The translations under genes were made by a program, and so were the position numbers. Of a DNA stretch of 64,000 bases, positions 1 to 64,000 are shown piece by piece. The notes beneath the pieces are model-generated. The model had not been told where the DNA came from. It searched no databases and saw only the letters and a program-made list of their open reading frames with translations. Position 1 is the stretch's first letter; each line of letters begins with the position of its first letter. The stretch comes from Sphingobacteriales bacterium (lineage in GTDB: Bacteria; Bacteroidota; Bacteroidia; Chitinophagales; Chitinophagaceae), in assembly GCA_016200915.1 (NCBI GenBank), contig JACQDV010000002.1, positions 186,001 to 250,000 on the forward strand, read 5' to 3'.

Positions 1-1168
1 TACCCTTTGCTACTGCATCAATATACCGGCTGGTCTCAGGATTTTTAAATAATAATTTAAAGTCAAATGGTTCATTACCCATTTCAAGGTGTCCATTTGA
101 AACATCAACAACTGTATTATCCATTTTGCCATCTGGGTTGGTAATATGTGCAGCCAGCTGAATATTCTTTACCGGATCCGGAAGATCAGGATACTGAAAG
201 AATCCATCTTTTACTTCAAGCTTTACATCATAACCCGGTAATTGCTGCGGGCCATATAATCCTTTTACATAACCATTAAATAAAGCCTTGCCGCTTGTTT
301 TAATATTATCAAAATCTTTTTTATAAACACCGGGTATGAGTGAAAGAATATCTTTAAAATCATTGGAAGGAGACCGGAACTTAATATCCATATTATAGAC
401 ACTGTCGTTTACAAACTGGAAAAATCCTTCTGTACTTAGTTTAAGATTGTTAACCGCTATATCGTCTGTTTTAAAACTGTATTTACTGTTCTTAGTATCA
501 ATTTGTATGTCGCCGTTAATTTCAGCGTTTGCATTGGAAAGATAAGTAACCGGGCCATAAGTAAAACTGGCGGATGTTGCTTTTGTGCTGGTGCTGAGAG
601 CAAACAGGTCGGCTGTAAAATCACCACTGCCTTCATGATCCAATCCGGATATCTCAGCATTCATTCCTGATGCAGCATCGTTATAATAAATATATCCGTC
701 ATTAATAGCATATTTCTCCAGCGTCATTTTAAATGCTGAAGCGGATGTATCTGCTGCAGCAGCACCTGTGCTTCTCATAATATCCCAGTTCGCTTTTCCT
801 TCATTATTAACTAATGCATGAATACGTGGCTGATAAAGATAGATACCATTTACTTTTATGTTATTTCCTTTTATTACACTGATAAGATTGAGTGAAGCTT
901 CAACTTTTCCAGCCGATACCAATGTATCTTTTTGAAATTCATTTGTGCCAACTACAGATAAATTATCAAGTGAAAGTGTAACAGAGGGAAAATGACGAAA
1001 CAGCGATAAACTGGCTTCTTTAAAGTCAACTTTTGCTGTAATGTTTTTGTTAACTTCTTTCTTTACTAATTCTGTTACCTGTTTTTTAAAGAAAACCGGA
1101 ATAACAAATGCAAGGGCTACAAGACTTACTAAGCATAGAACAAGGATCTTAATAATTCTCTTTATCAT
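1..1168 (-). CDS. AsmA-family protein, N-terminal part (runs off window)
   Basis: An open frame runs on the minus strand from an ATG at 1166-1168 to the window edge with no stop, giving 389 residues of an unfinished protein. The start reads MIKRIIKILVLCLVSLVALA, one N-terminal membrane anchor, followed by a beta-rich region with KVDFKEASLSLFRHFPSVTL and later NIKVNGIYLYQPRIHALVN. The charged start, single anchor and 'SLSLFRHFPSVTLSLDN' style are typical of AsmA-like envelope proteins, which in other bacteria act in phospholipid traffic or outer-membrane assembly between the membranes. The C-terminal AsmA domain would lie beyond position 1. The family call is by sequence style only. It is transcribed away from the Crp-type regulator at 1372. 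Confidence 0.8.
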   Translation of the reverse strand, partial: MIKRIIKILVLCLVSLVALAFVIPVFFKKQVTELVKKEVNKNITAKVDFKEASLSLFRHFPSVTLSLDNLSVVGTNEFQKDTLVSAGKVEASLNLISVIKGNNIKVNGIYLYQPRIHALVNNEGKANWDIMRSTGAAAADTSASAFKMTLEKYAINDGYIYYNDAASGMNAEISGLDHEGSGDFTADLFALSTSTKATSASFTYGPVTYLSNANAEINGDIQIDTKNSKYSFKTDDIAVNNLKLSTEGFFQFVNDSVYNMDIKFRSPSNDFKDILSLIPGVYKKDFDNIKTSGKALFNGYVKGLYGPQQLPGYDVKLEVKDGFFQYPDLPDPVKNIQLAAHITNPDGKMDNTVVDVSNGHLEMGNEPFDFKLLFKNPETSRYIDAVAKG

Positions 1169-1326
1169 GGTATTAGATTTCTGGTTAGCTAAAACTTGTG
1201 TGCAAGTTAATAAATACAATTGTGGTTTAAAAGCTATTTATCAATGTTCATTCAATTATATTGTCTGCAGGCTACTATTGTGATAGAATACATAAAAAAA
1301 TGTATTTTTAATGAATAACGGCCGGT

Positions 1327-1344
1327 TAACAATTGAGGTTGTTA
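1327..1344. promoter_or_regulatory. Inverted repeat upstream of Crp-type regulator
   Basis: TAACAA and TTGTTA arms are separated by 6 bases, 28 bases before the ATG at 1372. The site lies in the divergent spacer between the AsmA-like gene and the regulator. It could be an autoregulatory site, but it differs from the TTAACCCAGGTTAA palindrome downstream and rests on sequence symmetry alone. Confidence 0.25.
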
Positions 1345-1371
1345 TTTTTAATAATACATCGTTTTTAAATC

Positions 1372-1971
1372 ATGGAGATATACCCATCCGAAGTTTCTGC
1401 AAAGTTTATTGACCTGTTCATGAATAAAATGAACTTTACCGAAGAAGAATTTACCCTGATACTTTCTTTTTTCAGAAGAGAATATATTCCCCGAAAATTT
1501 TTTTATTTAAAAGCCGGACAGACAGCAAAATATAAAGCCTATATTAATAAAGGAAGTACCCGCACTTTTACAACAGATGAAAAAGGTGGTGAACATATTT
1601 TATACTTTTCTTTTGAAGACTGGTGGATTGGTGACCTGGAGAGTTTTTATAATCAGCAGCCAACCACTTTAAATATACAGGCTATGGAAGATTGTGAATT
1701 ATTGTTACTTCATAAAAATGACCTGGAGAAATTAGGCAAACAAATTCCCAAACTAAAAACATTGTTTGCAGAGAAAGAAAGAAAATCTTCCTTCGCCAAT
1801 ATGCAAAGACTAAAAGAAGTAAAAACCTTTTCAGCTGAAGACCGCTATCTTAATCTTATCAATAAACATCCTGAGATCTTTCAGCGCATCCCGCTTCAAT
1901 ATATTGCTATGTATCTTGACATAGAGCCACAATCACTCAGCCGCATGCGTAAAAGACTTTCCTGCAAATAA
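1372..1971 (+). CDS. Crp/Fnr-family transcriptional regulator
   Basis: A 199-residue protein with an N-terminal cyclic-nucleotide-binding-like beta domain (about residues 15-130, with [20 protein letters not shown]) and a C-terminal helix-turn-helix ending in [18 protein letters not shown]. The helix-turn-helix matches the short Bacteroidota Crp/Fnr type. The Fnr cysteines are absent, so an iron-sulfur sensor is unlikely; no ligand can be named. The stop is followed 6 bases later by a 14-bp palindrome and then by the methyltransferase gene at 2063, the obvious candidate target. A second regulator of the same family (4433-5017) has the same arrangement. Confidence 0.9.
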
Positions 1972-1977
1972 TTTTTC

Positions 1978-2013
1978 TTAACCCAGGTTAACTCGCTTAT
2001 TAACCCGGGTGAT
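1978..2013. promoter_or_regulatory. Palindromic operator, two copies 22 bp apart
   Basis: TTAACCCAGGTTAA (1978-1991) is a perfect 6+2+6 palindrome. A weaker copy TTAACCCGGGTGAT (2000-2013; 11 of 14 bases) starts exactly 22 bp later, two helical turns on. TTG at 2013-2015 followed by CATCTTTA about 20 bases later could be the promoter for the methyltransferase gene, placing the pair just upstream of -33. The best copy differs by one base from the site at 4412-4425, which lies after the other Crp-type regulator. Confidence 0.55.
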
Positions 2014-2062
2014 TGGAAACAGCGATCATTCATTTCATCTTTATGTTACAAAAGCAACTGAA

Positions 2063-3079
2063 ATGAATAATCAACTCCCTCCTCCTCCCGCACAGATGAT
2101 GCAAATGATCACCGGCTTCTGGACATCCTGCTGTATATATACGGCAGCTAAACTCAATATTGCCGATTATTTGAAAGATGGTCCGCAAACTGCCAACCAG
2201 TTGGCCGAATCCACACATAGTCATGCCCCTTCCCTGCATCGGGTATTAAGGGCTTTATCAAGTGTTGGTGTATTTAAAGAAAATAATCAGCAGCAGTATG
2301 AGCTTACTCCGCTTGGCAACACGTTGCAGGCTGATGTGCCCGGTTCCATGAAGGCAATGGCCATTGCACAATTAGGCGATCATTTTAATGCATGGGGCAA
2401 TTTGGTTTACAGTGTAAAGACCGGCAAAATTTCTTTTGATAACATCGAGGGAATGTCTGTATGGAAATATTATGAAACACACCCGGACGAAGGAGTGAAT
2501 TTTATGAAAGCAATGTCGGGTCTTACAGGAGCAGTTATTATGAATGTTTTACCTGAATATGATTTCACAGCGTTTAAAACGATCGTTGATGTGGGTGGTG
2601 GTAATGGTGCTTTGCTGATGGCTGTATTAGATAAAGCACCCAATGCAAAAGGAATTGTGTTTGATGAAGAATATGTTGTTGCAGAAACAAAAAAAATATT
2701 AGCACAAAAAGGATATAACAATCGCTGTGAAATTGCAGCAGGTAGCTTTTTTGATTTTATTCCGGCAAATGCTGATGCTTACCTGATGAAAATGGTATTG
2801 CACGACTGGAATGATGAACAATGTTTACAGATATTAAAGAACTGTAACAAAGCCATGAAACCAGGAAGTAAACTGCTGGTGCTTGACTCTGTTATTCCCG
2901 AAGGTAATGAACCGCATCCCGGAAAATTTATGGACATCAATATGCTGGCAATGACAGGTGGCATGGAAAGAACGGAAAAAGAATTTGCCAATCTCTTTGC
3001 AAAAGCAGAATTAAAACTTTCCAGGGTGATACCTACACATACCCCTCTCTTCAGCATCGTTGAAGCGATAAAAGAATAA
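2063..3079 (+). CDS. Class I SAM-dependent O-methyltransferase (plant-type OMT family 2)
   Basis: A 338-residue methyltransferase using S-adenosylmethionine. An N-terminal winged-helix dimerisation domain (residues about 5-90, NIADYLKDGPQTANQLAE) precedes a Rossmann domain with SAM motif VDVGGGNGALLMAVL. The LHDWNDEQC segment carries the histidine that serves as catalytic base in this family (acetylserotonin/hydroxyindole or polyketide O-methyltransferases). The start is placed at MNNQLPPPP because an in-frame ATG at 2009 would lie inside the palindromic operator region and adds an unrelated leader. The small-molecule substrate cannot be read from sequence. It lies directly downstream of a Crp-type regulator and its candidate operator, and 35 bases before a lipoprotein gene, so the two may be co-transcribed. 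Confidence 0.88.
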   Translation: MNNQLPPPPAQMMQMITGFWTSCCIYTAAKLNIADYLKDGPQTANQLAESTHSHAPSLHRVLRALSSVGVFKENNQQQYELTPLGNTLQADVPGSMKAMAIAQLGDHFNAWGNLVYSVKTGKISFDNIEGMSVWKYYETHPDEGVNFMKAMSGLTGAVIMNVLPEYDFTAFKTIVDVGGGNGALLMAVLDKAPNAKGIVFDEEYVVAETKKILAQKGYNNRCEIAAGSFFDFIPANADAYLMKMVLHDWNDEQCLQILKNCNKAMKPGSKLLVLDSVIPEGNEPHPGKFMDINMLAMTGGMERTEKEFANLFAKAELKLSRVIPTHTPLFSIVEAIKE

Positions 3080-3114
3080 TCAATCCCATCTATTAACTTA
3101 ATAAACAAAAATCA

Positions 3115-3831
3115 ATGAAACAGATCTCAGCACTTCTGTCAGCCGCTATGCTCGTAACTTTTTTTGCCTGCAATAACAGTGACCCTGTCAAGGAACAAAC
3201 CAAAACAACAGCAGATACCACCGCTACTACAAAACCAGCAGAGCCTCCGGCCTTTCAGCCTTATACTATCGTTACTGTTCACCATAAAGTAAAAGACTTT
3301 GACAAATGGTTATCGGTTTACCAGGCAGATGATTCAGCAAGAAAAGCAAACGGGCTAACTGAAATTGGTATAGGAAGAGGTTTGGATAACAACAATGAGA
3401 TCACCGTGGCATTTAAAGCGGATGATATTCAAAAAGCAAAAGATTTTACAAAGTCACCCGGTCTGAAAACAGCAATGCAGAAAGCTGGTGTTACCGGTCC
3501 GCCAACTATATCTTACCTCACTGTTATTCGTGATGATAACAGCAACATTGAACAAAAAGAAAGATTAATGGTGGCGCACCATGTAAAAGATTTTGATGCC
3601 TGGTTAAAAGTATATGACAGCGAAGGAAAAGCAACAAGAGCTGCCAATGGTCTTATCGATCGTGGGCTTGCAAGAGGCGTTGATGATCCCAATACAGTGT
3701 ATGTGCTGTTTGCTGTTACGGATATTGGCAAAGCAAAAGCAAGGGCCAACTCACCGGAATTGAAAAAGCTGATGACAGATGCGGGAGTTGATGGACCACC
3801 CACTATTAATTTTTATAAGCTGACTAAATAA
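3115..3831 (+). CDS. Lipoprotein with two ABM-like (dimeric alpha-beta barrel) repeats
   Basis: A 238-residue protein with a lipoprotein signal (lipobox FFAC, Cys at residue 19) and a Thr/Ala-rich linker. Two repeats follow: one from about residue 50 (IVTVHHKVKDFDKWLSVY) and one from about 145 (LMVAHHVKDFDAWLKVY). Each ends in the same pattern, AGVTGPPTISY and AGVDGPPTINFY. The HH-VKDFD-WL-VY pattern resembles antibiotic-biosynthesis-monooxygenase-like ferredoxin folds, in which two repeats would make one internal dimer. The function is unknown. A related single-domain protein is encoded at 6695-6979. Transcription ends at the hairpin at 3849. Confidence 0.75.
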   Translation: MKQISALLSAAMLVTFFACNNSDPVKEQTKTTADTTATTKPAEPPAFQPYTIVTVHHKVKDFDKWLSVYQADDSARKANGLTEIGIGRGLDNNNEITVAFKADDIQKAKDFTKSPGLKTAMQKAGVTGPPTISYLTVIRDDNSNIEQKERLMVAHHVKDFDAWLKVYDSEGKATRAANGLIDRGLARGVDDPNTVYVLFAVTDIGKAKARANSPELKKLMTDAGVDGPPTINFYKLTK

Positions 3832-3848
3832 TTTGATTCAGTATTTAT

Positions 3849-3896
3849 AAAATGAGCCACCATGCTTACAGCAGCAGTGGCTCATTTTATTTTTTG
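3849..3896. terminator. Bidirectional intrinsic terminator
   Basis: A 12-bp stem (AAAATGAGCCAC at 3849-3860 pairing with 3877-3888) has a 16-nt loop and is followed by a T-rich run to 3896, with an A-rich flank on the other side. It lies between the converging lipoprotein gene and the SnoaL-like gene, so it can serve both. Confidence 0.85.
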
Positions 3897-3926
3897 TTTA
3901 CTTCCTTAATTAGTTTTGAATTTATA

Positions 3927-4343
3927 TTATGACCAGAACTCATCCCATGCAGCAAGATCAAAGAAGTATTCGCTGCCACTAATAACCTGCCCGGCTTTCA
4001 ATTCAAAAACGATGCAGCAATCCACTGCTAACTTCTTACCGTTACGTTCACCGGTATTATGATGTATGCCAACAGCAACACTGCCATCATCACTTACAGT
4101 AACAGTCTTCAAAACTGCTTTAAAAGTTCCATTTGTTTCACCACCATATCTTCCAAACTGTGTAAATACCCCTTCTTTTCCTTTACGATTGCCGGCAACA
4201 GGACTTTTACCGGGAGTATGCCAGGAAGCATTGTTATGAAAAAGTTCGTTAAGGGTGTTGATATCGGCAGCATTGAAAGCTGCATAACCACGGCGTACCA
4301 GTTCTGCATTTTTTTCTGCAATACTCATAATAGCTGTTTCCAT
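3927..4343 (-). CDS. SnoaL-like / NTF2-superfamily protein
   Basis: A 138-residue protein beginning METAIMSIAEKNAELVRRGYAAFN. It shows the SnoaL-like pattern: an N-terminal helix AELVRRGYAAFNAADINTL, then LFHNNASWHTPGKSP, and a cone-shaped beta sheet ending in GSEYFFDLAAWDEFW. These proteins are small isomerases, cyclases or ligand binders; the exact reaction cannot be deduced. An internal ATG at 4328 (MSIAEKN) is an equally good start. It lies just downstream of the Crp-type regulator at 4433-5017 with a palindromic site between them, mirroring the regulator-methyltransferase pair at 1.4-3.1 kb. Confidence 0.82.
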   Translation of the reverse strand: METAIMSIAEKNAELVRRGYAAFNAADINTLNELFHNNASWHTPGKSPVAGNRKGKEGVFTQFGRYGGETNGTFKAVLKTVTVSDDGSVAVGIHHNTGERNGKKLAVDCCIVFELKAGQVISGSEYFFDLAAWDEFWS

Positions 4344-4411
4344 TTTTTACTATTTAAAGTGTAAGTAATTAATTGACGGTATAAAAATGGATAACAAAAA
4401 CCGGAAAAATT

Positions 4412-4425
4412 TTAACCCATGTTAA
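4412..4425. promoter_or_regulatory. Palindromic operator matching the 1978 site
   Basis: TTAACCCATGTTAA (plus strand) matches TTAACCCAGGTTAA at 1978 in 13 of 14 bases. It starts 7 bases after the stop of the Crp-type regulator on the minus strand and 69 bases before the SnoaL-like gene. The repeated position, just after a Crp-type gene and before its neighbour, supports a regulator-binding site. Confidence 0.55.
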
Positions 4426-4432
4426 AATCCTG

Positions 4433-5017
4433 TCATTTGCCGGAAATTCTTTTTCTTATGCGGCTGAGTGATGGCCCCGCAATGCCGAGGTAAGAAGAAA
4501 TATGATACAGGGGAATATTATCAATAATATCAGGTTTCATTTGTATCAGTTCCAAATAACGTTGCTCGGCAGATTTGAAAACAAAACTTTCGGCTCGATC
4601 CACAGCAATATCAAAAGCTTTCTCCGCCATTAATCTTCCAAAGCGTTCCCATGCATGCGATTGCTTATACAATCGGTGCAGATCAGTGAGTGTAATGCAG
4701 ATGGCACGGGCATCGGTAATGGCCACCGTATTAAATTCGCAGGGACTTTCATGAATAAAACTTTTGTACGTAACTACCGGCTGACCGGGTGGAAAAAGAA
4801 ACATATTTACTTCTTCTCCTTTTTCATTAAACAAATAAGCCCGGAAATATCCTTCCAGTGTAAAACCAAGATAGCGGCATATACTGCCAAGCGGATTGTA
4901 TATATCGCCTTTTTTATATTCTCTTACTTTCCAGCAGCCTTCCGAAAGGTCAAACTCTTCACCGGGTAATTGGGCAAAATGGGCTAGTGCAGATTTGAGT
5001 ATTTCTATTTCCGTCAT
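4433..5017 (-). CDS. Crp/Fnr-family transcriptional regulator
   Basis: A 194-residue protein with an N-terminal cyclic-nucleotide-binding-like domain (GFTLEGYFRAYLFNEKGEEV, FLFPPGQPVV) and a C-terminal helix-turn-helix (LYHISSYLGIAGPSLSRIRK). It belongs to the same short Crp/Fnr group as the protein at 1372-1971, and both end in SLSRxRKRxS. Its likely target is the downstream SnoaL-like gene. No ligand can be named. Upstream (5018-5150) there is no clear conserved promoter. Confidence 0.9.
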   Translation of the reverse strand: MTEIEILKSALAHFAQLPGEEFDLSEGCWKVREYKKGDIYNPLGSICRYLGFTLEGYFRAYLFNEKGEEVNMFLFPPGQPVVTYKSFIHESPCEFNTVAITDARAICITLTDLHRLYKQSHAWERFGRLMAEKAFDIAVDRAESFVFKSAEQRYLELIQMKPDIIDNIPLYHISSYLGIAGPSLSRIRKRISGK

Positions 5018-5156
5018 TTACCAATATTTAATTAATTATGTTCTTAGCATTCGTGGTCAGCAGTTTCATGTACAACGGATAATTTCCTGGTTTATGAAAG
5101 ATAATATTTTTTCAATTGTTGTTCTTAGAATTATAGAAGAAAAATAAATGTTGCTC

Positions 5157-5226
5157 CACGCAAAGGTGCAAAGTAAATAAGGCGCAAGGAAAACTTTGCG
5201 GCTTTGCTCCCCTGCGCCTTTGCGTG
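5157..5226. repeat. CACGCAAAGG-type intergenic palindromic repeat
   Basis: The outer arms CACGCAAAGGTGCAAAG and CTGCGCCTTTGCGTG face each other around a central pair GGCGCAAGG and TTTGCTCC. The same family recurs at 7176, 12584, 12649, 13118 and 16926. It lies between divergent genes here and would fold into a long imperfect hairpin. Confidence 0.85.
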
Positions 5227-5275
5227 AAATAAACTCCTTTCACTTATCTTTAAGTACATCAATAAACCACCACAC

Positions 5276-5800
5276 ATGAGAATCATTACTGTTATTGCCG
5301 CTATTTTATTTTTATCTGCCTGCAACACCAAAAAAGATAAAAGACATTTACTCACCGGTATGTACAAATTAGTAATTGCCGAGAACATGGATAGTGCTGG
5401 TGTATGGCGGCAGGACCCGTGGTCAAAAGGAGGCACTGGTTATATTGTATATGATGGACTTGGACATATGGCCGTGCATATTACCCGTGCAGGATATAAA
5501 GATTACCAATGGCTGAACAGAACGGATGCGTTGAGTGTTGAAAAAATAAATGCGCATATTGATAGTATGTCTGTTGATGAATTGAAAGCGGCCGTTAAAG
5601 AATTTACCGGCAGTTATGCTTATGCCGCTAATTATACCATGGAAGATACAGCGGATGTGGTAGTGCATCATCGCCTCACTGCTTCTACTCCCGCAGAGTG
5701 GGGAACGATAGCTCCAAGAGCATTTAGTTTTAGTGGAGATACCGTTATACTTCGTGTGCTGGATGGTAACCGGAGATTGAAATGGTTGAAGATGGAATAG
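5276..5800 (+). CDS. Lipocalin-like lipoprotein
   Basis: A 174-residue protein with a lipoprotein signal (MRIITVIAAILFLSAC, Cys at 16). The mature part has the beta-barrel pattern of the lipocalin-like domain seen in fungal and Bacteroidota secreted proteins (LLTGMYKLV at the first strand, GTGYIVYDGLGHMAVHITR, TADVVVHHRLTASTPAEW). The ligand is unknown. The last codons (5783-5803) belong to a 21-bp stretch found again at 6614-6634, after an 810-bp block that holds a broken acetyltransferase-like gene. A decayed copy of an internal part of this gene is visible near 7099-7148. The region therefore looks rearranged. Confidence 0.8.
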   Translation: MRIITVIAAILFLSACNTKKDKRHLLTGMYKLVIAENMDSAGVWRQDPWSKGGTGYIVYDGLGHMAVHITRAGYKDYQWLNRTDALSVEKINAHIDSMSVDELKAAVKEFTGSYAYAANYTMEDTADVVVHHRLTASTPAEWGTIAPRAFSFSGDTVILRVLDGNRRLKWLKME

Positions 5801-5803
5801 ATG
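5783..5803 (+). repeat. 21-bp direct repeat, left copy
   Basis: It is identical over 21 bases to 6614-6634. The left copy covers the last codons and stop of the lipocalin-like gene. The right copy precedes an intrinsic terminator. The block between carries the decayed GNAT-like gene and its small partner. Confidence 0.85.
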
Positions 5804-5863
5804 GTGCAAACAACTATAGAAGATAGCTGCTAATACGAAGAAAAAAACCGTGTAAATTAGACT

Positions 5864-6360
5864 ATGCGAAAACAAGCTGGGTTTGTAATTGACAAGATTA
5901 CTGAAAGCATTGAAGAAGTATCAACGGGAAAATCTTTTGAAACAGAAATTATCCTGGCATCTGTTGATGAGATAAGAAAAGTGCATAAGAAAGACGGATG
6001 GTTATTTAACTGGAAAAGAGAATTTACTTAGCCCGGGAGACAATTATTTAAACTGGTTATAAAAGGTGACAAAACAATTCAGGGTCTTATAAGCCTTGAA
6101 CCTGTTACAGACCAGCTTTATGTTGAAATGCACCTGATTGAAAATGCCCCGCAAAATTTAGGAGCAAATAAAAAATTTGCAGGTGCAGCGGCCAACCTTG
6201 TGGCTTTTGCCTGTAAAATGAGTTTGATTTGGGCTTTGAAGGTTTTGTAGCTTTTACCGCTAAAACTGACTTGATAGATCATTATACAGAAACATTAGGA
6301 GCTCAATCTGTTTACACCCCTGAAAGAATGGCAATCTTTACACCGGCTGCAAAAATTTAG
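5864..6360 (+). pseudogene. GNAT-like acetyltransferase, broken by a stop and a frameshift
   Basis: Reading from ATG 5864 gives MRKQAGFVIDKITESIEEVS and so on for 55 codons to an in-frame TAG at 6029-6031. The same frame then continues (PGRQLFKLVIKGDKT, GLISLEPVTDQLYVEMHLIE, NKKFAGAAANLVAFACKMS) to about 6222. There one T appears missing from a TTTT run, and the next frame finishes the protein (FDLGFEGFVAFTAKTDLIDH, LGAQSVYTPERMAIFTPAA) to a stop at 6358-6360. The strand pattern and the GFEGFVAFTAKT-YxxxLGA stretch resemble a GNAT fold. It is probably inactive, although an assembly error could explain the single-base shift. A small basic partner gene follows at once. Confidence 0.75.
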
Positions 6361-6387
6361 TAAATTCGTACTACAAAAATTACTTCG

Positions 6388-6561
6388 GTGGCTGATAAAA
6401 AGAAATATTACAAACTGGATGATATTGGGATTGTGGGCAAGCAGGAAAAAAAGAGTCCCAGTTCACAGGCCTACCATAAAAAAAAGACTGGCGACGTATT
6501 CCGTAAAGCAAGAACTGCATCACTAACTTCTTCACGGGTTCATGTTAAGAAGGCTTCTTAA
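6388..6561 (+). CDS. Small basic protein, partner of the broken GNAT-like gene
   Basis: A 57-residue frame with a GTG start reads VADKKKYYKLDDIGIVGKQE, then KKSPSSQAYHKKKTGDVFRK and ends RVHVKKAS. It is rich in Lys/Arg and Ser, has no membrane segment, and is probably largely disordered. It begins 27 bases after the stop of the acetyltransferase-like pseudogene. The pairing of an acetyltransferase with a short basic protein suggests a module, perhaps of toxin-antitoxin kind, but no function is known to me. Confidence 0.6.
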   Translation: MADKKKYYKLDDIGIVGKQEKKSPSSQAYHKKKTGDVFRKARTASLTSSRVHVKKAS

Positions 6562-6613
6562 TTATTTTCTGCATTGCTATCATCCTATTCATTCCAATGT
6601 TTGAGAAGGCATG

Positions 6614-6634
6614 TGGTTGAAGATGGAATAGATG
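6614..6634 (+). repeat. 21-bp direct repeat, right copy
   Basis: Second copy of the 5783-5803 sequence, immediately followed by the terminator at 6647. If the block between was inserted, this copy marks the original end of the lipocalin-like gene. Confidence 0.85.
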
Positions 6635-6646
6635 ATTTATAGAAAT

Positions 6647-6673
6647 AAAAAAGCCGGGTATACCGGCTTTTTT
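6647..6673. terminator. Intrinsic terminator, both strands
   Basis: The arms AAAAAAGCCGG and CCGGCTTTTTT enclose a 5-nt loop and are followed by TATTTTTT. It lies between the converging plus-strand block and the gene at 6695-6979. Confidence 0.88.
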
Positions 6674-6694
6674 ATTTTTTAAACTTAACCAATC

Positions 6695-6979
6695 TTATAC
6701 TTCAGCAGGAACTTCTACCGGCATGGAAACGGTGATAGGATCCAGTACCGTATGTTTTTCTTTAGCGATCTTTTCCATTACTTCCGGGTTACTCATTACA
6801 GCCTGCATTCCTTCCAGATCAAAAACTTCGGCAACTAAAACAATGGCATTAGGATCGTTTGTGTCCTGGAAGGTTTGGAAACCGGAGGCGAATTTTGAGA
6901 ACAGCTCAACACGGTCCTGGTGACCATTTAGCCATGTATTGATGTTTCCTACTTTGTGACGAATTACAACCGTTGGCAT
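6695..6979 (-). CDS. Small ABM-like domain protein
   Basis: A 94-residue cytoplasmic protein, MPTVVIRHKVGNINTWLNGH, with the pattern of a dimeric alpha-beta-barrel domain: an opening strand VVIRHKV, a W-L helix, the strand AIVLVAEVFDLEGMQAVM and a helix NPEVMEKIAKEKHTV. It resembles one repeat of the lipoprotein at 3115-3831 (HHKVKDFDKWL versus RHKVGNINTWL). Function is unknown. Confidence 0.7.
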   Translation of the reverse strand: MPTVVIRHKVGNINTWLNGHQDRVELFSKFASGFQTFQDTNDPNAIVLVAEVFDLEGMQAVMSNPEVMEKIAKEKHTVLDPITVSMPVEVPAEV

Positions 6980-7175
6980 CTTTTTAAAATTTAAACGTTA
7001 CGCTTACTCTAAACAGTTTTCAGCTTCCCTGTTGGTTTCATTGCATAGGACGATCAGTGAGAGTGTAAGAAAGGTAAGCTTTTTAAGTTACATGCTACGG
7101 ATTAGTAATGCATCACTGCTTCTACTCAATCCGAGAGAGGAACAGGATGTTGATGTGAGTGCAGATGAAATGTAG

Positions 7176-7222
7176 TTCACGCAAAGACGCTAAGTAATTA
7201 AGGCGCAGAGAAAACCTTTTAA
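7176..7222. repeat. CACGCAAAG repeat, half element
   Basis: TTCACGCAAAGACGC followed by TAAGTAATTAAGGCGCAGAG matches one arm of the repeats at 5157, 12649 and 13118. The facing arm is missing. Confidence 0.7.
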
Positions 7223-7259
7223 TGGATCATTTTTCAGTAGTGTATCATTTTGAAAAATT

Positions 7260-7340
7260 GAACCACGGAGACACAACAGAACACAGAGTGGCACAGGAAT
7301 TTCTCTGTGAAAACTTTGTGCTTCTCTGTCTCTGTGGTTC
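7260..7340. repeat. CCACGGAGACACA-type palindromic repeat
   Basis: GAACCACGGAGACACA at the left end faces CTGTCTCTGTGGTTC at the right end. Internal segments AACACAGAGTGGCACAG and TCTGTGAAAACTTTGTGC also face each other. It is a single copy of a second interspersed repeat family. Confidence 0.7.
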
Positions 7341-7388
7341 AGAAATAATCAAAGCAGAGCCGTACTAAATTTCAAAGTGAGACACTAT

Positions 7389-8234
7389 CTATTTTTCGGC
7401 TGATATAATTATAGCTGCATAATTCATGATCAACCTTCCGTCAACAAGCATGCTGTTGCAATCTTCTATCAACGCTTGTTTTATTTTATTGATCGTTACA
7501 TCATCCGCTTTTTTTAACAGGCTTATCGTTGTCTCCGACATTTCAGTTCTGTTTAACCAGTAATTTTCCGGCGTTTCAAAATCTACTTTGCCTGAAATTG
7601 TTTCTTCTTTTACATTTTTAAAACCAACCTTTTCAAATAATTCATTTACCAAACCGGACTTTACACACCGAAACATTCCCGGCGCATCGGTTGGTTGTTT
7701 TGGTATTTCAATATGTTTTGATAAGGCTTTTGTCACCGTAGTTGACCAATCATTTTTTTCCGGTGCAGCCCAAACGCTGATAGCTGCTTTACCACCAATT
7801 TTACAAACACGAAACATTTCATTTGCTGCCAATTGCATATCAGGGAAAAACATAAAACCCATCCGGCAGCTTATCTTATCAAAAAAATCGTTTTGGAAAG
7901 GAAGATCAGAACCATCGGCGGTTTTAAATTCAATGTTAGTGATATTAAGTTCGTGAGCATAGTCACGGGCAACGTTTAGCATTTCTTCAGACAGGTCGGT
8001 TGCATATACCCGCCCATTTTTTGCAATGGCTGCAATGGTGAACGCAGGCTCACCGGTGCCGGAAGCCAAATCCAGTACAACATCGTTAGGCTGAATACTC
8101 AGCGCCTTTATGATTGCTTCACCTGTTGGCTTTAAGAAATTCATGGTGAAGTCATTCCATTTCTTCCACGCATTGGAAACGTTATTCCATGCTTCTTTCT
8201 GCAAATCACTGATTTCTTGTAAGTCTTCTTTCAT
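7389..8234 (-). CDS. Class I SAM-dependent methyltransferase (UbiE/COQ5-like)
   Basis: A 281-residue protein. Motif I is VVLDLASGTGEPAFTIA (about residues 53-69), followed by VYATDLSEEMLNVARDYA, NIEFKTADGSDLPF and DKISCRMGFMFFPDMQ, the order of the UbiE-type methyltransferase domain. The helical C-terminal part (ENYWLNRTEMSETTISLLK) may bind substrate. The target cannot be named: the ubiquinone/menaquinone type is only the fold relative. It stands alone, oriented away from the plus-strand pair at 8317. Confidence 0.85.
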   Translation of the reverse strand: MKEDLQEISDLQKEAWNNVSNAWKKWNDFTMNFLKPTGEAIIKALSIQPNDVVLDLASGTGEPAFTIAAIAKNGRVYATDLSEEMLNVARDYAHELNITNIEFKTADGSDLPFQNDFFDKISCRMGFMFFPDMQLAANEMFRVCKIGGKAAISVWAAPEKNDWSTTVTKALSKHIEIPKQPTDAPGMFRCVKSGLVNELFEKVGFKNVKEETISGKVDFETPENYWLNRTEMSETTISLLKKADDVTINKIKQALIEDCNSMLVDGRLIMNYAAIIISAEK

Positions 8235-8316
8235 ACCACGAATCTACTAATCTGCCTAACTGCGGCAAGCTGGTTAATTGTTATTTTTTGTTACATTAGA
8301 TTAAAACTTACAAGCA

Positions 8317-8667
8317 ATGGAATGGGACGAATACCAAGCGTCGAGAAAATTTGCAGAAGCAAAGATGCTTGCATTAATGGATCATGAAAACAAACCTCAT
8401 GCCGCAGTTGCATTTCCAGCAGATAGTTACCTTGAGTACAACAAGAATGGAAGAAAATTCTTTTATTTTGGAACAAATATATTTAGAGGCTTTTTTGAAG
8501 ATAATTTACCTAAAGCTATTAGAATGTTCCCGTTAAATTTTAGTAATGGAAATGCAATGAGTGTTATTCATGCTGTAAATAAGACAAGACCTGTTTTTAT
8601 TAGAGACAAAGAAGTAGTAAGAATTTTGCAGAACGAATGCTTGCAGTTATACATGAAGATAGAATAA
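8317..8667 (+). CDS. Hypothetical protein, first gene of an overlapping pair
   Basis: A 116-residue protein, MEWDEYQASRKFAEAKMLAL, with an alpha+beta pattern (HAAVAFPADSYLEY, RKFFYFGTNIFRGFF) and no signal peptide or membrane segment. I do not recognise the family. Its end overlaps the next gene by 31 bases in another frame. The two lie just upstream of the HTH-nucleotidyltransferase pair, so a small accessory or toxin-antitoxin role is possible but not shown. Confidence 0.6.
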   Translation: MEWDEYQASRKFAEAKMLALMDHENKPHAAVAFPADSYLEYNKNGRKFFYFGTNIFRGFFEDNLPKAIRMFPLNFSNGNAMSVIHAVNKTRPVFIRDKEVVRILQNECLQLYMKIE

Positions 8668-9086
8668 GTAGCCAAAATGATAATATAATAAGATTGGATC
8701 TATTCAGAAAATTAGATAAACAAAAACATCATAAAAGAAAATATGAATTTACTGGTGGGATACTTCATGCCTTAAAGTATTTTAGTTTACAAGGCAAGCC
8801 GCTTTCAACGGGAAACGAAACCAATGATATATTGCACCCATTAAAAATTGTTGAAATCACTATTGATTCATTTTTTATTGCTCAAGATTCATATTACGAA
8901 AGTGCAACTAAATATATGTGCTTTCACAGCTTAGACGCTGATAAAGATTTAAAATTTGTATTTTATTTTGAACCTGTATCAGAGGTTTATTTTCTTACTA
9001 CAATACATAAACAATCAAAAAAGAATACACAAAATGACAAAAGGATAGCTAGGAAAAAAGGGTGGGCAAATATTCGTCCATTATAA
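8637..9086 (+). CDS. Hypothetical protein, second gene of an overlapping pair
   Basis: A 149-residue basic protein. The central part reads EFTGGILHALKYFSLQG, then HPLKIVEITIDSFFIAQDSY and DLKFVFYFEPVSEVYFLTTI, ending in a Lys/Arg-rich tail. The HALK helix followed by paired strands and a final FLTT strand loosely recalls BECR/barnase-type nuclease toxins, but no catalytic set can be confirmed. The start at 8637 overlaps the upstream gene by 31 bases; no better start lies downstream without losing conserved-looking sequence. Confidence 0.55.
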   Translation: MLAVIHEDRISSQNDNIIRLDLFRKLDKQKHHKRKYEFTGGILHALKYFSLQGKPLSTGNETNDILHPLKIVEITIDSFFIAQDSYYESATKYMCFHSLDADKDLKFVFYFEPVSEVYFLTTIHKQSKKNTQNDKRIARKKGWANIRPL

Positions 9087-9197
9087 TTAAACCCTCGAGT
9101 TACTTTTTTATTTCGTGGCTGCGGATAAATTTCCGTTTTCCCCTCAATCTGGTCGGCTTCTATAATATTAAAATCCTTAAGGTTTGGTTTTCAAATC

Positions 9198-9230
9198 AAT
9201 ACGTAATTCGCAAATTGCGAATTACGTATT
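9198..9230. repeat. Perfect 33-nt palindrome (16+1+16), CAAATTG class
   Basis: Left arm 9198-9213, centre A 9214, right arm 9215-9230. The core TTCGCAAATTGCGAA shares TCGCAAATTGCGA with 22517-22537. It ends where a TATCTTTG promoter element starts, 11 bases before the HTH gene. It may therefore act as that gene's operator, or be a copy of the ORF6N-associated palindrome family. Confidence 0.85.
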
Positions 9231-9237
9231 ATCTTTG
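9230..9237 (+). promoter_or_regulatory. TAnnTTTG promoter element for the HTH-nucleotidyltransferase pair
   Basis: TATCTTTG fits the Bacteroidota -7 element and ends 4 bases before the ATG at 9242, implying a leaderless or nearly leaderless message. The 33-nt palindrome abuts it on the upstream side. Confidence 0.5.
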
Positions 9238-9241
9238 GATT

Positions 9242-9757
9242 ATGAGAAAACATAGTGGAATGAGGCCTCAAGATATTGTAGTGCTTCTTAAAATAATATC
9301 AAAAGGAGAGCAGGCTTGGCAAAATAAAGATATTGCCAACGAACTTTTTATTAGTCAGTCTGAAATCTCAGATTCGCTAAATAGAAGTTCTTTAGGTGGG
9401 TTAATTGAAAGTGAAAGAAAGAAAAAAGTATTTCGTAATTCATTACTAGAATTTATTGAACATGGATTACACTATGTTTTTCCTGCTTTGCCTGGAAGTA
9501 TGACCAATGGAGTTTATACTGCACATTCTCATCCTTTCATGCAGCAACATTTTTCCAGTGAGTTAAATTATGTATGGTCTGATCCTCGTGGTGATTTTAG
9601 GGGCTTGAGTATTGAACCATTATATAAAGAACAAGTTAAAGCAGTTAAAAATGACGATACATTATATTTAATGTTAGCACTTATTGATGTAATTAGGGTA
9701 GGCCGTGTCAGAGAAATGAAAATAGCTGTTCAAGAACTTAAAAGATTAATTCTATGA
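9242..9757 (+). CDS. Winged-HTH protein, antitoxin-like
   Basis: A 171-residue protein starting MRKHSGMRPQDIVVLLKIIS. Residues about 5-70 form a helix-turn-helix (NKDIANELFISQSEISDSLN). The rest (HGLHYVFPALPGSMTNGVYT, HSHPFMQ, VWSDPRGDFRGLSIEPLY) resembles the C-terminal part of proteins paired with nucleotidyltransferases. A frame extends upstream to 9062, but it crosses the palindrome and promoter, so 9242 is preferred. The gene overlaps the nucleotidyltransferase gene by 4 bases (ATGA), typical of antitoxin-toxin coupling as in AbiE-like systems. It probably represses its own promoter at the adjacent palindrome. Confidence 0.72.
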   Translation: MRKHSGMRPQDIVVLLKIISKGEQAWQNKDIANELFISQSEISDSLNRSSLGGLIESERKKKVFRNSLLEFIEHGLHYVFPALPGSMTNGVYTAHSHPFMQQHFSSELNYVWSDPRGDFRGLSIEPLYKEQVKAVKNDDTLYLMLALIDVIRVGRVREMKIAVQELKRLIL

Positions 9758-10458
9758 ACCATCATATAAATATTACCCGAGTCAAAGCTGTCTATAATGC
9801 TTTAGATGAATTAAAAGACAAGGTAGTCTTTGTCGGTGGTGCGACGGTTTCATTATATGCTGATAGAATGGCTGCTGAAATTCGAGAAACTAGCGACGTT
9901 GACATACTAATAGAATTATATAAGCGAAAAGATTATATCGAATTGGAAGAACAATTAAGAAAAAAAGGATTTGAAAGCGATTCTTCAGCAAAATTTGTAG
10001 GACGATTTAAAATACAAGGAATTGTCGTAGATGTAATGCCTACAATTGAAGAAGTGTTAGGCTTCTCCAATCGCTGGTATATTGATGGGTATTCAAATGC
10101 GATTGATTATACAATAGACGAGCAATGCACAGTAAAAATTTTTACTGGCCCGTATTTTATTGCATCAAAAATTGAAGCATTCAAAGGGAGAGGTAAACGA
10201 GGAGATGGTGAGCTAGATGGACGCTTTAGTCAGGATTTTGAAGACATAGTATTTGTTTTGGAAAACAGAAGAGCAATTTGGGAAGAAATGAAAAGTGCAA
10301 AACCTGAATTAAGAGATTACTTATTAAATGAATTTAAATCTTTGTATAAAAATCCATACATAGAAGAATGGATTAGTTCACATTCAAGTTCATATTCACC
10401 TCCAAGTGTTTATTTTATTATGGAAAACATAGAAGAATTTATAGGTTTCAATTCTTAG
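9754..10458 (+). CDS. Nucleotidyltransferase-fold protein, toxin-like (AbiEii/MenT-type relative)
   Basis: A 234-residue protein. VVFVGGATVSLYADRM (Gly28-Gly29) and ETSDVDILIEL (Asp48, Asp50) form the nucleotidyltransferase signature. IVVDVMPT (Asp93) supplies the likely third acidic residue. Enzymes of this fold transfer nucleotides, and in the AbiE and MenT systems they act as toxins on tRNA. The C-terminal half is helical. It is translationally coupled to the HTH gene before it. An antiphage or toxin-antitoxin role is inferred from the pair, not shown. Its 3' end overlaps the opposing glycosyltransferase-like pseudogene by 3 bases. Confidence 0.75.
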   Translation: MNHHINITRVKAVYNALDELKDKVVFVGGATVSLYADRMAAEIRETSDVDILIELYKRKDYIELEEQLRKKGFESDSSAKFVGRFKIQGIVVDVMPTIEEVLGFSNRWYIDGYSNAIDYTIDEQCTVKIFTGPYFIASKIEAFKGRGKRGDGELDGRFSQDFEDIVFVLENRRAIWEEMKSAKPELRDYLLNEFKSLYKNPYIEEWISSHSSSYSPPSVYFIMENIEEFIGFNS

Positions 10459-11177
10459 GGTGTATATAAAACTGACCTCCTCACATAGGGACCGAAATCT
10501 ATATATTTCTTTTGATTGTCACTGAATCCATTATGCTGCACCACAACCATAGGATTACACACGAAAAATTTCCCTTTATGTGCTACTGCTCTATCAAAAT
10601 CTTTGTCCTCAGGAACAGATAAAATGACATCATAGAATTTCTCATTTACTATATATAAAGTATTTCCAGAAAAATCATCAACGCTATTATCTTCCGTTTT
10701 TTTTACCCAAATTATCCCGCCCAGATAGATATCAAAGTCATTTGGTTTGTTACTTAGAAAATATTCAAAAGAATTTTTAGATGTAAAATGAATATCATCT
10801 TCTGCAATAAGGACTTCAGGGAGTTTCTATCTCCGCAGGGTGTCCTCCGGTGCATTGTGAGTTGGGCAGGTACCCTGAGGCATCAGGGAACAACAGTACA
10901 AATTTTCAACTATAGTATTTCAAACGCCGCAGGGTTCTTCGCCAACGCACATAACTGCAAAGAAACCCTGCGGAGATGGAAGGACTTCAGGGAGTTTTTC
11001 ATTTTTTGCAAACATTATTATCTGCTTATGGGCTTTAGATATTCCACGAGATGGCAATTCTGCATCAATTATACCATCCCACATTTGATAATCACTTATT
11101 TGTTGTTCTTGTAATTCTTTCGTCAAAATCTCAAGTCTATCAATTCGATGTCTTAGATGTATAATATTTAATTTCAT
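10455..11177 (-). pseudogene. Glycosyltransferase-25-like gene split by a small element
   Basis: The first part reads MKLNIIHLRHRIDRLEILTK and continues to FAKNEKLPEVL near 10980. The frame then enters an insert and stops after GEEPCGV. Beyond the insert the same frame resumes with KLPEVLIAEDDIHFTSKNSF and runs through FDIYLGGIIWVKKTEDN and CNPMVVVQHNGFSDNQK to a stop at 10455. The RxDR start, the EDD metal-binding motif and the late VVQHNG segment match glycosyltransferase family 25-like proteins. The insert plus duplicated flank is 171 bp, a multiple of three, but contains a stop. Without it a protein of about 183 residues would result. Confidence 0.8.
10809..10997. mobile_element. 153-bp MITE-like insert with 18-bp flanking direct repeat
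   Basis: AAGGACTTCAGGGAGTTT occurs at 10809-10826 and again at 10980-10997. The 153 bp between begin with TATCTCCGCAGGGT and end with ACCCTGCGGAGATGG, so ATCTCCGCAGGGT/ACCCTGCGGAGAT form perfect 13-bp terminal inverted repeats. A further CCGCAGGGT lies inside at about 10929. The element has no gene of its own. It interrupts the glycosyltransferase-like gene. The long flanking duplication is unusual for a transposase of common type. Confidence 0.75.
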
Positions 11178-11306
11178 TGATTAAGCTAACTTCAGTTACG
11201 GAAAACAGTTTAGTTTATTCATCAAGCTAAGTAAAATTACAGAACCCTGAACGGAGCGTCGCAATTGTCGCCCAATAATAGCAATGTCGCTGGCTACATA
11301 ATTATC

Positions 11307-12575
11307 TCAATGATCATTCAATGGCAATCCTCTCTTCTGCCATTCAATCCAGTTCACATATTCAGGAGCCACACGGTGTTCTTCCATGGTAATACAATTA
11401 TCAACCGGGCAAACGAGTTTGCATAAATTACAACCCACACACTCTTCATCAATCACAGTATAAGTGTTGTAGGGTTTGCCATATTCTAATTTGATAGATT
11501 GATGAGAAGTATCTTCACAGGCGATATAACACAAACCGCAGTGAATACATTTATCCTGGTTTATCTTGGCAATATGATGATAGTTGATATCCAAATCTTC
11601 CCAATGCGTAACGGTGGGTACCGATTTACCAATGAAATCTTCCAGCGTTTTAAATCCTTTTTCATCCATCCAGTTATTCAACCCTTCAATCATATCTTCC
11701 ACAATACGGAAGCCATGTTTCATCGCGGCTGTACATACCTGCACATTGCTGGCGCCTAACAACATAAACTCCACCGCATCCCGCCAGGTACTGATACCAC
11801 CAATACCACTGATGGGAACTTTATTAGTTAGTTCATCCTGCGCAATGGTAGTGAGCATCTTTAAAGCGATCGGTTTTACTGCCGGGCCGCAATAACCACC
11901 AAACACACTCTTACCCGCCACATAAGGATTAGGAACAAGCGTATCCAGATCAACACCGGTTACCGATTGAATGGTATTGATCAGGCTCAATCCATGAGTA
12001 CCAGCTTTTACAACGGAACGGCCTGTTGGCACCACAGAATGCACATTCGGCGTGAGCTTTGTTATCACGGGGATAGTAGCTGCTTCCATCACCCATTCCA
12101 CCACCATGCAGGCAATCTCCGGGTCTTGTCCTACGGCAGCACCCATACCACGTTCGGTCATGCCATGCGGACAACCAAAGTTTAATTCAAAACCATGTGC
12201 ACCGGTGTCTTCACATTTTTTAATTAATTCATGCCAGCTCTTTTTATCATTATCGGCCATTAAGGAAACGATCATTGCCCTGTCGGGGAACAACTTCACA
12301 CACTCTGCAATTTCTTTCAGGTTAATATCCAACGGACGGTCGCTGATAAGCTCAATGTTGTTAAAACCCATCACTCTTTGTCCGCCATAATCCACCGCAG
12401 AATATCTTGAAGAAACATTCTTCACCTGTGAGCCGAGTGTTTTCCAAACCACTCCACCCCAGCCGGCTTCAAAAGCACGGAGCACATTGTATTTTTTATC
12501 AGTAGGCGGCGCACTCGCTAACCAGAATGGATTAGGAGATTTGATGCCGAGGAAGGTTGATTCAATGTTTGTCAT
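11307..12575 (-). CDS. preA: Dihydropyrimidine dehydrogenase, catalytic/ferredoxin subunit PreA
   Basis: A 422-residue protein, close to the length of E. coli PreA. The N-terminal two thirds is a dihydroorotate-dehydrogenase-like FMN barrel (FELNFGCPHGMTERGMGAAVG, PISGIGGISTWRDAVEFM). The C-terminus carries two 4Fe-4S clusters (CIHCGLCYIACEDTSHQ and CVGCNLCKLVCPVDNC). With PreT it reduces uracil and thymine to the dihydro forms using NADH, the first step of reductive pyrimidine breakdown. It is the last gene of the minus-strand cluster, separated from preT by a GxxExxY gene and repeats. Confidence 0.95.
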   Translation of the reverse strand: MTNIESTFLGIKSPNPFWLASAPPTDKKYNVLRAFEAGWGGVVWKTLGSQVKNVSSRYSAVDYGGQRVMGFNNIELISDRPLDINLKEIAECVKLFPDRAMIVSLMADNDKKSWHELIKKCEDTGAHGFELNFGCPHGMTERGMGAAVGQDPEIACMVVEWVMEAATIPVITKLTPNVHSVVPTGRSVVKAGTHGLSLINTIQSVTGVDLDTLVPNPYVAGKSVFGGYCGPAVKPIALKMLTTIAQDELTNKVPISGIGGISTWRDAVEFMLLGASNVQVCTAAMKHGFRIVEDMIEGLNNWMDEKGFKTLEDFIGKSVPTVTHWEDLDINYHHIAKINQDKCIHCGLCYIACEDTSHQSIKLEYGKPYNTYTVIDEECVGCNLCKLVCPVDNCITMEEHRVAPEYVNWIEWQKRGLPLNDH

Positions 12576-12583
12576 AATTTTGT

Positions 12584-12719
12584 TCCACGCAAAGGCGCTA
12601 AGGAGCCAAGGCGCAATTTTTATAATTTGTTTACAATACGATTTTTTTCACGCAAAGAGGCAAAGGAGCAGAGGCGCAATTTTTTTCCTTGCGCCTTAAT
12701 TACTTAGCGTCTTTGCGAG
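12584..12719. repeat. Two CACGCAAAGG-type repeats in tandem
   Basis: A first half element (12584-12617, CCACGCAAAGGCGCTAAGGA) is followed by a full palindromic element (12649-12719) with arms CACGCAAAGAGGCAAAGGAG and TTAGCGTCTTTGCG. They fill the spacer between the GxxExxY gene and preA. Confidence 0.85.
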
Positions 12720-12725
12720 AAATCA

Positions 12726-13106
12726 TTACAAGTTATTTACAATACGATGAATGCCATCTTTAATTAGTTCAACATTAAAATTTATCAACAGCCCCAGTTT
12801 CATTTCAGTAAGTTTTAAATACGTCAGTAACTGTTTGTAATGGACTGGCGCCAGTAACTCAATTGATTTTAATTCCAATATCACCTTGTTATCAATAATC
12901 ACATCAGCTCTGAAGCCAGCATCCAATTTTATTTCTTCATGTATCAATGGGATAGCTTGCTGCCTGGTAAATGGTATCCCGTTCTTGCTCCACTCATAAC
13001 AAAATATCTCCTCGTAAACAGATTCAAATAAACCTGGCCCATATTGCTTATGAATTTTAAAACATAAGTCAACGACAAGTTTAGATATTTCGTTTTCCGT
13101 GTACAT
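12726..13106 (-). CDS. GxxExxY protein
   Basis: A 126-residue protein with the family's signature in GPGLFESVYEEIFCYEW and a second conserved block VILELKSIELLAPVHYKQL. The ELK segment resembles the core of PD-(D/E)xK nucleases, to which these proteins are thought to be related, but no activity is established. It sits between preT and preA, bracketed on both sides by CACGCAAAGG repeats, so it looks like a passenger that entered the operon with them rather than a pathway enzyme. Confidence 0.88.
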   Translation of the reverse strand: MYTENEISKLVVDLCFKIHKQYGPGLFESVYEEIFCYEWSKNGIPFTRQQAIPLIHEEIKLDAGFRADVIIDNKVILELKSIELLAPVHYKQLLTYLKLTEMKLGLLINFNVELIKDGIHRIVNNL

Positions 13107-13117
13107 CTGTTTAATCT

Positions 13118-13191
13118 TTCACGCAAAGGCGGTAAGGAGCAGAGGCGCAATTTCCCTTAGCGTCTTATTTACTTTGCCCCTTTGCGTGGAA
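13118..13191. repeat. CACGCAAAGG-type repeat overlapping the preT 3' end
   Basis: A full palindromic element with arms TTCACGCAAAGGCGGTAAGG and TTTGCCCCTTTGCGTGGAA. Bases from 13165 on encode the last residues of PreT (FHAKGQSK) and its stop codon, so the repeat has replaced the native end of the gene. Confidence 0.85.
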
Positions 13192-14523
13192 TAAAAATTT
13201 CATAATCGCAGCGGCTCCATCCTTGCCAGCTTGTACCGCATCCACTACTTCTTTACCTCCATTCACTGCATCACCACCGGCGAATACGCCTTTAATGTTT
13301 GTTGCACAGTTATTATAAATTATTAATTTTCCATTCTTATTATCTAATCTTGATTTTTTCACCAGCTTTTCAAACGGAACCTGACCTGCGGCTTTTATCA
13401 CCATATCCACTTCCAGTGTAAAAGTTTCACCGGTATCAACAGGTGAGCGGCGGCCGCTGGCATCGGGTTCACCTAATTTCATTTTATTGCATACTAATTG
13501 TTTTACTTTTCCGGCGGAGCCTTTAACTTTTTGCGGAGCAGCTAACCAGATGATCTCACATCCATCGAGCATTGCGATATCCAGCTCATGTTGAGTACAG
13601 GGCATCTCGTCTTTGGTGCGACGATAAACCATGGTTACTTCTTTTGCACCGAGACGTTTGGCTTGTGTGGCAGCATCAATCGCCGTCATACCCATGCCTA
13701 TCACGGCTACCTTATCTCCCACTGGTACAGAGGGATAACCTTTTGCTCGTATATCATAAATGAATTGAATAGCATCCACTACGCCTTCTAATTTTTCACC
13801 GGGTATTTCCAGCTGACGGGCAATACCAACACCGATACCTAAGAAAACAGCATCGTATTGTTTCTTCAGTTCACTTAATGAAATATCTTTTCCTAATTCC
13901 TGGTTGTATTTGATTTCAATTCCGCCAATAGAAGTAATGTAATTCACTTCATCTTCGCAGAACTGTGGTGTTACTTTATAGGCAGCAATACCATAAGTCA
14001 TCAAACCACCACCTTTACTTTCTTTTTCGTAAATAGTAACATCTACTCCTTCTCTTGACAACACATGAGCACAACTTAATCCAGCAGGTCCAGCACCCAC
14101 AATAGCTACTTTCTTTCCATTGGATGGTTTACGTTCAAACAACTGCCAGTTATTCCCCATTGCTTTTTCTGTAGAGTAGCGTTGCAGTTTTGCAATAGGA
14201 ATCGGTGGCTCATCCATTAAATTAAATACACAACTTCCTTCGCATAATTTTTCCACCGGGCAAACCTTGCTGCAACCAGCTCCCATAATATTGGAAGAAA
14301 AAATAGTATGAGCACTTCCTTTTATATTACCGCTGGTTATTTGTTTAATGAACTTGGGCACATCAATACTGGTAGGGCAACTCTTTGTACACGGGGCATC
14401 GTAACAAAACAGGCAACGGTTGGCTTCCACCAGCGCTGCATTCTGCGTTTCAAACGGCGGGTGTATATCGCTGAAGTTTTGTTCGTACTGCCCGTTAGTT
14501 AACCTGTTATTTTGTATAGCCAT
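13165..14523 (-). CDS. preT: Dihydropyrimidine dehydrogenase, NAD(P)H-binding subunit PreT
   Basis: A 452-residue flavoprotein of the GltD type. The N-terminus has cysteine-rich cluster motifs (CLFCYDAPCTKSCPTSIDV and CSKVCPVEKLCEGSC). The first Rossmann motif is VAIVGAGPAGLSCAHVL, and the second, for NAD(P)H, is VAVIGMGMTAIDAATQAKR. The end GVFAGGDAVNGGKEVVDAV is the FAD-binding signature. It feeds electrons from NADH to PreA. The final residues FHAKGQSK come from an interspersed repeat, so the C-terminus is probably not conserved. Confidence 0.95.
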   Translation of the reverse strand: MAIQNNRLTNGQYEQNFSDIHPPFETQNAALVEANRCLFCYDAPCTKSCPTSIDVPKFIKQITSGNIKGSAHTIFSSNIMGAGCSKVCPVEKLCEGSCVFNLMDEPPIPIAKLQRYSTEKAMGNNWQLFERKPSNGKKVAIVGAGPAGLSCAHVLSREGVDVTIYEKESKGGGLMTYGIAAYKVTPQFCEDEVNYITSIGGIEIKYNQELGKDISLSELKKQYDAVFLGIGVGIARQLEIPGEKLEGVVDAIQFIYDIRAKGYPSVPVGDKVAVIGMGMTAIDAATQAKRLGAKEVTMVYRRTKDEMPCTQHELDIAMLDGCEIIWLAAPQKVKGSAGKVKQLVCNKMKLGEPDASGRRSPVDTGETFTLEVDMVIKAAGQVPFEKLVKKSRLDNKNGKLIIYNNCATNIKGVFAGGDAVNGGKEVVDAVQAGKDGAAAIMKFLFHAKGQSK

Positions 14524-14532
14524 AAAAAATGA

Positions 14533-14614
14533 AATGTGATGATGTGATAATATGCTGATGTGCTAATGTCAATGCCATCATTATCACATTATAAATTAGC
14601 TAATTAGCACATTA
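14533..14614. repeat. ATGTGATGATGTG-type repeat between preT and the amidohydrolase
   Basis: Short repeated steps (AATGTGATGATGTGATAAT, GCTGATGTGCTAATG) face ATTATCACATT and TAATTAGCACATT, forming an imperfect hairpin that reaches the stop codon of the beta-ureidopropionase gene. Confidence 0.6.
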
Positions 14615-15478
14615 AAGTTCAGTCAGTCGTCCGTAAGTTTCTGGTCTTCTGTCACGGAAGAATTGCCATACGCTTCTTACTTCTTCAATCATGTCCAGGT
14701 CAAATTCAGCAATCAGCAATTCATCTTTGTCTTCGCTGGCCTGTGCAAATATTTGTCCACGTGGATCAACGAAATAAGAGCTGCCGTAGAATTTACCAAG
14801 GTTCCATGGTTTTTCTTCTCCTACCCTGTTGATACAGCCCATGAAATATCCATTGGCTGCTGCATGTGCCGGTTGTTCCAGCTTCCATAAATACTGGCTC
14901 AGTCCTGCTACCGTTGCAGAAGGGTTATACACAATCTCCGCACCATTCAATCCCAAACACCTTGCCCCATCCGGGAAGTGACGGTCGTAACAGATATATA
15001 CACCAACTTTAGCATACTTAGTTTGAAATACAGGATAGCCTAGGTTACCGGGCTTAAAGAAAAACTTTTCCCAGAAACCACTGGTATGGGGAATATGATT
15101 CTTGCGATATTTTCCTAAGTATGTTCCGTCAGCATCAATTACAGCGGCAGTGTTATACAATACACCAGCCTGTTCTTTTTCATATACCGGAACAATAATT
15201 ACCATCTGATATTTCTTGGCGTATTCAGCCAACCGGTCTGTTGTAGGGCCGGGAACTGTTTCCGCAGAGGCATACCATTTTCTATCCTGCCCCGGACAGA
15301 AATAAGGTGTATTAAAAATTTCCTGCAAACAAAGTATCTGTACTCCTTTTTTTCCTGCTTCTTCAATTAAGGGAATATGTTTCTGATACATCGCCTCTAC
15401 AATTTCCTCAATGGTTCCTTCGCCTTCAGTTTTTGGCAGACTCATTTGTATTAAACCGGATTTGATAATTCTTGGCAT
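14612..15478 (-). CDS. Beta-ureidopropionase / N-carbamoyl-beta-alanine amidohydrolase (nitrilase family)
   Basis: A 288-residue nitrilase-superfamily enzyme. The catalytic triad is visible as Glu53 (CLQEIF), Lys126 (KYRKNHIP) and Cys163 (VYICYDRHFPD). RKNHIPHTSGFWEKFFFKPG and the end WQFFRDRRPETYG are typical of N-carbamoyl amidases acting in pyrimidine breakdown. It would hydrolyse N-carbamoyl-beta-alanine (or the beta-aminoisobutyrate form) to the amino acid, CO2 and ammonia, the third step after PreTA and dihydropyrimidinase. Position in the cluster supports this over other nitrilase substrates. Confidence 0.92.
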   Translation of the reverse strand: MPRIIKSGLIQMSLPKTEGEGTIEEIVEAMYQKHIPLIEEAGKKGVQILCLQEIFNTPYFCPGQDRKWYASAETVPGPTTDRLAEYAKKYQMVIIVPVYEKEQAGVLYNTAAVIDADGTYLGKYRKNHIPHTSGFWEKFFFKPGNLGYPVFQTKYAKVGVYICYDRHFPDGARCLGLNGAEIVYNPSATVAGLSQYLWKLEQPAHAAANGYFMGCINRVGEEKPWNLGKFYGSSYFVDPRGQIFAQASEDKDELLIAEFDLDMIEEVRSVWQFFRDRRPETYGRLTEL

Positions 15479-15496
15479 GTGTTTAGTTTTTGAATT

Positions 15497-15529
15497 AAGG
15501 AAGTCAAGTTTTAAAAACTTGACTTCCTT
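15497..15529. repeat. Perfect 33-nt palindrome (16+1+16), downstream of RAYT
   Basis: Left arm 15497-15512 (AAGGAAGTCAAGTTTT), centre A, right arm 15514-15529. It lies 15 bases past the stop of the RAYT gene. It differs from the copy at 16218 only by a paired change that keeps the symmetry. Confidence 0.9.
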
Positions 15530-15544
15530 TGTTAGAGTTTTTAT

Positions 15545-16204
15545 TTATTCCATTGCGTAAATATGTTCGTAATAATACTTTGATAGTTCCTGATGTACTT
15601 TCATAAATTGCTCTGTACCGCCAAACCAGTCCAGCACTTCTTCTCTTTTCAATAAGGTTGATTTACCTGATAAAAATGCCTTGAATGATGACCAGTTGTA
15701 GTTCATAAAATCCTTACGTACCCCATGTTTCAAAACATTTGCATGAATATAAATAATAAGCATGGTAAAATGTGATTCATCTTCTACAAGTATGCGCCTG
15801 AACGGGTTAATGAATAATGCACCCCTTCTGTTAAACATTTTATTATAAGCCATTGCATAAGCAATAAAAAAATCCTTAAACTGGAATTCGCAGGCTTCGC
15901 TAAAATTAATTTCTTCATACAGGTATTTCTTTTGGTGTGTTTTCAGCATATCGGGTTGAAAAGTTTTTAGGTGTTCTCGTAGTAAAACATCGTCGGTGCA
16001 TTTTACCAGGAAATGTACATGATTGTCAAGCAGGGTATAAGCATACGTGTCAAAATATCCATTGCTGTATGCTGCATATTTTTTCAGGAAATATGTTCTA
16101 TTGTCATCGTTCATAAACAATTGTGTATTACCTGCAGCTTTGCCAATAATATGTATATACCGGTTTGGTAAAAAGTCACTGATATATTTTTTGTTTACTG
16201 GCAT
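15545..16204 (-). CDS. REP-associated tyrosine transposase (RAYT, IS200/IS605-like Y1 family)
   Basis: A 219-residue protein with the HUH motif in YTLLDNHVHFLVK and the helix AMAYNKMFNRRGALF, where a catalytic Tyr is expected, followed by FRRILVEDESHF and YIHANVLKHG. RAYTs cut and move single-stranded hairpins of the REP type. The gene is flanked on both sides by 33-nt palindromes of one family (15497 and 16218), its likely substrates. An ATG at 16228 would lie inside the upstream palindrome, so MPVNKKYISDFLP at 16204 is preferred. It sits between pathway genes of the pyrimidine cluster. Confidence 0.9.
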   Translation of the reverse strand: MPVNKKYISDFLPNRYIHIIGKAAGNTQLFMNDDNRTYFLKKYAAYSNGYFDTYAYTLLDNHVHFLVKCTDDVLLREHLKTFQPDMLKTHQKKYLYEEINFSEACEFQFKDFFIAYAMAYNKMFNRRGALFINPFRRILVEDESHFTMLIIYIHANVLKHGVRKDFMNYNWSSFKAFLSGKSTLLKREEVLDWFGGTEQFMKVHQELSKYYYEHIYAME

Positions 16205-16217
16205 TGGTATTAAGTTT

Positions 16218-16250
16218 AAGGAAGTCAAGTCTTAAAGACTTGACTTCCTT
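16218..16250. repeat. Perfect 33-nt palindrome (16+1+16), upstream of RAYT
   Basis: Left arm 16218-16233 (AAGGAAGTCAAGTCTT), centre A, right arm 16235-16250. Compared with 15497, one T is a C in the left arm and the facing A is a G, so pairing is kept. It ends 2 bases before the stop of the TMEM175-like gene. Confidence 0.9.
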
Positions 16251-16252
16251 CA

Positions 16253-16834
16253 TTATTCGTTTAGTGCTTTTTCAATCTTCTTATCGGGTATCAGCCAAAT
16301 TAATGATACGGCAAGAAACATAAATCCCGAAATAACGGGGTTAATAAAATGTGCCACCGGTATTGAAAACGTATATAACAATATGGAGCCAATTTCTTTA
16401 TAGCCCATCGGTTTTACCACATCATGAACTATCTGATTCTTTTTGTTTCCCTTTACAATGGCCGATTGTAAAATGTTATACGCCACCGCACACAATAAAC
16501 ATAAAATAGCATAAGCCGTTACAGTAGTTTTTTCAAAATGATTCTCTCCCATCCAGGCTGTTGCCACAGGAACTAATGATAACCAAAACAACAGGTTGAT
16601 ATTGGCCCATAATATACCAGGTGTAACTCTTGAAACGGTATGAACCAGATGATGATGATTCACCCAGTAAATAGCTACCCCTAAAAAACTCAATCCATAA
16701 CTTAAGAACTTTGGCACCAATGGTTTTATTATTTCCCAACTGGTTCCTTCGGGTGCTTTCATCTCCAGTACCATGATGGTGATGATAATGGCAATAACAC
16801 CGTCGCTAAACGCTTCCATTCTTGATTTACCCAT
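16253..16834 (-). CDS. TMEM175-family (DUF1211) potassium channel-like membrane protein
   Basis: A 193-residue protein with about six membrane segments. RMEAFSDGVIAIIITIMVLE contains the FSDGVxAI motif of the first helix of TMEM175 channels. The following NHHHLVHTVSRVTPGILWAN and FWLSLVPVATAWMG segments fit the family. Bacterial homologues conduct K+. There is no link to pyrimidine metabolism; it may be a passenger next to the RAYT unit. Confidence 0.85.
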   Translation of the reverse strand: MGKSRMEAFSDGVIAIIITIMVLEMKAPEGTSWEIIKPLVPKFLSYGLSFLGVAIYWVNHHHLVHTVSRVTPGILWANINLLFWLSLVPVATAWMGENHFEKTTVTAYAILCLLCAVAYNILQSAIVKGNKKNQIVHDVVKPMGYKEIGSILLYTFSIPVAHFINPVISGFMFLAVSLIWLIPDKKIEKALNE

Positions 16835-16872
16835 TGAGATGATTATTTAGCCGGCTTCTGTATTACTATTTT

Positions 16873-16992
16873 GCTTCTGTTGTGTCACTCACTTATACGT
16901 TCTGTAACTCTATTCAGCAAATCGTGTCACGCAAAGGGGCAAAGTAAATAAGACGCAAAGTTTTTGCTTTGCTCCTTAGCGTCGTTGCGTGA
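16873..16992. repeat. Two repeats: TACGTTCTGTAA type and CACGCAAAGG type
   Basis: 16873-16922 resembles 29787-29836 (shared ATACGTTCTGTAACTCTATT-like core). 16926-16992 is a full CACGCAAAGG element with arms TCACGCAAAGGGGCAAAG and TTAGCGTCGTTGCGTGA. Confidence 0.7.
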
Positions 16993-16995
16993 AAT

Positions 16996-18375
16996 TTAAA
17001 TAAATTGTTTCACCTTATTGCGTTTAATAAACTGTCCATATCCTTTCTTCACCAAACATTGGTTGTTATCAATCGCCACTTCACCTCTTAACAATACAGT
17101 TTTTATTTTGCCTGTCAGTTCCCACCCTTCGTATCCGCTGTAATCAACATTCATGTGATGTGTTTTGGCAGAGATGGTATGTTTTTCATTCGGGTCCATG
17201 ATGATGATATCTGCATCACTGCCTACTGCAATCGTTCCTTTGCGTGGAAACATGCCAAAAATCTTTGCTGCATTGGTACTGGCTACTTCCACATATTTAT
17301 TTAAGGTGATCTTATTTTTCACCACACCTTCACTGAATAATAATTCCATCCTGTTCTCAATAGCAGGATGACCATTAGGTATCTTGCTGAAATCATCTTT
17401 ACCCATCAGCTTCTGCTCCCACATAAACGGACAATGATCTGTTGCCACCACCTGTACCATTCCCTGATTAATACCAGCCCATAATGTTGCCTGGTCTTTC
17501 TTTTCTCTCAATGGCGGACTCATCACCCACTTAGCACCATCTTCTCTTTCATATAATGATGCATCAATTATTAAATATTGTATGCAGGTCTCTACAAACA
17601 TCTTTTGATTTCTCCTGGTTGCATTACGTACTGCATTCAATGCACCTTCGCAAGTTAAATGCACAATATAACCAGGACAACCAGTATAAGAAGCCATATC
17701 TACAAAACGTTCACTTGCTTCTGCTTCAGTTATTTCTGGCTGAGATAAATAATGATATAAAGGAGATAGTTTTCCTTCTGTCCTGTGTTTGGCGATTAGG
17801 TAATCAATCATATCACCATTGGTAGCATGTACATTGATCAGACCACCATGTTTTTTTACTTCTTCCATCAACCCAATCATCTGGCGATCATCAATCATCA
17901 ATGCACCTTTATATGCCATGAAAGTTTTAAAAGAAGTAATGCCGTATTCTTCGATAAACGTTTTTATCTCTTTTTTAGTTTCTTCATTAAAATCTGTAAC
18001 GGCCATGTGAAAGCTGTAATCCCCCACACAATTATTATCGCTCCTGCTTTTCCAGTCGTTTAAGGCGCTTTGTAAAGATTTACCCTGTGTTTGCAGTATA
18101 AAATCAATCACCATGGTAGTGCCACCGTATAATGCGGCTCTGGTACCTGTTTCATAACTATCAGAAGAAAAAGTTCCCATGAAAGGCATATCCAGGTGCA
18201 CATGCGGGTCAATACCACCGGGCATCACCAGCTTACCGGATGCATCAATAATTTTATCAGCACTCACCGAAAGATTTTTACCAATGGTTTTTATTTGTTC
18301 TCCTTCAATAAAAATATCGGCCACATAATCGGCATCCGCTGTAATAATTCTTCCGTTTTTAATCAATACAGACAT
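16996..18375 (-). CDS. hydA: Dihydropyrimidinase (D-hydantoinase)
   Basis: A 459-residue cyclic amidohydrolase. The metal ligands are visible in GGIDPHVHLDMPF (HxH), SFKTFMAYKG (carboxylated Lys), LINVHATNG and IVHLTCEGAL (His), and VATDHCPF (Asp). It opens dihydrouracil and dihydrothymine to N-carbamoyl beta-amino acids, the second pathway step. The start is set at MSVLIKNGRIITADA. A longer frame to 18405 would begin inside a palindrome and adds only MKPQLQKMNC. Confidence 0.95.
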   Translation of the reverse strand: MSVLIKNGRIITADADYVADIFIEGEQIKTIGKNLSVSADKIIDASGKLVMPGGIDPHVHLDMPFMGTFSSDSYETGTRAALYGGTTMVIDFILQTQGKSLQSALNDWKSRSDNNCVGDYSFHMAVTDFNEETKKEIKTFIEEYGITSFKTFMAYKGALMIDDRQMIGLMEEVKKHGGLINVHATNGDMIDYLIAKHRTEGKLSPLYHYLSQPEITEAEASERFVDMASYTGCPGYIVHLTCEGALNAVRNATRRNQKMFVETCIQYLIIDASLYEREDGAKWVMSPPLREKKDQATLWAGINQGMVQVVATDHCPFMWEQKLMGKDDFSKIPNGHPAIENRMELLFSEGVVKNKITLNKYVEVASTNAAKIFGMFPRKGTIAVGSDADIIIMDPNEKHTISAKTHHMNVDYSGYEGWELTGKIKTVLLRGEVAIDNNQCLVKKGYGQFIKRNKVKQFI

Positions 18376-18394
18376 ACAATTCATTTTTTGAAGC

Positions 18395-18417
18395 TGAGGT
18401 TTCAAATTGAAACCTCA
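18395..18417. repeat. Perfect 23-nt palindrome, CAAATTG class
   Basis: The arms TGAGGTTTCAA and TTGAAACCTCA surround one A. It starts 20 bases upstream of the dihydropyrimidinase start and ends 2 bases past the stop of the first ORF6N gene. Confidence 0.85.
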
Positions 18418-18419
18418 AG

Positions 18420-19016
18420 TTAATTTGATTTTTTTGATGAACTATTTTTAAAGCCGATTCTTTCTCTTTTCTCCCAATTAATTTTCTTTTGTCTTTCATC
18501 TTCCTTTTTATCCAGCATATTCTCAAGGGCATCATAAATACTTTTCAATTGCGCATCGTGTTCATCTATCCGTTCTTTTAATTCTTTTATCAGGTTTAAT
18601 ACAGCTACATTTTTACCTGCAAACTTTTTAAGAGCAATAAAAGCTCTTACAATCGTTATATTCATTTTCCTGGCCTTCGGGCTTTTCAATACACTGGCGA
18701 GCATGGTTACACCATGCTCTGTAAAAGCATAAGGTGTATATTTAGCTCCACGATGTTTTATCGAACTCATCACAAATTGTGATGAGTTCGATGTTCCATT
18801 ATTTTCAATTAGTACAACCTGCGAAGCCAAAATTTCCTTCCACTCCTTAACAGTGAGCCTGAACATAAAGTCTTTAGGAAAACTTGCTGTGTTTCTTTTA
18901 ATAGCCTGATTAAACACCCTTGTTTCCACTTCATATAATTTTGCCAGGTCAAAGTCAAGCATAACTTTTTCCCCACGCACTTCATAAATTCGCTCTTGTA
19001 TCAACTGTGCTTTCAT
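18420..19016 (-). CDS. ORF6N-domain DNA-binding protein
   Basis: A 198-residue protein. The ORF6N domain, a phage-derived DNA-binding module, spans about residues 5-95 (IYEVRGEKVMLDFDLAKLYE, FPKDFMFRLTVKEW) and continues to TPYAFTEHGVTMLASVL. A coiled-coil-like C-terminus (KELKERIDEHDAQLKSIYD) follows. The stretch SSQFVMSS is encoded by a perfect 33-nt palindrome inside the gene (18760-18792). The ATG overlaps the transporter's TGA by one base, so it is translationally coupled. No pathway role is evident. Confidence 0.88.
   Translation of the reverse strand: MKAQLIQERIYEVRGEKVMLDFDLAKLYEVETRVFNQAIKRNTASFPKDFMFRLTVKEWKEILASQVVLIENNGTSNSSQFVMSSIKHRGAKYTPYAFTEHGVTMLASVLKSPKARKMNITIVRAFIALKKFAGKNVAVLNLIKELKERIDEHDAQLKSIYDALENMLDKKEDERQKKINWEKRERIGFKNSSSKKSN
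18760..18792. repeat. Perfect 33-nt palindrome inside the ORF6N gene
   Basis: Left arm 18760-18775 (ATCGAACTCATCACAA), centre A 18776, right arm 18777-18792. It is read on the minus strand as part of the ORF6N protein, giving SSQFVMSS. Its core TCACAAATTGTGA matches the intergenic palindromes at 9198 and 22517 except for the A/G and T/C pair. Confidence 0.9.
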
Positions 19017-20473
19017 CACTCTTTATTCTTTTTCATCAAAATCCAATAAACAATACCGCTCATAAAAAATCCTACAAACCATGCATAGTTATATAAATGA
19101 CTGATCCATTCAGGAACTGCATCTGCTCCTATCAACTTAACCGTAACTAAAAAGCCGGGCACATTGGGTATTATACCAAGCAGCAATGCAATGATAGCTT
19201 TACTATTTATTCCATTGGAGAAACTATAGTTTCCATGTTTGGAATAAAGATCATTCAGCATCAGTGTTTGCTTTCTTATAAAATAATAATCTGCAATCAT
19301 AATGCCACCAACCGGGCCTAACAAACTGGAGTAAGCAATCAACCAGGTAAAAATATAACCATTAGGGTCTGCAATTAATTTCCACGGAAAGATTAATACG
19401 CCAATGACACCGGTAATATAGCCACCAATTCTGAAACTGATTTTCTTTGGAGCTAAGTGTGCAAAATCATTTGCCGGACTTACAATATTGGCGGCAATAT
19501 TTGTTGCTAATGTAGAGATGGCCACCGCAATCATGGCAAACGTAACCATCATTTTATTTTCAAACTTACCAGCCAGCGCTACCGGATCCCAAATAGTGGA
19601 GCCATATACGATGGCTGTTGCGGATGTAACCACCACACCAATGAATGCAAACAATGTCATGGATGGTGGAAGACCAATTGCCTGTCCTCTTATTTGAGCT
19701 TTTTGACTGATGGCATATCTTGTAAAGTCAGGAATGTTTAAGGAGAGTGTTGCCCAAAAACCAACCATGCCAGTTAATGCCGGGAAAAAATAATTCCAGA
19801 AAGATGCACCGGTTAATTTAGTTGGCTGATCTAAGATTGGACCTAATCCATTAGCGGCACTGATAGCCCAGAATAACAATGCTAACGCCGCGGCTGGTAA
19901 AAAGAAAGCTTTAAACACTAATAATTTCCTTATGCTTTCTACTCCGAGATAAACTACAAACATATTGAGCAACCAGAAGAGTAAAAAACATATCATGGGT
20001 ATCGCCTGCGGGAATAAAGAATGATTATCTATTTCCGGTAATGATGGATTCCATGCTCTTAAAATGTTATAGATAGATGCACCACCAATCCATGTTTGAA
20101 TACCAAACCAGCCACAGGCAACGATAGCCCTTAGTATTGCCGGAATGTTAGCACCTGTTGTACCAAAACTTGCTCTTGCAAAAACAGGAAACGGAATACC
20201 ATATTTGGCACCAGCATGACCATTCAATATCATTGGTATGAGCACAATGGTATTACCAAGAAAGATAGTGAGTATTGCCTGCCACCAGTTCATGCCGCCG
20301 CCAATTAATGAGCTTGCTAACATATAAGTTGGAATACACAAACTCATACTAATCCACAGCGCAGCATAGTTCCATGTTCCCCATTTACGTTTGGTTTTGG
20401 GAACAGGAGCCAAATCTTCACTATATAAAGATGAAGACTGTAATTCCTCTGTAAGCAGTTCTTCTGGATGCAT
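19016..20473 (-). CDS. NCS1-family nucleobase:cation symporter
   Basis: A 485-residue membrane protein with about 12 helices. The N-terminal KRKWGTWNYAALWISMSLCI and LGNTIVLIPMILNGHAGAKY, PFPVFARASFGTTGANIPAI and WFGIQTWIGG are hallmarks of NCS1 uracil/allantoin/hydantoin permeases. Given its neighbours it most likely brings in uracil, thymine or a dihydro/hydantoin analogue. It is followed by an ORF6N gene that overlaps its stop by one base and preceded by an 83-base gap from the aminotransferase gene. Confidence 0.92.
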   Translation of the reverse strand: MHPEELLTEELQSSSLYSEDLAPVPKTKRKWGTWNYAALWISMSLCIPTYMLASSLIGGGMNWWQAILTIFLGNTIVLIPMILNGHAGAKYGIPFPVFARASFGTTGANIPAILRAIVACGWFGIQTWIGGASIYNILRAWNPSLPEIDNHSLFPQAIPMICFLLFWLLNMFVVYLGVESIRKLLVFKAFFLPAAALALLFWAISAANGLGPILDQPTKLTGASFWNYFFPALTGMVGFWATLSLNIPDFTRYAISQKAQIRGQAIGLPPSMTLFAFIGVVVTSATAIVYGSTIWDPVALAGKFENKMMVTFAMIAVAISTLATNIAANIVSPANDFAHLAPKKISFRIGGYITGVIGVLIFPWKLIADPNGYIFTWLIAYSSLLGPVGGIMIADYYFIRKQTLMLNDLYSKHGNYSFSNGINSKAIIALLLGIIPNVPGFLVTVKLIGADAVPEWISHLYNYAWFVGFFMSGIVYWILMKKNKE

Positions 20474-20556
20474 ATTTATTTTTAGGGCTAAGAGCTAAAA
20501 GAGAAAAGGAGGAAAAAGGAGACATATCTTTTATCCTCTTTCACTCCTTTATCCTC

Positions 20557-21900
20557 TTAGCAAATATTTTCATCCGCAATCTTTATCGCTTCGCTGATGA
20601 TGGCTAATCCTTCGTCAATTTGTTCTTTGGTTATACATAATGGCGGCGCTACAAAAATGTAATTCCATCTTACAAAAGTGTACATGCCAAGTTCTTTAAT
20701 CTTAGCGGCTACTTTATTCATTACTACCATTTCATCCGGCTTGGCATTGAATGGAGCCATTGGTTCTTTAGTGTTTCGATTCTTTACTAACTCAATACAA
20801 CCTAACAAGCCTGTATTTCTCCAGTCACCAATAGAAGGATGTTTTTCTTTTAATTTATTTACCTGCTGGTTCATGTATTGTTCCATTGCCAGGCAGTTTT
20901 CAATCAATCCTTCATCTTCATATATCTTCAATGTTTCTAATGCAGCAGCACAGGCAACAGGATGGGCTGAGTACGTTAATCCTAATGGCAATACTGCATC
21001 ATCATATTTAGCAGCAATTTTATCACTCACCTGCAAACAGCCAAATGGTAAATAACCACAGGTTAATCCTTTTGCCATTGCGATCATATCAGGAATAACA
21101 TCATGATTCTGGAAACCAAACCATTTACCGGTGCGGCCCAGTCCACTCATTACTTCATCAACGATTATTAAGATGCCATGTTTCTGTGTAATTTCTCTTA
21201 CTGCTTTTAAATATCCTTTTGGATATTGCAAGCAACCAGAAGTACCGGATTCACCTTCCAATAGAATAGCCGCAATATTATTGGGACCTTCATAAGCAAT
21301 CACTCTTTCTAATGAAGCCACTGCTTCTTTCAGTAAATTTTCTTCACCATATTCCCAGCGATATAAATAGGGCAAATCAAAATGAACAAAGTTGGGGGCT
21401 TGCTGTGCATCCACCGGTAATTTGCGTGGGTCACCTCCTGCAGATATTACACCCATCGTTGCTCCGTGATAGGATTGATAACGGGTAAGAATTTTATGCC
21501 GGCCTGTATATAATCTTGCTAACTTAATTCCATTCTCAATGGAAGTAGCGCCACATAAAGTAAAGAATGATTTATTTAAATCACCAGGACATATCTCAGA
21601 TAAACGTTTGCCTAAATCAGCACGGGCTTTGGTAACACAGCTTGGCGTTACATAAGCCACTTCCTGCATTTGCTTTACTACTGCTTGTGTGACTCTCTGG
21701 TTACCATGACCAATATTTACATTCATCAGGCCAGATGAAAAATCAATGATTCTGTTTCCATCGTAATCATATAAATAAACTCCTTCTGCATATTTTACTG
21801 CAATAGGATTGGTGCCTTTCTGTTTGCTCCAGCTAAATAACGTATAATCCTGGCTGTCCAGGATTATTTCCTGCGCTTCGGAGATTATTTTTGTTGACAT
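20557..21900 (-). CDS. Class III aminotransferase, probably beta-alanine/3-aminoisobutyrate transaminase
   Basis: A 447-residue fold-type I PLP enzyme. GATSIENGIKLARLYTGR and YQSYHGATMG bind the cofactor phosphate. IIVDEVMSGLGRTGKWFGFQ carries the Asp that holds the pyridine nitrogen, and MIAMAKGLTCGYLPFG carries the Schiff-base Lys. The family includes omega-amino acid:pyruvate transaminases. With the semialdehyde dehydrogenase next door, the fitting reaction is beta-alanine to malonate semialdehyde (and 3-aminoisobutyrate to methylmalonate semialdehyde). The amino acceptor is unknown. Confidence 0.88.
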   Translation of the reverse strand: MSTKIISEAQEIILDSQDYTLFSWSKQKGTNPIAVKYAEGVYLYDYDGNRIIDFSSGLMNVNIGHGNQRVTQAVVKQMQEVAYVTPSCVTKARADLGKRLSEICPGDLNKSFFTLCGATSIENGIKLARLYTGRHKILTRYQSYHGATMGVISAGGDPRKLPVDAQQAPNFVHFDLPYLYRWEYGEENLLKEAVASLERVIAYEGPNNIAAILLEGESGTSGCLQYPKGYLKAVREITQKHGILIIVDEVMSGLGRTGKWFGFQNHDVIPDMIAMAKGLTCGYLPFGCLQVSDKIAAKYDDAVLPLGLTYSAHPVACAAALETLKIYEDEGLIENCLAMEQYMNQQVNKLKEKHPSIGDWRNTGLLGCIELVKNRNTKEPMAPFNAKPDEMVVMNKVAAKIKELGMYTFVRWNYIFVAPPLCITKEQIDEGLAIISEAIKIADENIC

Positions 21901-21908
21901 ATTTTTAA

Positions 21909-22478
21909 TTACTTTTTTATTTTAAAACCGATTCGTTCTCTTTCATCCCATTTTTTCTGTGCAGCCTTTTCATCCAGTAAGTTTTCCATGGCATCGTAAA
22001 TCTGGTTTAACTGCACATCGTGTTCGCCCATTCTTTCTTTTATTTGTTTTAGCTGCTCCCGCAAATCATTTTCCTGAATTAATACTCTTCTTACTTCTAC
22101 AAAGGCCCTCATTATGGCGATGTTCATCGCAATTGCTTTATCAGAGTTTAGTATTCCGCTTAGCATGGCTACACCCTGTTCGGTAAAGGCATAAGGTGTA
22201 TTGTCCTTTCGTCTGCTTGCCTGGAAGGTGGTCACAGTTTGTGACCACATAGATTTTTCATTTTCGGATGTGGTCACAATTTGTGATCGCATAGTTTCCC
22301 ATTCATCAGGCGTAAGTCTGAACATAAAATCTTTCGGAAATCGTTTGATGTTTCTCTTTACCGCCTGATTTAAAACCTTTGTTCCTACCTCATAAAGAGC
22401 TGCCAGATCAAAATCCAGAATAACACGTTCACCACGGATTTCATAAATTCTGTTTTGAATAGATTTAATGATTTGCAT
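21909..22478 (-). CDS. ORF6N-domain DNA-binding protein, second copy
   Basis: A 189-residue paralogue of the protein at 18420-19016, with the same layout: IYEIRGERVILDFDLAALYE, FPKDFMFRLTPDEW, TPYAFTEQGVAMLSGIL and a C-terminal KERMGEHDVQLNQIYDAMEN. Between the domain and the AFTEQG motif it carries two SQ-V-T stretches (SQIVTTSEN and SQTVTTF), both encoded by imperfect palindromes (22228-22292). It lies between the aminotransferase and dehydrogenase genes. Its role is unknown. Confidence 0.87.
   Translation of the reverse strand: MQIIKSIQNRIYEIRGERVILDFDLAALYEVGTKVLNQAVKRNIKRFPKDFMFRLTPDEWETMRSQIVTTSENEKSMWSQTVTTFQASRRKDNTPYAFTEQGVAMLSGILNSDKAIAMNIAIMRAFVEVRRVLIQENDLREQLKQIKERMGEHDVQLNQIYDAMENLLDEKAAQKKWDERERIGFKIKK
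22228..22292. repeat. Two imperfect palindromes inside the second ORF6N gene
   Basis: 22228-22248 has arms GTGGTCACAG and TTGTGACCAC around one base with one mismatch. 22268-22292 has arms ATGTGGTCACAA and TTGTGATCGCAT with two mismatches. Both encode the SQ-V-T type peptide and share TCACAATTTGTGA-like centres with 18760. Confidence 0.75.
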
Positions 22479-22516
22479 ATTTAAGGTTTTACTATGCAGC
22501 TTAGTACCGAAGGATT

Positions 22517-22537
22517 AAGGTCGCAAATTGCGACCTT
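22517..22537. repeat. Perfect 21-nt palindrome, CAAATTG class
   Basis: The arms AAGGTCGCAA and TTGCGACCTT surround one A, between the dehydrogenase gene and the second ORF6N gene. The core TCGCAAATTGCGA is identical to that at 9208-9220. Confidence 0.85.
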
Positions 22538-22542
22538 GAAAA

Positions 22543-24000
22543 TTATGACATCCAGTTAACCCCCGCCTCCGGATTCCACTTAGTGGTTGATTTTTTCAAC
22601 TTTGTCCAGAATTCAATGGAACTCTTACCCGTAATATCACCTACACCAAATTTACTTTCATTCCATCCGCCGAATGAAAAAGGTTCACGGGGTACGGGTA
22701 CGCCTACATTTACACCAATCATTCCGGCGTTGGCATGGTCTATAATATATCTTGCTAAGCCACCATTTTGTGTAAATACCGAAGCGGCATTACCGTAAGG
22801 GTTGGCATTTTCAATCGCTAATGCTTCATCCACCGTATTGGTTCGCATAATTGAAATGACAGGGCCAAAGATTTCTTCCTTAGCCACACTCATTTCGGGT
22901 TTTACGTAGTCGATTACAGTTGGGCCAACATAGGTGCCATTTTCTTTTCCTTCTACTTTAACACCACGGCCATCAACTAATATTTTAGCACCATCTTTTT
23001 CTGCTTCACTAATGTATCGTTCAATACGTTCTTTACTTTCTTTGCTGATAACAGCTCCAAGGTTTTTACCTGGAACAATTTTTCTTGCTTCATCACAAAT
23101 TTTAGCAATGATGTGATCTACATTACCTACTCCCACCATAGCACTTGCAGCCATACAACGCTGACCGGCACAACCACTCATACTTGCTGCTACATTTTGT
23201 GCAGTCATATCTTCTTTTGCATCAGGTAATACCATTAAATGATTTTTTGCTCCACCTAATGCCAATGCTCTTTTATAATTAGAAGTAGCTCTTTGATAAA
23301 CAATTTTGGCAACCTTAGTAGAACCAACAAATGATACGGCTTCAATTTGCGGATGGTCACAAATGGCATTTACAATTTCACTATCACCATGTACAATATT
23401 AAATACTCCATCAGGTAAGCCAGCTTCTTTTAATAATTCTGCCAAACGTCCGCAGCATAAAGGAACTTTTTCTGATGGTTTGATGATCATACAGTTTCCT
23501 AAAGCAATTGCATTCGGTATAGTCCAGTTAGGAACCATTGCAGGAAAATTGAACGGAACAATAGACGCTACTACTCCTAAAGGAACGTGTTCTGTTCTGC
23601 ATTCAACACCACGGCTAACTTCTAATACTTCACCGGTAACTAATTGAGGTAATGACGCAGCAAACTCAGTTAACTCAATACATTTTTCAATTTCAGCAAC
23701 AGACTCGCCGTATGTTTTACCGTTTTCTTCGCTGCACAATTCAGCCAGTTCTTTCAAATTCTTTTCTAATAAATATTTATAGCGAAAGAAAACCTGCACT
23801 CTTTCTTTAATAGGCATGCGGCTCCATTTAGGAAATGCTGCTTTTGCTGCTTTAACAGCCGCATCTAAATCTTTAGCTGATGATAGTGGTACGGTGGACA
23901 AGAGATCACCATCCACAGGAGAGATCACCTGCAGTTTTTTGTCGGTAGTTGCCTCTACAAATTGTCCATTGATATAGTTTTTAACCGGCGAATATTTCAT
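22543..24000 (-). CDS. mmsA: (Methyl)malonate-semialdehyde dehydrogenase, CoA-acylating
   Basis: A 485-residue aldehyde dehydrogenase. The NAD-binding and catalytic parts show FVGSTKVAKIVYQRA, MSGCAGQRCMAASAMVG (catalytic Cys within GQRCMA, typical of MmsA) and EIFGPVISIMR. It converts malonate or methylmalonate semialdehyde to acetyl- or propionyl-CoA, CO2 and NADH, the last step after the aminotransferase. A frame extends to 24039, but MKYSPVKNYINGQFVEA at 24000 is the normal family start and leaves room for the promoter at 24037. It is the first gene of the minus-strand cluster and divergent from the Lrp regulator. Confidence 0.93.
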   Translation of the reverse strand: MKYSPVKNYINGQFVEATTDKKLQVISPVDGDLLSTVPLSSAKDLDAAVKAAKAAFPKWSRMPIKERVQVFFRYKYLLEKNLKELAELCSEENGKTYGESVAEIEKCIELTEFAASLPQLVTGEVLEVSRGVECRTEHVPLGVVASIVPFNFPAMVPNWTIPNAIALGNCMIIKPSEKVPLCCGRLAELLKEAGLPDGVFNIVHGDSEIVNAICDHPQIEAVSFVGSTKVAKIVYQRATSNYKRALALGGAKNHLMVLPDAKEDMTAQNVAASMSGCAGQRCMAASAMVGVGNVDHIIAKICDEARKIVPGKNLGAVISKESKERIERYISEAEKDGAKILVDGRGVKVEGKENGTYVGPTVIDYVKPEMSVAKEEIFGPVISIMRTNTVDEALAIENANPYGNAASVFTQNGGLARYIIDHANAGMIGVNVGVPVPREPFSFGGWNESKFGVGDITGKSSIEFWTKLKKSTTKWNPEAGVNWMS

Positions 24001-24036
24001 TTTTTTGATGTTTACAAATTTTGCAGTTAAAATGAC

Positions 24037-24044
24037 CAAAAATA
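24037..24044 (-). promoter_or_regulatory. TAnnTTTG element for the pyrimidine cluster
   Basis: TATTTTTG on the minus strand, 36 bases before the mmsA ATG, fits the Bacteroidota -7 element. No clear TTG -33 partner is visible, so it may need an activator. Confidence 0.4.
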
Positions 24045-24093
24045 AAAATAATGCATTTTTTTAAATAAAACAGGCAGATTTTACATTTATTTA

Positions 24094-24109
24094 CTGCATA
24101 TTTGTGCAG
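24094..24109. promoter_or_regulatory. Inverted repeat before the Lrp-type gene
   Basis: CTGCA and TGCAG arms around TATTTG, ending 5 bases before the ATG at 24115. The site lies in the divergent spacer and could be where the Lrp-type regulator represses itself. Confidence 0.4.
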
Positions 24110-24114
24110 CCCTC

Positions 24115-24588
24115 ATGAATCATAATAATCATACAGGACTGGATGAACTCGATTTTGCAATCTTAACCTGTCTGCAGGAAGATGGCAGGATGTCCTTTAC
24201 TGTAATTGCCGATAAACTAAAAGTTTCTATTGGAACGATCCGTACCCGTTTTAACAAACTCATTGAAGACGGAACCATTAATGTGATTGGAAGAGTGGAC
24301 CCCGAGAAAGTTGGGTTTCGTTCCTATGCTCATATTGCTGTGTATGTTCGCCCCGCTACATTAAAAGAAAAAGTTGCACAGAAAATTTCAAAGATGCCCG
24401 AGGTAAGTTTTTTGGCAATGACTTCAGGTGACTATGATCTGGAAGTGGATGTAATGTGCCGTGATAATGATCACCTTGTTCAGTTTGTCAATGAAATTTC
24501 TAAGATAGAAGGTGTGAATCAAACCAAGACCACTATCTATTTTAAAGTTTACAAATATGCTCAGCCTGATCTGAAATTGCTGAAATAA
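24115..24588 (+). CDS. Lrp/AsnC-family transcriptional regulator
   Basis: A 157-residue regulator with an N-terminal helix-turn-helix (DFAILTCLQEDGRMSFTVIA, KLKVSIGTIRTRFNKLIEDG) and a C-terminal RAM ligand-binding domain (SFLAMTSGDYDLEVDVMC, VNEISKIEGVNQTKTTIYFK). It is divergent from the first gene of the pyrimidine cluster with a 114-base spacer. It is the obvious candidate to control the cluster, perhaps sensing beta-alanine or a related amino acid; the ligand is an inference. Confidence 0.9.
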   Translation: MNHNNHTGLDELDFAILTCLQEDGRMSFTVIADKLKVSIGTIRTRFNKLIEDGTINVIGRVDPEKVGFRSYAHIAVYVRPATLKEKVAQKISKMPEVSFLAMTSGDYDLEVDVMCRDNDHLVQFVNEISKIEGVNQTKTTIYFKVYKYAQPDLKLLK

Positions 24589-24634
24589 CATTTTCTTTTT
24601 TTCTGCTTTATTAATTTCGTTACAAATTATTGAT

Positions 24635-25372
24635 ATGTCTGCTAAGCCAACCAAAGGCAAATCTGAAATAAAATTTTTAGCCGGGCCACAAAGCCGCTGG
24701 CAGGAATTTAAGTTTACCATTAAGATCGTATTAGATTTTATCCGTGGTTTTCGTGCACTGCATTTTTCGAGTCCCTGTGTCACTGTATTCGGTTCAGCAA
24801 GATTTGATGAACAGCACGAATATTATAAACTCACTCAACAACTGAGCGGTGAAATTGCTAAATTGGGTTTCACCATTATGACCGGTGGCGGTCCTGGTAT
24901 TATGGAAGCAGCTAACCGTGGCGCCAAAGAGGTTGGTGGCAGGAGTGTTGGCTGTAATATCGTATTAGAACACGAACAAAAACCCAATCCTTACCTCGAC
25001 AAATGGGTTAATATTCATCATTTCTTCGTTCGTAAAACATTGCTCATAAAATATTCTTATGCTTTTGTAGTAATGCCGGGTGGTTTTGGAACATTGGATG
25101 AATTGTTTGAGGCAATGACACTCATTCAAACAAAAAAGATACTGGACTTCCCTATCATAATATTTTGCAAAGACTATCACAAAGACTTACTGGAGCATAT
25201 TGAACGGATGAAAGAAAGAAAAACCATCTCCGAAGATGACATGAAATTGTTTTTAGTTACTGATAGCATTGATGAAGCTATTCATTTTATAAATGAAGAA
25301 AGTATTAAACAGTATAATCTGCAACCGGAAAAAAGCTATTCTCCTTTTGGCTGGTTGGGGGAAAGGAAGTAG
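24635..25372 (+). CDS. LOG-family (TIGR00730) protein
   Basis: A 245-residue Rossmann-fold protein. TIMTGGGPGIMEAANRGA and VMPGGFGTLDELFEAMTLIQ are the nucleotide-binding and catalytic PGGxGT motifs of the LONELY GUY family. Members hydrolyse nucleoside monophosphates, such as cytokinin ribotides or AMP, to base plus ribose phosphate. The longer N-terminus (about 60 residues) is common in bacterial group II forms. It is not obviously linked to the divergent pyrimidine cluster, although base release would fit nucleotide salvage. Confidence 0.87.
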   Translation: MSAKPTKGKSEIKFLAGPQSRWQEFKFTIKIVLDFIRGFRALHFSSPCVTVFGSARFDEQHEYYKLTQQLSGEIAKLGFTIMTGGGPGIMEAANRGAKEVGGRSVGCNIVLEHEQKPNPYLDKWVNIHHFFVRKTLLIKYSYAFVVMPGGFGTLDELFEAMTLIQTKKILDFPIIIFCKDYHKDLLEHIERMKERKTISEDDMKLFLVTDSIDEAIHFINEESIKQYNLQPEKSYSPFGWLGERK

Positions 25373-25553
25373 TGAGTAATAAATGGTCAATAAGCAAATC
25401 ATATTGTATAAAATTAAAAGTTTGATTTGCAATACTGCAATTTTTAAACCTATCATTAAAATATTTGCATGTTTCTGTGATAATAAGGAAAAGATGCATT
25501 AATATAACAGTCCCAAAAATCTCAGTACATTTGGACACTAATTAACCATGTGA

Positions 25554-26414
25554 ATGGGGCTTTGGAATAACGATACAGAAATACAGTTTTTTACGGAAGC
25601 ATTAAAGAATTTTGCCTCGCCAGAACAGATTTTCTATAAACTGCAATCAGGCTATTTCGCCTATATCCCTAAAGGGACAGATGCCGAGGGACAAACTCTC
25701 CAAAGCAGAAATTCACTCATTGGGCAATTCACTGAAAAATGGTGTAAGTCATTCTTTGAACCTATTGCACGGCAACTGGGACTTCATGCAGTTAATAGCG
25801 TTGTTTGTGACGACCTTGGATTGACACGACAAACAAGTGCAGACTTAGCTTTTTGCTCAACAGATGGCACAGTCCAAAAAGCAGAGAATATAAAATTGCT
25901 GTTTGAAATTAAAATGAGTGTAGTTTCAAACTACAAGTACGATGAGACGACTGGAGTACAATTAATTGGCGACTACAGATCACATAAAGGGCAACCATCT
26001 TTGATGCGATCCGACAGTATGCTAAAAGCAATAGGCAAATCAATTAACATAAGAGTTTCTGGCATTGCATCAACAAAAATACCAGTCATCGTTTTAGGAA
26101 ATAGCCCAATTACTGACAGCTACTTAAAGAAAGTAGATTTTCTAAAAACATCGGGTGTTATCCAGGGCTTTCTTTCTTTAAATCCAACACCAACTGCGTC
26201 AGTATTTTCTTCAAGTTCGCCAAAATCAGGTTTTCAAACTGCGATTAATGAAACACAAGTTTTTGATTATTGTAAAGAACTTGTAACTAATGATATGAAT
26301 TATTTTTCTTCAATGCTTTCCAGGCAAAAGTTGGGAGAGGTTATAACGATTGCAGGCAAAGAAGCTACTGATATCGCAAAAGCTGAAAAATTCTTAACCC
26401 TAATCCGAAACTAA
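25554..26414 (+). CDS. Type II restriction endonuclease (PD-(D/E)xK type)
   Basis: A 286-residue protein. TSADLAF (Asp97) and LLFEIKMSV (Glu118-Ile-Lys120) give the PD-(D/E)xK nuclease signature. It is encoded one base before a DNA methyltransferase gene on the same strand, the usual type II arrangement, so it should cut the sequence that enzyme protects. The recognition site cannot be predicted. The 180-base spacer upstream shows no gene. Confidence 0.78.
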   Translation: MGLWNNDTEIQFFTEALKNFASPEQIFYKLQSGYFAYIPKGTDAEGQTLQSRNSLIGQFTEKWCKSFFEPIARQLGLHAVNSVVCDDLGLTRQTSADLAFCSTDGTVQKAENIKLLFEIKMSVVSNYKYDETTGVQLIGDYRSHKGQPSLMRSDSMLKAIGKSINIRVSGIASTKIPVIVLGNSPITDSYLKKVDFLKTSGVIQGFLSLNPTPTASVFSSSSPKSGFQTAINETQVFDYCKELVTNDMNYFSSMLSRQKLGEVITIAGKEATDIAKAEKFLTLIRN

Positions 26415-26415
26415 T

Positions 26416-27369
26416 ATGAAAAGAAAAAACGGCACAAAAACAAGTGCTTTCGGAACAAATGGAAGGAGCAATCATGACAGCTCTAAATTTTACAACTCAA
26501 AACTGTATAAGGAACTTGGAGATAAAAAAAACCTTGATAAAAATGAAAATGATTTTCCTGACCATTTAGAAAATACTTTATTACTTGGGTCTGCAGAAAA
26601 TATGAAGGAGTTGCCCGATAGTTCGGTCCACCTTATGATCACTTCGCCACCTTACAATGTTTCTAAAGAATATGATGATGATCTTTCTCTAAACGAATAC
26701 CTGCAACTCTTAAAAAATGCTTTTACTGAAACTCATAGGGTTTTAATAAACGGCGGTAGAGCATGTATTAATGTTGCCAATTTAGGACGCAAACCCTATA
26801 TCCCACTTTCAGATTACATTTCTCAAATGATGATTGATATAGGATTTAATATGAGGGGAGAAATCATTTGGAATAAAGCCGCAAGTGCAAGCCCATCTAC
26901 TGCCTGGGGGAGCTGGCAAAGTGCTGCTAATCCAATCTTGAGAGACGTTCACGAATACATTTTGGTTTTTTCAAAAGGTGATTATAAAAGAGAAAAAGGG
27001 AACAAAGAAAACACCATTTCAAAAGAGCAATTTATGGAATGGACAAAATCTATTTGGACAATGAATGCTGAAAGTGCAAGAAGAATTGGGCACCCGGCAC
27101 CATTTCCAGAAGAATTACCAAACAGACTTATTCAACTCTATTCATTTACAAACGACATTATACTTGACCCATTTATTGGTAGCGGAACGACTGCGATTTC
27201 AGCATTAAAAGCAGGTAGAAAGTATGTTGGCTATGAGATTAATCAAGACTATATTGACCTTGCAAACCGGCGTATTGAACCATATAAATTGCAGAGTAGT
27301 TTAGCACTTGAAATTCATGAGACCCCTGATAAATCAATATTTGCAAAGGCAATGCTACGCAAAGTATAA
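26416..27369 (+). CDS. Site-specific DNA methyltransferase (beta class, N4-cytosine or N6-adenine)
   Basis: A 317-residue DNA methylase of the N-4/N-6 family. The catalytic motif MITSPPYNVSKEYDDDL (TSPPYN at 76-81) comes before the SAM motif DPFIGSGTTAISALKAGRKY, the beta-class order. SPPY is more usual for N4-cytosine enzymes, but this is not decisive. It pairs with the endonuclease gene directly upstream to form a restriction-modification system. Confidence 0.9.
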   Translation: MKRKNGTKTSAFGTNGRSNHDSSKFYNSKLYKELGDKKNLDKNENDFPDHLENTLLLGSAENMKELPDSSVHLMITSPPYNVSKEYDDDLSLNEYLQLLKNAFTETHRVLINGGRACINVANLGRKPYIPLSDYISQMMIDIGFNMRGEIIWNKAASASPSTAWGSWQSAANPILRDVHEYILVFSKGDYKREKGNKENTISKEQFMEWTKSIWTMNAESARRIGHPAPFPEELPNRLIQLYSFTNDIILDPFIGSGTTAISALKAGRKYVGYEINQDYIDLANRRIEPYKLQSSLALEIHETPDKSIFAKAMLRKV

Positions 27370-27667
27370 TCAACTAAGTGCAAACATCAGCAACTTTATT
27401 CCGATTCAAGAAATAAAGCGCAGCAATTTTTTCAAATTAATCAATAAAATAAAATTTTCTTGCTGCTATGAAACCCAAACGCACAAGTGAGTGACACAAC
27501 CGGCGATGCCACAAAGCACTTCAGCCCGTCAACAAATAATACTCACCATCAAAATACCTGACCAAATTCATCCCCCCTACTGACCAATATCGCTTTCCTT
27601 CCTTTTGCCTGCCGGTTACATTTGTACTGATAAAAACAATCAAACATCTCTAAATAAGGAGGTAGTT
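27370..27667. other. 298-bp spacer with a promoter for the small heat-shock gene
   Basis: No gene seen. TACATTTG at 27617-27624 fits the -7 element about 45 bases before the Hsp20 start. AAGGAGGT at 27656-27663 is a full Shine-Dalgarno sequence, uncommon in this genome, and fixes the start at 27668. Confidence 0.6.
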
Positions 27668-28111
27668 ATGGCAACCAGGGATTTAATGAGATTCAACAAT
27701 GAACGCCTTTTCCCTACTGTATTTAATGATTTTTTCAAACCGTGGAACGAATGGTTCGATTCTGATTTAATGAAAACCATGACGGTTCCTTCCGTAAACG
27801 TTATTGAAAACGATAAGCATTATAAACTAACGATGGCTGCACCAGGTTTGAAAAAAGATGATTTCAAAATCGACATTGATGGCGACATCATCACCATCAG
27901 CGCTGAAACGAAAGTGGAAAAAGAAGAGAAAGATGAAAAGTTCAGCCGCAAAGAGTACAGCTACAAAACATTCAGCCGCTCTTTCACCCTGCCCGAAATT
28001 GTAAATGCTGAAAAGATTGATGCAGTGTATGAAAACGGTGAATTAAAACTGATGCTCCCTAAAAAAGCTGAAGTGAAAAAGACTACTGCAAAAAACATTG
28101 CAGTTCATTAA
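27668..28111 (+). CDS. Hsp20/alpha-crystallin small heat-shock protein
   Basis: A 147-residue ATP-independent chaperone. The alpha-crystallin domain covers about residues 38-135 (VIENDKHYKLTMAAPGLKKD, SYKTFSRSFTLPE, AVYENGELKLMLPKK). The C-terminal IAV tripeptide is the I-x-V motif that links subunits into oligomers. A strong Shine-Dalgarno sequence stands 4 bases before ATG 27668. The gene is monocistronic, ending at the hairpin at 28142. Confidence 0.93.
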   Translation: MATRDLMRFNNERLFPTVFNDFFKPWNEWFDSDLMKTMTVPSVNVIENDKHYKLTMAAPGLKKDDFKIDIDGDIITISAETKVEKEEKDEKFSRKEYSYKTFSRSFTLPEIVNAEKIDAVYENGELKLMLPKKAEVKKTTAKNIAVH

Positions 28112-28141
28112 CAACAGGCCTGCTGTGCCCGTTTATTTATC

Positions 28142-28169
28142 AATCCCTGCCGCTAAGGCTGCAGGGATT
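28142..28169 (+). terminator. Hairpin after the Hsp20 gene
   Basis: AATCCCTGC and GCAGGGATT arms enclose a 10-nt loop and are followed by TTTAAAAC. It lies 30 bases after the stop. Confidence 0.65.
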
Positions 28170-28246
28170 TTAAAACTAAGAGTGATTTATTTAAATATGT
28201 TGGTTGGTTTCTTGTAAGCTATCTCCAAATGATAGCAAAAAGTAAA

Positions 28247-28269
28247 AGCCCCCTTCTCCAGGGGGCTTC
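28247..28269. terminator. Intrinsic terminator between converging transcription units
   Basis: The GC-rich arms AAGCCCCC and GGGGGCTT have a 7-nt loop and are followed by CTTTATG. It lies between the Hsp20 gene and the converging TolC-like gene. 28271-28316 then holds AT-rich GAATATTGAATGTTGAAT-like repeats. Confidence 0.7.
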
Positions 28270-28325
28270 TTTATGAATAGCGAATATTGAATGTTGAATA
28301 TCGAATGATCAAATGCTTGTCTTTA

Positions 28326-29744
28326 TCACCAGCTTAGTTTTCCCTGGTAATAATCAAGCACTTTGGTGCGTAACACATATTCATATTTCGACTGGGTGAG
28401 ATTTAATCTTGCCCTGTCTAAATTATTTTTTACCTGCAGGTATTCCACTGAATTGATTACTCCATTCTCAAAACGTACTTCGGCTGCTTTAAATGATTCT
28501 TCCAGTGCTGTTACCTGGTTTTGGAAAGACTGATAACGGTTGTAGGCTGCCGTCATATTAAAATGAGCCTGCTCAATATTCTGACGCAATTGAATTTTTG
28601 TATTGTCTGAAATCAACTGCGTGTTCTTATAAGTTATCTGCGCCAGCTTAACCTGGTTTCTTGCTCTTAAATTATTGGCAATAGGAACTCTTAATGCCAC
28701 ACCGAAATTGGTGTACTGGTTATTATTGTATTGTTTACTTAAACCAAAAGGTTCGTTCTTAAAAGTTTGTTGTTTAACATTCAGCTGATAGTTGGTACCA
28801 TTTACGGTTACATAAGAATCAGAGGCGCCATAACTTTCACTCACCAATGAGCTCAGCGATGCAGCGCTGGAATAGCTGGTACCTAATCCGCCGAATAAAG
28901 ATAAGGTGGGTGAATATCCACCTCTTGCTACTTTGATTCCTTTCTCTGCACTTTGTTTGCGCAGGTCTGCTGCCTTAACAATACCAAGCTTTGCAGTTGC
29001 TTCTTCATAAATTTTATCTGGTGAACCTTCATATAATGCCAATGCTTCATTTACATTGATGCGTTCTAATTCCGCTGATTCATCGTAAGGAACATTCATC
29101 AGTTGTGCTAAGGTGAGTTTAGAAGATTGTACACTATTCTGTGCATTGGTTACTGAAACTTCATCAGATGCATACTGACCTTTTAAATCAGTAAAAGTAT
29201 AAGGAGCAATAGCACCTTCTTTATTTAATAAATCTAAACGCTCTACTTGCTTTTTGGTTACTTCCATTTGTGCTTTGGCTAAATCCAGTACATCTTCATT
29301 GTTCAGCACCAGTAAATAACTTAATATCACATTCAATGTAAGATTATCTTTTGCCTGTTGAAATTCCATTTTAGTTGCCTGGAATGCTAAATTGTTTTGC
29401 TTAACCTGGTTTTGAAGTTGAAACCCGTTGAACAAAGGAATATTTCCATCTACATTCAGATTGGAAAAATTCAACTGCTGGTTGATGTATGTATTGGTAA
29501 ATGGGTCAATGCTGCGTCCCTGGTTAGCGCCATAGTTAATACTACCTGCAATGTTGGGTAACATGTTTGCCCTCGCCTGCTGCCAGTTAACCTGCGCCGA
29601 TTGCATTTGCAGGTTACTTTGGTTTACCTGGAGGTTATTATTCAATGCTGTTTCCAGGCATTGCTGCAGCGTTAATTTTTTTGATTGTGCCGTTGCTGTA
29701 ACATGTAACACCATCCATAAACTTCCGATAATAATCTTCTTCAT
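28326..29744 (-). CDS. TolC-family outer-membrane efflux protein
   Basis: A 472-residue protein with a signal peptide (MKKIIIGSLWMVLHVTATAQ) and two outer-membrane-factor repeats rich in Asn and Gln helices (LTLQQCLETALNNNLQVNQS in the first, RFENGVINSVEYLQVKNNLD in the second). It would form the trimeric outer-membrane channel for the ABC exporter encoded upstream, together with the membrane-fusion protein at 52419. It is the last gene of the cluster, 248 bases after the first ATPase gene, with tandem repeats between. Confidence 0.92.
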   Translation of the reverse strand: MKKIIIGSLWMVLHVTATAQSKKLTLQQCLETALNNNLQVNQSNLQMQSAQVNWQQARANMLPNIAGSINYGANQGRSIDPFTNTYINQQLNFSNLNVDGNIPLFNGFQLQNQVKQNNLAFQATKMEFQQAKDNLTLNVILSYLLVLNNEDVLDLAKAQMEVTKKQVERLDLLNKEGAIAPYTFTDLKGQYASDEVSVTNAQNSVQSSKLTLAQLMNVPYDESAELERINVNEALALYEGSPDKIYEEATAKLGIVKAADLRKQSAEKGIKVARGGYSPTLSLFGGLGTSYSSAASLSSLVSESYGASDSYVTVNGTNYQLNVKQQTFKNEPFGLSKQYNNNQYTNFGVALRVPIANNLRARNQVKLAQITYKNTQLISDNTKIQLRQNIEQAHFNMTAAYNRYQSFQNQVTALEESFKAAEVRFENGVINSVEYLQVKNNLDRARLNLTQSKYEYVLRTKVLDYYQGKLSW

Positions 29745-29786
29745 TTTATTTTCGTTTTTTTCTAAGCTGCTTTACTACTATTTAAC

Positions 29787-29836
29787 TTTTGTTGCGTCGC
29801 ACTCTTGTACGTTCTGTAATTCTATTCATCACACCA
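29787..29836. repeat. TACGTTCTGTAA-type repeat
   Basis: TTTTGTTGCGTCGCACTCTT followed by GTACGTTCTGTAATTCTATT resembles 16873-16922 over about 50 bases with roughly ten differences. A short piece (TTGTTGCGTCGCAC) recurs near 60231. Confidence 0.55.
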
Positions 29837-29846
29837 ATCGTTCCTA

Positions 29847-29905
29847 CGGAACGAAACAATTCTTATTATTTTCTTCTACCCACCAAATGTTCCTACGGAA
29901 CATCT
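29847..29905. repeat. Two TTCCTACGGAA palindromes
   Basis: CGTTCCTACGGAACG (about 29849-29863) and ATGTTCCTACGGAACAT (about 29887-29903) share GTTCCTACGGAAC with variable outer bases that stay paired. Confidence 0.65.
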
Positions 29906-29927
29906 ATCTTGTTGAATTGTTTTCATT

Positions 29928-29990
29928 TGAGCATTGAGCATTGAGCATTGAGCATTGAACATTGAGCATTGAGCATTGAACATTGAACAT
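29928..29990. repeat. Nine tandem copies of a 7-bp unit (TGAGCAT/TGAACAT)
   Basis: Units 1-4, 6 and 7 are TGAGCAT; units 5, 8 and 9 are TGAACAT. The array ends two bases before the ATPase stop codon and occupies the spacer before the TolC gene. Copy number may vary between strains. Confidence 0.9.
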
Positions 29991-29992
29991 TC

Positions 29993-30661
29993 TCATTCTT
30001 CTCTTTCAATTCTTCCATCCAGCAAATGAATAATGCGTTTGCCATACCCTGCATTTTTTTCGGAGTGTGTTACTTGTATAATGGTAACTCCTTCATCATT
30101 CAACTGCTTGAACAAATTCATAATCTCTTCACCCTGTTTGCTGTTGAGGTTACCCGTTGGTTCATCCGCCAGAATTAATTTTGGTCTTGCTATCAATGCT
30201 CTTGCTATACCAACTAATTGCTGTTGTCCACCGCTGAGTTGAGTGGGGAACAAATCTTTCTTGCCCACAATATTGAAACGGTCTAATATATCAGCCACCA
30301 TTGCTTTTCTTTCGCTTGATTTTACATCCTGGTATATCAATGGTGTTTCAATATTTTCATAAACAGTTAACTCATCAATTAAGTGATAAGCCTGGAATAC
30401 AAAGCCGATATATTGTTTGTATAAATTGGAACGTTGTTTTTCTTTCATCCTATGCACTTCTTCATGAAAGAAACGATATTCACCTTCATTAAATTCATCC
30501 AGCATGCCAATTACATTCAGTAAAGTGGATTTACCGGAACCGGATGGACCCATAATGGAAAGAAATTCTCCTTCATTCACCGTGGCGTTTACATCTTTCA
30601 AAATAAAATTGGGCTTCCCGCCAATCATTACCCATTTAGAAATGTGCTTTAGTTCAATCAT
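29993..30661 (-). CDS. ABC transporter ATP-binding protein (MacB/LolD type)
   Basis: A 222-residue ATPase. Walker A is [16 protein letters not shown], the signature is [17 protein letters not shown] (Leu in place of the usual Arg after QQQ), Walker B is [10 protein letters not shown], and the H-loop is IIQVTHSEK. It powers MacB/FtsX-type permeases from the cytoplasm. It lies 162 bases after the last permease gene. This spacer holds a sigma-54-type promoter and an inverted repeat, so the ATPase and TolC genes may have their own regulated start. Confidence 0.93.
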
Positions 30662-30694
30662 CGTTTAAATTTAATTGCAATTTACTGGTGAATT

Positions 30695-30709
30695 TCAATC
30701 CCCGTGCCA
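30695..30709 (-). promoter_or_regulatory. Sigma-54 (-24/-12) promoter before the ATPase-TolC genes
   Basis: On the minus strand TGGCACGGGGATTGA matches TGGCACG-N4-TTGC with one change in the last position. Spacing from GG to the -12 element is correct, and the ATG at 30661 lies about 35 bases downstream. An NtrC-type activator is encoded in the same cluster (54743), and a 41-bp inverted repeat lies upstream at the distance expected for an enhancer. Confidence 0.7.
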
Positions 30710-30757
30710 GACTGCAAAGCCTTACCCGGTAATGGTTTCAGGTGGGGTGAAATAAAA

Positions 30758-30798
30758 GGTGTACGAAAACGGACAGTTTTTGTCCAGTTCCGTACACC
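30758..30798. promoter_or_regulatory. Inverted repeat, enhancer-like site or terminator
   Basis: The outer arms GGTGTACG and CGTACACC and inner arms GGACA and TGTCC are separated by unpaired AAAAC/AGTTC. The centre lies about 70 bases upstream of the -24 element. GTGTACGG also occurs at 53909-53916 upstream of the fusion-protein gene. As RNA it would be followed by a moderately T-rich run, so it may instead end the permease message. Confidence 0.5.
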
Positions 30799-30823
30799 GT
30801 TAAAAAGTCGGTTTTAATGAGAT

Positions 30824-33277
30824 TTATTCTGTTCGTAATGATTTTACCGGGTTAGTAACAGCTGCTTTGATTGCCTGCATGCTAATGGTGAATAATGCAA
30901 TAGCCAATGCAGAAGCTCCCGCCGCTACAAACACCCACCAGCTAATATTAATACGGTAAGCATAATCCTGCAGCCATTGGTGCATAACGAACCACGCAAG
31001 CGGTGCCGCAATAACAAATGCAATAACTACTAATTTTAAAAAGTCTTTTGACAACAAACCAATAATACCACTAACAGATGCACCTAATATTTTTCTTATA
31101 CCAATTTCTTTTGTTTTGTTTACTGCTGCTAATGCTGCTAAACCAAACAACCCTAAACAAGCAAGAAAGATCGAAATACCACCGGCAAAGGCAATGATGC
31201 TGTTCATCTTTTGCTCATCCTTATAAAACAGGGTGAGGTCTTCATCCATAAAACTATATTTCAATGGCAAGGAAGGAACCAGGCTGCTCCATGTTTTTTG
31301 AATACCTGCAATGGCAGATGATGGGTTACCAGGTTTTAACCTCACAAAAAATTTAAAGGGTGCATAACTGGCAAACTGATGAAACATCTGTGGTGAAATT
31401 TTTTCTTTCATCGACATAAAATTGAAATCTCTTACCACACCTATCACCTCAGGCGTTTTAGCAAACATAGAGGAGTCATCATAATAACCGGTCAGCTTTT
31501 GCCCGATAACATTTTGCATCGTCCATCCAAACTCTTTCATCATTGTTTCGTTAATGACGACAGACTTAATTGTATCTGATGCGATGGTTGGATCAAACTG
31601 ACGGCCCGTAACCATTTGCATACCCAGTACGTTTATAAAATTATTGTCAACAAAATATTCAAATACACTTTTGTGTTTACCGTTATAATCAAACCCACTT
31701 TGGCTCCATCCCATATTGCCGCTAAAACTTAATTCTGCACTGGTAATACCTTCAATATCGCTGCGTTGTTCCAACGCCTGCTTAAACAAAGGAAATATTT
31801 GTTTTGATTTTGTTTCTTCTGCATCTACCACCAGTATATTTTCTTTGTTATAGCCGGGATTCTTATCAGTCATGTATTGTTTTTGCTGCATGATGATAAT
31901 CGTACAAATGATAAGAATTACGGATAAAGAAAACTGAACCGTTACCAATGATTTGGTAAAAAAATTACTTCCTCCCACTCTTATTTTACTTTTCAATACT
32001 TCAATAGGCCTGAAACCTGAAAGCACCATAGCCGGGTAGGCTCCTGCCAATATGCCTACCAGTAAAACCAATCCTGCCAGCATCCAAATTAGTTCAGGAA
32101 ATTGGGCAACAGAAAAATGTAAGTCTCTTCCCGATAGTTGATTAAACCAGGGTAATATTAATTGCATCAGCAACACACTAATAATTGAAGAAAGTAAACT
32201 CATCACTAAAGCTTCTGCAATAAACTGTGCAACCAGTTGCCTTCTTTCACTACCCATTACTTTACGTACACCAATTTCTTTTGCCCGCCCGGCACTTCTT
32301 CCAATACTTAATGTGGTAAAATTGATACAGGCAATCAGCAATACGCCAGCAGCAATGCTTAATAATATCCAGATAATTTTAGGATCGATGTTGGGAACAG
32401 GTCCGCCTTGTGTAAAAGTGTTGGTATGTACTTTTTCAATTGGCAATAATCCATAGCGGTATACAAAAACACCATTTTTCCAGTTAACACCACTTTTCTT
32501 TAATTCAGTTACCTGGTCAGGATGATGTTTGGCGAAAAAATTACTCAGCTTAGCAGCATCGTTTGGCAAACCACTCCCCTGTTGTAATTTCACATACGTT
32601 AAAAAACCAAAGCGGTGCCAGTTAAGTGCCGACTTTCTCTCTGAAACTTTTTCTAAATATTCAAAATTTCCCAGCACATCAAAATTGATAGAGGAGTTGG
32701 AAGGGATATTTTCTGTAACTGCCGTTATGGTGAATGGAATAAACTCTTCCTCCATTTTTACCTGCACTGTTCTGCCAATAACATTATCACTTCCAAATAA
32801 TTCATTTGCTTTTGTTTTGGTAATTACCAGGCTGTATAAATCATTCAATGCGGTAGCTGCATTACCATATTTAAGTTTAAATGAAAATATGTTGAAGAAA
32901 TGCGGATCTGCATAAGATATTTTAACCCTGCGTACATCATTGCTGGCAATTCTTACAAAATTTTCACTCCAGGCATTTCTGAAACGGGTATAATCCATCA
33001 CTTCCGGAAAATCCTGCTTCATCGCTGCGGCGAGTGGCATTGGATGATGTATCCTTCCCTCCGCTTCATTATCACCATAAGCATCATTCCACAAATAAAC
33101 CTGGTAAATATTTTTTGCGTCTTTATGAAACCGGTCGAAATTAAATTCATTTACCGCAAACAAAAGAAACAAACTAAAACAGGCAATGCCAATGGATAAA
33201 CCCAGCACATTAATTCCGGATAAAATTTTTTGCCGGGCTATGCTGCGGATGGCAATTTTAAAATAATGTTTTATCAT
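30824..33277 (-). CDS. ABC transporter permease 1 (double FtsX/MacB type)
   Basis: An 817-residue permease, last of the array in transcription order. One N-terminal helix (INVLGLSIGIACFSLFLLFA) is followed by a MacB-like periplasmic domain, three helices (about 290-430), a fourth (FSLSVILIICTIIIMQQ), a second periplasmic domain and three C-terminal helices with AALAAVNKTKEIGIRKILGA. It ends in PVKSLRTE. Its N-terminal and first periplasmic domains differ most from the other seven. It has no ATPase domain and must use the ATPases at 29993 or 51364. Confidence 0.92.
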   Translation of the reverse strand: MIKHYFKIAIRSIARQKILSGINVLGLSIGIACFSLFLLFAVNEFNFDRFHKDAKNIYQVYLWNDAYGDNEAEGRIHHPMPLAAAMKQDFPEVMDYTRFRNAWSENFVRIASNDVRRVKISYADPHFFNIFSFKLKYGNAATALNDLYSLVITKTKANELFGSDNVIGRTVQVKMEEEFIPFTITAVTENIPSNSSINFDVLGNFEYLEKVSERKSALNWHRFGFLTYVKLQQGSGLPNDAAKLSNFFAKHHPDQVTELKKSGVNWKNGVFVYRYGLLPIEKVHTNTFTQGGPVPNIDPKIIWILLSIAAGVLLIACINFTTLSIGRSAGRAKEIGVRKVMGSERRQLVAQFIAEALVMSLLSSIISVLLMQLILPWFNQLSGRDLHFSVAQFPELIWMLAGLVLLVGILAGAYPAMVLSGFRPIEVLKSKIRVGGSNFFTKSLVTVQFSLSVILIICTIIIMQQKQYMTDKNPGYNKENILVVDAEETKSKQIFPLFKQALEQRSDIEGITSAELSFSGNMGWSQSGFDYNGKHKSVFEYFVDNNFINVLGMQMVTGRQFDPTIASDTIKSVVINETMMKEFGWTMQNVIGQKLTGYYDDSSMFAKTPEVIGVVRDFNFMSMKEKISPQMFHQFASYAPFKFFVRLKPGNPSSAIAGIQKTWSSLVPSLPLKYSFMDEDLTLFYKDEQKMNSIIAFAGGISIFLACLGLFGLAALAAVNKTKEIGIRKILGASVSGIIGLLSKDFLKLVVIAFVIAAPLAWFVMHQWLQDYAYRINISWWVFVAAGASALAIALFTISMQAIKAAVTNPVKSLRTE

Positions 33278-33288
33278 GTGCTATTCTT

Positions 33289-34189
33289 TTATTCGGTTCT
33301 TAAAATTTTCACGGGGTTACTTAATGCAGCTTTTATAGCTTTCGAACTGATGGTGAATAATGCAATTAATACTGCCAGTACACCTGCCAATACAAAAATC
33401 CACCAGGCAATATTTACCCGGTAAGCAAAATCCTGCAGCCATTTATTCATAATAAACCATGCAACAGGGAATGCAATGACAGAAGCCAATGTCACCAACT
33501 TTAAAAAATCAACAGAAAGCATGGTAGTGATTTTTCCCGTGCTGGCTCCAAGTACTTTGCGTATGCTTATTTCCCTGGTACGAAGATGTGTGGCATAAGC
33601 CGCCAGTCCCAATAACCCGATACAGGCTATGAAAATGGCAAGCATAGAAAAAATGGTAAATACTTTTTGCGTTGTTTGCTCAGCTTTATATTGATCTGCC
33701 AGGGACTGAAAATATGCTACAGGAACTGCAATGGCAAAAGCAATAATGATCAGCAGAGAAAATTCTTTTGATAAGAGATAAATAATATTTCCAACAGAGG
33801 CACCCAGTACCTTACGAATACCAATTTCTTTTATTCTTTGTGAAGCCATAAACGATACCAATCCGTACAACCCAAGACAACTGATGAAAATGGCTATAGC
33901 TGCAAAAATTTTATATAATTGTGAAAGCTGGTTTTCCTGCTGGTAAAAATTATTAATCGTATCATCAAGGAACCGATATTCATATACATAATCAGGAAAA
34001 GTTTCTCAACAAATGATAAGGTAGCTCCTTCTTTTTATGAAAATTATCAAAACTGGTCTCGAAACTGATGACAAGAAAAATCAATAAACACGCAGCAATT
34101 CCAATCGCTAATCCTAAAACACTTATTAATGTATAGGATACATTACGTTTCAGGTTTCTTAGCGCCGTTTTAAAATAATTTTTAATCAT
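33289..34189 (-). pseudogene. Mosaic ABC permease remnant
   Basis: The first 65 codons (MIKNYFKTALRNLKRNVSYT through FDNFHKKKELPYHLL) match the start of the permease at 41413-43872. Then about 600 codons are missing. After a frame change near 34000 the sequence resumes with FPDYVYEYRFLDDTINNFYQ, matching the late part of that same relative, through RIKEIGIRKVLGASVGNIIY to AVPVAYF. It next jumps to QSLADQYKAEQTTQKVFTIF and a second complete C-terminal end (RTREISIRKVLGASTGK to PVKILRTE) from a different permease. It is thus a recombination product of at least two paralogues. The 193-codon tail alone is unlikely to work. Confidence 0.88.
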
Positions 34190-34199
34190 AGCTTTATAG

Positions 34200-36623
34200 T
34201 TATTCTGTTCTTAAACTTTTTACGGGATTGGCAATGGCTGCTTTAATACTTCTGAAGCTAATGGTTATTAAAGCAATCAGTAAAGCAGCTATTCCTGCAG
34301 CTACAAACACCCAAACACTGATATTAATACGATAGGCAAAACCCTGTAACCATTTATTCATTGCCCACCAGGCTGCAGGAAAAGCAATAAGGCTTGCTAT
34401 AATAACTAATTTTATAAATTGTGCAGATAACATTTGTGTTACCTGCACTGCACTGGCGCCTAAAACTTTCCTGATACCAATTTCTTTTGTCCTTTGCTCG
34501 GCTGTATAAGTAGCCAGTCCAAATAATCCTAAACAGGCAACAAAAATGGTAAGTCCGGCAAACACAGCGAGTATCAATCCTGCTTTTTGCTCAGTATTAT
34601 AAACAGCATTATAACGTTCATCCAAAAAAGAAAACTCCATTGGGTCTTCTGCACCATAGGCAGCAAATCTCTTTTGCAAATCCGCTGCAAGGGAAGATGG
34701 GCTTTTTGTTTTCAGTTTTACAATAAGATTGCCTTTGTCCGGAGTAAGCGTCATCAGTAATGGTGTGATATGTTCATGTAATGAGCGAAAGTGAAAATCT
34801 TTCACCACACCAATAACCGTAAAACTTACTCTTTCGCCTGACTTAAGATTTTTATTAATGATTTGTCCGATTGGCTGATTGGTAATACCCAATGCAGTAG
34901 CAGCTGCTTCATTAATAATGATGGCAGAAGAATCTGCTTTAAATTCAGGTGAAAAATTTCTTCCTTCTTTCAGTTTAATACCTAAGGTGGGAATATATTT
35001 TTCATCCACTTCATAACGAAGTGTTTTAATGATATCACCTGGTTTTTGTGCAGAGGTGATAAAGAAATTATTATTGTCGCTGGAACCTGCAGGCAAATAT
35101 CTTGAACTGCTCACCATTTCCACTCTTGGGTCATTCTCTAACTGGTTGCGGAATACATCCTGCTTATTTCCTAATTGCCACAGATTCGATAATATCATTA
35201 CCTGATTCTTATCGTAACCTAAATCTTTATGTTGTATAAATGAAAGCTGGCGATATACTACAATGGTACTTACAATAAGTGTGATAGAAATAAAAAACTG
35301 GAATACCACCAAACTACTTCTTATTCCAGAACTTTTTTTATTATTGGTAAACTTACCCTTTAATACCTGTACAGGTTTAAACGAAGAAAGATAAAACGCC
35401 GGGTAACTTCCGGCCAAAAGACCTGTAATTAAAATAACTGTTACTAAACCCGGTAACAGTAAAGGATGCTGCGAAAAATTTAACGACAAGGATAACCCTG
35501 TAAGCTGGTTGAAAAAAGGCAGCGCTGCATAAATTATTGCTAAGGCAAATACGAATGCTACTGCTGCAATCAGTACTGACTCCGTTAAGAATTGAAAAGA
35601 TAGTTCTTTCTTAAATGAGCCTAATACTTTTCGGATACCTACTTCTTTTAATCTTTTTGAAGCACCTGCGGTGGAGAGGTTCATAAAATTGATACATGCT
35701 ATCAGCAGCATAAATAAGGCAATGGCACCGAAAATGTAAACATATTGAACATTGCCAGGCACACTTAAGTCATTCTGAAAATCAGAATAGAGATGTATAG
35801 CAGTTAATGGTTGCAGGTGAAAACTAATATCGCTTCCGCTTTTTCTGAATTCTTCCAGCGTTTGACCTAATCCCTGTTTTAGTTGCGGGCCAATATATTT
35901 ATCTACTAACTGCGGAAGTTTTGCATCCAGTTTTTCATAATCACTCTCATTTTTTAAAACGATGTAGGTGTAAAAATTTGAGCTCATCCAGTTGGCTTCT
36001 TTTGATTCATGTACACCTTCCATGGATGCCAGCATATCAAAATGGAAATGCGAATTAGATGGAATATCTTTCATTACACCTGCTACTTTATACGGAACAT
36101 TCCCGTCTTTTAAAGTAATAACCTGCCCCATCGCCTCTTCCTTTCCAAAATACTTTTTAGCAGTAGCTTCAGATAATACAACGGAGTTGGCTTCTGTTAA
36201 AGCACTTGTCTTATCTCCTTCTATAAACGGAATGGTAAATACATCAAAAAAGTTTGCATCTACACATGCAAAATCATCGTCTTTAAAAACATTACCTTTA
36301 CAGATTATTTTTGGTTTTTCATAATTAACTCTGATGCGGGTGGCCTGTTCTACTTCAGGAAAGTCTGTTTTCACTGTTTGTGCTACCGGTGCCATTACTG
36401 TTGATTCTTTCATCTTTTGTCCCTGCACATTTCCCTCGAAGTATATCCTGGCAATACGGTCTGCTTTTTTATTATACCGGTCGTAACCCAGCTCATGCTG
36501 CACATAAAGCATAATAAGGATACAGGTAGCAAGCCCTAAAGCCAGCCCTGCTATATTAATAAAGCTAAATGTTTTGTTGCGGGTGAAATTTCTCCAGGCT
36601 ATCTTCAAATAATTCTTAATCAT
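34200..36623 (-). CDS. ABC transporter permease 2 (double FtsX/MacB type)
   Basis: An 807-residue permease starting MIKNYLKIAWRNFTRNKTFS; an ATG two codons earlier (36629) is possible. Helices, periplasmic domains and the AEQRTKEIGIRKVLGASAVQ C-terminal block follow the array's pattern. The second periplasmic part (YLPAGSSDNNNFFITSA) is closest to that of permease 6, suggesting a paralogous pair. It follows permease 3 by 11 bases and is followed, after 10 bases, by the mosaic remnant. Confidence 0.92.
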   Translation of the reverse strand: MIKNYLKIAWRNFTRNKTFSFINIAGLALGLATCILIMLYVQHELGYDRYNKKADRIARIYFEGNVQGQKMKESTVMAPVAQTVKTDFPEVEQATRIRVNYEKPKIICKGNVFKDDDFACVDANFFDVFTIPFIEGDKTSALTEANSVVLSEATAKKYFGKEEAMGQVITLKDGNVPYKVAGVMKDIPSNSHFHFDMLASMEGVHESKEANWMSSNFYTYIVLKNESDYEKLDAKLPQLVDKYIGPQLKQGLGQTLEEFRKSGSDISFHLQPLTAIHLYSDFQNDLSVPGNVQYVYIFGAIALFMLLIACINFMNLSTAGASKRLKEVGIRKVLGSFKKELSFQFLTESVLIAAVAFVFALAIIYAALPFFNQLTGLSLSLNFSQHPLLLPGLVTVILITGLLAGSYPAFYLSSFKPVQVLKGKFTNNKKSSGIRSSLVVFQFFISITLIVSTIVVYRQLSFIQHKDLGYDKNQVMILSNLWQLGNKQDVFRNQLENDPRVEMVSSSRYLPAGSSDNNNFFITSAQKPGDIIKTLRYEVDEKYIPTLGIKLKEGRNFSPEFKADSSAIIINEAAATALGITNQPIGQIINKNLKSGERVSFTVIGVVKDFHFRSLHEHITPLLMTLTPDKGNLIVKLKTKSPSSLAADLQKRFAAYGAEDPMEFSFLDERYNAVYNTEQKAGLILAVFAGLTIFVACLGLFGLATYTAEQRTKEIGIRKVLGASAVQVTQMLSAQFIKLVIIASLIAFPAAWWAMNKWLQGFAYRINISVWVFVAAGIAALLIALITISFRSIKAAIANPVKSLRTE

Positions 36624-36634
36624 GGTCATTCGTT

Positions 36635-39013
36635 TTATTCTGTTCTTAAACTTTTTACCGGATTAATAAAGGCTGATCGTATGGTTTGAAAACTTATCGT
36701 TATTAAAGCAATTGCCACCATTATTAATGCAGCCAGTGCAAACAGGCTCCAGCCGATACTGATTTTATAAGCATAGTTTTGCAACCATTTATTCATAGCA
36801 AACCACGCCAATGGAAATGCAATCAGCATGGCAATTACAATTGGTTTCATAAAGTTGGACGCCAGCAATCGCATAATACTTGATTCGGATGCACCCAATA
36901 CTTTTCTTACACCAATTTCTTTTATTCGTTGTTCTGCAGTAAACGTAACCAGTCCAAATAAACCAAGACAGGAAATAAAAATGGCGAGGAATGCAAAGAT
37001 GTTAGCGAGTTGGCTAACCAGTATTTCGGCAGTATATAGTTTGGCAAATTCCTGGTCGGCGAACTGGTAAGTAAAAGGAAAATCAGGGTTAACTTGTTTG
37101 CAAAGTTTTTCAAGGTCAGCAATAGCTTCTTTTGTTTGTGTTGATTTAATGCGAACAAGGATTGTGCCCCAGTTCCAATTTTCATCCAGCCGCATGATCA
37201 ATGGTTCAATTGTTTCATGCATGGAACTAAAATGAAAATCTTTCAGTACTCCTATTACTTTACCTTCATGATTGCCCCAGCTAACCGTAGCGCCGATGGG
37301 TTGAGTTAAATTCATTTTTTTAGCTGCGGTTTCATTCAGCAAAAAACCAACAGAGTCTGTTCCATAATCTTTTGAAAAATCTCTGCCTGCTGCTAACTGT
37401 AATTTCATAGTGTTTACATAATCGTATCCTACCACACCATCTACAAAAGAAACAGAAACATCAGGTGATTTACCCGGCCATGAAATGCTATTGGTATGAT
37501 GATAAATAGCTGTAGGTGCATTACGCATTTTAGATACAGCAGTAATCGCAGTATTTGAAAGTGCCTCCTGCTTAAATACCGGGTATTTTTTTACTAACTC
37601 TCCTTCAATTGGAATGTACACAAGATTTTCCCTGTTGAAACCAATGTTTTTAGTTTGGATGTAATGGAGTTGTTTATAAACAACAATAGTCGCTATAATT
37701 AAAAAAGCAGATAAAGAAAACTGAAACACCACCAATCCTTTTCTGAATAATGTTCCATTACCAGTAATCCTGAAAGAACTCTTTAAAACTTTTACCGGTT
37801 TTAATGAAGAAAGGAAGAAAGCAGGATAACTGCCTGCCACCAAACCGGTGAGCAACACAAGTGCTGCAATAAGAATGTAAAATATTGGTTGTGTAAAAGG
37901 TAACGAAAGTTGTTTGCCGGTGAGCTGATTAAATAAAGGCATCAGCATAGATGTTAACAAAACAGCAATGACTACAGCCAATAAAGCAGTAAGTATTGCT
38001 TCGGTTATAAATTGAACCAACAAAGTAGAACGCAATGCCCCTGATACTTTTCTTACACCAATTTCTTTTGCCCTTTTGGCTGCTCTTGCTGTTGCCAGGT
38101 TCATAAAGTTGATACAGGCAATAAACAAAATAAAAATGGCGATGATGCTGAACAATTTTACATATTCAATACGACCGCCATCAACATAACCATTTTTAAA
38201 ATTGGAATAAAGATATCGCTGCGCAAAAGGTTGCAATACCAGTTGCACTACAAAGTTTTTATCTTTTTGCTGGTAGTGATAAATAAAATCACTGATTTTG
38301 CTTTCCACTTTAGTTGCATCCGCTCCTGCTTTTAACTGAATAAAAGTTTGCGGATCTGTATTACCCCAGTTATTTACCCAGTTATTTTGTTTTATAAAAT
38401 CAGGCCATGCCCTGATAAAATCAAATTGAAGAGATGAATTGGCTGGTACATTTTTGAATACAGCTGTTACCTGCAGGTCTTCCGTATTTTCAAATCGTAT
38501 TGTTTTTTGAATGGCATCAGAAGCACTGCCAAAAAAATATTCCGCCATCTTTTCGGAGATAGCAATTGTGCCCGGTTCCGTTAATGCATTATTGGCGTTG
38601 CCCTGCAGTAAAGGAAAGCTGAACATCTTAAAAAAATCATTTCCTGCAAACTGCCCATACCTTTTTGCAGTTTTGTCTGCAGCTTTAAAAGTATTTTGAC
38701 TGCCGGGTGCGGCTGCACTTTCAAAACCACTGCTATATTCAATCCCGGGAATTACTCTCTTTAATTCTGTAGCGAGTAATCCCTGAGTAGCATAATTGGC
38801 ATCTACTTTTCCATCATAAAAATTTCTTTCATATACCTGGAATAAAGACTTGTTGTTCGAATGAAAAGTATCAACTTTTTTTTCGTCCTGCACCCACAAT
38901 AAAATCAATAAGCTGCAGGTAAGTCCAAGCGATAATCCAAGGATGTTGATGGTAGAGAATGATTTATTGCGAAGCAGGTTTCTCCAGGCAACTATGAAAT
39001 AATTTTTAATCAT
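36635..39013 (-). CDS. ABC transporter permease 3 (double FtsX/MacB type)
   Basis: A 792-residue permease starting MIKNYFIVAWRNLLRNKSFS. The first periplasmic domain shows LQVYERNFYDGKVDANYATQ; the second contains MRNAPTAIYHHTNSISWPGK, with the W-GK pattern shared with permeases 4 and 8. The end is AEQRIKEIGVRKVLGASESS then PVKSLRTE. It lies 4 bases after permease 4, so the two are translated as one unit. Confidence 0.92.
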   Translation of the reverse strand: MIKNYFIVAWRNLLRNKSFSTINILGLSLGLTCSLLILLWVQDEKKVDTFHSNNKSLFQVYERNFYDGKVDANYATQGLLATELKRVIPGIEYSSGFESAAAPGSQNTFKAADKTAKRYGQFAGNDFFKMFSFPLLQGNANNALTEPGTIAISEKMAEYFFGSASDAIQKTIRFENTEDLQVTAVFKNVPANSSLQFDFIRAWPDFIKQNNWVNNWGNTDPQTFIQLKAGADATKVESKISDFIYHYQQKDKNFVVQLVLQPFAQRYLYSNFKNGYVDGGRIEYVKLFSIIAIFILFIACINFMNLATARAAKRAKEIGVRKVSGALRSTLLVQFITEAILTALLAVVIAVLLTSMLMPLFNQLTGKQLSLPFTQPIFYILIAALVLLTGLVAGSYPAFFLSSLKPVKVLKSSFRITGNGTLFRKGLVVFQFSLSAFLIIATIVVYKQLHYIQTKNIGFNRENLVYIPIEGELVKKYPVFKQEALSNTAITAVSKMRNAPTAIYHHTNSISWPGKSPDVSVSFVDGVVGYDYVNTMKLQLAAGRDFSKDYGTDSVGFLLNETAAKKMNLTQPIGATVSWGNHEGKVIGVLKDFHFSSMHETIEPLIMRLDENWNWGTILVRIKSTQTKEAIADLEKLCKQVNPDFPFTYQFADQEFAKLYTAEILVSQLANIFAFLAIFISCLGLFGLVTFTAEQRIKEIGVRKVLGASESSIMRLLASNFMKPIVIAMLIAFPLAWFAMNKWLQNYAYKISIGWSLFALAALIMVAIALITISFQTIRSAFINPVKSLRTE

Positions 39014-39017
39014 GTCT

Positions 39018-41402
39018 TTATTCTGTCCGTAATGATTTTACGGGGTTAGCTAATGCAGCCTTGATGGCCTGAAAACTCACTGTAATAACTGTAATAAGTA
39101 ATGCTATGATTGCAGCTATCACAAATACCAGCCAGCTTATACTTATACGGTAATCATAATTTGTTAGCCAGTTATTTAAATAATAGTAGGCAATAGGAGT
39201 AGCTGCAATACAGGATACCGCTACTAAAATCATGAACTCTGTAGAAAGTAATCTCCACAAATTAGGTATGCTTGCTCCTAACACTTTGCGTATGCCAATT
39301 TCTTTTGTTCTTTGTTCGGCAACAAAACTTGCCATACCAAATAAACCCAAACAAGAAATGAAGATGGCGAGTATGGCGAAGTAAGATGATAATTTTCCAA
39401 TTCGTTCTTCAGCTAAAAACTTACTTCCAAATTGTTCATCTACAAATTTGTAATCAAAAGGAACTGTTGGTAAATACCGTTTCCATACTGCTTCTATTTT
39501 ACTGAGTGATTGTTTGGCGTTTTGTTCGGGATTTAATCGCAATATCAGGTTATACATGTTGTCATAACCTTCAATGTGATACAACGTTGGACGTACAGGA
39601 TAAAAAGGTGATTCCTGCATAATATCACTTACCACACCAATAATGATATAAGGTTTGTTTTCCCATTTCAGCATTTTACCAACCGGTTCATTAAATCCCA
39701 AAAATTTAGCAGCCGATTCATTGATAATAAAAGCCAACGAATCAGTAGCAAAGTCTCTTGAAAAATCACGCCCCTGTTTTATTTTCCAGTTCACTGTTTT
39801 TCCAAACTCATGTGATACGGTGTTATTGGGAAAATCAACTCCAAGGTTGGGGTCTTTGCCTTCCCAGTCAAACCCACCGTTAGTATTCCACACCTGTGTT
39901 AAAGGAGCATTCGATCCTGCCATCTCAACAACAGCACCACTGCTTTTCAGTTCATTTCTTATTGCATCATAATGTTGCTGTAGTTCTTTTTCCATGCTGA
40001 GATTGATCAAACCATTGCGGTTATAACCAATCGGCCGGTCTTTGGCATATTGTATTTGCTGATATACAATGATGGTACCGATTATCAACATTACAGATAC
40101 TGTGAATTGTGTTACCACTAATACTTTACGTGGAATGGATGCAAACCTTCCTACACGAAATGTTCCCTTCAATACTTTTATTGGCTGAAAGGATGAAAGA
40201 TATAAAGCAGGATAGCTACCGGACAATAAACCGGTAATCGTAATAAATACCAAGCTGCTTAACCAGAAAACAGGATTACTCCACGGAACAGCTAATTTCT
40301 TTCCTGCTACATCATTAAATAATGGTAATAATAAAATCACTAAGGTGATACTTAATACAAATGCCAAACCAACTACTACATAAGATTCAGCAAAGAATTG
40401 TTTTACTAATTGCGAACGTAATGAACCAATCGCTTTTCTTATTCCTACTTCTTTTGCTCTTTTTTCACTCCTGGCTGTTGCCAGGTTCATAAAGTTGATG
40501 CAGGCCAGTATCAGTACAAAAATGCCAATCATGCTAAACAACCATACATAACGTATATTGCCACCTGTGTTAACACCGTTTTTAAATTCATTGTACAAAT
40601 TCCATTTGCTCATGGGCTGCAGAAAAACTTTCCACTGGTATCTTGCTTCTTCTTTACCTACATTATCTAATTTTACATTTTTAATTTTGGCAGATACTTT
40701 TTCCATATCTGCATTATCCGCTATCTCCACAAATGTTTGAGAGAAATTACTGCCCCATGGGTTAGGCATTTTTTTTGCCCATGGGTTGCGTATCAGCCAC
40801 AATTCCCAGGGCATTATAATTTTTACTTCCCTGAACGAAGTATTATCCGGAAGATCTTCATATACACCCGTTACTTTCACATCATATTCTCTATCGAGTT
40901 TAATTGTTTTATTCATCGGATCTTCCTTACCAAACATTGCTGCTGCTGCTGAAGCAGATAACATAATTGAGTAAGGATCTTTTAAACCGGCTCTTGTTCC
41001 TTTCAGCATTTTTAAAGTGAGCATCTCTGGTGCATCCGCATCAAAGTAATTTCCTGTTTTCGTGATGTGCTTATCACCTACACTCAGCAAATTCGTACTA
41101 CCCCATGATGCCTGCACCACATATTTAAAATTACTTCCGTACTTAGCTTTTATCTCAGGGCCCATTAATGCAGGATTAGCTGTTTGTGTTTCCCATTTAC
41201 CATTGAAATTAGCATGCTGCATTACCTGTGCAATACGATCATAATTTTTATGATACTTATCATAAGACAACTCATCATATACCCATAAACCAATCAGCAT
41301 GGCCACTGCCATACCTACTGCCAGGCCACCAATATTGATAGCACTGTACCCTTTGCTTTTAATTAAGTTGCGCCAGGCAATTTTGAAATAGTTTTTTATC
41401 AT
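39018..41402 (-). CDS. ABC transporter permease 4 (double FtsX/MacB type)
   Basis: A 794-residue permease starting MIKNYFKIAWRNLIKSKGYS. The segments VMQHANFNGKWETQTANPAL and APLTQVWNTNGGFDWEGKDP and the helix RKVLVVTQFTVSVMLIIGTI put it in one subgroup with permease 8 (RKVLVVTQFAFAIILIIGAI). C-terminal block AEQRTKEIGIRKVLGASIPN. It is 10 bases after permease 5. Confidence 0.92.
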   Translation of the reverse strand: MIKNYFKIAWRNLIKSKGYSAINIGGLAVGMAVAMLIGLWVYDELSYDKYHKNYDRIAQVMQHANFNGKWETQTANPALMGPEIKAKYGSNFKYVVQASWGSTNLLSVGDKHITKTGNYFDADAPEMLTLKMLKGTRAGLKDPYSIMLSASAAAAMFGKEDPMNKTIKLDREYDVKVTGVYEDLPDNTSFREVKIIMPWELWLIRNPWAKKMPNPWGSNFSQTFVEIADNADMEKVSAKIKNVKLDNVGKEEARYQWKVFLQPMSKWNLYNEFKNGVNTGGNIRYVWLFSMIGIFVLILACINFMNLATARSEKRAKEVGIRKAIGSLRSQLVKQFFAESYVVVGLAFVLSITLVILLLPLFNDVAGKKLAVPWSNPVFWLSSLVFITITGLLSGSYPALYLSSFQPIKVLKGTFRVGRFASIPRKVLVVTQFTVSVMLIIGTIIVYQQIQYAKDRPIGYNRNGLINLSMEKELQQHYDAIRNELKSSGAVVEMAGSNAPLTQVWNTNGGFDWEGKDPNLGVDFPNNTVSHEFGKTVNWKIKQGRDFSRDFATDSLAFIINESAAKFLGFNEPVGKMLKWENKPYIIIGVVSDIMQESPFYPVRPTLYHIEGYDNMYNLILRLNPEQNAKQSLSKIEAVWKRYLPTVPFDYKFVDEQFGSKFLAEERIGKLSSYFAILAIFISCLGLFGMASFVAEQRTKEIGIRKVLGASIPNLWRLLSTEFMILVAVSCIAATPIAYYYLNNWLTNYDYRISISWLVFVIAAIIALLITVITVSFQAIKAALANPVKSLRTE

Positions 41403-41412
41403 GGTTATGATT

Positions 41413-43872
41413 TTATTCTGTTCTTAAACTTTTTACCGGGTTAGTCAATGCTGCTCTTATTGCCTGGAAACTAATTGTTACCAGTGCAATAAATATTGCT
41501 GCCAATCCACCCGCAGCAAATAGCCATAAGCTGATAGTAACCCGGTAAGCATAATCCTGCAACCATTGATGCATATAATACCAGGCAATGGGTGCGGCAA
41601 TTACAAATGCAATTACAATAAGTATTACGAATTCTCTGGAGAACAGGTACACGATATTACCTGGGCTTGCACCAAGCACTTTTCTTATACCAACTTCCTT
41701 TATTCGCTGCGCTGCCATAAAGGAGGCTAACCCATACAACCCGAGACAGCTTAAGAATATAGCGATGGCTGCAAAAATTTTATATAACTGTGATAACTGG
41801 TTTTCCTGTTTGTAAAAGCCTGCAATTTTTTCATCAAGAAAATGATATTCATAAACATAATCCGGAAAAGTGTGTTCCCATATTTTTTTAATGCCTTCCA
41901 TGGATGAAGCAATATTCGTATTTGAAAGTTTTATGGAGGCCTGGCGGTACATGGTACTGTTTGTTGCCATAAGCAATGGTGCAAGGCCGCTGTGTAAAGA
42001 CCTGTCATTAAAATCTTTTACTACACCAACAACCGGGCATTTTATTAAACCATTTAACATGCTTATTTCTTTGCCAATTATATCCTCTGCTCTTTTAAGC
42101 CCTAAACTTTTTACGAATGACTCATTTACCAAAAATTCTTTTGTGTAACCTGAAGGCTCTAAATTTCTGCCGGCTATTAATTGTAATTTATAAGTTGGTA
42201 CATAGTCATTGTCCACGAATTTGCTGATAGCCTGAAAGGCTGCATCTTTTATTGAATGATCAAACCTGAATGTGGTAAACATGTTGTTATTATCTTCAAC
42301 AGGAGAGTTAGAATTGAAGCTTACGAACTGAATACCGTTTGATAATAACTGCTGTTTTAAATAATCTGTAAGCTTTCCACCTGTACTATCCGGACGAAAA
42401 GGAATATTCACTATGGCATTTTTATCAAAACCAAGTGGCTGATTCATAAAATAATTCATTTGCTGAATAATGACGAGTGTTCCAATGATGAGTGCCTGCG
42501 CAATGATGAATTGAAACACTACCAGCCCTCTTCTTAATGAAATGCCTTTTGCCGTATTTACTGTGAGTTTACTTTTTAAAGCACTAACGGGGTTGAAACG
42601 TGATAAAACAATGGAAGGATAAAAACCGGCAAGTATGGTTACAATTAATGTTACAGCTACCAAAAATAAAAGTACTGCCGGGTTATTAAGCAGATTGAAT
42701 TTAAGCGATAACTCTAAAAGATTGTTTACATAACCCAAGGCAAAAACTGTAATACCCGCTGCAAGTATCATAGCCATTATAACTATCAATAAAGTTTCTG
42801 CTATAAATTGAATTTGCAATTGAAATTTATTACTGCCCAAAACTTTTCTTACCCCCACTTCCTTTGCCCGGTTAACAGCTTGCGCAGTGGATAGATTAAT
42901 AAAGTTTACGCATGCAATCAAGAGTATGAATAGAGCAATCAACCACAATACATTTATAAGTGCTTTACTGATTGTTTTGTTGCTGAAATTACCTGTGGTT
43001 GCGTCGTAATGAACAGTGCTTATTGGCTGTATGATATATGAATTCTTATTTTCTGCGGTTTGAACCTTTCGTGCATAGGTACTTAACTGCTGATTGAAAT
43101 TGCTGAAAGAAATATTTTGCGGCAACAAAACATAACAACCAAAATCAGGGGCCGAAAGATTCCATCCCGGTTGCTGAAACCCATATTGTGCGTCACCGGT
43201 AAAATCGGTTCCGTAAGCAACTACCAGCTTTAACTGAAAATCAGTATTAGCAGGTATTGCAGCAAGAACACCTGAAACCTTTAATGCATTTGCCGGGAAC
43301 TGAAACAACCCTGCACCCATACTATAATATCCTGTTATCTTAATGGTTTTACCCATTGCTTTTTTCCAATCACCAAAATAATTTTCAGCAATCTCTTTTG
43401 TGATTAACACATTGTTCGGATCTTTTAATGATTCGTATGAACCTGCAAGCAGCGGAAAATTAAACATGCTAAAGAATGAAGGCGTTGTATAAAATACACC
43501 ACTTTGCTCTTTAAAATTTTTTACGTGTGTTCCGCTATCATCAACTACTTGTAATTCATCATTATGACTGGCATAAACCGGAGCAACTTGTTCCAATTGA
43601 GGAAATTCCGTTTTCAATGCTGCGGGCATTTGAAAAGGCACATTTTTCGCATAGGAAATAGTACCGGTGCCCTCCTGGCGAGATTCAGTGAGCACCCGGT
43701 AAACACGATCTTTTTTTTCATGAAAATTATCAAAGCCTGTTTGATATTGAATGATCATAAAAATCATCATACACACAGCAATACCTGCAGCTAATCCGGC
43801 AATGTTGATAATAGTATAGTTTCTGTTACGGGTTAAACTCCTGAATGCTGTTTTAAAATAATTTCTGAACAT
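41413..43872 (-). CDS. ABC transporter permease 5 (double FtsX/MacB type)
   Basis: An 819-residue permease starting MFRNYFKTAFRSLTRNRNYT. It is the closest relative of the mosaic remnant at both of that remnant's first segments (GFDNFHEKKDRVYRVL and FPDYVYEYHFLDEKIAGFYK). The first periplasmic domain is distinctive (TGTISYAKNVPFQMPAALKT). C-terminal block AAQRIKEVGIRKVLGASPGN. It follows permease 6 by 10 bases. Confidence 0.92.
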   Translation of the reverse strand: MFRNYFKTAFRSLTRNRNYTIINIAGLAAGIAVCMMIFMIIQYQTGFDNFHEKKDRVYRVLTESRQEGTGTISYAKNVPFQMPAALKTEFPQLEQVAPVYASHNDELQVVDDSGTHVKNFKEQSGVFYTTPSFFSMFNFPLLAGSYESLKDPNNVLITKEIAENYFGDWKKAMGKTIKITGYYSMGAGLFQFPANALKVSGVLAAIPANTDFQLKLVVAYGTDFTGDAQYGFQQPGWNLSAPDFGCYVLLPQNISFSNFNQQLSTYARKVQTAENKNSYIIQPISTVHYDATTGNFSNKTISKALINVLWLIALFILLIACVNFINLSTAQAVNRAKEVGVRKVLGSNKFQLQIQFIAETLLIVIMAMILAAGITVFALGYVNNLLELSLKFNLLNNPAVLLFLVAVTLIVTILAGFYPSIVLSRFNPVSALKSKLTVNTAKGISLRRGLVVFQFIIAQALIIGTLVIIQQMNYFMNQPLGFDKNAIVNIPFRPDSTGGKLTDYLKQQLLSNGIQFVSFNSNSPVEDNNNMFTTFRFDHSIKDAAFQAISKFVDNDYVPTYKLQLIAGRNLEPSGYTKEFLVNESFVKSLGLKRAEDIIGKEISMLNGLIKCPVVGVVKDFNDRSLHSGLAPLLMATNSTMYRQASIKLSNTNIASSMEGIKKIWEHTFPDYVYEYHFLDEKIAGFYKQENQLSQLYKIFAAIAIFLSCLGLYGLASFMAAQRIKEVGIRKVLGASPGNIVYLFSREFVILIVIAFVIAAPIAWYYMHQWLQDYAYRVTISLWLFAAGGLAAIFIALVTISFQAIRAALTNPVKSLRTE

Positions 43873-43882
43873 TAAAATATTT

Positions 43883-46321
43883 TTATTCTGTTCTTAAACT
43901 TTTAACCGGATTACTCAATGCCGCTCTTATTGCCTGTGAACTCACCGTTAATACTGCTATCAGCAACGCAAGCACTCCTGCTGCTGCAAATACCCACCAG
44001 CCGATATTGACACGATAAGCAAAATCCTGTAACCATTTATTCATAGCCCACCATGCTAGTGGAACTGCCAGCAGCGTAGATATGACAACAAGCTTTAAAA
44101 AATCTTTTGATAACATGGTTACTAAATTGGATACAGAAGCACCCAACACTTTTCTTACACCAATTTCTTTAATGCGTTGTTCGGCCATGTATGTTGCTAA
44201 TCCAAACAAACCGAGACAGGCTATTAAGATGGCAATAATTGCTAATGTTAATCCCAGTTTACCGGTGCGTTGTTCTACCCGATACATATTATCAAATGCA
44301 TCATCTAAAAACTGGTAGCTGAATGGCATGGAAGGTGCATAGGTTTTCCATTTTGCTTCTACACTTTTTACCAGGTCATTAATATTTGCTGTATTTACTT
44401 TAAAAGCAGTAACCCAATCTGGTTTACCCAAACGAAAACATAATGGGCCAATCCCCTGCCTGAGTGATTCAAAGTGAAAATCTTTTACTACTCCAATGAT
44501 GGTATAACTAATAAGCCTGTTACCAAACTGGTCCTGGTAATAAGTATAAAGTTTTTGACCAATTGGGTCTTTAAATCCAAGTATTTTAGCCAGCGATTCA
44601 TTTATAATCATTGCTGTTGTATCGGTACCAAAATCCTTTGAGAATTCACGGCCTTTCATCATTTCCATTCCCATCACTTTGAAATAATCATAATCAGCCA
44701 GCCATGTTTGCATATTAAATCCATTCTTACTATCCATCACTGGTGAGGTAGAATAGGTATTGTCGTTCCTGCTTGAATTAGATACCGGCAGATAGCCGGC
44801 AAAAGTTGCTCCACTCACTCCGGCTAGCTTGGAAACATCTTCTTTAAATGCTTCCGACTTATTCCACAAGCCTCCGGTGCCATTTACAATTAATACCTGG
44901 TCTTTATTGAAGCCCAATTTTTTTGTCTGGATGAAATTTAACTGGCGATAAACAATGATGGTTCCTACAATTAAAATAATAGAAGTAGCAAACTGAAATA
45001 CCACTAATACATTTCGCAAAGTACTTCTTTTAAACCCGGCATTTATCTTTCCTTTCAATACAGAAATCGGTTTAAAGGAAGAAAGGAAAAAAGCCGGGTA
45101 ACCTCCTGCCAATAAACCAACCACCAATGGCAATGCTGTTAAAAATAAAATATACTGTGGTTGAAATAAGCTTAAGAAAGAAAGCTGCTTACCGGATAAA
45201 TTATTAAACCACGACATAGTTAACCACACAATAGCTACAGCAAAAACTGTGGCAATAACCACGGTTAAAGTTGACTCTGTAAGAAACTGGTTGATCAAAG
45301 ACCCCCTTTCAGTACCCAGCACTTTCCTTATACCAACTTCTTTTGCCCTGTTAGCAGAACGGGCAGTAGAAAGGTTCATAAAATTGATGCAGGCCAGTAA
45401 TAAAACGAAGATGGCTACTGCTGAAAATATATATACATACTGGATATTGCCATTCACCCCTAACTCAGCCTGCCGGTTACTGTGCAGGTGAATATCTGTT
45501 AACGGAATTAAACTATATTCTAACCGGTTACCGGCTTTTTTAAATTCATCCATTGAATTAATATTCATGAATTGCTTTGCCTGTGGCAGCACATACTTAT
45601 CAATTACCTGTGTGAAATTCTTTTCAAAGTTTTTATAATTAACTCCGGGCTGTAAAACAATATAAGTTTGAAAATTATTGCTAAGGAAATTTCCCATTTG
45701 GTAATCCAGCTTTTGCATGGAGAAAATCAGGTCGAGCTTAAAGTGCGAATTATGCGGAATGTCTTTATATACGCCTGTAATTTTATAAAGCGTACTCTTA
45801 TGTTCATCTGTTTCCAATGTTTTACCAACTACATCAGTTGTACCATAATATTTTTTAGCGGTTGATGCTGACACAATAACCGTTGCAGGTTCAGTCAATG
45901 CTGTTTTTGCTTCGCCTGCAATCAATGGTAGAGTAAATACATCAAATAAAGTGGAGTCAGCATGTGCCACATTATCTTCCCGGATGTACTGACTTCCTTT
46001 CTTTACCATCCGGTATCCATCTGATGTATAAAAGCGTACATAAGATTCAACCTGAGGGTAATCTTTTTTAAGCGTTTCACCCATTGGGTCAGATGAAACA
46101 GCAAGGTTCAGCTTATTGCCTCCAAAAACGATATCGCTGTTAATACGATAAGTTCGGTTTGCCTTTTCGTGGTAGCGGTCATAACTCAGTTCATCTGCCA
46201 CATACAATGCAATGAGTATAAAGCAGGCAAGGCCTGAAGCCAGGCCTGTAATATTGATGAGTGAAAATGTTTTGTTCTTCAACAAATTTCTCCATGCGAT
46301 TTTTAAATAATTTTTCAGCAT
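43883..46321 (-). CDS. ABC transporter permease 6 (double FtsX/MacB type)
   Basis: An 812-residue permease starting MLKNYLKIAWRNLLKNKTFS. FSMQKLDYQMGNFLSNNFQT and AGYLPVSNSSRNDNTYSTSP pair it with permease 2. The C-terminal block is AEQRIKEIGVRKVLGASVSN, ending PVKSLRTE. It follows permease 7 by 10 bases. Confidence 0.92.
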   Translation of the reverse strand: MLKNYLKIAWRNLLKNKTFSLINITGLASGLACFILIALYVADELSYDRYHEKANRTYRINSDIVFGGNKLNLAVSSDPMGETLKKDYPQVESYVRFYTSDGYRMVKKGSQYIREDNVAHADSTLFDVFTLPLIAGEAKTALTEPATVIVSASTAKKYYGTTDVVGKTLETDEHKSTLYKITGVYKDIPHNSHFKLDLIFSMQKLDYQMGNFLSNNFQTYIVLQPGVNYKNFEKNFTQVIDKYVLPQAKQFMNINSMDEFKKAGNRLEYSLIPLTDIHLHSNRQAELGVNGNIQYVYIFSAVAIFVLLLACINFMNLSTARSANRAKEVGIRKVLGTERGSLINQFLTESTLTVVIATVFAVAIVWLTMSWFNNLSGKQLSFLSLFQPQYILFLTALPLVVGLLAGGYPAFFLSSFKPISVLKGKINAGFKRSTLRNVLVVFQFATSIILIVGTIIVYRQLNFIQTKKLGFNKDQVLIVNGTGGLWNKSEAFKEDVSKLAGVSGATFAGYLPVSNSSRNDNTYSTSPVMDSKNGFNMQTWLADYDYFKVMGMEMMKGREFSKDFGTDTTAMIINESLAKILGFKDPIGQKLYTYYQDQFGNRLISYTIIGVVKDFHFESLRQGIGPLCFRLGKPDWVTAFKVNTANINDLVKSVEAKWKTYAPSMPFSYQFLDDAFDNMYRVEQRTGKLGLTLAIIAILIACLGLFGLATYMAEQRIKEIGVRKVLGASVSNLVTMLSKDFLKLVVISTLLAVPLAWWAMNKWLQDFAYRVNIGWWVFAAAGVLALLIAVLTVSSQAIRAALSNPVKSLRTE

Positions 46322-46331
46322 AGCTTATAAT

Positions 46332-48761
46332 TTATTCTGTCTGTAAACTTTTTACCGGGTTGGCAACCGCCGATTTAATTGCCTGGAAACTCACCGTTAA
46401 CAAGGCAATGAACAGGGCAGCAATACCAGCCAATGCAAATACCCACCATGAAATACTTATACGGTAGGCAAAATCCTGCAGCCACTTGTTCATAGCATAC
46501 CATGCAACAGGCGAAGCGATAACAAAAGCAACCGCTACCAGCTTTAAAAAATCTTTTGACAAAAGTTGTGTAATACTAAAAACGCTTGCACCAAGCACTT
46601 TGCGGATGCCAATTTCTTTAATACGCTGCCTTGCCGAAAAAGCCACCAACCCAAACAATCCCATACAGGCAATTAAAATAGCAACGGATGCTGCTGCAAT
46701 AAATACACTGCCTAATTTTTGTTCACTCACATATTGCTGGTTATATTTTTCATTTGCAAAGAAGTATTCAAAAGGGTTTCCGGGGAAGGCGCTGTTATAT
46801 AATTTGCGGATGGTGCCTAGTTTTGACTGCATATCTTTTGTTTCCGTTTGCACAGTAAAGAATGAATATGAAACAGAACTAAGATAAATAGTTGGTTGTA
46901 TGGTTTCCCGCAACGATAGATGGTGATAATCTTTTACCACTCCTACAATTTCAAAATCAGCCCCCCATTTAATTTTTTGCCCGATGATGTTTTCTTTTGG
47001 ATTAAACCCCAGTTCTTTTGCCGCCTTTTCATTTACAATTACTGAATGAATATTATTCCAGCTTCTTTCTGCTTCGTCTGCAGTAAAACCTCGTCCCTGG
47101 AGTAATTGAATGCCATAGGTGTCAAAAAAATTCTGATCACAGATAAACATAGAATAGGATTTTTTATCGTCACCCTTCAACGGGTTATTTAATTTAGTAA
47201 TACCATTAGCAGAAAAATTATATCCAATACCTGGTACATTATTGCTGGCTGCCTGTTTTTTTACAAATGGAAGTTGTGTAAGAGAATTTTTAAACGAAAC
47301 ATTTTTTGCCGCCTGGTCTTCGCTGCTCACCGTAGGCCCCTGTATTACCAATAACTCATCCAGCTTCATACCAAGATTTTCCGATTGCATAAACTTTAAC
47401 TGCCTGTATAAAATAACCGTAGCTATAATAAAAACTATTGAAATGGTAAATTGAAATACAACCAACCCTTTTCGTAAAGCAATGCCACGCAAACTGGTTT
47501 GCAATTTTCCACGAATGGTGCTGATGGGATTAAACGCTGTGAGTACAAAGGCTACATAACTGCCGGATAAGAAAGAACCCACTGCAATTAATATAATTCC
47601 GATAGCCCAGAACCATCCAACATTTAAAATATGCATTGACAATTGCTTTCCTGTAAAATCATTAAACAAATTTTGAAAGATATATACGAGTAAAACAGCA
47701 AAGGCTGATGCAGATAATGTGAGCAACAGTGTTTCTGTTAAATATTGAACAACCAATTGTGTTCTGGCTGCTCCTAATACCTTTCTCACACCAACTTCCC
47801 TGGCACGGTTTAATGCCTGCGCTGTAGAAAGATTAATATAATTTACCCAGGCAATAAGTAATATCAATACTGCTACTGCCGAAAATAATGTTACCAGTAA
47901 AAGACTGCCGTATGTTTGAAGCGGGTAATCAAATGATGGCGCCAGGTGCAGTTGACTAAAAGGCTGCAGTATGATGGTTTCATCTTTAGAGGCAGGGTTA
48001 ACTGAATGCAGAAAATTGGTAATTGCTTTTCCTGTATTCGAAATATTGGCATCCTTTTTTAATTGCAGGTAAATATTAGTCAAAGCCGCATCTGTACCAT
48101 TGGGATCAGCCCAATCATTACCATCACGGTTAGCTGCATTTTCCAATGTGTGAAGTGATAATATTACTTCAGGATTAATATCTGAAGTTTCAGGTAAATG
48201 ATACACTGCCTTTACTGTATAGAGTGTGTTACCAAACTGGTTACTTACCATTAATGTTTTACCGGCTGCGTCGGCAGTACCAAAAATTTTCCGGCTGATG
48301 GTTTCAGACAACGCAAGTGTTTTAGGCTCGGCAAGTGAAGGAGTGCCTGAAAGAACAGGAAATGAAAAAACGCTTAAGAAGTTGCCCTCTGCATAAGAAA
48401 TATTGTCTTCTCTGAATGTTTTGTTTTCTGATTCGGATTGACCTTTATAACTCAATACCCCGCCGCCAATACGATCTGCCAGCCGCACTGCATTTTCAAT
48501 AGCAGGTATTTGCTGTTTTACAGGTTGCGCAAAGCCGGGTGGCAAATAATATTCAGCAACACCTTGCTTTGTAAGAACATTTACCCGGCAAAGGGTGTTG
48601 TAATTTTTATTAAACCGGTTAGCATTCCATTCAAATGCCACATATTGAATAATAAATAGAAAAACAGCTATGCCCAAAGCAAGTCCCCCTACATTAATGA
48701 AAGTAAACTGCCTGTTGCGCCATAAATTCCTGAATGCAATTTTGAAATAGTTTATCAGCAT
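46332..48761 (-). CDS. ABC transporter permease 7 (double FtsX/MacB type)
   Basis: An 809-residue permease starting MLINYFKIAFRNLWRNRQFT. The first periplasmic domain is unlike the others (FNKNYNTLCRVNVLTKQGVA), and the end is PVKSLQTE rather than KSLRTE. C-terminal block ARQRIKEIGIRKVLGASVFS. It is preceded by a 64-base spacer that contains the tail of a lost permease. Confidence 0.92.
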   Translation of the reverse strand: MLINYFKIAFRNLWRNRQFTFINVGGLALGIAVFLFIIQYVAFEWNANRFNKNYNTLCRVNVLTKQGVAEYYLPPGFAQPVKQQIPAIENAVRLADRIGGGVLSYKGQSESENKTFREDNISYAEGNFLSVFSFPVLSGTPSLAEPKTLALSETISRKIFGTADAAGKTLMVSNQFGNTLYTVKAVYHLPETSDINPEVILSLHTLENAANRDGNDWADPNGTDAALTNIYLQLKKDANISNTGKAITNFLHSVNPASKDETIILQPFSQLHLAPSFDYPLQTYGSLLLVTLFSAVAVLILLIAWVNYINLSTAQALNRAREVGVRKVLGAARTQLVVQYLTETLLLTLSASAFAVLLVYIFQNLFNDFTGKQLSMHILNVGWFWAIGIILIAVGSFLSGSYVAFVLTAFNPISTIRGKLQTSLRGIALRKGLVVFQFTISIVFIIATVILYRQLKFMQSENLGMKLDELLVIQGPTVSSEDQAAKNVSFKNSLTQLPFVKKQAASNNVPGIGYNFSANGITKLNNPLKGDDKKSYSMFICDQNFFDTYGIQLLQGRGFTADEAERSWNNIHSVIVNEKAAKELGFNPKENIIGQKIKWGADFEIVGVVKDYHHLSLRETIQPTIYLSSVSYSFFTVQTETKDMQSKLGTIRKLYNSAFPGNPFEYFFANEKYNQQYVSEQKLGSVFIAAASVAILIACMGLFGLVAFSARQRIKEIGIRKVLGASVFSITQLLSKDFLKLVAVAFVIASPVAWYAMNKWLQDFAYRISISWWVFALAGIAALFIALLTVSFQAIKSAVANPVKSLQTE

Positions 48762-48770
48762 TGTATTAAT

Positions 48771-48800
48771 TTATTCAGTTCGTAAACTTTTTATACTTAC
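48771..48800 (-). pseudogene. 3' tail remnant of a lost permease gene
   Basis: Minus-strand bases encode VSIKSLRTE and a stop, the family's standard C-terminus, about 25 bases after the stop of permease 8, which has its own complete KSLRTE end. Best read as the leftover of a deleted or recombined permease. Confidence 0.65.
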
Positions 48801-48825
48801 GCTGCGGTCAGCATTCAATCCATTC

Positions 48826-51186
48826 TCACTCTGTTCGAAGGGATTTAACAGGGTTTGCCACTGCCGCTTTTATTGCCTGGTAGCTTACCGTTAATAATGC
48901 AATAAGTATGGCCGTAAAACCAGCCAGTGCAAACACCCACCATTCTATAGTGATATGATATGGATAATCCTGTAACCATTTATACATTCCCCAAAATGCC
49001 AATGGGGCGCCTACTGCAAACGCAATTATTACCAGTGTTAAAAAATCTTTTGAAAGCATACGGGTTATGCTGAATACGGAAGCGCCTAATACTTTGCGTA
49101 CCCCTATTTCTTTTATTCTTGTTTCGGCCATATAACTGGCAAGGCCAAACAACCCGAGACATGAAATGAAAATGGTGAGGAAAGCAAAGAGGCCTGCCAG
49201 TTTACCAGTACGTTTTTCATTGTCAAACTTTTTGGCATACTGCTCATCCACAAACTTGTACTCAAACGGATAATTGGGATTGTATTTTTTAAAGATGGCT
49301 TCAGCAGCGGCAAGATTTTTCCTGGTACTTTTTATCGTATTCATTTTTATCTGAATTACATTAAACCAACCAGCCGCCCCTTCAATAATCATAGGTTCTA
49401 TGGGGCGGTAGGGTGATTTTAAAATAAAATCTTTTACCACGCCCACCACATGCCAGTCCTTATCATTGTCTTTAATAATCTGTCCCAGTGGTTCGGTAAA
49501 CTTCATGTGTTTTACAGCAGATTCATTTAACAGCATCGCCAACGAATCAGTGGGATATTTATCAAGGTCAATATCCCTTCCCTGTACAATTTGTAACCCG
49601 GCTGTTTTGCATATATCATCATCGGCACAGTAACGGTCAATCACTGTTTTATCATGGGGATTTTTACCCTGCCACTCAATACCCCAGCTGTTGCTCCAGC
49701 CTTCGGTAATGGGTGCACTCGTTTTGGTAACAGAAGTGGCAATACCGCTGCTCAGCAATTCATTTTTTATTAACGAATAATTTTTTTCAATGTCGCCTTC
49801 TAAAAATGAATACACGAGGTTATCTTTTGAATAACCGGTTTGCCTGTCCTGTGCATTCAACAACTGCTGCCTTACGATGATGGCACCGATTATGAGGATA
49901 ATGGCAAATGCAAACTGTGTTACCACTAAAACTTTGCGTGGCGTTACCAATGCATTTACTTTTTTAAATGTACCTTTTAATACAGCCACCGGTTTAAAAC
50001 CTGAAAGATATAATGCAGGATAACTGCCGGCGAGTAAGCCGGTAAAAAGTATGATACCGAATCCTGCAAGCCAAAAACGGTAATCAGAAAAATTGATGGA
50101 TAGTTTCTTTTGTACTAAATCAGCAAAGTAAGGAAGCGATATAGTGATGATGATTAATGCAAGCACACCAGCTATAAAAGAAATTAAAATGGATTCGCCG
50201 AGGAACTGGCCGATGAGTGATTTTTTTTCAGCACCCACCACTTTTCTTATGCCCACTTCTTTTGCACGTTTTTCACTGCGTGCAGTGGACAGGTTCATAA
50301 AATTAATGCAGGCGATGAGTATGATAAATATTGCAATGATGGCAAACAAACGAATTGTTTCTATACGGCCGCCGCTTTCTTTTCCATTATCAAACCTGCC
50401 ATACAAATAAGAACGGCTGATGGGATAAAGAAAGGTTTCCATTTTGGGAGATTCCTTATCATACTTACTGCGGAGTGTTTTAATTTTAGGAGCAATGGAG
50501 GCGAGGCTGGCCTCTTTTTTTAGTTGAACAAATGTGTTGGTTGAGTTATTGCCCCAAAAATCATCATCCCAGCCTTTGGTACGCATGTACGACCAGGGAA
50601 TTAAATATTCAAAATCGAACTGTGTATTGGTGGGAATATCTTTTAATACACCGGTTACTGTAAAATTATCCTGGTTATCTAATAAAACAGTTTTACCAAC
50701 GGCTTCTTCATTGCCAAATAATTTTTTAGAAAGTGATTCTGTTATTACAATGGAATAATTATTATTTAAAACCGTATTGGCAGTCCCTTTAATTAACGGG
50801 AAGCTGAACATTTTTAAAAAACCGGAGTCAACAAAATTGCCTGCCGCTTTTAATTTTTTATCGCCAACGGTAAAGAGAAGTTGCTGCGGCCAGTTAACCC
50901 TTACCACTGTTTCCACTTCGGGATAATCCTGCTGAATGGCTTTGGCCATCACTTTGGGTGTGGTGTTCCAGCAACCAATCTTTCCATCATTCAAATCTGA
51001 ATTATATACATTGTATATCCTGTTTGCATTGGTATGAAAACGATCATAACTCACTTCGTTTAACAACCATATAATGATCAATGAAGCGGCTGCAATACCA
51101 ATTGCCAGGCCTGAAATATTAAGAAAGGAAAAACTTTTGCTTCTCCACAAATTTCGCCAGGCAATTTTTAAATAATTTTTAAACAT
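48826..51186 (-). CDS. ABC transporter permease 8 (double FtsX/MacB type)
   Basis: A 786-residue permease, first of the array in transcription order, starting MFKNYLKIAWRNLWRSKSFS. NSDLNDGKIGCWNTTPKVMA and APITEGWSNSWGIEWQGKNP relate it to permease 4. C-terminal block AETRIKEIGVRKVLGASVFS. Its codons for KSLRTE are in a GTGA-stopped context, unlike the usual GAATAA end seen in the remnant behind it. It follows ATPase 2 by 177 bases with a palindrome between. Confidence 0.92.
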   Translation of the reverse strand: MFKNYLKIAWRNLWRSKSFSFLNISGLAIGIAAASLIIIWLLNEVSYDRFHTNANRIYNVYNSDLNDGKIGCWNTTPKVMAKAIQQDYPEVETVVRVNWPQQLLFTVGDKKLKAAGNFVDSGFLKMFSFPLIKGTANTVLNNNYSIVITESLSKKLFGNEEAVGKTVLLDNQDNFTVTGVLKDIPTNTQFDFEYLIPWSYMRTKGWDDDFWGNNSTNTFVQLKKEASLASIAPKIKTLRSKYDKESPKMETFLYPISRSYLYGRFDNGKESGGRIETIRLFAIIAIFIILIACINFMNLSTARSEKRAKEVGIRKVVGAEKKSLIGQFLGESILISFIAGVLALIIITISLPYFADLVQKKLSINFSDYRFWLAGFGIILFTGLLAGSYPALYLSGFKPVAVLKGTFKKVNALVTPRKVLVVTQFAFAIILIIGAIIVRQQLLNAQDRQTGYSKDNLVYSFLEGDIEKNYSLIKNELLSSGIATSVTKTSAPITEGWSNSWGIEWQGKNPHDKTVIDRYCADDDICKTAGLQIVQGRDIDLDKYPTDSLAMLLNESAVKHMKFTEPLGQIIKDNDKDWHVVGVVKDFILKSPYRPIEPMIIEGAAGWFNVIQIKMNTIKSTRKNLAAAEAIFKKYNPNYPFEYKFVDEQYAKKFDNEKRTGKLAGLFAFLTIFISCLGLFGLASYMAETRIKEIGVRKVLGASVFSITRMLSKDFLTLVIIAFAVGAPLAFWGMYKWLQDYPYHITIEWWVFALAGFTAILIALLTVSYQAIKAAVANPVKSLRTE

Positions 51187-51325
51187 TTAATTAAGATTAA
51201 GAAAATATACTATTTATGCTGTCAATACAACAAATAAAGTAAACAGGTTTACCGGTTACATTAAAAACAATCTCTTTACAGTTTCTCTATGTTATAAAAG
51301 GCGGGAGGTGCGGATGTGAATTACA

Positions 51326-51358
51326 AAACCTCACAGGTTTTAAAAACCTGTGAGGTTT
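51326..51358. repeat. Perfect 33-nt palindrome (16+1+16), TTAAA class
   Basis: Left arm 51326-51341 (AAACCTCACAGGTTTT), centre A, right arm 51343-51358. It lies directly after the ATPase 2 stop codon. It is nearly identical to 57553-57585, with one compensated base pair. Confidence 0.9.
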
Positions 51359-51363
51359 ACCGT

Positions 51364-52053
51364 TTATATTAATATGTTTTCAGTAACTGAATGTCCATCG
51401 AGCATCCGGATAATTCGATGGCTGTAACGGGCATCATGTTCGCTATGTGTAACCATAACAATGGTGGTTCCTTTTTCATTCAACTCAGTAAGCAGTTGCA
51501 TTACTTCATTACCATTGCTGCTATCGAGGTTACCCGTTGGCTCATCCGCTAAAATTAATTTGGGGCTGTTTACCACAGCTCTTGCAACAGCCACCCTTTG
51601 CTGCTGACCACCGCTCAACTGCTGAGGATAGTGATTGCGGCGGTGCATGATTTTTAAATTGTCCAATACTTCTTCCACTCTTTTCTTCCTGTCAGCTGCT
51701 TTTACATTATTATAGATTAACGGCAATTCTACATTTTCAAATACGGTTAACTCATCAATCAAATTAAAGCTCTGAAACACGAAACCAATATTCCTCTTTC
51801 TCAGGTCCGCTCTCTTGCGTTCATTATAACCTGCCACTTCAATTCCATTAAATACAAAACTTCCGCCATCTGCATCATCCAGCAAACCAAGAATGTTAAG
51901 CAAAGTTGATTTACCACAACCTGAAGGTCCCATTACAGCCACGAATTCTCCTTCCTTTACTTCAATCGATAATTTGTTCAGTGCAATTGTTTCCACCTCT
52001 TCTGTGCGATAATATTTTTCGAGGTCCGTAATTTTTATCATGTTGTTGTTCAT
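51364..52053 (-). CDS. ABC transporter ATP-binding protein 2 (MacB/LolD type)
   Basis: A 229-residue ATPase with Walker A MGPSGCGKSTLLNILG, signature [17 protein letters not shown], Walker [13 protein letters not shown] and H-loop VMVTHSEHDARYS. Unlike ATPase 1 it has the standard QQQR signature. It lies between the small protein gene (52069) and permease 8, so it is expected to serve the permease array. Confidence 0.94.
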   Translation of the reverse strand: MNNNMIKITDLEKYYRTEEVETIALNKLSIEVKEGEFVAVMGPSGCGKSTLLNILGLLDDADGGSFVFNGIEVAGYNERKRADLRKRNIGFVFQSFNLIDELTVFENVELPLIYNNVKAADRKKRVEEVLDNLKIMHRRNHYPQQLSGGQQQRVAVARAVVNSPKLILADEPTGNLDSSNGNEVMQLLTELNEKGTTIVMVTHSEHDARYSHRIIRMLDGHSVTENILI

Positions 52054-52068
52054 ATTTAATAGAAGTTT

Positions 52069-52266
52069 TTATTGTGCGTGAATCATAAATAAATTGATGG
52101 GAGAAAGAATGCTTTCTTCAGCAGCTTCTTTAGTATCACCACCAGTTTCCTGCATGCACATAGTTCTGCAGCTGTTGGCAGTAGAACCCTGGCTGTTTTG
52201 TTTGGAGGATGTGGTTAAACACACCATCAAAAAAATTACCAGCATCTGAATCATTCTCTTTTTCAT
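52069..52266 (-). CDS. Small secreted or membrane-anchored protein in the ABC operon
   Basis: A 65-residue protein starting MKKRMIQMLVIFLMVCLTTS, with a basic N-terminus and one hydrophobic stretch, then a polar tail with two cysteines (SCRTMCMQETGGDTKEAA). The LMVC segment is only a poor lipobox. An ATG at 52290 lies inside the hairpin at 52282-52314, so 52266 is preferred. It sits between the fusion-protein and ATPase genes. It could be an accessory subunit, a stress sensor or an exported peptide; nothing in the sequence decides. Confidence 0.6.
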   Translation of the reverse strand: MKKRMIQMLVIFLMVCLTTSSKQNSQGSTANSCRTMCMQETGGDTKEAAEESILSPINLFMIHAQ

Positions 52267-52281
52267 AATCTTTGTTTTTGT

Positions 52282-52314
52282 TCCCGGCACTTATCGTGTT
52301 GAATAGTGCCGGGA
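52282..52314. promoter_or_regulatory. Hairpin just upstream of the small protein gene
   Basis: The perfect 10-bp arms TCCCGGCACT and AGTGCCGGGA enclose a 13-nt loop, 16 bases before the ATG at 52266 on the minus strand. No T run follows, so it is more likely an RNA stability or attenuation element than a full terminator. Confidence 0.55.
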
Positions 52315-52418
52315 TGGTTAATGGTTATTCTTTTAGTCTTTAATTCTTCTTACGTTCTTTAGTCTTCTTTATAATTATGCTTGGGTATTTCTTTTATACG
52401 ATTAAGGTGTGCCGGTTG

Positions 52419-53675
52419 TTACTCTTTCTTCAAAACCAGTTCCTGCATTGTTCCATAATTTTCGTAACTGCTGGTTACTACTTTATCACCCGGTTGTAAT
52501 CCCTGCAATACTTCATAGTAATCCGGATTTTGACGGCCCAACTGGATATCTACTTTGTAAGCCACTGTTCCGCTTTCATTTACTTTAAATATCCAGTTGC
52601 CACCTGTTTGCTGATAAAAACCGCCTTTGGGTAATAACAGTGCCGTAGTTTCGTCGCTTAATGCCAGCCTGATTTGTAATGTTTGTCCACGTCGTATGCC
52701 ATCGGGCACTTTATCAACAAATTCCATGTCAACCTGGAATCTTCCATTGATTACCTGCGTAAAAACTTTTTTGATTTTGAGTTTGTAGTTTTTACCGGCA
52801 AAATCAAAGTTGCCCATTAAACCAGTAAAGATTCGTGAGATATAATGTTCATCAATATCCACTCTTACTTTAAATCCTGTCGTAATATCAATCTGTCCTA
52901 AACGTTCGCCTTTATTTTTGTTTTGTCCTATTTCTGCATCTAAAGAAGTTAACTGCCCATCCACTGGTGCTCTCACAATCAAATCACCTACTTTCTTGCG
53001 CATTACATTCAATGCATTTTGTGAACCTTCATACGATTGTCTTGCCTGCGACAGTTGTTGTCCTGTACTAACTGAGTCCTGTGATAAAATTTGTTGTGCT
53101 AATCTTCTTTTCTCCACCTGGTAATTATAATCGTTCTCTGCTTTTTTAAATTCCTGGTATCCTATCGCTTTATTATCGTATAATTTTTTGTTGAGGTTAT
53201 AAATCCTTTCCGCTTCTTTGTATTGATTGTCAACATCTGTTACCTGGTTTAGTTTATTTACCGTATTCTGCTGAGCAGCGTTACGGGAAATCTGCATTTG
53301 GGTTAACAGGTTATACACGTTTGTTTGCTGTGTTACCAATCCTAATTCCAAATCGGTGTTTGATAAACGAAGGATAGGTTGACCTGCTTTCATTATCGCA
53401 CCATCTTCTACAAATTTTTCTTCTACTCTTCCACCTTCCTGTGCATCGAGATAAATTGTGGTTACGGGTAATACCACACCATTCACCGGGATAAATTCCT
53501 GGAACGTTCCTTTCTTAATTTCGCTAACGGTAATCCTGTCTGTGCTCACATTGACTTTTGATTTGCCAGATGTGAAATAAATACTGCCTGCAATTAATAA
53601 TATAATGGCTGTTATCCCGGCAATGGTTAGTATTCTTTTTGTTGACCATTTTTTCTTTTCGATGACTCTGTCCAT
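52419..53675 (-). CDS. HlyD/MacA-type membrane-fusion protein
   Basis: A 418-residue periplasmic adaptor with a cytoplasmic start, one anchor helix (ILTIAGITAIILLIAGSIYF), a lipoyl/barrel-sandwich part (YLDAQEGGRVEEKFVEDGAI and VRAPVDGQLTSLDAEIGQ) split by a long coiled-coil hairpin (about residues 115-220), and a C-terminal beta-barrel (VRRGQTLQIRLALSDE-like region). It would join the permeases to the TolC protein at 28326. It is the first gene of the minus-strand cluster. Confidence 0.93.
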   Translation of the reverse strand: MDRVIEKKKWSTKRILTIAGITAIILLIAGSIYFTSGKSKVNVSTDRITVSEIKKGTFQEFIPVNGVVLPVTTIYLDAQEGGRVEEKFVEDGAIMKAGQPILRLSNTDLELGLVTQQTNVYNLLTQMQISRNAAQQNTVNKLNQVTDVDNQYKEAERIYNLNKKLYDNKAIGYQEFKKAENDYNYQVEKRRLAQQILSQDSVSTGQQLSQARQSYEGSQNALNVMRKKVGDLIVRAPVDGQLTSLDAEIGQNKNKGERLGQIDITTGFKVRVDIDEHYISRIFTGLMGNFDFAGKNYKLKIKKVFTQVINGRFQVDMEFVDKVPDGIRRGQTLQIRLALSDETTALLLPKGGFYQQTGGNWIFKVNESGTVAYKVDIQLGRQNPDYYEVLQGLQPGDKVVTSSYENYGTMQELVLKKE

Positions 53676-53743
53676 TTTTCTTTCTTTTATCTTAATTCCT
53701 GTTGCTGATTTTTAATTTCTTTTTTCCTGTCATCTGATTTAAA

Positions 53744-53778
53744 GTCACCCGACTGGCTGAATCGTTGCATCGGGTGAC
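53744..53778. promoter_or_regulatory. Leader hairpin of the fusion-protein gene
   Basis: GTCACCCGA and TCGGGTGAC form a 9-bp stem with a 17-nt loop, about 70 bases before the ATG at 53675. On the minus strand it is followed by TTTAAATC. Confidence 0.45.
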
Positions 53779-53830
53779 TCTATTTAATCAAACATGAGAA
53801 AACTGTTACGCCAGTATAATATAAAAGGCT

Positions 53831-53844
53831 GTGCCAATTGGCAC
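53831..53844. promoter_or_regulatory. GTGCCAATTGGCAC palindrome with weak sigma-54-like element
   Basis: A perfect 14-bp palindrome. On the minus strand TTGGCACAGCCTTTTAT has a good -24 (TGGCAC) but a poor -12 (TTTA for TTGC), so sigma-54 use here is only possible. Confidence 0.35.
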
Positions 53845-53907
53845 GTAACTGAAATTCAGGATGTTAGATGAGAGTGTATCGACAGACTGTTCGCTTTCAA
53901 CACAACC

Positions 53908-53939
53908 AGTGTACGGTTTTGATACAATAGTGTACACTA
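53908..53939. promoter_or_regulatory. GTGTAC repeats, candidate enhancer for the ABC operon
   Basis: AGTGTAC at 53908-53914 and 53929-53935 are 21 bp apart. The second lies in the perfect 12-bp palindrome TAGTGTACACTA (53928-53939). GTGTACGG is shared with the inverted repeat at 30758. The position is about 75-95 bases upstream of the -24-like element at 53840. Confidence 0.45.
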
Positions 53940-54072
53940 TCATAATTTCATTAAAAATTCAATTACAGTTGCTTGTATTTATGGTATAATAATAGATATG
54001 CTTTGCAGTGACAAATAAAATTAATTTTAAAGCAGTTTTTTACAGAGTAAAGTTTTAAGTAAATTTGTTTTG

Positions 54073-54312
54073 ATGAAAGAAAACGCAGCACATATCAGTG
54101 ATTCGTATTTCAAGTTATTAAAAGACCTAAATACCGAAACCAAACTGGCCTTAATATCCCGGCTTTCGAAATCAGTTAAGAAACCTGTGTCACGCAAAAA
54201 TGATTCACTCAAAACTTTATTCGGCGCTTTAAAAATAAAAACATCTGCTGATAAGCTGATAAAACAGATAAAAAAATCAAGAACCTTTACCCGCAAGATT
54301 GAAGCGCTTTGA
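54073..54312 (+). CDS. VapB-like antitoxin of a type II toxin-antitoxin pair
   Basis: A 79-residue basic protein starting MKENAAHISDSYFKLLKDLN. The middle (TETKLALISRLSKSVKK) is helical, and the end SADKLIKQIKKSRTFTRKIE would wrap the toxin. The stop overlaps the next gene's TTG start. The DNA-binding class is not clear, and the call rests mostly on the coupled PIN toxin gene. Confidence 0.75.
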   Translation: MKENAAHISDSYFKLLKDLNTETKLALISRLSKSVKKPVSRKNDSLKTLFGALKIKTSADKLIKQIKKSRTFTRKIEAL

Positions 54313-54722
54313 AAAAATATCTTTTAGACACTAATATTTGTATTTATTTCCTTAAAGGACTTTACCGGCTTGATGAAAAAATTGAACAGGCCGGTCAATT
54401 CAATTGCTTTATTTCTGAAATTACCGTAGCAGAATTAAAGTTTGGCGCTGCTAACAGTGCTAAAGTAAAAGAAAATACAAAACTGTTTAATGCCTTTATC
54501 AATAAATTTACGGTGTTGCCAGTATATCCTGCTTTTAATCTATATGCGAGTGAAAAGGCAAGGTTGCGAAAAGCCGGCAAACCCATTGACGATTTTGATT
54601 TATTAATTGGCGCAACAGCCATCACCAATAAACTTATTTTAGTTACTAAAAATGTAAAGGATTTTGAACGCATGCAAAAAATTAAAATAAGAGACTGGAC
54701 GATAACTGATGTAAAACAATGA
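54309..54722 (+). CDS. vapC: VapC-like PIN-domain ribonuclease toxin
   Basis: A 137-residue PIN protein with the acidic residues in place: LLDTNICIYFLKG (Asp7), FISEITVAELKFGA (Glu), DDFDLLIGATAI (Asp) and a final LVTKNVKDFERM. VapC toxins cut tRNA or rRNA. The start is TTG at 54309, inside the antitoxin stop (TTGA overlap of 4 bases), giving translational coupling. It lies between the ABC operon's promoter region and the two-component genes; a link to them is not evident. Confidence 0.9.
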   Translation: MKKYLLDTNICIYFLKGLYRLDEKIEQAGQFNCFISEITVAELKFGAANSAKVKENTKLFNAFINKFTVLPVYPAFNLYASEKARLRKAGKPIDDFDLLIGATAITNKLILVTKNVKDFERMQKIKIRDWTITDVKQ

Positions 54723-54742
54723 ATGAGTAAAGTTGCAGTAAG

Positions 54743-56104
54743 ATGAATTTAAAGAACGCAAATATTTTAGTAGTAGATGATGATCCCGATGTTTTAACGG
54801 CCGTTCGTCTCTTATTAAAAACAGAAGTAAAGGAAGTAGTAACAGAAAAAAATCCGGAAAACCTCCGCTCCTTACTTACACAAAAGAAATTTGACCTGTT
54901 ATTGCTGGATATGAATTTCAACAGCAGTATCAATACCGGTAATGAAGGATTGTTCTGGCTAAGAAAAGTAAAAGAACTGGAACCCGCCATTGCTGTTATT
55001 ATGATTACCGCTTATGGCGATATTGATTTAGCGGTGAAATGTTTGAAAGAAGGTGCATCCGATTTTATTGTGAAACCATGGCATAATGAAAAACTCATCA
55101 GCACCATCACTGATCTTATCCGCAAAAAAGAAAGTGGTAAAGCTGCTATTTCTGTAAAAGCAGCACATGATTCCGTTATTGGCAAAACATTGCTGGGTGA
55201 AAGTGAGCCAATGGAAGAAATATTTTTAAAGATTGAAAAGATTGCTCCTACTGATGCGAACGTTTTAATATTAGGTGAGAATGGAACAGGGAAAGATTTG
55301 ATTGCACAGGCGATTCATCAAAAATCATTAAGAGCCAGCAAACCATTTATTAAAGTAGATGTGGGTGCATTGACAGAAACATTATTTGAAAGTGAATTGT
55401 TTGGTCATAAGAAAGGAGCCTTTACTGATGCAAGAGAAGACCGCATGGGAAGATTTGAAGCAGCGAATGGCGGCACGATGTTTTTAGATGAGATTGGAAA
55501 CATCACTTTACAACAACAGGCCAAACTGCTGAGTGTGCTGCAAAACCGCCAGGTAATGCGTTTGGGAAGTAATGAAGCAATTCCCATTGATATACGGCTG
55601 ATATGTGCCACCAATGTTCCGTTTGCTGAACTGGCTAATGAAAACCGTTTCCGCAAAGATTTAATTTACCGTATCAATACTGTAGAAATAACTGTGCCTC
55701 CATTAAGGAAAAGACCGGACGATATCGATTTGCTGGCCAAACATTTTATTAAACAGTATACAGATAAATATATTAAACCAACGATTCATATAGATGAGGA
55801 AGCATTGGATAAATTAAAGCGTTATCATTATCCAGGCAATGTACGGGAACTGCAGTACACTATTGAAAGAGCCGTGATAATGGTAGAAGGAGATGTGTTG
55901 CATGCAAAAGATTTAATTTTTTCACCTATTGAAACAGTGAGTGCCGAAGCGGATGAACCATCCGACCTCAAACTCAGCAGTATTGAAAAGAATACTATTT
56001 TAAAAGTGATAGAAAAACATAATGGCAACATCACTAAAGCTGCCAAAGAATTAGGCCTAACCCGAACAGCACTTTACAGAAGATTAAGCAAGTATGACAT
56101 TTAA
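54743..56104 (+). CDS. NtrC-type sigma-54-dependent response regulator
   Basis: A 453-residue protein: receiver domain (about 5-125, phospho-acceptor Asp56 in LLLLDMNF), AAA+ domain with Walker A GENGTGKD (178-185), a GAFTDA loop (225-230) and Walker B GGTMFLDEIG (243-252), and a Fis-type helix-turn-helix at the end (NITKAAKELGLTRTALYRRL). The loop differs from the usual GAFTGA that contacts sigma-54. It is encoded with the kinase at 56208 and divergent from the ABC operon, which has a sigma-54 promoter at 30695. It probably activates the efflux genes. Confidence 0.93.
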   Translation: MNLKNANILVVDDDPDVLTAVRLLLKTEVKEVVTEKNPENLRSLLTQKKFDLLLLDMNFNSSINTGNEGLFWLRKVKELEPAIAVIMITAYGDIDLAVKCLKEGASDFIVKPWHNEKLISTITDLIRKKESGKAAISVKAAHDSVIGKTLLGESEPMEEIFLKIEKIAPTDANVLILGENGTGKDLIAQAIHQKSLRASKPFIKVDVGALTETLFESELFGHKKGAFTDAREDRMGRFEAANGGTMFLDEIGNITLQQQAKLLSVLQNRQVMRLGSNEAIPIDIRLICATNVPFAELANENRFRKDLIYRINTVEITVPPLRKRPDDIDLLAKHFIKQYTDKYIKPTIHIDEEALDKLKRYHYPGNVRELQYTIERAVIMVEGDVLHAKDLIFSPIETVSAEADEPSDLKLSSIEKNTILKVIEKHNGNITKAAKELGLTRTALYRRLSKYDI

Positions 56105-56119
56105 AAAATAATAAATAAT

Positions 56120-56185
56120 GAACAGGGAATATCGAATAATGAAATAAAAGGTATTTTCAATTTGGTCCTTCGATATTCCTTGTTC
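56120..56185. repeat. 17-bp inverted repeat between regulator and kinase genes
   Basis: GAACAGGGAATATCGAA (56120-56136) faces TTCGATATTCCTTGTTC (56169-56185) with one mismatch. It is related in style to the GAATATCGAAT stretch near 28300. It may cause partial termination between the two genes. Confidence 0.65.
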
Positions 56186-56207
56186 CATATTCGATATTAG
56201 TTTACAC

Positions 56208-57545
56208 ATGCTCAAACGCTATCAAATATTGATCCTGGTAAGAATTATTATTCTTACAGCATTGCTGGGCAGCGCTGCTTTTTTATTGGCAAAAGGTTAT
56301 CATACTTTCATGTTTGCGGCATTAGCATTGGCAGTGGTTTCCGTGGTGGAATTATTTCGTTTTATCAGCAAGAACAATGAAGAGCTGGAGCAATTTGTTG
56401 AATCGGTTCATTACCGTGATTTCTCCCGTCACTTTGATGTGAAGCATGCACCCGAACCGGTAAAAGATTTGCGCAAAGGGTTTAATGAGATCAATAATAC
56501 CTTCAAATTAATTAGCCGGGAAAGAGAAACACAGTTTTTGTATTTGCAAAAAATACTGGAGTTGGTTGATACCGGTATTATTTCTTATGATGTAGCCAGT
56601 GGTGAAGTATCGTGGATGAATGAATCGTTTAAAAGAATGATGGGTATTCCTTATTTAAAAACGATTGACTCACTTGAAAGAAGGGATGAACAATTATACA
56701 AAGATATTGCTGCACTTAGAACAGGTGAACAAAAAGTAACCAAAGCAATTGGTGATAAAAACAGTTTTAAAGTGCTGATTGCTGCTTCTGCCTTTCAAAC
56801 GGAAGGAAAGATTTATAAACTGGTGGCTTTTCAAAACGTAAATGAAGCCTTGGATGAAAATGAAGCCGAAGCATGGAAAAAATTGCTGAGTGTGATGACA
56901 CATGAGATAATGAATTCCATTGCTCCTATTTCTTCTCTGGCTGATACATTAAAAAATCGTTTACAAAAATCAAGCAGTGATATACAAAACCCTGCAGCGG
57001 TAGAAGATTTGGAGTTAGGTATTGAAACAATAAGAAGAAGAAGTGAAGGTTTATTAAAATTTGCTGAAACTTACCGTAACCTCAACAAAATAACCAAGCC
57101 TAATGTAAAACGGGTGTATGTAAGGGATTTGTTTGAAAACCTGCATCGCTTAATGGAGCCAACCTTCAATGAAAAAAATATTGAACCGGAAATTATTTTA
57201 AAAGATCCTGATTTATCACTGGAACTGGACACCAACTTAATTGAGCAGGTATTAATCAATCTCGTTATAAACGCTATTGAAGCAGTGAAAGAAAAACCAG
57301 ATGCTAAAATTCAATTATCAGCTTATATCAATCCAAAAAATAGGGTGCTCATTAAAGTAGCCGACAACGGCAGTGGAATACCCGATGATGTGCTGGATAA
57401 AATTTTTATCCCATTCTTTAGTACAAGAAAAACCGGCAGCGGTATTGGTTTAAGTTTATGCAAACAAATTATGATGCTGCATAAAGGAACCATTAATGTT
57501 CAGAGTAAAGTTGGGGAAGGGACGGTGTTTACGTTGCAGTTTTAG
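56208..57545 (+). CDS. Sensor histidine kinase (NtrY-like)
   Basis: A 445-residue membrane kinase with two N-terminal helices (8-30 and 34-52), almost no periplasmic loop, a linker, a PAS-like domain (about 110-215), the H-box [20 protein letters not shown] (His232) and an ATPase domain ([39 protein letters not shown]). The tiny outer loop suggests it senses within the membrane or cytoplasm, as kinases that respond to envelope stress often do. It is encoded 103 bases after its regulator. Confidence 0.93.
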
Positions 57546-57552
57546 AATATAA

Positions 57553-57585
57553 AGACCTCACAGGTTTTAAAAACCTGTGAGGTCT
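57553..57585. repeat. Perfect 33-nt palindrome (16+1+16), TTAAA class
   Basis: Left arm 57553-57568 (AGACCTCACAGGTTTT), centre A, right arm 57570-57585. It lies between the converging kinase and TPM genes and may also serve as a terminator. Confidence 0.9.
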
Positions 57586-57592
57586 GCCGCTC

Positions 57593-58372
57593 TTACCAAT
57601 CCCCACCAGCACCACCGCCGCCAAAGCCTCCACCACCAAATCCACCAAAACCGCCGCCACCGGAGCTTCCACCTCCGCCCCAGCCGCCACCACCGCTACC
57701 AGAGCCCCATATTAAAGGCCATATTATACTTCCGTATCCTCTCCGGCTCATCATTCCTCCACCACCTCTGCGGTTATTAATTATTACGAGTATAATGATG
57801 AAGAGTATGATCCAGAAAAGAATTCCTTTGCCCGAACCGCCATCACCACGATTGCGGTAACCTTCCGGTGCTTTGTATTTTCCTGCTGCTGCTTTAATTA
57901 AAGCATTCACTCCATTATTAAATGCCCGATAATAATCCTGGCCTTTTAAATAAGGAATCACTTCATTATCTAAAATTTGTTTTGCCGTTATATCGGGAAT
58001 AGAACCTTCCAAACCATAACCCGTAGCAATAAAAACTTTTCTCCTTTTATTATCCGGGCTGCGGTAAACAATAAATACCACACCATTATTAAACTGCTTT
58101 CCACCTACACCCCATTTTCTTCCCAGCTCTACTGCATAATCATCAATATTATAATCGCCAATGTTATCAGTAGTATAAATTAATATTTGATTGGAAGTAC
58201 TGTCATCATAAGCTACCAGTTTTCTTTCCAATTCTTCCCGCTGCGATTCACTCAGCAAATGAATATTGTCATTCACCAGCCGTGGAGGATTAGGCGGATT
58301 AGGAATAATATCCTGCTGTGCTATGGCAGCAACGGTGAAAAGAAAAAATATAAGTGTGAGTAGTCGTTTCAT
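57593..58372 (-). CDS. TPM-domain membrane protein with glycine-rich tail
   Basis: A 259-residue protein with a signal peptide (MKRLLTLIFFLFTVAAIAQQ), a TPM domain (about 30-160; LVAYDDSTSNQILIYTTDNI, RKWGVGGKQFNNGVVFIVY), a membrane helix (ILFWIILFIIILVIINN) and a tail made almost only of Gly and Ser, ending FGGGGAGGDW. TPM proteins act at the membrane and in other species help photosystem repair or respiratory complexes; here only the LemA link is clear. It is the last gene of the LemA/TPM cluster. Confidence 0.88.
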   Translation of the reverse strand: MKRLLTLIFFLFTVAAIAQQDIIPNPPNPPRLVNDNIHLLSESQREELERKLVAYDDSTSNQILIYTTDNIGDYNIDDYAVELGRKWGVGGKQFNNGVVFIVYRSPDNKRRKVFIATGYGLEGSIPDITAKQILDNEVIPYLKGQDYYRAFNNGVNALIKAAAGKYKAPEGYRNRGDGGSGKGILFWIILFIIILVIINNRRGGGGMMSRRGYGSIIWPLIWGSGSGGGGWGGGGSSGGGGFGGFGGGGFGGGGAGGDW

Positions 58373-58394
58373 TAATTAAATCCTTTCTGAAAAA

Positions 58395-58856
58395 TCATTT
58401 TCCAAAAATTATATCGTCGGGTAACTCATTTTTGTCATCATCCGTGTAAGGGAAATGCTGGTGCAGTGCATTCCCGATTTCTGTTACCATACCAGCCAAA
58501 CCATCTCCATAATTCTGTCCTTTAAACAATTCAATCATCTTCGCTACTTCTGTTTGCCAGAATTTCTCTCCCACTTTCTGATGAATACCTTCATCACCAA
58601 ACACGGCCAGCTGTTTATCTTTTAATGCAATGTAAACCAGCACTCCGTTACGCTGTTCTGTTTTGTCCATCTTTAAGCCAAAGAAAATTTCTGCTGCTCT
58701 GTTCAAAGGATTTAAAAAACGGCAACGGCTTTCCACAAATACTCTTACCTCACCACTGGTTCTTTTTTCCGCCTGTCGTATGGCAGCAACAATCTGTTCT
58801 TTCTCTTTTTCGGAGAAAAAATCTTCTGACTTTCTGAATAATCCAAACCAGCTCAC
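58395..58856 (-). CDS. TPM-domain protein
   Basis: A 153-residue protein without signal peptide or membrane helix. FFSEKEKEQIVAAIRQAEKR and TSGEVRVFVESRC start the TPM domain, and NGVLVYIALKDKQLAVFGDE and GDGLAGMVTEIGNALHQHFP finish it. The start overlaps the LemA gene's stop by 4 bases. It is presumably a partner of the second TPM protein. Confidence 0.88.
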   Translation of the reverse strand: MSWFGLFRKSEDFFSEKEKEQIVAAIRQAEKRTSGEVRVFVESRCRFLNPLNRAAEIFFGLKMDKTEQRNGVLVYIALKDKQLAVFGDEGIHQKVGEKFWQTEVAKMIELFKGQNYGDGLAGMVTEIGNALHQHFPYTDDDKNELPDDIIFGK

Positions 58857-59443
58857 TTTGAAAAATTAAATTTTACTTCGGGTGATTTATCTGCACCAAT
58901 ATCTGCTTTAAATCCTGCTTTCTCTTTAAAACCAAACAATTTGGCCGCCAGGTTAGAAGGAAATTTTCTCACTGATTGATTGTATTGATTTACCTGTTCA
59001 TTAAAATCCTTACGGGATACTTTTATCCTTCGTTCCGTTCCTTCTAATTGTGTTTGCAAACCAATAAACGATTGGGTAGTTTTTAATTCCGGGTAAGCTT
59101 CCACCAAGGCAATCAAACGGTTCATTGTATTTGCCAGTTCTCCCTGTGCTTTTTCCTGTGCCGTGTAATTATCATAACTGGCGGTTCCGCCCAACAGTTG
59201 TGTTGCTTTTGCTCTGGCTTCAGCAATTTGTTCCAGCGTTTGCTTTTCAAAATTGGCAGAGCCCTGAACTATCGCCACAAGGTTCGGTACTAAATCCGTT
59301 CTGCGCTGATAATTGTTTTGCATTTCACTCCAGGCCAGTTTAACTGCTTCTTCTTTTTTTACAAAACCATTATAGGAAGTAATAAAGAAAATTACCAGTA
59401 CCAGTACTATTCCAAGCAAAATAAAAATCCCCTTCTTTCCCAT
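58853..59443 (-). CDS. lemA: LemA-family protein
   Basis: A 196-residue protein with one N-terminal helix (IFILLGIVLVLVIFFITSYN) and the LemA helical bundle (KEEAVKLAWSEMQNNYQRRT, DLVPNLVAIVQGSANFEKQT, AYPELKTTQSFIGLQTQLEG, NQYNQSVRKFPSNLAAKLFG). Its biological role is poorly known; LemA and TPM genes very often occur together. The previous gene, also lemA-like, is 11 bases upstream. Confidence 0.92.
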   Translation of the reverse strand: MGKKGIFILLGIVLVLVIFFITSYNGFVKKEEAVKLAWSEMQNNYQRRTDLVPNLVAIVQGSANFEKQTLEQIAEARAKATQLLGGTASYDNYTAQEKAQGELANTMNRLIALVEAYPELKTTQSFIGLQTQLEGTERRIKVSRKDFNEQVNQYNQSVRKFPSNLAAKLFGFKEKAGFKADIGADKSPEVKFNFSK

Positions 59444-59454
59444 TGATTAGAATT

Positions 59455-60057
59455 TTACTTCTTATCAAAATCAACTGCAGGAGCTTTATCACTTCCTTCA
59501 GCAGCTTTAAATCCTTCTTTTGCTTTAAAGCCAAACATGCCGGCAAACAGGTTCATCGGAAAAGAACGAACTTTTACATTGTATGTATTGATAGCCTCGT
59601 TGAAAATCTTACGGGAGTTTTTGATATTGTTCTCAATTCCCTCCAGTTGATTTTGCAATTGCTGGAAACCAGCTACTGCTTTCAGCTCAGGATATCTTTC
59701 TACAGTAACTAATAAACGGCTTAATGCACCGGACAATTCTGATTGTGCCTGTTCAAACTTGGCTAAGTTTTCTGGTGTAAGGTCTTCTGCTTTTAATTGT
59801 ATGGAAGTTGCTTTGGCTCTTGCTTCCACTACTTTGGTGAGTGTTTCCTGTTCAAAGTTGGCAGCGCCTTTTACGGTGTTCACTAAATTAGGAACAAGGT
59901 CGGCCCTGTTTTGATATTCTGTTTGTACGTTATTCCATGCTTTCTTTACGGCTTCGTCCTGTGTAACCAAACCGTTGTAACCGCTGCAGCCCCAGAAAAC
60001 AAAAATGAGAACAACAGCTAATAATCCGAGAGAAACAATGTTTTTACCGAGTTTCAT
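59455..60057 (-). CDS. LemA-family lipoprotein
   Basis: A 200-residue paralogue of the next gene, but with a lipobox-like FWGC (Cys24) after its hydrophobic start, so it is probably lipid-anchored. Conserved blocks are RADLVPNLVNTVKGAANFEQ, VERYPELKAVAGFQQLQNQL and NTYNVKVRSFPMNLFAGMFG. It is the first gene of the four-gene LemA/TPM cluster. Confidence 0.9.
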   Translation of the reverse strand: MKLGKNIVSLGLLAVVLIFVFWGCSGYNGLVTQDEAVKKAWNNVQTEYQNRADLVPNLVNTVKGAANFEQETLTKVVEARAKATSIQLKAEDLTPENLAKFEQAQSELSGALSRLLVTVERYPELKAVAGFQQLQNQLEGIENNIKNSRKIFNEAINTYNVKVRSFPMNLFAGMFGFKAKEGFKAAEGSDKAPAVDFDKK

Positions 60058-60358
60058 GGTTAATAAAATTTAGAGGACTAAAGGTAGTGGATTTCACTAT
60101 TCAGGCATATTATATTAGCGGAAACTCGGTAAGCCCTGCCCGGTTAACGGTTAACAGGGTTTTGCAGCCGGTGAAAATTGTAAGTTTTTGGGTAATTATG
60201 TCACCAGCGACAGAAAGTAATGGCGTCGGTTGTTGCGTCGCACACTTCATCGTTCCGTTTCCAATTGAGACTTATTAAGTCTTTCACTTTAATACACAGT
60301 AATACATTTCCTATTTTCCCTGTATCATTAGGGCCAGGCATATATACTACTAAATATT
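60058..60358. other. 301-bp spacer upstream of the LemA cluster
   Basis: No gene supported. It contains GTTAACGGTTAAC (about 60144) and a short copy of the TTGTTGCGTCGCAC sequence (about 60231) found near 29790. No clear promoter for the LemA genes was recognised. Confidence 0.4.
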
Positions 60359-60538
60359 TTAAGATGGATTGTATTCTTTGAGGATTCTTTTTTTTGAAGT
60401 GGCTGGATTTTCTTCAATTAGTTTTCCTTTTTCAATGTAACCAATGGTACCTGATGAGTTACTGCCCTTTTCCCAGATATACTTTTTAAAAGCCTTACTT
60501 AGTTCGGTGAAGTTGATATTTACCAGGTGGTTACTCAT
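60359..60538 (-). CDS. Small conserved-looking hypothetical protein
   Basis: A 59-residue frame starting MSNHLVNINFTELSKAFKKY, followed by WEKGSNSSGTIGYIEKGKLI and a basic end. The alternation of WEKG, a Y-E-KGKLIEENP turn and KRILKEY looks like a real short protein, perhaps an antitoxin-like or regulatory one. An upstream ATG (60583) adds a weak leader. Family not recognised. Confidence 0.5.
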   Translation of the reverse strand: MSNHLVNINFTELSKAFKKYIWEKGSNSSGTIGYIEKGKLIEENPATSKKRILKEYNPS

Positions 60539-60703
60539 AACATAAAGGTACATTTTTGTAATGATTGGAGAAAGCATATTCAAATAAAGGCACCAATAAT
60601 ATTTTTAGCTGCAACCCTATTGGAAACACCCTGCTAATTCGATGGTAAAAAAGCAATACTTTACAACAATAACTACCCAAAATAACGACCCCTATTTTTG
60701 AGC

Positions 60704-60711
60704 TATATTTG
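60704..60711 (+). promoter_or_regulatory. TAnnTTTG promoter element before the PLD nuclease gene
   Basis: TATATTTG, 19 bases before ATG 60731; a second fit TATTTTTG lies at 60693-60700. Because the start of transcription would fall near 60717, the ATG-equivalent at 60698 cannot be used, which supports 60731. Confidence 0.5.
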
Positions 60712-60730
60712 CCAAAACTTTAGCATCGTA

Positions 60731-61921
60731 ATGAATATTACACTTTTAGGACAGGGATTTGTAGCTACTTCACAACATTCAGTAGGCAATCACCTCATCA
60801 AGTTTTTTGCGGACAAGGATTTTCACACATTCACGGGAATTTCTGCTTTCGCAAGTCAGGCAGGCATTAGAGGACTTTCAAAACATTTCAAGACAGCCAA
60901 GAAGCATCTCAAAATTATTACAATTGTAACAGGCGTTGATCAGAAAGGAACTTCAAAGGAAGCACTTGAAGAACTTTTGGGTTTAGATATAAATGTCTTT
61001 GTTTTCTATCAACCAAGTATCACAATCTTTCATCCGAAAATTTACCTCTTTGAAGGTGAAGAAAAATCAGAACTCATTATCGGTTCTTCTAACCTCACTT
61101 CACAAGGCTTGTTCACAAATGTTGAGGCGTCATTGCTTGTAAGCATTGACAACAGCACTGAAGCCGACAGAAAAATTGTTGAGCAACTCAAAAATTATTT
61201 CAAAGGTATCTTTGACTTTTCAGACCCTAACTTGAAAAAGTTGAACAAGAAAATTATTGCTGACCTTGTGAAAGCGAAAGTTGTTCCGACTGAAGCAGAA
61301 CGCAAAGCAGCACAGGACAAAGCAGAGAAAGCCGAGAGAACAGAAACTGAAAACATCATCAGTAAAATATTTCCAAAGAGAGCAATCGCAAAAATTCCAA
61401 GCGAATTCAGAGGAGCAAGAAAACCAACAACCAAAACAATAGCAGCTACCGCTACTGTTGTTGGCAGTGTTACAGCTAAAGGTGATTTGGCTTGGCAGAA
61501 AATCAATATCCCCCGTTCCATTGCTCAACAAGTTCCAAATGGAACAGCTATAAGAGGTGTCATTGGACTGGGTGATGCTGGATTTAAAGTAGGCGGCAAA
61601 AAGGTTGATAGAAATTCCTATTTCAGAAATGATGTGTTTGGTAAACTTAAATGGACATTGAAACAACGCAAGAATAATTCTCCTTTGGAAGAAGCAGTTT
61701 GCGAATTTCATATTAAGATTCTTGGAAACGATTTAGGGAAACATGATTTGAGAATAAGTCATGACCCTGAAAGAGCATCAAATCAAAACAACATATTGAC
61801 CGACATTCATTGGGGAAGAACTCTTAATGCTTATCTCCGTGAAAACAGTATTGTCGGAAAGTCCTTGTTTCTTTATAAGCCGACTAAAGATTCTTCCACT
61901 TTCAGCATTGTAGTTGAGTAA
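60731..61921 (+). CDS. PLD-family restriction endonuclease (NgoFVII-like)
   Basis: A 396-residue protein. ITIFHPKIYLFEG (His101, Lys103) and IIGSSNLTSQGLFTNVEA (Asn121) are the HKD motif of phospholipase-D-type nucleases. A Lys/Glu-rich linker (about 180-205) follows, then a C-terminal part (LAWQKINIPRSIAQQVPNG, ILGNDLGKHDLRISHD) likely to bind DNA, as in NgoFVII/BfiI-type enzymes, which need no metal ion. The neighbouring controller and methyltransferase genes make a type II restriction role likely. Confidence 0.85.
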   Translation: MNITLLGQGFVATSQHSVGNHLIKFFADKDFHTFTGISAFASQAGIRGLSKHFKTAKKHLKIITIVTGVDQKGTSKEALEELLGLDINVFVFYQPSITIFHPKIYLFEGEEKSELIIGSSNLTSQGLFTNVEASLLVSIDNSTEADRKIVEQLKNYFKGIFDFSDPNLKKLNKKIIADLVKAKVVPTEAERKAAQDKAEKAERTETENIISKIFPKRAIAKIPSEFRGARKPTTKTIAATATVVGSVTAKGDLAWQKINIPRSIAQQVPNGTAIRGVIGLGDAGFKVGGKKVDRNSYFRNDVFGKLKWTLKQRKNNSPLEEAVCEFHIKILGNDLGKHDLRISHDPERASNQNNILTDIHWGRTLNAYLRENSIVGKSLFLYKPTKDSSTFSIVVE

Positions 61922-61968
61922 TTTCCTTTGAACTGACATTTGTTGAAAACTCTTTTTTAAAATAGTTC

Positions 61969-62015
61969 TTGTCAGTAAAGTTTAAGTCCCTACCTTTGGA
62001 CTGAAGTAGTCCAAA
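61969..62015 (+). promoter_or_regulatory. Promoter and operator of the controller-methyltransferase operon
   Basis: TTG (61969-61971), a 19-base spacer and TACCTTTG (61991-61998) form a complete Bacteroidota promoter. An inverted repeat with arms TTTGGACT (61995-62002) and AGTCCAAA (62008-62015) overlaps the -7 element and ends at the base before ATG 62016. A protein bound there would block the promoter, fitting control by the XRE protein encoded next. Confidence 0.7.
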
Positions 62016-62339
62016 ATGAAATTTGAAAAAACATTCGGCGATACGGTAAAAAAACTTCGTGAAGACAAAAACCTTCCTTTACGTGAAGTTGCAGAAGCAT
62101 TGAATATTGATACTTCAATGTTAGGAAAAATTGAGAAAAATAGTCGCAAACCCACAAAGCAAATAATTGAAAAATTTGCAAAATTATTCAAGGTTAGCAG
62201 TAAAGATTTGACAATTGCATTTCTTAGCGATGCTGTTGCATATCAAGTAATGGAGGAAGAAAATTTTTCCAGCGAAGTGTTCAAAGTTGCAGAGGAAAAA
62301 GTAGAGTATTTGAAAACTAAAAAGCCTCTTGACAAATGA
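62016..62339 (+). CDS. XRE-family helix-turn-helix protein, controller (C protein)-like
   Basis: A 107-residue DNA-binding protein. Residues 5-65 form the XRE helix-turn-helix (FGDTVKKLREDKNLPLREVA, LNIDTSMLGKIEKNSRKPTK). The helical C-terminus may make dimers. The gene overlaps the methyltransferase start by 4 bases (ATGA) and has an inverted repeat over its own promoter. This is the usual position and form of restriction-modification controller proteins, which delay nuclease expression. Confidence 0.85.
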   Translation: MKFEKTFGDTVKKLREDKNLPLREVAEALNIDTSMLGKIEKNSRKPTKQIIEKFAKLFKVSSKDLTIAFLSDAVAYQVMEEENFSSEVFKVAEEKVEYLKTKKPLDK

Positions 62340-63946
62340 AACTAATAACAGAAGCATCGGCTGAAAAACTAAGAGGTGGCTTTTACACACCTGAACCAAT
62401 CGCAGAATTTGTTTTGCGTTGGGGAATTAATGGCAGCAAAGACTTTGCTATACTTGAACCAAGTTGCGGAGACGGGGTTTTTTTAGAGCAACTTCAAAAA
62501 AATAAGCTGAAATTCAAATCAATTACAGCAGTTGAACTTGACGAAGAAGAAGCAGCGAAAGCAGAAAAAATAAATTTGAAGAACAAGCAAATTATCAATA
62601 CAGACTTTCACACCTATTGTAACAATACCTTACAACGCTTTGACTTGATTGTAGGCAACCCACCTTACATACGTTACCAATTTTTTAATAGACAACAACA
62701 AGTCGAAGCCGAAGATATTTTCATAAAAGCAGGATTGACTTATTCAAAACTCACAAATGTTTGGGTTTCTTTTGTTGTTGGTTCTTCATTGTTATTAAAA
62801 GAAAAAGGCGGGAAAATTGGTTTTGTGTTACCAGCAGAAGTTTTACAAGTTTCATATGCACAGCAATTGCGGAATTTTCTTGCACATTTCTATAACAAAA
62901 TCAACATCATCTCATTTGAGAAATTAGTATTTCCTGACATTCAACAAGAAGTTGTTTTACTGCTATGTGAAAAGAACGAAACTAAAAGCCACAATATTGA
63001 ACATATTGAACTAAGGGATGCAAGCGATTTAAAGAAATTGGATGTTGCTATTTTAAAAAGCCCAAAAAAGAAAATTGATTTTAAGTCTAACAAATGGACT
63101 TTCTATTTTTTAGAGCAAGAAGAAATTGATTTTTTAGAAACCATTGCTAAGAAGCGAAACATCGCAACACTTGGAAAATTCGCAAATGTTGAAGTAGGAA
63201 TAACTACAGGTTCAAATGATTTTTTTACAGTTCCTCTAACAACGATTGAAGAATACGATTTACAAGATTATGCAAAACCAATGGTTGGCAGAAGCGTTCA
63301 GGTAAACAGCGTAGTATTTACAGAAAAAGATTGGCAGGCTAATAAATTTTCAAAAGCAAAAGCACACCTTTTAGTTTTTCCTGAAAGTAAAAACCTGAAC
63401 AAGAAAAACGGTGCAGTAAAATACATTGCACACGGTGAAAGTTTAGGAATTCACAAAGGTTACAAGACAGGAATTCGCAATGATTGGTTTGTAGTTCCCT
63501 CTCTTAAAATTTCTGACGCTTTGTTTATTAGACGAAACAATCTTTATCCAAGACTAATAATTAATGAAGCAGAGGCATACACAACAGATACAATGCACCG
63601 TGTTTTTGTAAAGCCTGACACTAACATCAAAGCCTTGACAGCAAGCTATTACAATTCACTTTCACTTGCATTTACAGAAGTATCAGGTCGAAGCCACGGA
63701 GGCGGAGTTTTAGAATTAATGCCAAATGAAGCAGAAAGGGTTTTACTTCCTTATCACAAGGACAATGCTTTATTACTTCCTAAGATTGACAAATTAATTC
63801 GAAATAAAACAAACATTGAGGAGGTTTTAAAAATCACAAACCAAGTAATTTTAAAAGAGCATTTCGGTTTGACACAGAAAGAAATTAAGTTAGCACATAG
63901 CATTTGGAAAAAACTATCTTCACGACGATTGAACAGAGGCAAGTAG
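62336..63946 (+). CDS. N6-adenine DNA methyltransferase (Eco57I/TaqI-like, gamma class)
   Basis: A 536-residue enzyme. SAM motif LEPSCGDGVFLEQL (about 40-53), then the catalytic NPPY motif in DLIVGNPPYIRYQF (108-111), with an N-terminal RGGFYTPEPIAEF. The C-terminal half (GITTGSNDFFTVPL, RGSHGGGVLEL-like segment) should be the DNA-recognition part. It protects host DNA against the PLD nuclease. The recognition site is unknown. The stop is 54 bases before the window end. Confidence 0.92.
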   Translation: MKLITEASAEKLRGGFYTPEPIAEFVLRWGINGSKDFAILEPSCGDGVFLEQLQKNKLKFKSITAVELDEEEAAKAEKINLKNKQIINTDFHTYCNNTLQRFDLIVGNPPYIRYQFFNRQQQVEAEDIFIKAGLTYSKLTNVWVSFVVGSSLLLKEKGGKIGFVLPAEVLQVSYAQQLRNFLAHFYNKINIISFEKLVFPDIQQEVVLLLCEKNETKSHNIEHIELRDASDLKKLDVAILKSPKKKIDFKSNKWTFYFLEQEEIDFLETIAKKRNIATLGKFANVEVGITTGSNDFFTVPLTTIEEYDLQDYAKPMVGRSVQVNSVVFTEKDWQANKFSKAKAHLLVFPESKNLNKKNGAVKYIAHGESLGIHKGYKTGIRNDWFVVPSLKISDALFIRRNNLYPRLIINEAEAYTTDTMHRVFVKPDTNIKALTASYYNSLSLAFTEVSGRSHGGGVLELMPNEAERVLLPYHKDNALLLPKIDKLIRNKTNIEEVLKITNQVILKEHFGLTQKEIKLAHSIWKKLSSRRLNRGK

Positions 63947-64000
63947 TTTCACAAGTAGAAACATTGTAACAACACTCGAAGAAGGGTATGCAGTTAATAA

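What the first reader, a model, noticed from the sequence alone, without database searches (positions are those of the whole stretch)
5783..6634. Acetyltransferase-like gene and small partner between 21-bp direct repeats
An 810-bp block carrying a decayed GNAT-like gene and a 57-residue basic protein lies between two identical 21-bp copies of the end of the lipocalin-like gene, with the terminator after the second copy. This is the pattern left by insertion at a gene end, as with attachment sites, although no recombinase gene is present. An alternative is a duplicated lipocalin-like gene mostly replaced by other DNA.
Basis: partly seen in the sequence, partly recalled or inferred. Interest (0 to 1): 0.55.

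Follow-up and report, generated by a model that had tools for sequence, protein, structure and literature searches.

The report
Decayed mobile toxin-like gene pair
A broken copy of a widespread two-gene unit, an acetyltransferase resembling bacterial toxins plus a small basic partner, sits between two copies of the end of a neighbouring gene, and many of its relatives in other bacteria sit between such repeats too, which suggests that the unit moves about without carrying an enzyme for moving.

Summary
In detail: an exact 21-bp direct repeat (5783-5803, 6614-6634) brackets 810 bp holding a broken GNAT gene and an open 57-residue basic ORF, after a lipocalin-like gene and before a terminator. 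It is not an isolated oddity. Of the 80 best of 527 relatives found, 78 GNAT genes are intact and 75 of those have a 41-71-residue ORF at their end; 27 of 72 testable units lie between direct repeats within 400 bp, against 7 of 336 control placements. A second, intact unit in the same genome sits at the 3' end of exbD between 200-bp repeats (94.5% identical). Some units lie in integron-like arrays with toxin-antitoxin genes; others stand alone beside murB, thiolase, rarA or exbD, with a duplicated gene end. The GNAT matches no Pfam or NCBIfam family convincingly; its predicted fold is GNAT. A relative is the C-terminal domain of a phage MuF protein followed by a small ORF. Best reading: a mobile GNAT toxin-antitoxin-like unit with its own promoter, inserted with long, variable target duplication, as described for restriction-modification systems; here the toxin is dead and the partner open. 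Toxicity and the inserting machinery are inferred, not shown.

The parts
5276..5800 (+). lipocalin-like lipoprotein gene, the target; its last codons form the first repeat copy
   Evidence: ORF; Lipocalin_5 E 1.8e-10; ortholog in G002 87% identical with other last codons
5783..5803 (+). left copy of the 21-bp direct repeat
5804..6613 (+). inserted block between the repeats, 810 bp
5853..5860 (+). TAAATTAG, -7-box-like motif 11 nt before the GNAT start; TAnnTT begins 10-14 nt before the start in 56 of 77 relatives against 57 of 1512 control places
5864..6395 (+). broken GNAT-like acetyltransferase gene (toxin-like); TAG at 6029-6031, frame change near 6215-6229 and a probable one near 6350
6388..6561 (+). 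57-residue small basic protein, GTG start inside the end of the GNAT gene; presumed antitoxin, open
6614..6634 (+). right copy of the 21-bp direct repeat
6647..6673 (.). bidirectional terminator hairpin, probably the original lipocalin terminator
   Evidence: sequence; arms (I2)

Best explanation
The block is a decayed member of a widespread, mobile two-gene unit. Gene 1 is a GNAT-fold acetyltransferase, most likely a toxin (by analogy, one that acetylates charged tRNA). Gene 2, overlapping or directly after it, is a small basic protein, most likely its antitoxin or immunity protein. The unit seems to carry its own promoter at a fixed distance from gene 1. It entered next to the lipocalin gene in an event that left the gene end in direct repeat on both sides: insertion with long, variable target duplication, as described for restriction-modification systems. 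For some relatives the two copies look like alleles from different strains, so I infer that the incoming DNA carried the unit plus a piece of the neighbouring gene end and joined at that homology. Here the toxin is now dead and the partner still open. Shown: the repeat, the family, the pair, the motif spacing, the enrichment of repeats, the predicted GNAT fold. Inferred: toxicity, neutralisation, promoter activity, enzyme and route of insertion.
For: Pair: 75 of 78 intact GNATs have a 41-71-residue ORF starting within -42 to +63 nt of the stop (median pI 9.9); the 3 of 13 plasmid records that I opened (Paenibacillus, Treponema, Streptococcus) also have a 59-70-residue ORF there. Repeats: 27 of 72 units vs 7 of 336 controls, Fisher p 9e-17; after clustering GNATs at 85% identity still 25 of 65. 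A second intact unit in the same genome lies between 200-bp repeats of the exbD end, and one in a viral contig between 193-bp repeats, 92%. Two alleles: the murB-end copies of L076 differ by 7 synonymous and 0 nonsynonymous codons of 19 compared, and at the 8 differing sites the orphan copy is closer to all three genus mates (orphan:functional 6:1, 4:2, 7:1), which have murB and no GNAT beside it; thiolase L058: 5 synonymous, 1 nonsynonymous, 1 indel. Toxin: model pLDDT 93, GNAT fold, VIA rows headed by TacT3, Z 13.0 (2.7 A, 142 residues) and 12.7; GNAT as C-terminus of a Phage_Mu_F protein of phage phiPaco followed by a 58-residue ORF overlapping by 4 nt; an array with HigB, YoeB and HepT neighbours and one with PIN. 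Patchy: 70 of 294 family genomes, own included, some with several copies.
Against: 45 of 72 units show no repeat; in 16 further family loci only 3 do, two of them weak and the third, L046, inside a dispersed repeat family. 12 of the 27 repeat-flanked units have 3 or more copies of the repeat in the locus, so integron-type recombination may account for those. For L100, L102, L078 and L057 the copies differ by 3/2, 4/3, 3/7 and 1/1 synonymous/nonsynonymous codons, compatible with plain duplication and drift. In exbD the signal is mixed: of 10 differing sites, 4 match the functional copy in both relatives, 2 split (G001 functional, G002 orphan), 2 match the orphan in G002 alone, 1 the orphan in G001 alone, 1 neither. 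SpeG, not a toxin, heads Foldseek's list, and TacT3's lead over a Listeria GNAT not described as a toxin is under 1 Z, a tie. No partner scanned has a recognised antitoxin domain. No clean empty site for the window.
Confidence: 0.62

Rival explanations
1. Integron-type gene cassette: the unit is captured and moved by an integron integrase through attC sites, and lone copies are cassettes inserted outside an array, their attC lost.
For: Several relatives lie in loci with 3 to 9 copies of a repeat spaced by small genes (L095, L096, L105, L109, L115, L126); in L096 and L095 neighbours are toxin-antitoxin genes. By eye the L096, L115 and L126 repeats begin with TAAC and end with CGTT around inverted segments; L115 has a recombinase whose best NCBIfam match is integron integrase, E 1.9e-59.
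Against: A strict both-ends motif test was met by 1 of 27 units, and bottom-strand folds of the L095, L105, L109, L115 and L126 repeats are no better than shuffles (z -1.4 to 1.3; L096 -2.7). The window repeat has no fold, and several two-copy repeats are ends of ordinary genes. None of 117 family genomes has a hit over the integron-integrase cut-off, and the best hit in this genome lacks profile positions 181-239. The L115 hit is below cut-off too (201.6 of 265 bits).
Confidence: 0.2
2. Site-specific integration at gene ends by a tyrosine recombinase acting in trans (prophage or integrative element), the repeats being attL and attR.
For: Repeat at a gene 3' end next to a terminator; the last codons of the lipocalin differ from the G002 ortholog (WLKME against WVRVR), as if replaced; murB end apparently replaced by a foreign allele.
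Against: No shared core seen among repeats; targets are different genes and both 5' and 3' ends; lengths 17 to 264 columns; no recombinase in the window block.
Confidence: 0.12
3. Gene duplication: the lipocalin gene was duplicated and the middle replaced by other DNA.
For: Two copies of the gene end exist.
Against: Similarity ends sharply at 21 bp; the same kind of block sits at unrelated genes elsewhere.
Confidence: 0.02
4. The pair is not toxin-antitoxin but an enzyme with a small helper (for example protein or polyamine acetylation), carried along by chance.
For: SpeG acetyltransferases head the Foldseek list; no functional test exists; no convincing Pfam or NCBIfam family.
Against: MuF-fused homolog with a small ORF, toxin-antitoxin neighbours in two arrays, a dead GNAT with an open partner in the window, a solitary partner in G010 with no GNAT match, several GNAT toxins among the top VIA rows.
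Confidence: 0.22

Closest known systems
GNAT toxins of type II toxin-antitoxin systems (TacT, AtaT, KacT, GmvT)
   Same: GNAT fold of about 175 residues; small partner gene adjoining; patchy and in some genomes multi-copy; TacT3 heads the VIA list
   Different: the partner lies downstream, is short and basic, and has no antitoxin domain in Pfam, whereas the known GNAT toxins pair with DUF1778/RHH antitoxins (PMC9177977 and PMC9431474, abstracts in the search listing; that these lie upstream is recalled); 8 to 14% sequence identity in the toxin rows
Restriction-modification systems inserted with long target duplication (Nobusato 2000 and Furuta 2010, known to me through PMC3031569 and PMC3874152; passages of these two read)
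   Same: small selfish gene pair, no transposase, long and variable duplication of the order of 100 bp
   Different: the cargo is an acetyltransferase pair; in at least one case the two repeat copies look like different alleles
MuF polymorphic toxins of phages (PMC5576092, passages read)
   Same: a related GNAT is the C-terminal domain of a Phage_Mu_F protein followed by a small ORF in phage phiPaco
   Different: the window unit is free-standing; GNAT and acetyltransferase do not occur in the main text of that paper nor in the held part of PMC3482391 (term searches)
Integron gene cassettes
   Same: some relatives are small units between repeats of about 70-140 bp in arrays that hold toxin-antitoxin genes
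   Different: the window repeat is not attC-like

Membership tests
GNAT toxin of a type II toxin-antitoxin system | GNAT fold | tested here: met
   intact relative L048 modelled at pLDDT 93.3; 89 PDB chains at E <= 0.001, of which the 50 listed are acetyltransferases or related N-acyltransferases; VIA Z 13.0 with TacT3
GNAT toxin of a type II toxin-antitoxin system | adjacent small gene that could encode the antitoxin | tested here: met
   75 of 78 intact GNATs have a 41-71-residue ORF at their end; co-transcription and neutralisation not tested
GNAT toxin of a type II toxin-antitoxin system | RHH or DUF1778 antitoxin | tested here: not met
   22 partners, the window's included, scanned against Pfam at E <= 0.01: two weak hits, DUF7277 and IgaA, one member each, no RHH or DUF1778; four distant partners none; window partner none in NCBIfam or PADLOC. 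The other partners were not scanned
GNAT toxin of a type II toxin-antitoxin system | growth arrest by acetylating aminoacyl-tRNA, relieved by the partner | not testable with these tools
   needs expression and tRNA assays
Integron gene cassette | attC site next to the cassette | tested here: not met
   window repeat has no fold and by eye no attC ends; attC-like repeats in some relatives' arrays by eye only
Integron gene cassette | integron integrase in the genome | tested here: inconclusive
   no hit over cut-off in 117 family genomes; best own hit 98.5 bits, split, lacking positions 181-239
Insertion with long target duplication | direct repeats of the target, of variable length, on both sides | tested here: met
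   27 of 72 units vs 7 of 336 controls; 15 of the 27 with just two copies in the locus
Insertion with long target duplication | empty site with a single copy in a close relative | tested here: inconclusive
   murB present without the unit beside it in 3 of 4 other genomes of the genus of L076, no match in the fourth; exbD end single and no GNAT in the stretches of G001 and G002 fetched; different neighbouring DNA there, so no clean empty site; window site not clean either
Site-specific integrative element | recombinase gene within the element | tested here: not met
   only the GNAT remnant and the 57-residue ORF recognised in the 810 bp
MuF polymorphic toxin | Phage_Mu_F domain fused N-terminally | tested here: not met
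   window gene is free-standing; the domain is found in the phiPaco relative

The most novel reading that the evidence does not exclude
A recombinase-less toxin-antitoxin unit that spreads by itself among Bacteroidota and beyond: it travels with a copy of a host gene's end, joins that gene's ortholog in the recipient, replaces or shadows the gene end with the foreign allele, and is held in place by addiction until the toxin decays. It would be a general gene-end shuttle for tiny toxin units, linking integron-like arrays, lone genomic copies and phage MuF toxins.
Probability: 0.3. Interest if true: 0.8.

Novelty: new variant of a known kind. Interest (0 to 1): 0.6.

Why it matters
Long target duplication without a transposase was described for restriction-modification systems, and how it arises is, as far as I know, unsettled. 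This unit gives many natural examples with spans under 1.3 kb, two insertions in one genome, some with two distinguishable alleles, so the mechanism becomes testable. It also points to an unnamed GNAT family with hundreds of members, without a convincing Pfam or NCBIfam model, and a new kind of small partner, as candidate toxin and antitoxin.

Tried and rejected
Lipocalin duplication: rejected, similarity confined to 21 bp. Chance repeat: rejected. Integron cassette for the window copy: no attC-like structure. A strict both-ends attC pattern was met by 1 of 27 repeat-flanked units, and shuffle tests of the folded array repeats were mostly negative, so the integron reading of the arrays rests on copy number, neighbours, one recombinase and my eye. 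Family look-ups of the window pair in Pfam, NCBIfam, PADLOC and PHROGs gave nothing convincing. PDB sequence search with the 56-sequence profile: no match up to E 10. Empty-site attempts for L049 (flanks matched on different contigs in G015) and L046 (flank belongs to a dispersed repeat family) led nowhere. An exact 13-mer scan of 30 loci was replaced by blastn tests. In the first repeat scan L089 was an artefact of a locus edge, so at score 20 the count is 21 of 78 rather than 22 of 79, against 8 of 256 controls. Eight of 80 units were dropped from the final test: two with broken GNATs (L063, L086) and six with short flanks (L078, L083, L089, L092, L108, L117). The second structure job was not used.

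No paper describing this pair between repeats was seen in the listings; the library holds open-licence papers only. Furuta 2010 is not held; Nobusato 2000 was not looked up.

Full report
The observation. The 21-bp direct repeat is real and exact, at 5783-5803 and 6614-6634, with 810 bp between. It occurs nowhere else in the 4.5-Mb genome held with up to two mismatches. The first copy is the end of a lipocalin-like lipoprotein gene; in the joined empty site the terminator hairpin of 6647-6673 would begin 16 bases past the stop (sequence). The block holds a GNAT-like gene broken by a stop and at least one change of frame, and an open 57-residue ORF that begins within the end of the GNAT gene.

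The family. A search of 294 family genomes with the window GNAT found matches in 70, the own genome included, some with several copies and some with internal stops. The window small protein found one relative in 58 other genomes at E <= 0.001. Among the 80, 78 GNATs are intact, and 75 of these have a 41-71-residue ORF around the GNAT stop, median pI 9.9. The commoner partner pattern reads roughly DFxxxxxPLTxxExxAISxFIK; the window belongs to a second pattern, KKxYYxLDxIGxxGxQ. TAnnTT, the core of what I recall as the Bacteroidota -7 box, begins 10-14 nt before the start in 56 of 77 units against 57 of 1512 control places. The unit therefore seems to carry its own promoter; the window keeps the motif.

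The repeats. With 400-bp flanks, 27 of 72 testable units lie between direct repeats (blastn E <= 1e-3), against 7 of 336 placements of the same geometry elsewhere in the same loci (Fisher p 9e-17). Clustering the GNATs at 85% identity leaves 25 of 65; the p-value still takes units as independent. Spans run from 751 to 1290 bp. In 16 further family loci, without controls, 3 had repeats, two of them weak. Fifteen of the 27 have two copies of the repeat in the locus, twelve have three to nine. Some many-copy loci look like integron arrays: L096 holds Gp49-HTH, HigB-HTH, Phd/YefM-YoeB and nucleotidyltransferase-HepT pairs around the GNAT unit, L095 a DUF6364-PIN pair, and L115 a recombinase whose best NCBIfam match is integron integrase, below its cut-off. 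Fold tests did not confirm attC hairpins except weakly for L096. The two-copy loci include ends of ordinary genes: murB 3' end (L076), a thiolase 3' end (L058), rarA 5' end (L057), others in L100 and L102 (the gene names are my reading of the proteins). L078, with a span of 1349 bp, was compared but is not among the 27.

The same genome supplies an independent case. Its second unit (contig C62, GNAT and 62-residue partner both intact, GNAT 45% identical to the window query) sits at the 3' end of exbD (my naming), and a 200-column copy of that end, 94.5% identical, lies on the other side. In the stretches of G001 and G002 fetched, the exbD end is single, with other DNA and no GNAT beside it. 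A unit in a viral contig with a Mu-like transposase ORF (my reading) is also between repeats, 193 bp, 92%.

Where the second copy comes from. In L076 the two murB ends differ in seven of 19 codons, all synonymous, and the orphan copy is closer than the functional one to the three genus mates that have murB without a GNAT beside it. That fits an incoming DNA that brought unit and gene end together, the native end being displaced. L058 points the same way (5 synonymous, 1 nonsynonymous, 1 indel). L100, L102, L078 and L057 do not discriminate, and exbD is mixed. At the lipocalin the copies are identical and too short to tell, but the last codons differ from those of G002. The interval from the lipocalin to the dihydropyrimidine-dehydrogenase-like gene is variable: about 5.5 kb here, about 1.9 kb of other genes in G002. 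So no clean empty site for the window was found among the genomes searched.

What the pair does. The model of L048 (56 sequences) has pLDDT 93.3 and pTM 0.89. Foldseek gives 89 PDB chains at E <= 0.001, SpeG first, TM about 0.5 (50 rows seen). VIA-align, which only re-aligns Foldseek's list, puts TacT3 first (Z 13.0, 2.7 A over 142 residues), then TacT3-TacA3 (12.7), a Listeria GNAT (12.2) and AtaT2 (11.9); differences under 1 are ties. In phage phiPaco a relative (43.5% identity, query residues 44-169) forms the C-terminus of a Phage_Mu_F minor head protein, and a 58-residue ORF overlaps its end by 4 nt; two viral minor capsid proteins head the BFVD list. Of 191 MuF toxin genes in one survey, 89.4% are followed by a small ORF, taken as immunity (PMC5576092, passages). 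No partner scanned has an antitoxin domain in Pfam. In G010 a lone partner lies next to a type I methylase-like gene (my reading) with no GNAT match. Together this makes toxin plus antitoxin the most likely function, unproven.

Comparison. [quoted passage not shown] The present unit looks the same with a different cargo. Known GNAT toxins pair with DUF1778 or RHH antitoxins (abstracts); this one does not, so I do not file it as a TacT-type system, only as one that probably works like it. I rate it a new variant of a known kind.

Noticed in passing
G000:C62 (L176, reverse complement 3044-4353): Second, intact GNAT plus 62-residue partner in the same genome between 200-bp repeats of the exbD 3' end.
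   Followed up: yes
L178:2331-4078 (Fusobacterium phage phiPaco): The same GNAT domain at the C-terminus of a Phage_Mu_F minor head protein with a 58-residue ORF overlapping its end: a candidate MuF acetyltransferase toxin and immunity pair.
   Followed up: partly
L096:1-6326: Integron-like array with toxin-antitoxin pairs (HigB-HTH, Phd/YefM-YoeB, nucleotidyltransferase-HepT, Gp49-HTH) separated by attC-like repeats, in an uncultured bacterium.
   Followed up: partly
window 7237-7387, 12644-12731 and 13117-13191: Dispersed repeats with many further copies in this genome; the third stretch also matches once in G002.
   Followed up: no
window 5801-11310: Variable interval between the lipocalin and a dihydropyrimidine-dehydrogenase-like gene; G002 has about 1.9 kb of other genes there.
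   Followed up: partly
L011 (G010:C14), around 588824-588958: Solitary relative of the small partner next to, and divergent from, a type I methylase-like gene, with no GNAT match nearby; a possible orphan antitoxin.
   Followed up: partly
L128:4707-5880 (IMG/VR contig): GNAT unit inside a viral contig with a Mu-like transposase ORF, flanked by 193-bp direct repeats, 92% identical.
   Followed up: partly
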